The notes beneath the pieces were generated by a model. That model was given only the letters and a program-made list of their open reading frames with translations, did not search any database and was not told where the DNA came from. Positions 1 to 20,710 of a stretch of DNA of 20,710 nt are shown piece by piece (the first letter of the stretch is position 1; each line of letters starts with the position of its first letter). Source of the DNA: a virus; the IMG/VR virus record IMGVR_UViG_3300025769_001070, positions 1 to 20,710 of that record; one strand, written 5' to 3'. A program made the position numbers and the translations under genes.

Positions 1-304
1 TAGAGGCAGGGTATGTCATGAAGACATCTTTATCACCTGCAGTAAAGTTAACAGCAGATGTACCATTAGAACCAGCTAAAACTGTAGTACGAGTAAGAGT
101 ATTGCCAGTATTCCAAGTACCAATACCAACCTCCCACTCGTCAGTGTTGCTAACTTTAGTAACAATGGCGTAGTAAGTCGTGTCACCGTCTGACATATAT
201 GATTGAAAAGTATCAAATGTAGCTACTGCACTGCCTAGGGTTAAATCCCCTGTACCCGTAGTCGTAGTGTTTACTTTAACACGATCTTTAATAATAAACG
301 CCAT
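1..304 (-). CDS. Phage virion-associated protein, 3' end cut by window
   Basis: The ATG at 304-302 is preceded by AAGGTAGA. The 101 visible residues begin MAFIIKDRVKVNTTTTGTGD and continue through Thr/Gly/Ser-rich beta-type sequence without a stop to the window edge, so the C-terminus is missing. The opening (hydrophobic IIKDRVK followed by a Thr-rich run and a T-F-x-S-Y/F-type segment) resembles a widespread small structural protein of marine phages, often found next to capsid or tail genes. It is the last visible gene of the minus-strand head cluster, 15 nt after the stop of the neighbour at 320-805. Role in the particle (fibre, decoration or tail component) cannot be decided from this fragment. 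Confidence 0.75.
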   Translation of the reverse strand, partial: MAFIIKDRVKVNTTTTGTGDLTLGSAVATFDTFQSYMSDGDTTYYAIVTKVSNTDEWEVGIGTWNTGNTLTRTTVLAGSNGTSAVNFTAGDKDVFMTYPAS

Positions 305-319
305 TGTTTATCTACCTTA

Positions 320-805
320 TTAGCTAATGCGAATAACTGCGTCAACACCTTCTGCGCCAACTGCAGGAAAGATTACTGTAAAATCACCATTAGTTGAAGT
401 AACGGTAGTAGTAAAAGCAAATACCGCAATAGCTTTGTTGCCTTGTGATGCATTATAAAGCAGTGCACCATCTGCTGAAATACTCAAGGATGAAAATAAT
501 TCGTTACTTATATCTACATAAGCACGTCCATCAGTTGTACTTAAAGAGATAGTTACGCCACTTAATACATTACCACCTGCTGTATATGTACCTTGAGTAG
601 CTGTTGCTTCATCATTATTGCCTTGAGTCAATGATTCACCATTGCCTGTGTCTGATGCACCATCGTAACTTTTAGTTCCAGCACCATAGTCATCTGTAGG
701 AGATGCTTTAATTAGTGCTATTTTTAGTGTGTCTGTATCTAGGTCGTGGACACCCCCAAGTAGCTCTTGCTTGAAGGTGTTGCACATCGCCGTTGTAATA
801 CCCAT
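320..805 (-). CDS. Phage structural protein of unknown role
   Basis: This 161-aa reading frame starts MGITTAMCNTFKQELLGGVH. I chose the ATG at 805-803 over an in-frame upstream start at 829 because AAAAGGA lies 7 nt before it. The protein is acidic and Ser/Thr/Gly/Asn-rich. The N-terminal stretch (cysteine, then F-K-x-E-L-L-x-G-x-H-D) and the segment DTLKIALIK are typical of small virion proteins found beside capsid genes in many tailed phages, where they are annotated as hypothetical structural proteins. The C-terminal half alternates polar and hydrophobic residues, consistent with a beta-rich fold. It lies downstream of the capsid gene in the same transcription direction. No enzymatic motif is visible. 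Confidence 0.8.
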   Translation of the reverse strand: MGITTAMCNTFKQELLGGVHDLDTDTLKIALIKASPTDDYGAGTKSYDGASDTGNGESLTQGNNDEATATQGTYTAGGNVLSGVTISLSTTDGRAYVDISNELFSSLSISADGALLYNASQGNKAIAVFAFTTTVTSTNGDFTVIFPAVGAEGVDAVIRIS

Positions 806-831
806 GGGAATGTCCTTTTCTGTAAGCACAA

Positions 832-855
832 AGGGGCCAGTCAGTACCAGCCCCT
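832..855 (-). terminator. Weak terminator-like hairpin after the 869-1279 gene
   Basis: Read on the minus strand, the arms AGGGGC (855-850) and GCCCCT (837-832) form a 6-bp GC-rich stem with a 12-nt loop, followed by two more T residues and a mixed tract. It lies 13 nt after the stop of the preceding gene and before the ribosome site of the next. The T-run is short, so partial termination or an mRNA 3'-end stabiliser is more likely than a full stop. Confidence 0.4.
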
Positions 856-868
856 AAGTTTAATTTAA

Positions 869-1279
869 TTATGCAAGAGTGTCACGAACAACTTCTGCTG
901 CACCACGAGTTGCCTCGTTTACATCAACAACAATTGCCCATACACGAGCAGTTACTGTTGCCGCTGGTGAAGCACCTGCTGTACCAGTTACGTCAATAGT
1001 ATCCTCTGTTGCGACTACACCTTGTGTTTGTGTACCGAAAGCAAAGTCACCTGCAGAACCACTATCAACTGCAGTAGCAGCCATGAAAGTAGTTGTGCCA
1101 TCTGTAACTGTGACATCATAATCTGCAGAGTCCATAGCGTCGATTAGCTCAACACCTGAAGCTAGAACAAGAGTACCTGCACCAACCGTTGGACCTGTTA
1201 CTGTGCCAGTTGTAGTTGGAAGTTCAACTTCCTTTTCAACCATGTATGCTTTTGAAAGCAAAGAAGTAGATTTAGCCAT
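869..1279 (-). CDS. Small virion protein next to capsid, possible head decoration
   Basis: 136 aa, ATG preceded by an excellent AAGGAGG. After a short polar N-terminus (MAKSTSLLSKAYMVEKEVEL) the rest is almost entirely Gly/Ala/Thr/Val/Asp, with repeated short beta-type stretches and very few aromatic or basic residues. It lies directly downstream of the major capsid gene (14 nt between the capsid stop and this start). That position and composition fit a head decoration or head-fibre protein. This is an inference from location; no family was recognised with certainty. A terminator-like hairpin follows it. Confidence 0.75.
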   Translation of the reverse strand: MAKSTSLLSKAYMVEKEVELPTTTGTVTGPTVGAGTLVLASGVELIDAMDSADYDVTVTDGTTTFMAATAVDSGSAGDFAFGTQTQGVVATEDTIDVTGTAGASPAATVTARVWAIVVDVNEATRGAAEVVRDTLA

Positions 1280-1293
1280 TGTAAAAACCCTCC

Positions 1294-2391
1294 TTATGCC
1301 AAGTTATATGCTGCAGTAACGATTGCTTCTGGGCGAAGAATCTTGCGACCATATAGGTGCATACCACGAACAATGTCAGCAAATGAATCAGGGTCACGGT
1401 ATGTTTCAGTTTTATTGATCTGCTGTGCAGTCGCAATTGCTGAATCATGTCCCGCAACAATTACACCAAAGTTAGAAGCGTTTGAGCCACCAACTGTAGA
1501 TGAGCCTGTTCCGACTGATGGTAGGTTGTTAGATGTGTAAACACGGAAGCCGTGTAGGTTATTTACAACCAAACCGTTTTGTAGACCAGAGCCACCCCAA
1601 TCTGCTTGCATTAGGCGTGAGTCTTCGTCTTTTAGGATTTCCATAAACACTGGGTCTACAACAATCCAACGGCCTTGTGAGTCAACATTTTGTTGATCCA
1701 TCAAGCGTGACATACGTGCAAGAATTTGTAGTGGGAATGCGTTACCTGCAGTTGCAGATTTAGCAGCAGTCGCACCACCAGCACGTGCCTCAATACCGAT
1801 TGATTGGTTTGCAGTACCTGCAGAACCTGATGTGTTTGTGAAATCAGATGCGTCTAGTGACATAGTAGCCAACAGTTCTGCACCTACTAGGTTTGCACCG
1901 TCTGATGCATCGTCAATGGCTTTAGTACCATTAACAACATCATTTACAACACTTGCGTTTGCGTGTAGTGACGCTTGTTTCCAACCAGATAGATAGCCAA
2001 GAACTTCTTGATCCATTTGGTCAGCCAAACGATATGCTGCACGATCCGATGCAAGGCTTCCGAAATTGACGTGGCTGTGGGCTTCCTCAATGTCGTCAAC
2101 CTTAAAGGCAAAGTAGTTAGCCTTATCAATGGTCAATGAAAAATCTTCATCGTCCAAGTCTTGTGGCGTGATTTGTGTTCCACGCTGATATGATTTTACA
2201 GTGATTTCTGGCTCTTTGATGATCTTAACTGTGTCGCCCATTTGTGCGATTTCACCAAAATAGTCAGAGTTTGTCACTGCCTCAACAACAGATGCCTTGC
2301 GGAATGCAAGTTGCACCTGTTTGGAATAGATCACTGGTGAGAAATTACCGTTAGGTAAGTTACCGTGACCTGCTGCTTTTGCGAATGCCAT
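1294..2391 (-). CDS. Major capsid protein (HK97-fold type)
   Basis: 365 aa, normal for a phage major capsid protein, with TTTAGGAGAATA before the ATG. The N-terminal half has features shared by capsid proteins of this group: an IYSKQVQLAFRKASVVEA-like segment, then V-x-I-x-x-E-P-E-I-T-V and KSYQRGTQITPQDLDDEDFS, followed by a DQMDQEVLGYL helix. The C-terminal part has a W-I-V-V-D-P-V-F (M/L)-E-I-L-K segment, GFRVYTSNNLP, and a closing GRKILRPEAIVTAAYNLA, which are typical conserved capsid blocks. It follows a scaffold-like gene and has its own promoter (2616-2643) and a leader hairpin. There is no protease gene beside it, so maturation by a linked protease is not evident. Confidence 0.92.
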   Translation of the reverse strand: MAFAKAAGHGNLPNGNFSPVIYSKQVQLAFRKASVVEAVTNSDYFGEIAQMGDTVKIIKEPEITVKSYQRGTQITPQDLDDEDFSLTIDKANYFAFKVDDIEEAHSHVNFGSLASDRAAYRLADQMDQEVLGYLSGWKQASLHANASVVNDVVNGTKAIDDASDGANLVGAELLATMSLDASDFTNTSGSAGTANQSIGIEARAGGATAAKSATAGNAFPLQILARMSRLMDQQNVDSQGRWIVVDPVFMEILKDEDSRLMQADWGGSGLQNGLVVNNLHGFRVYTSNNLPSVGTGSSTVGGSNASNFGVIVAGHDSAIATAQQINKTETYRDPDSFADIVRGMHLYGRKILRPEAIVTAAYNLA

Positions 2392-2561
2392 TTTTATATT
2401 CTCCTAAAAAGCAAGACAGATGCAAAACTAACTATACTTATCTAGAGGCTAATAGTCTATGGGTGCATACATGTTATAATATATAATGATCGGTTATATG
2501 TTATACCACATACGGGCCACTCTTATTAGGTTGTCCGAAAGGATATGTTGTTTGCTAAAAT

Positions 2562-2602
2562 ATATGTAGTACAGGTAACCATAAAGGGGCTGTACTACAT
2601 AT
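2562..2602 (-). promoter_or_regulatory. Perfect 13-bp stem-loop in the capsid mRNA leader
   Basis: ATATGTAGTACAG (2562-2574) and CTGTACTACATAT (2590-2602) are perfect inverted repeats with a 15-nt loop. With the promoter at 2616-2643, transcription should start near 2609, placing the stem within about 7 nt of the mRNA 5' end. Such 5'-terminal stem-loops protect mRNA from 5'-dependent decay, which would suit the abundant capsid message. Alternatively it ends the scaffold transcript, but only ATTTTA follows the stem on the minus strand, a poor T-tract. Confidence 0.7.
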
Positions 2603-2615
2603 GATTATACATATA

Positions 2616-2643
2616 GTTATACTTAAAAAAATCTATATGTCAA
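2616..2643 (-). promoter_or_regulatory. Sigma70-like promoter for the capsid gene
   Basis: On the minus strand TTGACA (2643-2638) is followed by a 16-bp AT-rich spacer and TATAAC (2621-2616), a near-consensus housekeeping promoter. It begins just after the stop of the scaffold gene and points into the 225-nt leader of the capsid gene. This would boost capsid over scaffold and portal, in line with the copy numbers needed for a head. Confidence 0.7.
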
Positions 2644-2647
2644 GAGT

Positions 2648-3502
2648 TTAACGTGCAGAACCTGATAAATCATAGACAAACGATCCTGTACGAATAGCTT
2701 CCATAATTTCATCTGAACGTTTCTCGTATTCTTGAGCAGACATTTTTTGTACGTCTGACTCTAGAATTACTGTAGCTGTAGACGAATCAGTAGGACGACT
2801 ACGGCTATCTCTTGTTCCTACAGAACGGGCTGCGTCCTTGCTAGAAACAGTTTTCTTTTTACCTGTAATGCCACGATCAGCTTTATACAGGTCAATAGCA
2901 CGTGCTGCTGAACGTGCGTCATTACCATTTTCATACAGTGCATCTTGTATCCATTTAGGTTGTTCTTCTGCCCAATCATGGAAGTCATCACTGTCACGGA
3001 TTTCATCAAAGTCTGGGTGTAAACGCATTAACTCTGCTTCAGCTTTTTCACGAGATGCATTAATACGCATTTCATCTACAGCTTTAACACGATCTTCTAA
3101 TGCAGCAGCTTGTTCTTTTGCCTTTTTAATTGCAATAGTTTCTACAATTGCAGCTACATCAGGATACTTTTGGGTCCACGCATCGATGTCCTCATCAGAC
3201 TTTGGTAGCTTAATTTCTTTTTTAGTTGCGTCAGTTAGTTGAGATTGTAAAGATTCAAACTTATCTGACCACTCTTTTTCTTTTTCCTGCATATGGCGGC
3301 GTAAATCACCATACCGTTTTTTAAAAGAACGTTCTTCTGCACCTTGAGGTTCTGGTTCTTTATCCTGTTCTACTTCACCTTTTTGTTCAGCTAATAGATT
3401 TTCTAGTTCTTCTTCTTCTTTTTTTAAACGATCTTCATTCTTATATTTTTTATTTATAAAAGCAGTTTTAGTTTCTACTTCTTCTACCATTGCTTCTGTC
3501 AT
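2648..3502 (-). CDS. Capsid scaffolding protein
   Basis: 284 aa, strongly charged, with AGGAAAC before the ATG. The N-terminal third is Glu/Lys-rich and predicted coiled-coil (KKEEEELENLLAEQK and a following MQEKEKEWSDKFESLQSQL region). The middle has helical segments (IKLPKSDEDIDAWTQKYPDVAAIVETIAIKKAKEQ; here from about residue 97), and a LHPDFDEIRDSDDFHDW motif lies near residue 160, a block often seen in phage scaffolding proteins. The C-terminus is Ser/Arg-rich then ends with a short helix. Position directly before the major capsid gene is the classic scaffold location. It would act inside the procapsid and be expelled or degraded on maturation. Confidence 0.85.
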   Translation of the reverse strand: MTEAMVEEVETKTAFINKKYKNEDRLKKEEEELENLLAEQKGEVEQDKEPEPQGAEERSFKKRYGDLRRHMQEKEKEWSDKFESLQSQLTDATKKEIKLPKSDEDIDAWTQKYPDVAAIVETIAIKKAKEQAAALEDRVKAVDEMRINASREKAEAELMRLHPDFDEIRDSDDFHDWAEEQPKWIQDALYENGNDARSAARAIDLYKADRGITGKKKTVSSKDAARSVGTRDSRSRPTDSSTATVILESDVQKMSAQEYEKRSDEIMEAIRTGSFVYDLSGSAR

Positions 3503-3584
3503 TATAGTTTCCTACACTGGGGCCACCGTAGCCATGTTGGTTAGGGGGATGGGTAGCCAGCAAATATAACAAGTTAATGTGTTG

Positions 3585-4007
3585 TTATCGCACAGGCATG
3601 TCAGGCTGTTCTTCCAATTGACGTTGTATTTCAAACTCACGTCTCATGTTTGGGGAAGGTGCTCTGAACATTCTTTCAGTTTCGTCTTGAGGTTCTTCTT
3701 CGTTTACGTCTTCTCGTTGCATCCGACCTTGGAACTCTTCCACGGGTTGTACGCCTTCTGGATTTAGTACGGCATCTTCAGCCATAAGATTTAATTGTTG
3801 ACTAACTGTTCCTGTAATCTCAGGTCCAAGTAATTTGCCAATAAGTTGAAACTCTTCAGAGCCATACATATCTAGCAAAGATAATTTTTCTTCATCTGTT
3901 AAATTGTCTAAACGATCCGCTAAAGTACTCTTAAATTCATTAACAGTCATATTTCCAACTGACTGCATAGAAGACTCCATACCTTGTAATAGTTCTTCCT
4001 CTTCCAT
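3585..4007 (-). CDS. Acidic hypothetical protein between mosaic protein and scaffold
   Basis: 140 aa beginning MEEEELLQGMESSMQSVGNM. I took the ATG at 4007 because GAAAGGA lies 6 nt upstream; an in-frame TTG at 4022 overlaps that ribosome site. The protein is acidic, helical in the first half (NEFKSTLADRLDNLTDEEKLSLLDMYG) and more extended and charged toward the C-terminus. It begins 1 nt after the end of the 799-aa gene (TAATATG), suggesting translational coupling. The placement between portal and scaffold suggests a head-assembly accessory role, but I do not recognise the family. Confidence 0.8.
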   Translation of the reverse strand: MEEEELLQGMESSMQSVGNMTVNEFKSTLADRLDNLTDEEKLSLLDMYGSEEFQLIGKLLGPEITGTVSQQLNLMAEDAVLNPEGVQPVEEFQGRMQREDVNEEEPQDETERMFRAPSPNMRREFEIQRQLEEQPDMPVR

Positions 4008-4008
4008 A

Positions 4009-6408
4009 TTAAGTCCTTTCAATATCTACTAGATCGTTACGTAGCATTTTATATAATGCAATTGTATAGGATGGAACATAGAAAAACAAGAGGCCAATTA
4101 AAGATTTTAAAGATTTTTTATTTTTAACTCTTGAATCATAAAAACCATCAGACAACCACTGAATAATTTTATTATCTACGTGAGGTGCAATAATTGTTTT
4201 ACCAAATACTGTGTAGCCATTACGCCATAGCTTTGTATCAAACTTATTTTCTGGTTTTGAATCCATACACCACTTAATAAGTTTCATCTTTTTAATTGTG
4301 GGCCAATAGCCTTTGTCGTTTAAAGCAGTTGCTACGTAGCAGCTATAGTCACCAAATAGTCCACCTGTATCTTTGTCACCATCTTTTTCTTTTGCTGCTG
4401 CTTCTTCTTTACGCATAGCGTCTGTTTTATACTTAGCAAAAATTCTTGTTCCAGTCCCTTCGTCTTTTGTAGCTGTTCCATTTTCAACAGCACGATGAAC
4501 ACTGCCACCAAATCTAATTGCTTGATCTCTACTTCCAGCACTCATAGTTGCACCTAATGCTTGTGCTGCAGCTAAATCGGCTGGGTCTTTAGTTTTTTCA
4601 TATTTTTTCATGGCATCTGCATATGTATCTTGTCTTTGGCGGTGCGCTGCAATAATAGCGTAATGATCTGCAGTACTAGAATTGCCACTACTTATAGCGT
4701 TATCATATGCCTGTTGTTCTCTGATAGAAAGATTTCCAGATGATTGAGGCATACCAGAGTTATTTGTTTTGCCTGTAGCTACAAATCCTGTAGCACCTCT
4801 TGATAAATTATTACTACTTACGTTATACTTAGGACCCTTGTTAGCATATTCTTTATAAAATTTTGAACGGCCTTCTGCAGAAAAAACAGAATCTAATCCC
4901 ATTACAGCTTCTTTTACATCATTAAATAGTGCATTTCCAAATGCTTTAGAGTTTCTAAAGAATCCACCTTCTTTATAGTCCTTTAGTTTTTGTGCATGTT
5001 CTTTTGATAGACCTTTACCCTCACGCCAACCTGCAAATCTGTCATCTAAAACCTTTTCAATATCACTTTGTTCTTTAAGTCCTGCTGCAGAAGTAAGCCC
5101 ACCTATAATAGGACTAAGACCAAACATTGATTGACCTGCACCAAGCACTCGTTTATTATCTAACCACATGTCCAAAAGATCATCAGCACTACCAGTTGCT
5201 AGTTTTTCTTGTTTTGCTTTGTAATTAGCTTGTTGACGTTCACGATCACCTGCTTCTTTTAATTGGCGTATTCTATCTTTATCGCCGCTATCAGAAGGTT
5301 GTCGTATTGTTTGTGTGCTTGCAACGGTAGTAGCACCAGTATCTGTACTTGGTGCACCACCACCAGCAATGTAATCATCGTATTTAATGTAACCTGCAGG
5401 AACAGCCTGTACTGGGTTTCCAAGATGCTCATCAATCATCATTGTCTCACCAGTAGCTGGATTAATGTATTTTACTTTTTTATACGCATCACTAACATCA
5501 TCTACAAATTCAGACGCAGGTGTTTCAAACGTAGGTGCAACTTGAGGTGTAGGTTCAGCTTGATATAGTGGAGAGAATCCCGCTGTTGGAGCAGCTACGG
5601 GTGGTACTGGTACTACACTGCTTGGAGGAGTAGGTTGTACTATAGGTAGAGGTGTAACAGGATTAGCATATATAGAAGGTTGCTGTCCCATTACGCCTGT
5701 GCTTAATTGCTGTTGTTCTGTACTAGGAACAAAAGTACCTTCCGCTGCGTGTATCATACCGCCATGTGCTTTTTCTTTTGGTTCCATAGGCTCTGCAACA
5801 ATAATAAGATCATCCATTGTAAATGGAATATCGTCAGGCAATGTAGCTTCATCAGCATTCCCCATCTGCCCCATAGCTTCCATTTTCTTCATGCCCATTT
5901 TAGCTTCTTGTCGTAACTCCATAAGTTTTTCTAAACCATGATAGCGTACTACGTCAGCAGGAAAAACAAACTCTCCTTCACTTAGCATAGCAGGAATGTC
6001 ATCTCGCACTTCCTCACGACTACTTCCAGTAGGAACATCGTTTCCTGATTCCTCATCTACCATGCCACCTTCTTCTTCAAGGCCACCTTCTTCAAACATA
6101 GACATTTGGTCTTTCATAGTAGTTCCACCTTTATTAAATTCAAGAGATTTACTTCGTTCTTCTGCAGCACTAATAGCTTCTTTTAATTCGTCATGCACAC
6201 TAGTAGGCTCTATCAAACCTTCGTCTAACATTTCTACTAATTGATCTTCTGAATATTGTTTACCGCCATGTATAGTAGGAACATTAATCCACTTACCTTT
6301 GTATTCAATAGTTGTAGATTTTTCAGATACCATTTCACCTTCAGGTGTTTCGTACACGTCACGACCTGCTTGTGTTTGTTTGCCTGTTTTCTTTCCTACA
6401 TTAGCCAT
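4009..6408 (-). CDS. 799-aa mosaic phage protein with CYVATAL C-terminal domain
   Basis: A large multi-part protein. Residues about 24-75 contain GKWINVPTIHGGKQYSEDQ, a short module also seen in other phage virion proteins. Around 136-165 is DDIPAMLSEGEFVFPADVV plus YHGL, a block common in marine phage proteins. Residues about 245-300 are Pro/Val-rich and likely disordered. The middle is Gln/Lys/Ala-rich and helical. The last ~113 residues (from 687) open with CYVATAL, continue with conserved Trp/Tyr/Lys-rich sequence and include a hydrophobic stretch (LIGLLFFYVPSYTIALY). It overlaps the previous gene by 8 nt (ATGGCTAA). Ribosome site is weak, so coupling is likely. The position between portal and scaffold suggests a virion or ejection protein; function unknown. 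Confidence 0.8.
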   Translation of the reverse strand: MANVGKKTGKQTQAGRDVYETPEGEMVSEKSTTIEYKGKWINVPTIHGGKQYSEDQLVEMLDEGLIEPTSVHDELKEAISAAEERSKSLEFNKGGTTMKDQMSMFEEGGLEEEGGMVDEESGNDVPTGSSREEVRDDIPAMLSEGEFVFPADVVRYHGLEKLMELRQEAKMGMKKMEAMGQMGNADEATLPDDIPFTMDDLIIVAEPMEPKEKAHGGMIHAAEGTFVPSTEQQQLSTGVMGQQPSIYANPVTPLPIVQPTPPSSVVPVPPVAAPTAGFSPLYQAEPTPQVAPTFETPASEFVDDVSDAYKKVKYINPATGETMMIDEHLGNPVQAVPAGYIKYDDYIAGGGAPSTDTGATTVASTQTIRQPSDSGDKDRIRQLKEAGDRERQQANYKAKQEKLATGSADDLLDMWLDNKRVLGAGQSMFGLSPIIGGLTSAAGLKEQSDIEKVLDDRFAGWREGKGLSKEHAQKLKDYKEGGFFRNSKAFGNALFNDVKEAVMGLDSVFSAEGRSKFYKEYANKGPKYNVSSNNLSRGATGFVATGKTNNSGMPQSSGNLSIREQQAYDNAISSGNSSTADHYAIIAAHRQRQDTYADAMKKYEKTKDPADLAAAQALGATMSAGSRDQAIRFGGSVHRAVENGTATKDEGTGTRIFAKYKTDAMRKEEAAAKEKDGDKDTGGLFGDYSCYVATALNDKGYWPTIKKMKLIKWCMDSKPENKFDTKLWRNGYTVFGKTIIAPHVDNKIIQWLSDGFYDSRVKNKKSLKSLIGLLFFYVPSYTIALYKMLRNDLVDIERT

Positions 6409-6622
6409 GCTTTAATACTTCATCTCTTAGTAACTTCAATCTACGCAACTGATAGATAGCACCTTGTGCTCTGTGTACCGCAACTACTTCAACTGACTGT
6501 TCCATAGTACGATGTTGCTGTGCAATTAAATAATCTAAGTACTCTTCAAACTTACGCCATTGGGCTTGGTTGTTGACTAGCCCCTTGATTTTGCTGAGGT
6601 GCTCCTTGTCCTGCATTGCCAC
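6401..6622 (-). CDS. Small helical protein coupled to portal gene
   Basis: 73 aa if it starts at the GTG (6622), 71 aa if it starts at the ATG at 6616; AAGGA is 4 nt before the first and 10 nt before the second, so the start is uncertain. The sequence (KIKGLVNNQAQWRKFEEYL, then IAQQHRTMEQS and a VHRAQGAIYQLRRLKLLRDE tail) matches a recurring small phage protein type encoded right after portal genes. It overlaps the portal reading frame by 71 nt and the next gene by 8 nt. It is helical throughout and likely structural or an assembly helper. No catalytic motif. Confidence 0.75.
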   Translation of the reverse strand: MAMQDKEHLSKIKGLVNNQAQWRKFEEYLDYLIAQQHRTMEQSVEVVAVHRAQGAIYQLRRLKLLRDEVLKHG

Positions 6623-8693
6623 TAAATCCTTGTTCTTCTGGTGTAGGTGCTTGGCCTGTGCCTATAGTACCACCACCTGCTCCTGATGTATCCATTGGGT
6701 TTGCTCCTGCTGGTGCTCCCCCTTGCTGCTGTTGTTGCTCTTGTTGAAACTGTTTCATTAGTTCAGCTTGAATTGCAGCATCACTTATATTGTTAGTTAC
6801 TTTGTCGGGGTCAAGGTCTAGAGACTTTGCAATCTCACGAATAATATATTGAAACTTAGCAAATGGAGCAAGTGCTGGGTTAGATGCAACCTGCATAAAT
6901 TGCATAAGTCGTTGGCTACGTACTTCGTTAGCCATAAGCGATTCTGTCCCACGTGCTTTAACTTCTAGGTCACCTTTAATTTCAGGATCAAAGTCAAACT
7001 GCATATTAAAACGGAACATGCCCTCACCTAGTGGGCGCAGTAGATAGTCATCTACATTTTTAATAACATTCTTGATGCTGCCAGTAGCAGCACCCATTAA
7101 CATACTAATACCAGACGCTGTACGCCCTATGCCCTGAACACCTGTTTGTCCATGAGCAAATGATGGGAAGCCAGTAGACTCGTCGGCAAGTACTCGTGCT
7201 TTATCAAACAACTGTAAGTTTTCACCTGCAACGTTAGGAAACTTAGTACCAAAGATAGCTTGCCCTGGTGCACCACCCTGTCTACGGAATACTTTCCCTG
7301 GGTATACTGACAGGTCTTGGCCTGGAACTAGGTTAGTTTCATCTACCTCAATCAATAGGTTGCCAGACAATACAGCATTATCTACAGCCATTCGCATAAA
7401 ACCGTTCATCAGTGTCTGTGTGTCATCCATGTTTTCAGCAATGCCAACACCAAAGAATGAATACGGATTAAGTTCATACGGAGATGCCATATATGGAATC
7501 TTGGCAGGTTTAAATGGATTCATAACCATACGCAGTAGTTTGCCATTACAAATCCAAACGTTAGCCTGTAGTTCATCAGTATCTTGTAGCTCACGAGGAA
7601 TATCTACCCCTTGCTCCATTAGCATGTCTACGTCAACCATGCCCCAATACTCTAAAACTTCAAAACGTTCTACGCCATGTTCAGGTGCATAATCGGATAG
7701 ATCATCTTCCCAGTATTCTTTATTGTAGTTTTCTCCTAGTGAAATTACTTCTTCAATAACAGAGGCACGAAAGAATGGACGTTTCTTTAAGCCACGCAAT
7801 TGTGAACGTGACATTTTATGACGCTCAATAACATACTGTGCTTCATCCATATTATTTGCATCGGGGTCTGGATAGAAGTTCCACACAGATACATGTGATA
7901 CTTGAGGAACAGTTTTAAACACTGGATTATATTCACCAGTTTCTTCATCCCAGTTTGGATATTCTTTATCTATAGCAAACGGCCCTTTCATAATGCCCGT
8001 ACCAAACAAGGCCATTTCAAAAGCAGTATTGCGTAAATGTTTAGATGCGGAAGATTCTTCTAACTGATCTTTAATTTTCTTTTGCATCTTTTTTGCAGCA
8101 ATCATTGCTGGGCTAAAAGTAACCGAAGTAGGAGTTGTTCCCTTGCCTACTTGAACACCATTAATAGGTTCTAATTTTTTTCTAAGTTCAGGATTAAGTA
8201 ACTCCTGTAATGTTTTTGCTGTTGCTCCTGCTGGAAGTTCTTTGCCATCTCCCCTAAATCCATAGGGAGATATAGGCTCTGACTTTTTATCTTCACGTAA
8301 TTCTTCTGGTAAAGCAGGGTCAAAAGAAACTTCCTCTACAATACCATCAGGTAATTCGGTAGGATCAATGCTAATAGGAAAAGAGTTCTTTGCAAAAAGA
8401 ACATCAGCAATTTGTCCGTAAGCAGCAAGAGTTTTTGTCTTTGTTACTTTAATAAATACACGAGACTTTTCAGCTTCTGTAAATTGAACATCTGGTCCAT
8501 AGATACCACGATAGTTACGATATGCACGTAACCAACGTTCTTCATCTTGTCTACGATAATCATCTGCACGATTATACTTTTCCATAATAAATGGAATAAT
8601 ACTGGATGTATCAGCATCATCTACATTTGTGTCTTCTGTATCTTCTAGGACAATTGCATCGTCTTCGATAAAGACTTCACTCTCTTCTGCCAT
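6552..8693 (-). CDS. Portal protein
   Basis: 713 aa, with AAAAGGAAA before the ATG. After an acidic N-terminal tail (EDDAIVLEDTEDTNVDD) comes a recognisable portal start: an FIMEKYNRADDYRRQDEERW helix, YRNYRGIYGPD and VFIKVTKTKTLAAYGQIADV. The centre has VSVWNFYPDPDANNMDEAQY and VIERHKMSRSQLRGLK, motifs seen in podovirus-type portals. Later the INxL-like region includes GFMRMAVDNAVLSGN and the ATGSIKNVIKNVDDYLLRP helix. The last ~70 residues are Gln/Gly/Ala/Pro-rich and disordered, and their DNA doubles as the start of the next gene. It forms the dodecameric DNA entry vertex and lies directly downstream of TerL, the usual order. Confidence 0.9.
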   Translation of the reverse strand: MAEESEVFIEDDAIVLEDTEDTNVDDADTSSIIPFIMEKYNRADDYRRQDEERWLRAYRNYRGIYGPDVQFTEAEKSRVFIKVTKTKTLAAYGQIADVLFAKNSFPISIDPTELPDGIVEEVSFDPALPEELREDKKSEPISPYGFRGDGKELPAGATAKTLQELLNPELRKKLEPINGVQVGKGTTPTSVTFSPAMIAAKKMQKKIKDQLEESSASKHLRNTAFEMALFGTGIMKGPFAIDKEYPNWDEETGEYNPVFKTVPQVSHVSVWNFYPDPDANNMDEAQYVIERHKMSRSQLRGLKKRPFFRASVIEEVISLGENYNKEYWEDDLSDYAPEHGVERFEVLEYWGMVDVDMLMEQGVDIPRELQDTDELQANVWICNGKLLRMVMNPFKPAKIPYMASPYELNPYSFFGVGIAENMDDTQTLMNGFMRMAVDNAVLSGNLLIEVDETNLVPGQDLSVYPGKVFRRQGGAPGQAIFGTKFPNVAGENLQLFDKARVLADESTGFPSFAHGQTGVQGIGRTASGISMLMGAATGSIKNVIKNVDDYLLRPLGEGMFRFNMQFDFDPEIKGDLEVKARGTESLMANEVRSQRLMQFMQVASNPALAPFAKFQYIIREIAKSLDLDPDKVTNNISDAAIQAELMKQFQQEQQQQQGGAPAGANPMDTSGAGGGTIGTGQAPTPEEQGFSGNAGQGAPQQNQGASQQPSPMA

Positions 8694-8705
8694 TTACTTT
8701 TCCTT

Positions 8706-10286
8706 TTAATAGCCAAATATACTATCTGCTACTCGCATCCCTGTTGATGGTCTTCCATGAGGATCATAATCAAATACACTAAATCGTGGTCTGGACATTA
8801 TACCGTATCTTAAAGCATCATACAAGTGATCTTCTGCTAAAGTATCAATATCTTCTGGATTCTTTTTATCTATTGGTAAAGCAGGTAACTGTGATATAGT
8901 ATTTGTACAGTTATTAAAAAATACTAATCTTGGTTCCTCTGTAAATTCATCTACCTGTAAACGTCTATGTATTTCATTTTTACCTGAAACACGTGATCCA
9001 CGAGAACGGTCTGATGGTCGCCAACGACAACCCTTCATAATCATTTGCTCTGCTAGACTAGGACCAGTGTCTCCACGTTTGTGCCAAAGACTAGAGTCAA
9101 GAACACCATAGCGTATGTTACCATCTTCTGCTTCTGCTTCTAGTACCATATCTGCTAAATCTGTAGCTAAGACTTTACTGACGTATAATTCTCTATATAC
9201 GATAAGTTGCTCATTAGGCGATACGGCAAACCAAAGCACAGCACTATAAGAACCATAACCATAGTCACATGCCCTAAACTTAACCCAGTTATTAGGGATT
9301 GGAAAAGGTTCAACAACATGTACGTTCCTATCAAACTCTGTAAAGGCTGCGCCTTCTTTAATGTCCCAATCTCCATCTAACAACTGTCTTCTTTGTTGTT
9401 CAGGCAGTGACAATAGCATTGCTTCATAGTCACCCTGTTCGGATAGATATGGATTGTCTTTCAAACGTGCAGGAATAAACTTACGTTTAAATAAAGACCT
9501 ACCTGCTTTTTCATGACCCGCTGGATAGCGAAGAACTTCACCAGTTTCAATATCCGTAGCTTCAAATGATTTATTTGGAGGAGCAGGATCAATAAACATT
9601 TTTTTAACCCAATGGTGGCCTCTACCTCCTGGGTTGGTAGTAGCTCTCATATATACAGGTAAATCGGTTGCAGTGGACCGTAGACGAGAGCGCATGTAAT
9701 TCCATGCAAATGGAGTGGGCCATTGCGTAAGTTCGTCAAAGCCTATCCAGCTAAATGCTAGACCTTGGTAACGCAGAACGTCATCTTCCTTGTCTAGGTA
9801 GGACATCCACAACCTCGCACCAGAGGGCGCAGTCCACTGCATCTTTCTTTCTGACCATTTAATTCCAGGCCATATCTTAGGGTACATTTCTTGTGATTTA
9901 AATATAAGTTCCCTAAGTTCTTCTGTTGTATGGCGAAGTAGCAATCCTGAAAAGCTAGGATGCCCCATAAAGCGTAGTGGATCAGCTAACATTGCATACG
10001 ACTTACCACCACCTGCGCTGCCGCCATATAGTACTTCTCGTTCACCTGCTGCTAGGAAATCTGTCTGGGGACCAGCATTAGGCTTAAAGATTACATTATG
10101 TGCCTGTTCAATTGGTATTTCATTTATAATTGGATCAGGCTTCGGCTGGGCTGGAGTCTTCTTCTTCGTTGTTTGCTTTGGCTCCGAGCCTTTTGGCTTC
10201 GAGTTCCTCCGCTTTGGCGACTGCCTTTTTCGCATAGTCTGCCCATCTGCGTAGGCTTCCAGCTTTGTTTTTTCTTCTTCGCTCAT
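8706..10286 (-). CDS. terL: Terminase large subunit (packaging ATPase/nuclease)
   Basis: 526 aa. Walker A is GGSAGGGKS (about 88-96), Walker B is WIGFDEL (about 180-186), and ATTNPGG (215-221) is the coupling motif. The C-terminal RNase H-like nuclease shows the expected acidic residues: D341 in ACDYGYG, D397 in GVLDSS and D490 in YDALRYG. It docks on the portal, pumps DNA into the procapsid and cuts concatemers. The first ~50 residues are Lys/Arg/Pro-rich and lie in a 152-nt overlap with the gene at 10135-10566. No good ribosome site precedes the ATG at 10286; another in-frame ATG at 10235 would shorten the protein by 17 residues. Either start leaves an overlap. Confidence 0.95.
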   Translation of the reverse strand: MSEEEKTKLEAYADGQTMRKRQSPKRRNSKPKGSEPKQTTKKKTPAQPKPDPIINEIPIEQAHNVIFKPNAGPQTDFLAAGEREVLYGGSAGGGKSYAMLADPLRFMGHPSFSGLLLRHTTEELRELIFKSQEMYPKIWPGIKWSERKMQWTAPSGARLWMSYLDKEDDVLRYQGLAFSWIGFDELTQWPTPFAWNYMRSRLRSTATDLPVYMRATTNPGGRGHHWVKKMFIDPAPPNKSFEATDIETGEVLRYPAGHEKAGRSLFKRKFIPARLKDNPYLSEQGDYEAMLLSLPEQQRRQLLDGDWDIKEGAAFTEFDRNVHVVEPFPIPNNWVKFRACDYGYGSYSAVLWFAVSPNEQLIVYRELYVSKVLATDLADMVLEAEAEDGNIRYGVLDSSLWHKRGDTGPSLAEQMIMKGCRWRPSDRSRGSRVSGKNEIHRRLQVDEFTEEPRLVFFNNCTNTISQLPALPIDKKNPEDIDTLAEDHLYDALRYGIMSRPRFSVFDYDPHGRPSTGMRVADSIFGY

Positions 10287-10566
10287 TATCTAACCGCTTC
10301 TTCAAACCTACGTGGGATATTTCCCTACCTGTATTACGAGTAAGCCAATTGGCTACCTCTCTGTAAGAGTACTGTTTTAAATATGCACTTGCCTTTTCAA
10401 GCATATCTAATTGATGCTCATTAGGTAGTAGTACGTCTGGATCGTCGGGGTCAATGTCGTACCCAAAGGGTATGGTACGGGATATACGTGGAATGGCAAT
10501 CCACTCATTGTTTTCTTTTATGTCAGTTGGTTGGGGTAACTTCCATTGCTTTAATGGTTTAGTCAT
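10135..10566 (-). CDS. HTH-like protein overlapping terL, likely DNA-packaging accessory
   Basis: 143 aa. A conserved N-terminal block includes RISRTIPFGYDIDPDDPDVL followed by LPNEHQLDMLEKA, and then a probable helix-turn-helix of about 90-110 region: YSYREVANWLTRNTGREISH-VGLKKRL, which looks like a resolvase/recombinase-type HTH. The C-terminus is Lys/Arg/Ala-rich then acidic (NNEEEDSSPAEA). Proteins of this shape lie between small and large terminase genes in other marine phages. It starts inside the end of terS (8-nt overlap) and runs 152 nt into terL. It probably binds DNA, perhaps helping site recognition for packaging. That role is inferred from context. Confidence 0.8.
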   Translation of the reverse strand: MTKPLKQWKLPQPTDIKENNEWIAIPRISRTIPFGYDIDPDDPDVLLPNEHQLDMLEKASAYLKQYSYREVANWLTRNTGREISHVGLKKRLDNERRRKNKAGSLRRWADYAKKAVAKAEELEAKRLGAKANNEEEDSSPAEA

Positions 10567-10930
10567 CTTCTTCCATTTGTTTTGGTGGCATTAACATTAC
10601 GCCACCTTTCGCTTCAACCTGCATCTTCTCAGTCTTGACTAGACCTGTACGATCTAGCAATTCTTTTGCAGCTTGCATCTTATCACGAATACCTAGTTCA
10701 GTTGGATCATACAAAGCACCTACCATAGCCATTGCAGCTTTGGGTGCGTTGCGTGACATAAACAACTGTGTGGCATCAATGATCTCTTCTTTTAAGCTGG
10801 TAACAACTTGCGTTGTAGAAGTTGTATCTGAATAGCCAGCTAATTTCTTAGCCGTGAGAACATCACCACCTGCTTCATCAAACAGGACTGCCAAAAACTT
10901 TTGTTGTTGTTCTGTTAATTGTCTAGCCAT
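10559..10930 (-). CDS. terS: Terminase small subunit-like protein
   Basis: 123 aa. It opens MARQLTEQQQKFLAVLFDEA then GGDVLTAKKLAGYSDTTSTT, which fits the N-terminal HTH of small terminase proteins (helix, then K-L-A-G-Y-S recognition part). The middle (MSRNAPKAAMAMVGALYDP) and KMQAAKELLDRTGLVKTEK are typical oligomerisation and C-terminal elements of this type, ending in an acidic tail. It would recognise the pac/cos site and regulate TerL. It starts immediately after the endolysin gene ends and overlaps the next gene by 8 nt; the ribosome site is weak, so translation is probably coupled. Confidence 0.85.
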   Translation of the reverse strand: MARQLTEQQQKFLAVLFDEAGGDVLTAKKLAGYSDTTSTTQVVTSLKEEIIDATQLFMSRNAPKAAMAMVGALYDPTELGIRDKMQAAKELLDRTGLVKTEKMQVEAKGGVMLMPPKQMEEDD

Positions 10931-10931
10931 A

Positions 10932-11384
10932 TTATATCATTTCAAAATGTGGAGCATCAATAAATGGCCTACGTCCTTGTGATCTACGTAGGTCAATATA
11001 CGCATTCATTGCATCTTCTGCAGTTCCTGAATATGTTCTGATGTCTCCTTCAGACCATGCAGCACCCCATTTGATGGCGCATGTATTACGTCTGGCTGCT
11101 TCTGCCATTGCATCACAAATGTCATCATAGACATTTAGTTCCCAGGAAATATCTGAACCAAAATAAGCTACCAAGTCTACTGCACGTCCTTCTAGGTGTT
11201 TAGATTTCATAGTTTGTGATCGGCCTGACTCGTATAGTTTCTTTTGTTCTTCCAGTGTTCGTAATCCATACGTTACACCAAAGTCTACTTTAGTTATTTC
11301 AATAGCGTCTTTTACAACTTGAACCAATTGCTCATTCACACCTTCTAACTTATGCAAACTTCTTTCACTAAGTTTAAATGTCAT
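10932..11384 (-). CDS. Endolysin, M15-type L-Ala-D-Glu peptidase
   Basis: 150 aa. The zinc-site motif SKHLEGRAVD gives H63 and D70, and the C-terminal DAPHFEM gives H146, the three metal ligands of the VanY/peptidase M15 fold (M15C type, as in phage T5 endolysin). GVTYGLRTLEEQKKLYESG is the usual conserved substrate-side block before the zinc motif. It would cut the peptide cross-bridge stem of peptidoglycan at the end of infection. No signal peptide is visible, so release should depend on a holin; the holin-like gene lies 0.7 kb upstream in the same operon. Its start overlaps the previous gene's stop by 4 nt (ATGA). Confidence 0.92.
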   Translation of the reverse strand: MTFKLSERSLHKLEGVNEQLVQVVKDAIEITKVDFGVTYGLRTLEEQKKLYESGRSQTMKSKHLEGRAVDLVAYFGSDISWELNVYDDICDAMAEAARRNTCAIKWGAAWSEGDIRTYSGTAEDAMNAYIDLRRSQGRRPFIDAPHFEMI

Positions 11385-11758
11385 TGTTTTTTCCTGTTAT
11401 CTTTTTTGTACTGGTCTGGGGATTTAGTGGTTAAAGGTTTAAACTGGGGGTTTTTTATTTCTTTACCTCTATAATCTACATACTTTCCATTAGCATAAAA
11501 AGCCATGTTTTTTAATTCTTCCGTTTCCTTAATTAACGACTCCAGTCTTTTTTTCTTAGCTTGAAGTTCTGCAACTTTAGGTTTGCCTTGCAAGACTCTA
11601 AGACCCCTTTTTCCTGCAGCCACAATATTTGAAATACCTTCTATAAGCGCTTCGGGGTGAGATTTAGCAGTGTAGCTATAGTTAGGAATAGATTTAAGTT
11701 CCTTGTTTAATTTAGATAACTGACGTTTTGCTACGGTAGTACCTCTAATCCTATTCAT
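11381..11758 (-). CDS. Basic hypothetical protein in lysis cassette
   Basis: 125 aa, very Lys-rich. A central amphipathic helix (AELQAKKKRLESLIKETEEL) is likely coiled-coil, and the C-terminus is Lys/Gln-rich (SPDQYKKDNRKKQ). No signal peptide or membrane segment is evident. It overlaps both neighbours by 4 nt (ATGA), so it is part of a coupled translation chain with the spanin-like and endolysin genes. I do not recognise the family. An accessory role in lysis or a DNA-binding role are both possible from composition. Confidence 0.75.
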   Translation of the reverse strand: MNRIRGTTVAKRQLSKLNKELKSIPNYSYTAKSHPEALIEGISNIVAAGKRGLRVLQGKPKVAELQAKKKRLESLIKETEELKNMAFYANGKYVDYRGKEIKNPQFKPLTTKSPDQYKKDNRKKQ

Positions 11759-12117
11759 TTTATTTCTTTCCTTTTAAACGGTAAGGCTACTAAATTATAT
11801 AGTCCTTGACCTATTTGTGTGGGAGTAGGTAACAACCATCCTAGTATTAATAACAGCATTACCCATATTGGAATGTTAGTATTTTTGATTGTTAGCTTAT
11901 CTATAGACTCAGCTTCAACTTCTTTAGTTTCGGTTACTATGTCTCTGCCAGCTTCTTGTGTAGTTTGTTGCGCTACAACCTGCTGAGTATTTTCCTTACC
12001 TACCTGCGCATTAGAGTTTACTGTTGGTCCACCACCACCGCCAAAGAAAGGCAGACTCGTTAATCCACAGCTAGATAATAATAGGATTAGGCATAGACTA
12101 CTTAGATGGCGGTACAT
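11755..12117 (-). CDS. Lipoprotein with C-terminal TM: candidate unimolecular spanin
   Basis: 120 aa from the ATG at 12117 (an in-frame TTG at 12147 would put extra residues before the signal peptide). MYRHLSSLCLILLLSSC is a lipoprotein signal with lipobox LSSC and acylated Cys17. A Gly run and a Gln/Thr/Glu-rich periplasmic linker follow (about 18-80), then one hydrophobic segment (82-97, IPIWVMLLLILGWLLP) and a basic tail (PFKRKEIK). An outer-membrane lipid anchor plus an inner-membrane helix in one chain is the layout of unimolecular spanins such as T1 gp11, which fuse the two membranes at lysis. Neighbouring holin-like and endolysin genes support this. It overlaps the holin-like gene by 20 nt. 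Confidence 0.75.
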   Translation of the reverse strand: MYRHLSSLCLILLLSSCGLTSLPFFGGGGGPTVNSNAQVGKENTQQVVAQQTTQEAGRDIVTETKEVEAESIDKLTIKNTNIPIWVMLLLILGWLLPTPTQIGQGLYNLVALPFKRKEIK

Positions 12118-12418
12118 TATTCTTAGCACCCATACTAGTAAACCCAAAGTATGCAGCAGTTACGCCAGATACAGCGACAACATATACTGCAGCAATATCA
12201 GTTAAAAGATTAGCAGCTTCAGATAATCCCATGAATGAAGCAAGTACAATAAGTAATGGATATGCTAACATACCTGACAAAGCAAACCAAGTCATTTTTA
12301 ACTGAGCATCACGTTTGTGGTCTTCATCTTCCATGCGACGACGACGATCTTCTAGCATGATCTCACGCTCATCTAAATCTAGTTTACCATTGCCGTTTAG
12401 ATCGTATTCATCTACCAT
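12098..12418 (-). CDS. Holin-like two-TM protein with N-terminal EF-hand loop
   Basis: 106 aa, AGGAAAA before the ATG. Residues 6-17 (DLNGNGKLDLDE) are a textbook EF-hand calcium loop. A highly charged helix follows (EDRRRRMEDEDHKRD), then two hydrophobic segments at about 43-66 and 71-96. Small size, two membrane helices and location in the lysis cassette suggest a holin or related inner-membrane lysis protein. Proteins with this layout occur in other marine phages. What the calcium loop does is unknown; it could sense ion change at membrane collapse, or be structural. Confidence 0.75.
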   Translation of the reverse strand: MVDEYDLNGNGKLDLDEREIMLEDRRRRMEDEDHKRDAQLKMTWFALSGMLAYPLLIVLASFMGLSEAANLLTDIAAVYVVAVSGVTAAYFGFTSMGAKNNVPPSK

Positions 12419-12429
12419 TAAATTTTTTC

Positions 12430-12651
12430 CTATGCAACTACAAAGTCTACATTGCGCCCTTGCTTTGGATAAAGTTTGTTTGCATTATGTGGGTGATAGG
12501 CGTATATATCTTCGTATCTATATTTATCTGCTTTATTATAAACTGCTGTTTTAGAAGTTTCAACTATTTCTTTTTTATTTGTAGGAGTTACTTTGTCAAA
12601 AGGCATTTGGGGTAATGGCATGTAATCCAATAAACCTGTGCTGATATACAT
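12430..12651 (-). CDS. Hypothetical protein
   Basis: 73 aa, with AGAAGGA 8 nt before the ATG, so translation is plausible. The sequence is Tyr/Lys/Asn-rich with a Pro-rich N-terminus (MYISTGLLDYMPLPQMPFDK) and YRYEDIYAYHPHNANKLYPK in the middle. There is no membrane segment or known motif. The start lies 3 nt after the end of the previous gene, and the stop is 11 nt before the holin-like gene. Small linker-like or virion-associated phage proteins often look like this; function unknown. Confidence 0.65.
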   Translation of the reverse strand: MYISTGLLDYMPLPQMPFDKVTPTNKKEIVETSKTAVYNKADKYRYEDIYAYHPHNANKLYPKQGRNVDFVVA

Positions 12652-12654
12652 CAG

Positions 12655-12912
12655 TTACGTCCTTCTGTATTTCGCAGCCGTTTTAGCTGCCGCTTTAGGC
12701 TGTTTAGAAAACTGTTTACCCGCTGCTGTATCTTTTCTTTTCTTTGCAGTACTAGCTGCATATTGAGAAGAAGACATAGCGTTAAGTGCTGCTTTAGGGA
12801 GATAACGCTCTCCCGTAGCATTTGGCCCTTGTGTTGATGGTTTGCCACTTTTAGTTCCCCATTCTTGCCGAGTCCATTTATTGAGACTTTTTTGTGGTGC
12901 TTTAAGGCTCAT
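12655..12912 (-). CDS. Small basic conserved phage protein (DUF5872-like)
   Basis: 85 aa, Lys/Ala/Ser-rich and basic. The pattern SLNKWTRQEWGTKSGKPSTQ, then GERYLPKAALNAMSSSQYAA and a tail KQPKAAAKTAAKYR, matches a small protein family found in many marine phages and some bacteria that I remember as DUF5872; the name is from memory. The tail resembles histone-like or DNA-binding basic tails. It overlaps its upstream neighbour by 4 nt (ATGA). Probably DNA- or RNA-associated; no experimental role known to me. Confidence 0.75.
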   Translation of the reverse strand: MSLKAPQKSLNKWTRQEWGTKSGKPSTQGPNATGERYLPKAALNAMSSSQYAASTAKKRKDTAAGKQFSKQPKAAAKTAAKYRRT

Positions 12913-13118
12913 GTTTTATATCCACCACCTGCAGCTTTATACTCCTTGGCAAGTAGCTGGGCTTTACGTGCACTCCACTGCCCAGCTTTTCCACCTCTTG
13001 TACCCGCTTTAATCTTTTTAAAAAGACGTTCACGCAATGCTGGCTTTGTGTAGTTTCCAGCCGAATTTACGGTACTCTTCTTCTTTTTGGGCTTTGGGGA
13101 TTTCCGTGGTGCTCTCAT
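12909..13118 (-). CDS. Very basic small phage protein
   Basis: 69 aa with a run of Lys/Pro/Arg at the N-terminus (RAPRKSPKPKKKKS), followed by YTKPALRERLFKKIKAGTRG and QWSARKAQLLAKEYKAAGGG. The second part (a K-P-x-L-R-x-R-x-x-x-x-I-K-A-G-x-x-G-G motif plus W-S-A-R-K-A-Q) recurs in marine phage and cyanobacterial proteins of unknown function, often encoded next to the DUF5872-like gene as here. It shares 89 nt with the DUF1127 gene in another frame, and 4 nt with the next gene. Likely nucleic-acid binding by charge. Confidence 0.75.
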   Translation of the reverse strand: MRAPRKSPKPKKKKSTVNSAGNYTKPALRERLFKKIKAGTRGGKAGQWSARKAQLLAKEYKAAGGGYKT

Positions 13119-13275
13119 CGTATACTACTCTTCGAATGTCTCCACGCCCAATACCAATGTCATTCAATTCACGATCTGTCATTGCAGATAGTTGCATCAT
13201 AGCAATACGACGATTCGCTTCAGCTTGACGTGCTTCAATAAATTTAATAAATAGTTTCTTAAACCATTCTTTCAT
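13030..13275 (-). CDS. DUF1127-domain protein (host-like small protein)
   Basis: 81 aa, with TAGGAGAAAG before the ATG. After an amphipathic basic helix (KEWFKKLFIKFIEARQAEA) comes ALS-like QLSAMTDRELNDIGIGRGDI at about residues 28-47, the signature of DUF1127 (YjiS-like) proteins, which are common in alpha- and gammaproteobacteria and have been linked to RNA binding and phosphate or small-RNA physiology. The phage copy has an extra charged C-terminal tail encoded in the 89-nt overlap with the next gene. It may have been captured from the host. It is the first gene after the promoter-like site at 13326-13334. Confidence 0.85.
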   Translation of the reverse strand: MKEWFKKLFIKFIEARQAEANRRIAMMQLSAMTDRELNDIGIGRGDIRRVVYDESTTEIPKAQKEEEYRKFGWKLHKASIA

Positions 13276-13299
13276 TTTAACTTTCTCCTATATGTTAAC

Positions 13300-13334
13300 G
13301 CTACACTATTGTAGCTATGGAGATAGTTATATCA
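13300..13334 (-). promoter_or_regulatory. Extended -10 promoter with immediate leader hairpin
   Basis: On the minus strand TGATATAAC (13334-13326) is an extended -10 box, though no clear -35 is seen. Start of transcription would fall near 13319, right before the perfect 6-bp dyad GCTACA-CTAT-TGTAGC (13315-13300). The pair lies upstream of the DUF1127 gene. A second TATAAT at 13353-13348 is an alternative. Evidence is by eye only. Confidence 0.5.
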
Positions 13335-13381
13335 TATTTACTTACCTATTATAACGGACAATACTGCAATACCGCTATGCA

Positions 13382-13798
13382 TTAAGTAACATTTGTAAAT
13401 GTTTCAGTTACAGTTAAAATAGTATCAATGTGTGCAGCAGTAGCAGGGGTTACTTGTAACTTATCGCCTGACTGTAATACAAGGTCCATATCTGAAAAAG
13501 TAATGTACTCACCTGCACCTAAGTTTTTACCTTCTAAGTAATGTGATGTGTAGCCAGTAGTTAACCATGTAGAATAGTTAGAGTTTGATTTATCCGACAA
13601 AGCAGAGTCAATATTTGCAGGAGCTATAAACCATTCAATAGTAATACTAGTGTTGCCTGTAGTATTATGAATATGCAAATACGTAATTTCTGCAATACAG
13701 TTAGCAGGGCATATATACACATCTTCTGTAGATGTACCTGTATTGTGACCAAACAACGACTTACTGCGTGAAGGTCTACCCTGCTTAACTACAGACAT
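13382..13798 (-). CDS. Beta-rich minor virion protein
   Basis: 138 aa. The middle is beta-type sequence: EDVYICPANCIAEITYLHIH, then SITIEWFIAPANI, then LGAGEYITFSDMDLVLQSGD and KLQVTP. The order CPANC...a-E-I-T-x-I/L-H-I, then a glycine-bearing E-Y-I-x-F turn and L-x-x-G-D-K-L is a pattern in phage minor structural or tail-associated proteins. Start ATG lies directly after the previous stop (TAAATG). It is the last gene before the 106-nt gap at 13276-13381. Which part of the particle it joins is unknown. Confidence 0.75.
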   Translation of the reverse strand: MSVVKQGRPSRSKSLFGHNTGTSTEDVYICPANCIAEITYLHIHNTTGNTSITIEWFIAPANIDSALSDKSNSNYSTWLTTGYTSHYLEGKNLGAGEYITFSDMDLVLQSGDKLQVTPATAAHIDTILTVTETFTNVT

Positions 13799-14092
13799 TT
13801 ACTTTGCGTCCTTCTTTTTTCTACGAGTAACTTTTCTTATAATTTTAGTAGTCCATGCTTCGTTCTCTGGAGTAGAAGGATCATCTTTAATATAATGTCC
13901 TTTATCGTTACGAGCACGGACCTTTTCAACTTTACCTAGTATATTCTGAATCTCAGGAACCTCTGTAATATAGTTACCGTCAGCATCTACAGTAAGGACC
14001 ATCTCTTTAGTGTTCATGTCCATTACAGCATTGCCTTTATCCAAGACCATATATCCTAGCTTAGTAATTTCGTTCATCTGTTCTGGTGTCAT
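13799..14092 (-). CDS. Hypothetical protein with Lys/Arg tail
   Basis: 97 aa. The N-terminus (MTPEQMNEITKLGYMVLDKG) is mildly helical; the centre has a beta-type segment with TVDADGNYITEVPEIQN, and the C-terminus ends with a strongly basic tail (IIRKVTRRKKKDAK). No membrane segment or catalytic motif. It starts 1 nt after the previous stop, with a weak AGG site, so coupling is likely. The order and sizes of these neighbours suggest a block of minor virion proteins. Function not recognised. Confidence 0.7.
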   Translation of the reverse strand: MTPEQMNEITKLGYMVLDKGNAVMDMNTKEMVLTVDADGNYITEVPEIQNILGKVEKVRARNDKGHYIKDDPSTPENEAWTTKIIRKVTRRKKKDAK

Positions 14093-14093
14093 A

Positions 14094-14309
14094 TTATTTA
14101 CCTGCGTTCTGACATTTTTTTAAAGAGCTACAGTTTGATGGAGTAGGGCATCCTTTACAAGGTTTAAATGTAGCTACACCCCCTGCTTTATACTGGTTGT
14201 ATCCTTGAGCGTATGCAGCTTGCCCCTGTTTAACTGCATCTATTCGACGCTTATAAACTTTACCTGACTTACCCCAACGATAGCCACCTTCTACCTTTTC
14301 TACTGGCAT
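14094..14309 (-). CDS. Small basic protein with Cys-rich C-terminus
   Basis: 71 aa. The first half, EGGYRWGKSGKVYKRRIDAV followed by QGQAAYAQGY, matches a frequent small phage motif (GGYRWG-KSGKVY ... A-x-x-Q-G-x-A-x-x-A-x-G-Y). The C-terminal CKGCPTPSNCSSLKKC has four cysteines in short spacing and could bind a metal. The ATG shares one base with the upstream stop (TAATG), so it is coupled. Biological role unknown. Confidence 0.75.
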   Translation of the reverse strand: MPVEKVEGGYRWGKSGKVYKRRIDAVKQGQAAYAQGYNQYKAGGVATFKPCKGCPTPSNCSSLKKCQNAGK

Positions 14310-14503
14310 TATATTGATGTTCCTGTTTTTATGTTAAAACAATAGGGTATTGCATAAACTCCCCTATCTAAAAATCCTTTCTGTACAACTACTACTTCGT
14401 CCATACATTCAGATTCACTTTCAAATACTTTCTGCGTATTCGCAATAACATTACAAGAAAGTGCGGATGGGTTAGAACATGCCAGAATCATAGCGAGCCA
14501 CAT
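14309..14503 (-). CDS. Small secreted or membrane-linked Cys protein
   Basis: 64 aa from the ATG at 14503. An in-frame TTG at 14521 exists but lies in the ribosome site (GGGAAG). The N-terminus MWLAMILACSNPSALSC looks like a short signal peptide with possible lipobox ALSC; spaced cysteines follow (SECMDE, PYCFNI) and could pair as a disulfide. A secreted or periplasmic small protein is likely, perhaps exported to affect the host envelope. Family unknown. Confidence 0.65.
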   Translation of the reverse strand: MWLAMILACSNPSALSCNVIANTQKVFESESECMDEVVVVQKGFLDRGVYAIPYCFNIKTGTSI

Positions 14504-14539
14504 AGTACTACTACTTCCCAAACGCTTTTAAAGATGCCA

Positions 14540-15019
14540 TTACTTTATACCTTGTGTTCCTGCTACAGATGCACCACAGTTTGCGTAGCCGCCTTTATTG
14601 TACTTTTTCATCATACCACCCTTAGCACGGCGTGGTTTAGCTTTAGCTTCTTGTGCTTTAATAGTTGCTTGTAATTCTTCTTTAGTCATATCTGACAGAC
14701 GTTTAGCAGGACGTTCCTTTTCAGCCATAGGGTCTTTAGAGGGATCATATCCTTTAAACTTTTTCTTATCAGATGCTTTCTGAGCAAGTGAACGTCCCGC
14801 TGTAGATGCCTCTGAACTTATCTCGGCCCGAACATCTCGAAGCTGCGATTTAAGATTTGCTAGCTCTTCTTTTTGTTTGGCTGTAAGGTTTTTAGCCGCA
14901 GCCATTTTACGAATTTTATTTTCTAGTTTTGTTTTCACTGCAGTAAGGCTACGAGCAGTCGCTGTGGTTGCTTTACCTGTAATACTCGAAACCTGTCCAG
15001 TAAGATTATATCTACCCAT
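14540..15019 (-). CDS. Basic helical protein with GGYANCGAS tail
   Basis: 159 aa with TTAGGAGAG before the ATG. It is very rich in Ala/Lys/Ser/Thr. Residues ~45-70 (LTAKQKEELANLKSQLRDVR) form a predicted coiled-coil helix. The C-terminus RRAKGGMMKKYNKGGYANCG followed by ASV is a motif seen at the end of several unrelated-sized marine phage proteins. The repeated KGG/GGM units and tail may be a virion-targeting or assembly tag (speculative). It sits among other small basic genes and may be an internal virion or nucleoid-associated protein. Confidence 0.75.
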   Translation of the reverse strand: MGRYNLTGQVSSITGKATTATARSLTAVKTKLENKIRKMAAAKNLTAKQKEELANLKSQLRDVRAEISSEASTAGRSLAQKASDKKKFKGYDPSKDPMAEKERPAKRLSDMTKEELQATIKAQEAKAKPRRAKGGMMKKYNKGGYANCGASVAGTQGIK

Positions 15020-15034
15020 TGGTATCTCTCCTAA

Positions 15035-15310
15035 TTACCATTTAACTTTATGACTCCAATACCGAGCAGATAAAATATCTGGGCTTGAGTCTTGTGCATT
15101 ATGTCTTGCATAGTAAGATTTTTTACGTGCCTTATCTTTAGCCGATGTAGGATTCTTACCTGCTCCTTGTACGCCTTGCTGCCCAAAACGAATTAATTTA
15201 ATTGTGTCACCTTTCTTAGCTAGAACTGCGTGTGACTTCTTAGGATGTTTAGGTGTACGCTTTGGCTTGTTGTAGCCAGCAAATGTTTCACCTCTGTACG
15301 TAATACTCAT
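15035..15310 (-). CDS. Conserved small basic phage protein
   Basis: 91 aa, Lys/Arg-rich. Motifs: TYRGETFAGYNKPKRTPKHP, KSHAVLAKKGDTIKLIRFGQ, then GVQGAGKNPTSAKDKARKKS and a closing DILSARYWSHKVKW. This ordered set is a known small conserved protein in marine phages and some bacteria, with no function I can name with confidence. It shares 4 nt (ATGA) with the upstream gene and lies 15 nt before the next. The basic nature suggests nucleic-acid or virion DNA contact. Confidence 0.75.
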   Translation of the reverse strand: MSITYRGETFAGYNKPKRTPKHPKKSHAVLAKKGDTIKLIRFGQQGVQGAGKNPTSAKDKARKKSYYARHNAQDSSPDILSARYWSHKVKW

Positions 15311-15522
15311 TTATCTGACCCATCTGTCCATCCTTCCATACGCATAGCCCACTCTACATGCTCTAACGTAAATGGCCTCCCATAGTGGTTCTGTACAGCT
15401 TCACGTACATAGAATACATCACTATGGGGGATATGCAAATTACTTATTGTTCCATTTGCAAGATGTTTATAGAACTCTTCTATAACATTATCTGTGTATA
15501 GTTTTACTGATTTTTTAGGCAT
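15307..15522 (-). CDS. First minus-strand gene, hypothetical
   Basis: 71 aa from the ATG at 15522; upstream in-frame GTG and TTG starts add 1-3 residues and no better ribosome site is present. The body is MPKKSVKLYTDNVIEEFYKH, then HIPHSDVFYVREAVQNHYGR and LEHVEWAMRMEGWTDG, a compact helical/winged-helix-like small protein with His/Tyr/Trp. It is the first gene of the minus transcription unit, right after the divergent control region. Similar phage proteins exist, function unknown. Confidence 0.7.
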   Translation of the reverse strand: MPKKSVKLYTDNVIEEFYKHLANGTISNLHIPHSDVFYVREAVQNHYGRPFTLEHVEWAMRMEGWTDGSDK

Positions 15523-15624
15523 TGTCAACACTTAATTGAATTTATTACAAGTTCCTCGCCTATCGGCAGTCACTTAACTGATACACTGTACGTGTTTACT
15601 AAAGTGTAATTATAGTTAATGTAT

Positions 15625-15654
15625 ATTATATCATAATATATAAGAGCATTACAA
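15625..15654 (-). promoter_or_regulatory. Leftward promoter with extended -10
   Basis: On the minus strand TTGTAA (15654-15649), an 18-bp spacer and a perfect TATAAT (15630-15625) preceded by TGA (extended -10). It points toward the first minus-strand gene (start 15522), leaving a ~95-nt leader. In the leader, TACACT (15582-15587) and AGTGTA (15603-15608) can form a 6-bp stem. Confidence 0.65.
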
Positions 15655-15680
15655 GTGTTACATTGTACATGTAATCACTT
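15653..15680. promoter_or_regulatory. Imperfect dyad at the leftward promoter, operator candidate
   Basis: AAGTG-T-TACAT, a 5-nt centre, then ATGTA-AT-CACTT: ten paired positions with one base offset. It overlaps the first bases of the -35 box at 15649-15654. A dimeric repressor bound here would block that promoter. No protein in the window is proven to bind it. Confidence 0.4.
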
Positions 15681-15710
15681 TAAGTGTCATCTTAGTTATC
15701 TACATACGTA

Positions 15711-15739
15711 GTTTTACACATTATGTGTACCCTTGTCAA
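15711..15739 (-). promoter_or_regulatory. Leftward promoter overlapped by TACACA dyad
   Basis: TTGACA (15739-15734), 17-bp spacer, TAAAAC (15716-15711) on the minus strand. Inside it sits TACACA-TTA-TGTGTA (15715-15729), a perfect 6-bp dyad reaching into the -10 box. The arrangement suggests a regulated promoter, tandem with that at 15625-15654, serving the minus-strand genes. Confidence 0.55.
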
Positions 15740-15793
15740 GCCCCCGCACAATAAATAAGAACATTATTCCTGTAATCCCAGTTTTTATGGGAC

Positions 15794-15836
15794 ACTGTTC
15801 TGTGTAAACCACTATATATGTAATGTGGTTAACAGT
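15794..15836. repeat. Nested inverted repeat in control region
   Basis: Outer arms ACTGTT (15794-15799) and AACAGT (15831-15836); inner arms AACCAC (15807-15812) and GTGGTT (15825-15830), around an AT-rich centre. Could be an operator pair or RNA stem. Just upstream, TCCCA (15776-15780) and TGGGA (15788-15792) form a further small hairpin. Confidence 0.45.
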
Positions 15837-16115
15837 TCATTTTTCCTGATCTGTGTATTTATACATGCATATATAACGTACACCCCCGCCATGGCCCCTG
15901 CCCAGCCACCTTCACTGCGCAATTGCCTGTATTATGCAAGGTCATGACGCATGGTGAGAGCAGCAAAACTGAAACACTTCACCACTACATCAAAGATGTA
16001 AACAAAATCAGTGACTTACTTGTCTACGACAACTGTTATGCAATCAGTTGCCATGCTTTAGCATGAAATATAGCACCGTATTTTCACACTGAAGGTGTGT
16101 TGAGGGTACAATGCT

Positions 16116-16244
16116 TATAATCTGAAACATATATCCCCCTAGGATATAGTGGTCATTGGCAGAGCTGTGCACGGCTCGTGGTTGCACGAAAGCTGCTACC
16201 ATTCAAATTGTCCGATGTCGGACGCTTCACCTTTGGTGTTTCTT
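16116..16244 (+). ncRNA. Candidate phage small RNA with GTCCG hairpin
   Basis: A perfect TATAAT (16116-16121; no good -35) would start transcription near 16128. From there a chain of stems follows: TATATCC/GGATATA (16130-16148), a long bulged stem GGCAGAGCT-GTGCA pairing with TGCAC-gaa-AGCT-GCTACC (16158-16200), the GTCCG-ATGT-CGGAC hairpin (16210-16223), then CACC-TTT-GGTG (16228-16238) followed by TTTCTT, a weak terminator shape. There is no ORF. It could instead be a 5' leader or just a structured control region; the RNA call is inference from sequence shape. Confidence 0.35.
16210..16223 (+). repeat. Dyad repeat copy 1 of 5 (GTCCGATGTCGGAC)
   Basis: Lies in the non-coding control region, flanked by AAATT on the left as in copies 3 and 4. 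GTCCGA and TCGGAC are exact inverted arms around TG. All five copies read in the same direction on the plus strand. Confidence 0.9.
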
Positions 16245-16294
16245 AGTTGTTGTAATTATGTCACACTGCTTCACGAGTTTAGCGCATGGACTTC

Positions 16295-16317
16295 AAAATA
16301 TATATGAAATATATTTT
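16295..16317. repeat. AT-rich perfect hairpin flanked by TAGCGCATG repeats
   Basis: AAAATATAT and ATATATTTT are 9-bp arms around ATGAA, followed by T and GC. Direct repeats TAGCGCATG occur on both sides (16280-16288 and 16323-16331). The layout fits a DNA-unwinding or initiator site, or a terminator for the candidate RNA upstream. No direct proof. Confidence 0.4.
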
Positions 16318-16392
16318 TGCAGTAGCGCATGAAACGGCAAGCGCAGAGGATCGTATGCAAGGTAATTTGTAAAACAAATTTGATTTAGTCAC

Positions 16393-16421
16393 TTGACATA
16401 TCAATCTCACTACTCTATCTC
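16393..16421 (+). promoter_or_regulatory. Rightward promoter candidate for plus-strand operon
   Basis: A perfect TTGACA (16393-16398) with a 17-bp spacer to TATCTC (16416-16421), a weak -10 that may need an activator. It is the only consensus -35 directly upstream of the first plus-strand gene. The -10 lies within the left arm of the large dyad at 16413-16503. Confidence 0.5.
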
Positions 16422-16503
16422 TCCATGTTACAGATAGTTTAATATCTCTCCCTTTAGGGTGAGAGAGATATATAAACTCTCTTATGTAACATTAGAGATA
16501 GAG
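16413..16503 (+). repeat. Large nested inverted repeat before first plus gene
   Basis: Outer arms CTCTATCTCT-CC-ATGTTAC (16413-16431) and GTAACAT-T-AGAGATAGAG (16486-16503) pair over 17 bp with one small internal loop. Inside is a second hairpin, ATATCTCTC (16442-16450) with GAGAGATAT (16463-16471). The right outer arm ends 1 nt before the GAAAGGAAG ribosome site of the gene at 16516. It can act as a DNA operator over the promoter or as a folded mRNA leader that controls translation. Confidence 0.75.
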
Positions 16504-16515
16504 AAAGGAAGTCTC

Positions 16516-17103
16516 ATGGCAAAATCATCGAAAGCATCTTCAGCAGTAGTTGGAACAACTATCGATGCAATGATCAAAGAAGGCAAAGCCTTAGCGTCAA
16601 TTTGGAAACAGACTAATAGTCTGAAGAACAGTACAAAAGCCAACGGCTTTGACACTCGGCTTGGTAAATTGCTTCAGCAATTGAAAGCACAGTCTACACT
16701 TGACTCAGGTCAAGTTAGCCGCCAAACGCTGACAACTTATGGTATTCATACCATAGATCGTCGTCGTCGTGCTGAAGCACTTTGGTTCGTTGAAAACGAA
16801 GTAGCTTGCCGTGACTTCATGAAAGCCTCAAAGAAAGGCTTCACATCATTGTCTGCTTTGCAGAAAGCAATGAATGCTGCTTCTAAAGCAGAGCAACCTG
16901 CTAAAGCAGAACCGTCCGATGTCGGACAATCTAGCGAAGCTAAAACTTCTAGTGCTACTGAACATCGTTCAGTTTCAGTGCAAATCACTCGCAGTAAAAT
17001 GGTTGACACCATTTTGCATCACTGCAAAGAAAACAACCTTAATATCGAAGATATTATCAATGATCTTCAGTCTCATGTTGCAAAGCAACAGCGCAAAGCG
17101 TAA
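16516..17103 (+). CDS. Lead protein of plus-strand operon, unrecognised
   Basis: 195 aa from the ATG at 16516 with AAAGGAAG 4 nt before it; an upstream in-frame start at 16459 lies within the leader dyad and was rejected. The protein is basic. The N-terminal half (AVVGTTIDAMIKEGKALASI; then KANGFDTRLGKLLQQLKAQS) is helical, followed by a conserved-looking YGIHTIDRRRRAEALWFVEN block. A low-complexity Ala/Ser/Glu linker follows at about residues 125-155, which holds dyad copy 2, read as Ser-Asp-Val-Gly. The C-terminus is helical (MVDTILHHCKENNLNIEDII). First position after a regulated promoter suggests an early regulator or host-takeover protein, but no family is recognised. Confidence 0.85.
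   Translation: MAKSSKASSAVVGTTIDAMIKEGKALASIWKQTNSLKNSTKANGFDTRLGKLLQQLKAQSTLDSGQVSRQTLTTYGIHTIDRRRRAEALWFVENEVACRDFMKASKKGFTSLSALQKAMNAASKAEQPAKAEPSDVGQSSEAKTSSATEHRSVSVQITRSKMVDTILHHCKENNLNIEDIINDLQSHVAKQQRKA
16914..16927 (+). repeat. Dyad repeat copy 2 of 5, inside coding sequence
   Basis: Exact GTCCGATGTCGGAC within the 16516-17103 gene, in a low-complexity linker. Its bases are read as Ser-Asp-Val-Gly, with Gln next. The linker would tolerate a DNA- or RNA-level element. Confidence 0.9.
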
Positions 17104-17117
17104 GGTTGCACCATTTA

Positions 17118-17141
17118 TGCAGTCCCTTTTTTGGGACTGTA
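17118..17141 (+). terminator. Hairpin after first plus-strand gene
   Basis: CAGTCCC-TTTTTT-GGGACTG with one extra G-T and T-A pair, 14 nt after the stop at 17103. There is no T-run behind it, so it is a poor intrinsic terminator; it may protect the mRNA 3' end or lower expression of later genes. Confidence 0.4.
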
Positions 17142-17175
17142 TTGGTGGTTCAACTTTATCCTGAAAGGATAGAAT

Positions 17176-17343
17176 ATGATTTTCGTCAAATTTGTCACAA
17201 TAATGACTTTAGTCTTATTGACTATGCAAATCCTGTTCACTTCTGTAATGGTAGCCTACGGCTATTTGTCAATAGATTGGCTATTGGTGCAGGTTTTACC
17301 TTACATCTTTGTGTGCTGCATATCTGTATGGGGCCTTGACTAA
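17176..17343 (+). CDS. Small two-helix membrane protein
   Basis: 55 aa, with GAAAGGA 6 nt before the ATG. MIFVKFVTIMTLVLLTMQIL then FTSVMVAYGYLSIDWLLVQ and VLPYIFVCCISVWGLD give two hydrophobic segments joined by a short YGYLSID turn. It is probably in the inner membrane. Its TAA overlaps the next ATG (TAATG). Small early membrane proteins of phages often alter the host envelope or exclude other phages, but nothing here shows which. Confidence 0.75.
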   Translation: MIFVKFVTIMTLVLLTMQILFTSVMVAYGYLSIDWLLVQVLPYIFVCCISVWGLD

Positions 17344-17525
17344 TGTTTAATCCTGATCAATTCGTCGCTGATCTTTACAGTGAAACTGTAGGATACAAAA
17401 CTATAGAAGAATTAATATCTAATTCTTTTCCCTGCACTAGCTCATCATGTTTGTATGATAGCGGTTGGTGCGATCCTAATGATCCTGCTTTATTGTCTTA
17501 CAGTTATATAACACTTGAAACATAA
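17343..17525 (+). CDS. Small acidic hypothetical protein
   Basis: 60 aa, starting on the A of the previous stop (TAATG), so coupled. The sequence is acidic, with three cysteines (SFPCTSSSC, GWCDP) and helices at the N-terminus (QFVADLYSETVGYKTIEELI). Its last codons lie within the left arm and loop of the inverted repeat at 17503-17543, and the TAA sits in the loop. No ribosome site of its own is clear. Function unknown. Confidence 0.6.
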   Translation: MFNPDQFVADLYSETVGYKTIEELISNSFPCTSSSCLYDSGWCDPNDPALLSYSYITLET

Positions 17526-17543
17526 GTGAAAGTGTTATATAAC
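17503..17543 (+). promoter_or_regulatory. Internal promoter covered by a perfect 14-bp dyad
   Basis: TTGAAA (17515-17520), 17-bp spacer, TATAAC (17538-17543): a near-consensus sigma70 promoter. The perfect arms GTTATATAACACTT (17503-17516) and AAGTGTTATATAAC (17530-17543) span it, covering the first -35 bases and the whole -10. Transcription would start near 17550, upstream of dyad copy 3. A repressor site is likely; a terminator for the upstream genes is the alternative. Confidence 0.6.
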
Positions 17544-17574
17544 ATGTATAGACATAAACACTGAAACTGAAATT

Positions 17575-17588
17575 GTCCGATGTCGGAC
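17575..17588 (+). repeat. Dyad repeat copy 3 of 5, in a 5' leader
   Basis: GTCCGATGTCGGAC inside a 25-nt block (17569-17593) identical to that at copy 4, followed by GGAGTTTAG and ATGACT. It ends 20 nt before the start codon at 17609. Confidence 0.92.
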
Positions 17589-17608
17589 ACTTTAAACGGA
17601 GTTTAGCA

Positions 17609-17905
17609 ATGACTAGGAAATTTGATGAAGCAGTACAAGCATATAGTGATGCTTACAAAGAATATCACGGTATTCGTCCTATACTTGCATATGACTATTG
17701 GGATAGTCAGCTTGGCATTGAAGGTGCCATTCAAGAGATGGAAGAATGGACTAATCGTTATTACGATTGGGTCGCAGAAGATTTGGCACAAGAACGTGCC
17801 GATGAGGATGCGTCCATCAATGCTTGTATGGAAGCTGGTGCTCCTGACATAGACACTGCGATGCGGTGGTTAGAGGATGCAGAAATCCACTTACAGTGGG
17901 CTTAA
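17609..17905 (+). CDS. Small acidic phage protein
   Basis: 98 aa from the ATG at 17609 with CGGAG 7 nt upstream; a longer TTG-initiated frame would translate the dyad repeat and was rejected. MTRKFDEAVQAYSDAYKEYH then GIRPI is a recurring opening in small phage proteins. The remainder is strongly acidic and Trp/Tyr-rich (YDYWDSQLG, NRYYDWVAEDLAQERADED), helical. It could mimic DNA by charge (speculation). Its leader is nearly a copy of that of the next gene. Confidence 0.8.
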   Translation: MTRKFDEAVQAYSDAYKEYHGIRPILAYDYWDSQLGIEGAIQEMEEWTNRYYDWVAEDLAQERADEDASINACMEAGAPDIDTAMRWLEDAEIHLQWA

Positions 17906-17913
17906 TTGAAATT

Positions 17914-17927
17914 GTCCGATGTCGGAC
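17914..17927 (+). repeat. Dyad repeat copy 4 of 5, in a 5' leader
   Basis: Within the 25-nt block 17908-17932, identical to that at copy 3, in the 42-nt gap between two genes. GGAGTTAG and the start ATGACT (17948) follow. Too close to the previous gene for a promoter in between, so this copy is probably transcribed. Confidence 0.92.
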
Positions 17928-17947
17928 ACTTTTGCGGAGTTAGTCAA

Positions 17948-18631
17948 ATGACTTACACAGTACACACTACATTCAAATCCAACAACCGTAAGGTTGGCAA
18001 AATCCCTGTTACCACTACATCTGCGGCTACATGCCCAGATGAATGTGAGTTTAAGAAAAACGGCTGCTATGCAGATGGTGGGCCATTGGCAATGCATTGG
18101 GCCAAAGTTACCAGCGGCGAACGTGGGGACAATTGGTCAACGTTCATTGCCACAGTCAAATCCTTCAAGGATGGGCAGTTGTGGCGACACAATCAGGCAG
18201 GTGATTGCCCAGGTGATGGTAAGCGTTTGGATGCCGATGCCTGTGACGAATTGGCAGATGCCAATGAAAACAAAAACGGTTTCACCTACACTCATTACCC
18301 TGTGTTGACCGATGCCCATAATGCGGCAGTGGTCAAACGCATGAATGACAAAGGCTTTGTCGTCAATCTATCTGCCAACAACGTAGCACATGCTGATGCC
18401 TTGTATGACCTTGGCATTGGGCCAGTTGCAACTGTACTGCCAGAGGCACAAACAACTAACACAGTTACCCCAAAGGGGCGTAAGATCGTTGTGTGTCCTG
18501 CCACAGTTCGTGACAATGTGTCATGTGCTACATGCCAACTCTGTGCAAAACAGCGTGATGCAATCATTGGTTTTCCTGCACATGGCACAAGCAAACGCAA
18601 AGCTGACACAGTAGCATCACAAGGAGTGTAA
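17948..18631 (+). CDS. Cys-rich conserved phage protein (DUF7227/Gp88-like)
   Basis: 227 aa from the ATG with CGGAG 8-9 nt upstream. A first cysteine group TCPDECEFKKNGCYADGGPL (about 28-47) and a last group CATCQLC (193-199, with C183) frame the protein; in between, LWRHNQAGDCPGD, NGFTYTHYPV and GFVVNLSANNVAHADALYDL are conserved-looking blocks. This order fits a phage family I recall as DUF7227, related to mycobacteriophage/cyanophage gene-88-type proteins. Spaced cysteines suggest zinc or iron-sulfur binding. It is visibly richer in G+C (near 50-58% in sampled lines) than its neighbours (33-40%), which hints at separate origin. Confidence 0.85.
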   Translation: MTYTVHTTFKSNNRKVGKIPVTTTSAATCPDECEFKKNGCYADGGPLAMHWAKVTSGERGDNWSTFIATVKSFKDGQLWRHNQAGDCPGDGKRLDADACDELADANENKNGFTYTHYPVLTDAHNAAVVKRMNDKGFVVNLSANNVAHADALYDLGIGPVATVLPEAQTTNTVTPKGRKIVVCPATVRDNVSCATCQLCAKQRDAIIGFPAHGTSKRKADTVASQGV

Positions 18632-18633
18632 CA

Positions 18634-18807
18634 ATGGAATTGTTAGTATCAATTGAAACATCTTACGGTACACGTCGAGTGTACCCTAAGTGTAGCACAT
18701 CACGAACACTTGCTGAGATTGCAGGTACAACTACGTTGACTGATCGTGATATAAGTTTAATCAAACAACTAGGCTACACATTTCGTGTAGTAACTGAGGA
18801 ACTATGA
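18634..18807 (+). CDS. Small hypothetical protein
   Basis: 57 aa, with AAGGAG 7 nt before the ATG, inside the end of the previous gene. MELLVSIETSYGTRRVYPKC then STSRTLAEIAGTTTLTDRDI and LIKQLGYTFRVVTEEL resemble small phage proteins with a beta strand, a T-D-R-D helix start and a closing strand. Such a pattern (YP-x-C/x-x-x-x-A/F-x-x-L-x-x-T-L-T-x-x-D-I-x-x-I-K-x-L-G-Y) is common in marine phage operons. Function unknown. Confidence 0.8.
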   Translation: MELLVSIETSYGTRRVYPKCSTSRTLAEIAGTTTLTDRDISLIKQLGYTFRVVTEEL

Positions 18808-18808
18808 T

Positions 18809-19102
18809 ATGAAAGTATACAATTCAACGAATAACATTTATGTTAGATACATGGGTAGAGAAATATCTATTGCCCAACACGTAGTAAATGGACGTACAGC
18901 AGTACAGGAAGTGGGTATACTACCTGCTGGTGTAGATATGCACATCGTAAGATATGATGCTGTACTGCCTAGTCTGATAGCTGCTTTGCAGGAGATACAA
19001 GATGAAATTGAAAAAGACATATGGGGTGATCAATCCCGTAGCGAGGGCAATGCTGCAAGAGCGCAAGTCACCGCAAGTAGTGCCGCCCAAGAAGGGCAAT
19101 AA
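18809..19102 (+). CDS. Hypothetical protein, C-terminus overlaps small gene
   Basis: 97 aa, starting 1 nt after the previous stop, with GAGG about 9 nt upstream. MKVYNSTNNIYVRYMGREIS and VGILPAGVDMHIVRYD suggest a beta-rich N-terminal half, followed by a helix (LPSLIAALQEIQDEIEKDIW). The last ~34 residues are Ala/Ser/Gly/Gln-rich and lie over the start of the next gene in another frame, so they are probably a by-product tail. Not recognised. Confidence 0.75.
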   Translation: MKVYNSTNNIYVRYMGREISIAQHVVNGRTAVQEVGILPAGVDMHIVRYDAVLPSLIAALQEIQDEIEKDIWGDQSRSEGNAARAQVTASSAAQEGQ

Positions 19103-19160
19103 ACGTAAACCTAGTAAAAAGGAACAGCAAAATGAAATGCGAGATGCAAAACTTTATTAA
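19002..19160 (+). CDS. Small basic phage protein (NPVARAML type)
   Basis: 52 aa, MKLKKTYGVINPVARAMLQE then RKSPQVVPPKKGNKRKPSKK and a short polar end. The ribosome site GCAGGAGATACAAG is strong and lies within the previous gene. The sequence order (M-K-x-K-K-x-Y-x-x-x-N-P-V-A-R-A-M, then Q-V-V-P-x-K-K) matches a small family widespread in phages that I recall as DUF7230-like. Highly basic; perhaps nucleic-acid binding. It overlaps the previous gene by 101 nt and the next by 29 nt. Confidence 0.85.
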   Translation: MKLKKTYGVINPVARAMLQERKSPQVVPPKKGNKRKPSKKEQQNEMRDAKLY

Positions 19161-19278
19161 GTTTTCTAAGTCAAAAGCGTCCGATGTCGGACAGTTGAAA
19201 TCTAAACGTGACGATTGGAAACGTGAACGTAAGATCGCACGTAAGAACAAGACCCTTAACCGTAAACTAGTATCTTAA
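19132..19278 (+). CDS. Very small basic protein carrying the dyad repeat
   Basis: 48 aa, with AAAAAGGA 8 nt before the ATG. MKCEMQNFIKFSKSK, then Ala-Ser-Asp-Val-Gly-Gln from dyad copy 5, then KSKRDDWKRERKIARKNKTL. The second half is a charged, Arg/Lys-rich helix. Start lies inside the previous gene. Real coding is likely given the ribosome site and end 17 nt before the next gene, but it might be mainly a carrier for the repeat. Confidence 0.65.
   Translation: MKCEMQNFIKFSKSKASDVGQLKSKRDDWKRERKIARKNKTLNRKLVS
19179..19192 (+). repeat. Dyad repeat copy 5 of 5, inside coding sequence
   Basis: Exact GTCCGATGTCGGAC within the gene at 19132-19278, again read as Ser-Asp-Val-Gly then Gln. Last copy seen in the window. 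Confidence 0.9.
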
Positions 19279-19295
19279 TATAAGGAGAATACCCC

Positions 19296-19634
19296 ATGAC
19301 AAATTCAGCATATGCACCTAAAGTTCAAAGCAAATACCCAGAATTGTATGCAGAGCATACGTTTCACATGAACAAGGCAAAAGCATTTACTTACAATTAC
19401 GTTGTAATTGATGAAGTATTGTTGGAATGTTGGAATGACATGACCACTGCTGAAATTGCACAGGCTACTCGTGAGCCTATCAATCGTATAACATATCGCA
19501 CACAAGTGTTAAAGAAACTAGGTGTCATTAAAACAAAGCACACTGGTAAAACCAAGCTGTTAAAAGAGCAGCGTAAGTTGCGTGTTGAAATGCGCAAAGT
19601 GGAGAAACAATTGCGTGAGATTAATGCAGCATAA
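19296..19634 (+). CDS. Winged-helix/HTH-like protein
   Basis: 112 aa, AAGGAG 8 nt before the ATG. Residues ~42-78 (VLLECWNDMTTAEIAQATRE then PINRITYRTQVLKKLGVIK) look like a helix-turn-helix with wing: an ExLL helix, a T-x-x-E-I-A turn with recognition helix, and a beta hairpin. The tail (KLLKEQRKLRVEMRKVEKQL) is a basic coiled-coil, suitable for dimerisation. It is the best DNA-binding candidate in the plus-strand operon and so a candidate reader of the dyad repeats. That link is untested. Confidence 0.8.
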   Translation: MTNSAYAPKVQSKYPELYAEHTFHMNKAKAFTYNYVVIDEVLLECWNDMTTAEIAQATREPINRITYRTQVLKKLGVIKTKHTGKTKLLKEQRKLRVEMRKVEKQLREINAA

Positions 19635-19758
19635 AAAACGGTGGATCGTGTATGATGATGACGGTAAAGTTGTCATCATATCACACAACAAAAAGATTTG
19701 CCTAAAATATGTAAAGGAGTTAGGCTATGAGAGTAGAAGTATATTTCAACCTACATAA
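19624..19758 (+). CDS. Tiny hypothetical protein in overlap
   Basis: 44 aa, MQHKKRWIVYDDDGKVVIIS followed by HNKKICLKYVKELGY. It begins 11 nt before the end of the HTH-like gene and extends 32 nt into the next. The composition looks coding (a beta-hairpin and helix pattern), but the ribosome site is weak (GAG, 4 nt spacing). Without it the gap 19635-19726 would be empty. Function unknown. Confidence 0.55.
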   Translation: MQHKKRWIVYDDDGKVVIISHNKKICLKYVKELGYESRSIFQPT

Positions 19759-20125
19759 ATACACATGGTCTGTTCGTTCGGCTAAGACGGGCAGAGTAAT
19801 CTTGCACACTGACAAGGTACACATAAACAATCCTACGTTTGTAGTGCGTAAGGCAGGTCGTGAACGTGTACTGCGTGAGGGCAAGAAGAATGTTCATGCG
19901 TTTGTACGTGGTGATATAACTGTGTTTGATGACTTTGATCCCGATTATCTGGACTATACACTTGTAGCATACAATCCGTATAAGTATGACACGTTTGTAG
20001 ATGTTATTGACACAAGACCTGTCCGTACCGCTAAACGTGCAGTCTTACAATTACAACCAAGTATGGTGGTTGGTGATCATCACAGAAACAGACCATACCT
20101 ATATGCAGAAGGAGCACGTTCATGA
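19727..20125 (+). CDS. Conserved phage protein of unknown function
   Basis: 132 aa, AAAGGAG 7 nt before the ATG. EVYFNLHKYTWSVRSAKTGR then VRKAGRERVLREGKKNVHAF and VRGDI is a set recognised in many phages (Y-x-N-L-H-K...S-V-R...R-V-L-R-x-G-x-K-N-V-H-A). Two later blocks, VAYNPYKYDTFVDV and RTAKRAVLQLQP, also recur. The protein looks compact and beta-rich. Known family from memory, no assigned role. It overlaps the next gene by 4 nt (ATGA). Confidence 0.85.
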   Translation: MRVEVYFNLHKYTWSVRSAKTGRVILHTDKVHINNPTFVVRKAGRERVLREGKKNVHAFVRGDITVFDDFDPDYLDYTLVAYNPYKYDTFVDVIDTRPVRTAKRAVLQLQPSMVVGDHHRNRPYLYAEGARS

Positions 20126-20361
20126 AAGTAATGGGTTACGATGTAACCGTTGAAGTAGATGGGGTTGAAAGTGTTGTTCAGTTGGATGACACTTACCCAG
20201 CAGTAAACGATTGGAAAAGCGCAACCGAATTTGCTATGGCACTTGCCGATCACATACATCCAGACGCTATCGACATCAGCTTTGTTGAGTGCTCTGAGTT
20301 TGAATTAGAAGAATACAAATCTTATGGTTACATACACGAAGCACCTATGATACTACAGTGA
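20122..20361 (+). CDS. Acidic small hypothetical protein
   Basis: 79 aa, AAGGAG 7 nt before the ATG and ATGA overlap with the previous gene. MKVMGYDVTVEVDGVESVVQ, then a helix (WKSATEFAMALADHIHPD) and an acidic ending (ECSEFELEEYKSYGYIH). Strands followed by a helix suggest a small alpha/beta fold. Not recognised; its TGA shares a base with the next ATG (TGATG). Confidence 0.75.
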   Translation: MKVMGYDVTVEVDGVESVVQLDDTYPAVNDWKSATEFAMALADHIHPDAIDISFVECSEFELEEYKSYGYIHEAPMILQ

Positions 20362-20522
20362 TGTATATACTTCATATATCTATGTCATCGTACATTATAA
20401 TGTTGTTTATGGTCGGCCTGTTTATGGTCGATCCATTTACGACATGGATAATTGTAATGGAAGTGTGGGTAAGCATACTGCTAATCCGAAAATTGAAAGG
20501 AGCAATACAGAATGGAAGCTAA
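20361..20522 (+). CDS. Small membrane protein with internal tandem repeat
   Basis: 53 aa, coupled by TGATG. MYILHISMSSYIIMLFMVGL then FMVDPFTTWIIVMEVWVSIL and a basic end (LIRKLKGAIQNGS). One or two membrane helices. The first one contains a near-duplicated 15-nt unit (20404-20418 and 20419-20433) that reads LFMVG-LFMVD. Met is very frequent. It overlaps the start of the next gene by 11 nt. Likely inner-membrane, function unknown. Confidence 0.65.
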   Translation: MYILHISMSSYIIMLFMVGLFMVDPFTTWIIVMEVWVSILLIRKLKGAIQNGS

Positions 20523-20710
20523 AATAAAATTAACCAAGACGATGCTAGACAAGAGCATTATAGATGCCAACACAACTGTGCGTAATTTTCTGGAGCACGA
20601 CTTTGGTATGGACTATGACGATAAGTTTTTTACAAACGAGTGGTACGACTTAGATGCAGAACGTACTATGCGTAATGCATTCTTTGTGGTCGGTGAATAT
20701 GCCGATGGTA
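20512..20710 (+). CDS. Phage protein, 3' end cut by window
   Basis: First 66 residues only. GAAAGGAG precedes the ATG. MEAKIKLTKTMLDKSIIDAN, then TTVRNFLEHDFGMDYDDKFF and a helix near WYDLDAERTMRNAFFVV. The opening K-I-x-L-T-K-x-M-x-x-K-S-I-x-D-A-N recurs in small phage proteins of unknown role. No catalytic motif is visible in this part. Confidence 0.7.
   Translation, partial: MEAKIKLTKTMLDKSIIDANTTVRNFLEHDFGMDYDDKFFTNEWYDLDAERTMRNAFFVVGEYADG

Follow-up and report, generated by a model that had tools for sequence, protein, structure and literature searches.

Judging from its sequence and those of its relatives, the first gene of an early module in a marine phage fragment (g1) quite likely encodes a sequence-specific, probably dimeric DNA-binding regulator that holds back the early operon, with a short palindrome repeated in and around the gene as its operators.

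A five-copy dyad in the early module

The window (the whole 20,710-bp stretch of viral DNA that was analysed) contains the palindrome GTCCGATGTCGGAC five times, at positions 16210, 16914, 17575, 17914, and 19179, with all copies identical, on the plus strand, and within 3 kb of one another. Our search of the window recovered each of the five exact same-strand copies of the original prediction and, just as had been claimed, there is no sixth, even with up to three mismatches allowed on both strands. Here, the five minus-strand rows of the mismatch search are the same palindromic sites in the opposite reading. A repeat of this kind had been judged far beyond chance, and this proved correct, as the expectation at up to three mismatches is 0.41 (sd 0.65) and 0/100 shuffles reach 10. 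The single orientation, on the other hand, applies to this window (5/5) and not across the relatives, some of which are mixed. Rfam gave no match to a known RNA family, and no tRNA was found. The dyads and the features around them are listed below.

15532-16515, plus strand: roughly 1 kb of non-coding leader, flanked by the divergent late genes and g1
16210-16223, plus strand: candidate operator dyad 1, GTCCGA-TG-TCGGAC, 306 nt 5' of the g1 start, within the non-coding leader
16516-17103, plus strand: g1, which opens the early module and is predicted to encode a dyad-binding regulator (195 aa), co-occurring and co-varying with the dyad
16849-16893, plus strand: predicted recognition helix of g1, residues 112-126 (S113, K117, N120), from the AlphaFold helix and the co-variation with arm base 5
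16914-16927, plus strand: candidate operator dyad 2, within g1, in the predicted disordered linker, coding for xSDVGQ
16990-17100, plus strand: C-terminal two-helix part of g1 (helices 159-172 and 177-194), a possible oligomerisation region
17575-17588, plus strand: candidate operator dyad 3, about 20 nt 5' of the g4 start codon
17609-17905, plus strand: early gene g4, behind dyad 3
17914-17927, plus strand: candidate operator dyad 4, in the short gap from the g4 stop to the g5 start, about 20 nt 5' of the start codon
17948-18631, plus strand: early gene g5, DUF7227 (PF23872, E 1e-87), directly behind dyad 4
19132-19278, plus strand: early gene g8, 48 aa, containing dyad 5
19179-19192, plus strand: candidate operator dyad 5, inside g8

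Dyads 3 and 4, which are intergenic, are nearly identical over 29 nt, and dyad 3 lies in a wider symmetric site (about 17570-17593) whose left edge is A-rich and right edge T-rich. Because the terminase is 92% identical to that of Roseobacter phage CRP-345, 86% to that of CRP-1, and 83% to that of Puniceispirillum phage HMO-2011, the window is, by sequence, part of an HMO-2011-type marine podovirus, with the 20.7-kb contig being a fragment of a genome type of about 54 kb. In these three phages, the early module is followed by the integrase, primase, helicase, and DNA polymerase genes.

Dyads and g1 in related phages

When IMG/VR was searched for exact matches, many contigs proved to have three to six neighbouring copies of the identical 14-mer, and most relatives have three to seven dyads in the same early module. 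The palindrome is kept among them in several arm versions (GTCCGA, GTCCAA, TTCCGA, and GTCCCA). Thus, the dyads of CRP-345 and CRP-1 are GTCCAA-NN-TTGGAC, those of remoter relatives are GTCCGA-NNN-TCGGAC, TTCCGA-NNN-TCGGAA, or GTCCCA-ACGT-TGGGAC, and those of HMO-2011 are five divergent, symmetric or near-symmetric copies of GTCCGACAGCGGAC. Arms are nearly always uniform within a genome, and between genomes both arms change together. Moreover, the leader dyad is found at the matching place in HMO-2011 (position 53879, where gp74 starts at 54168) and in most relatives.

In the near-complete relatives, the sites cluster in a stretch of about 5 kb that surrounds g1, with a few matches elsewhere, such as those in the integrase coding sequence (GTCCAAGGTTGGAC, e.g., L228 at 7079-7092). 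As the latter are found in both GTCCGA and GTCCAA phages, we did not take them as operators and regard them as a coincidence of a conserved protein stretch. A host operator was likewise rejected, since bacterial genomes had single copies only among the loci returned. We also rejected a protein-level cause for the copy inside g1: while all of the in-g1 dyads (52/52) share one reading frame, the encoded residues vary (SDVG, SDIG, and SNVG) and the palindrome persists, and an SDVG motif is further disfavoured by the copies that lie in another gene, and use another frame, in L370 and L371.

Among the cultured HMO-2011-type phages, the presence of dyads and of g1 is concordant in 15/15, with both found in CRP-345, CRP-1, and HMO-2011 (as gp74, E 2e-25) and neither in the other 12. 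A further sample of 40 loci was drawn via an unrelated late gene (15307-15531 in the window), all of them covering 2.5 kb or more of the early region, and 38 of these carry g1 along with two or more perfect dyads, a count that includes one locus (L034) whose g1 was taken from a separate comparison. The remaining two are L457, which has neither dyads nor g1, and L484, in which g1 is accompanied by a single perfect site and four hybrid ones. The HTH-like protein g9 (19296), which the original prediction had put forward as the binder, is an unlikely one, as several loci with dyads yielded no relative of it. By contrast, g1 occurs alongside the dyads in almost every case and varies in step with them.

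Predicted structure and specificity of g1

No convincing match to g1 was found in Pfam, PHROG, NCBIfam, or the PDB by sequence, and our fold search with the whole protein and the N-terminal domain gave no PDB match below an E of 1, though there was one good viral match (S4S2E1, E 1e-5). The AlphaFold model of g1 is all-helical (mean pLDDT of 77) and includes helices at residues 95-105 and 112-126 with a short turn between them, a disordered linker at residues 130-154, and two C-terminal helices. When modelled alone, the N-terminal domain gave a pLDDT of 87 and a pTM of 0.80. From this model, we infer that helices 95-105 and 112-126 form a helix-turn-helix.

In 79/79 phages (i.e., different g1 proteins with a clear operator), g1 residues 113, 117, and 120 predict whether arm base 5 is G or A, using a rule that was framed after viewing the same data, with L384 left out of the framing (no perfect palindromes). 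According to this rule, base 5 is G if the protein has S113, K117, and any residue but R at 120, and otherwise A. On a tree built without columns 113, 117, and 120, all supported independent contrasts agree (8/8; sign test p = 0.008), and for residue 113 alone about seven contrasts go the same way and none the opposite way. These three columns also rank highest among 115 that were screened identically. Within helix 112-126, the residues are spaced i, i+4, and i+7, a pattern that, in the predicted structure, would suit residues lining a single face of a recognition helix. The compensating change that the original prediction had sought in relatives is indeed present: the arms switch jointly, with about 10 base-5 switches on the g1 tree (10 changes needed, of which at least seven are forced by well-supported branches).

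Proteins with intermediate residues go with hybrid sites. In fact, L384 (S113, K117, and R120) has three sites of the form GTCCGA..TTGGAC, with one side being GTCCGA and the other GTCCAA, and the clade of L472 and L484 (S113, R117, and K120) has a mix of GTCCGA and GTCCAA. In HMO-2011, a divergent helix (K113, K117, and D120 as aligned) is found with the divergent sites GTCCGACAGCGGAC.

Duplex DNA or RNA hairpin

A dimer-binding operator, as first suggested from the dyad symmetry, is well supported at the sequence level by the joint arm changes and the co-variation with g1. The accompanying suggestion that a role in RNA is at least as likely as one in DNA now appears less so. Here, g1 would bind a GUCCG-AUGU-CGGAC hairpin in the early mRNAs and thereby control translation or antitermination (cf. 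lambda N at nut). Consistent with this, hairpin folding is predicted for all five copies (z of -2.0 to -3.0), the intergenic copies lie mostly 18-24 nt 5' of a start codon, a nearly constant spacing that would also suit a role in translation, and the imperfect sites favour the sense that keeps G-U pairs (10 G-U and 2 A-C, few of them independent). As with lambda boxB, there would be a hairpin with a 5-bp stem in the early transcripts that is phage-specific.

However, the alternative centres within one genome are mostly reverse complements of each other (TTG/CAA, TG/CA, and ACAG/CTGT), as in L418 (three TTG and two CAA), L365 (TG and CA), and HMO-2011 (four ACAG and one CTGT). Because a symmetric protein on a duplex is indifferent to such flips, they are easier to reconcile with a dimer on duplex DNA than with an RNA hairpin, and they also mean that, in contrast to boxB, the loop is not fixed. 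Moreover, one of the hybrid sites in L484 is inverted, and would as RNA have an A-C pair, while the copy within g1 is far from the start of the gene (400 nt downstream). The co-variation, too, involves three residues on a helix face and not an arginine-rich peptide like that of lambda N. With this evidence, we regard an RNA operator as rather unlikely. The flanks of the intergenic dyads tend to be symmetric at positions 3-5 (rich in A to the left and in T to the right). The direction of the dyad relative to transcription may matter somewhat: TG, a point in favour of the RNA reading, predominates on the sense strand, though relatives are mixed and their leader copies often inverted, and in the GTCCAA phages the leader copy has CA more often than TG.

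Proposed mechanism and other explanations

From what can be read directly in the sequences (the repeats, their occurrence together with g1, the matched changes in arms and g1 residues, and the compensated palindromes), we infer a mechanism in which a dimer of g1 would bind the dyads, with each GTCCGA half-site being read by the helix that carries S113, K117, and N120. The g1 gene, which opens this early module, would presumably be expressed early. Its binding to the leader and in-gene sites would then amount to self-regulation, and its binding to the gene-boundary sites would repress transcription of the early operon, perhaps in part by a stoperator-like block of elongation. Self-throttling of the early genes would be the most likely purpose, and this might serve either lysogeny or an early shut-off. 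An integrase is present in 20/22 of the g1-phage records searched, with the other two being partial contigs. With a profile that does detect g1 in phages, we searched 397 genomes from a single host-related family and found no copy of the gene; lysogeny was therefore not seen in this family. CRP-3, which has been shown to integrate (PMC6918029), is without g1 by profile search.

Alternatively, the dyads could be activator or phage-promoter elements through which g1 or a phage polymerase turns on transcription, which would agree with their having the sense of transcription in the window and with a TATACT-like hexamer located 5-7 nt upstream in some relatives. Yet, promoter-like hexamers have no one preferred distance from the dyads, many copies lie inside genes or in the very short gaps (a few bases) that follow a stop codon, and perfect palindromes are atypical of single-subunit polymerase promoters, all of which makes this explanation improbable. 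Our promoter scan gave no promoter excess in the dyad region, which counts against the operator reading too, and a promoter overlap as a general rule was rejected, with the hexamers not being concentrated at any single distance.

A still poorer prospect is that the dyads are conserved gene-boundary linkers aiding the swapping of early genes by recombination; this would account for the near-identity of the intergenic copies over 29 nt and for the early genes between dyads, which vary among relatives, but leaves unexplained both the co-variation of arms and g1 residues and the copies in the leader and g1. In KorB and ParB arrays (RK2 and N15), a single protein binds identical palindromes that are scattered through genes, and although the dyads are similarly dispersed, with several in a few kb around the gene of their presumed binder, a centromere-like cluster for partition or long-range silencing is just as implausible, given that g1 has no ParB or KorB domain match and that the integrase in 20/22 records makes partition unnecessary for inheritance.

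Comparison with known systems

In the cluster A mycobacteriophages (L5, Bxb1, and TipsytheTRex), a repressor bound between genes stops elongation at stoperators (PMC6550527, PMC9283540). The dyads resemble these in being one short site in many copies, several of which lie in short intergenic gaps and most in one orientation. In both, the site consensus shifts among relatives with the phage's own (here presumed) DNA-binding protein. In contrast, the site described here is a near-perfect palindrome, occurs 5-7 times in about 5 kb, and is also found inside coding sequence, whereas the L5-type site is a 13-bp asymmetric sequence with 20-30 copies across the genome. Site direction, an L5-type feature, is uniform in the window (5/5) but mixed among relatives. 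Moreover, no homology of g1 to the L5 gp71 repressor (N-terminal HTH and stoperator domain) was detected by family, PDB sequence, or fold search. By the features tested, the g1/dyad system falls outside the L5 family. Similar to the operators of lambda CI and Cro, the dyads are short, are probably recognised by a dimer through one of its helices, and probably serve an early gene that regulates itself, though they are not clustered in threes at divergent promoters, and g1 has no match to the HTH_3 or Cro family.

As a kind, operators and their repressors are already known. Our search of the open-licence literature did not find the g1 family, its palindromic dispersed sites, or the natural specificity series. 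HMO-2011-type phages have been described as a marine group that is both dominant and widespread (PMC9038755), and the word 'repressor' is absent from that paper and from the RCA phage paper (PMC6918029). We tentatively suggest that g1 could found a new, structurally unassigned family of phage DNA-binding silencers with a three-residue specificity code, stoperator-like yet independent of the mycobacteriophage system, and whose repeated switches would define immunity groups. If so, a dominant marine phage group uses a silencing system that evolved apart from the mycobacteriophage stoperators. A likely regulator and its target sites can now be named for the cultured phages (HMO-2011 gp74, CRP-1 gp01, and CRP-345 gp01), the data predict which phages share a specificity, and the natural switches and intermediates make protein-DNA co-evolution directly testable.

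Other features of the early module

Several additional elements were noticed in this region. In the leader (15532-16515), a CTCGTG or CACGAGTTTAGCGCA motif follows soon after the dyad and recurs in relatives; it is possibly a structured RNA, with no Rfam match. At 17503-17543, there is a perfect 14-nt AU-rich inverted repeat (GTTATATAACACTT...AAGTGTTATATAAC) that can also be read as TTGAAA-17-TATAAC, and in relatives a GTGAAAG-type element is found upstream of 42/133 intergenic dyads. At 17597-17607, a small palindrome resembling CsrA/RsmA-type sites has the Shine-Dalgarno GGA as its loop (AAAC-GGA-GTTT), and in relatives the GGA before start codons is often in similar palindrome loops (ATAC-GGA-GTAT and AATC-GGA-GATT). 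The DUF7227 protein of g5 has relatives in CRP-345, L008, L009, and L076. Further downstream (19727-20125), an early gene matches Phage_L5_gp82 (PF25735), and near the place of this gene L370-L372 have an extra dyad in a frame that differs from that of the g1 copy.
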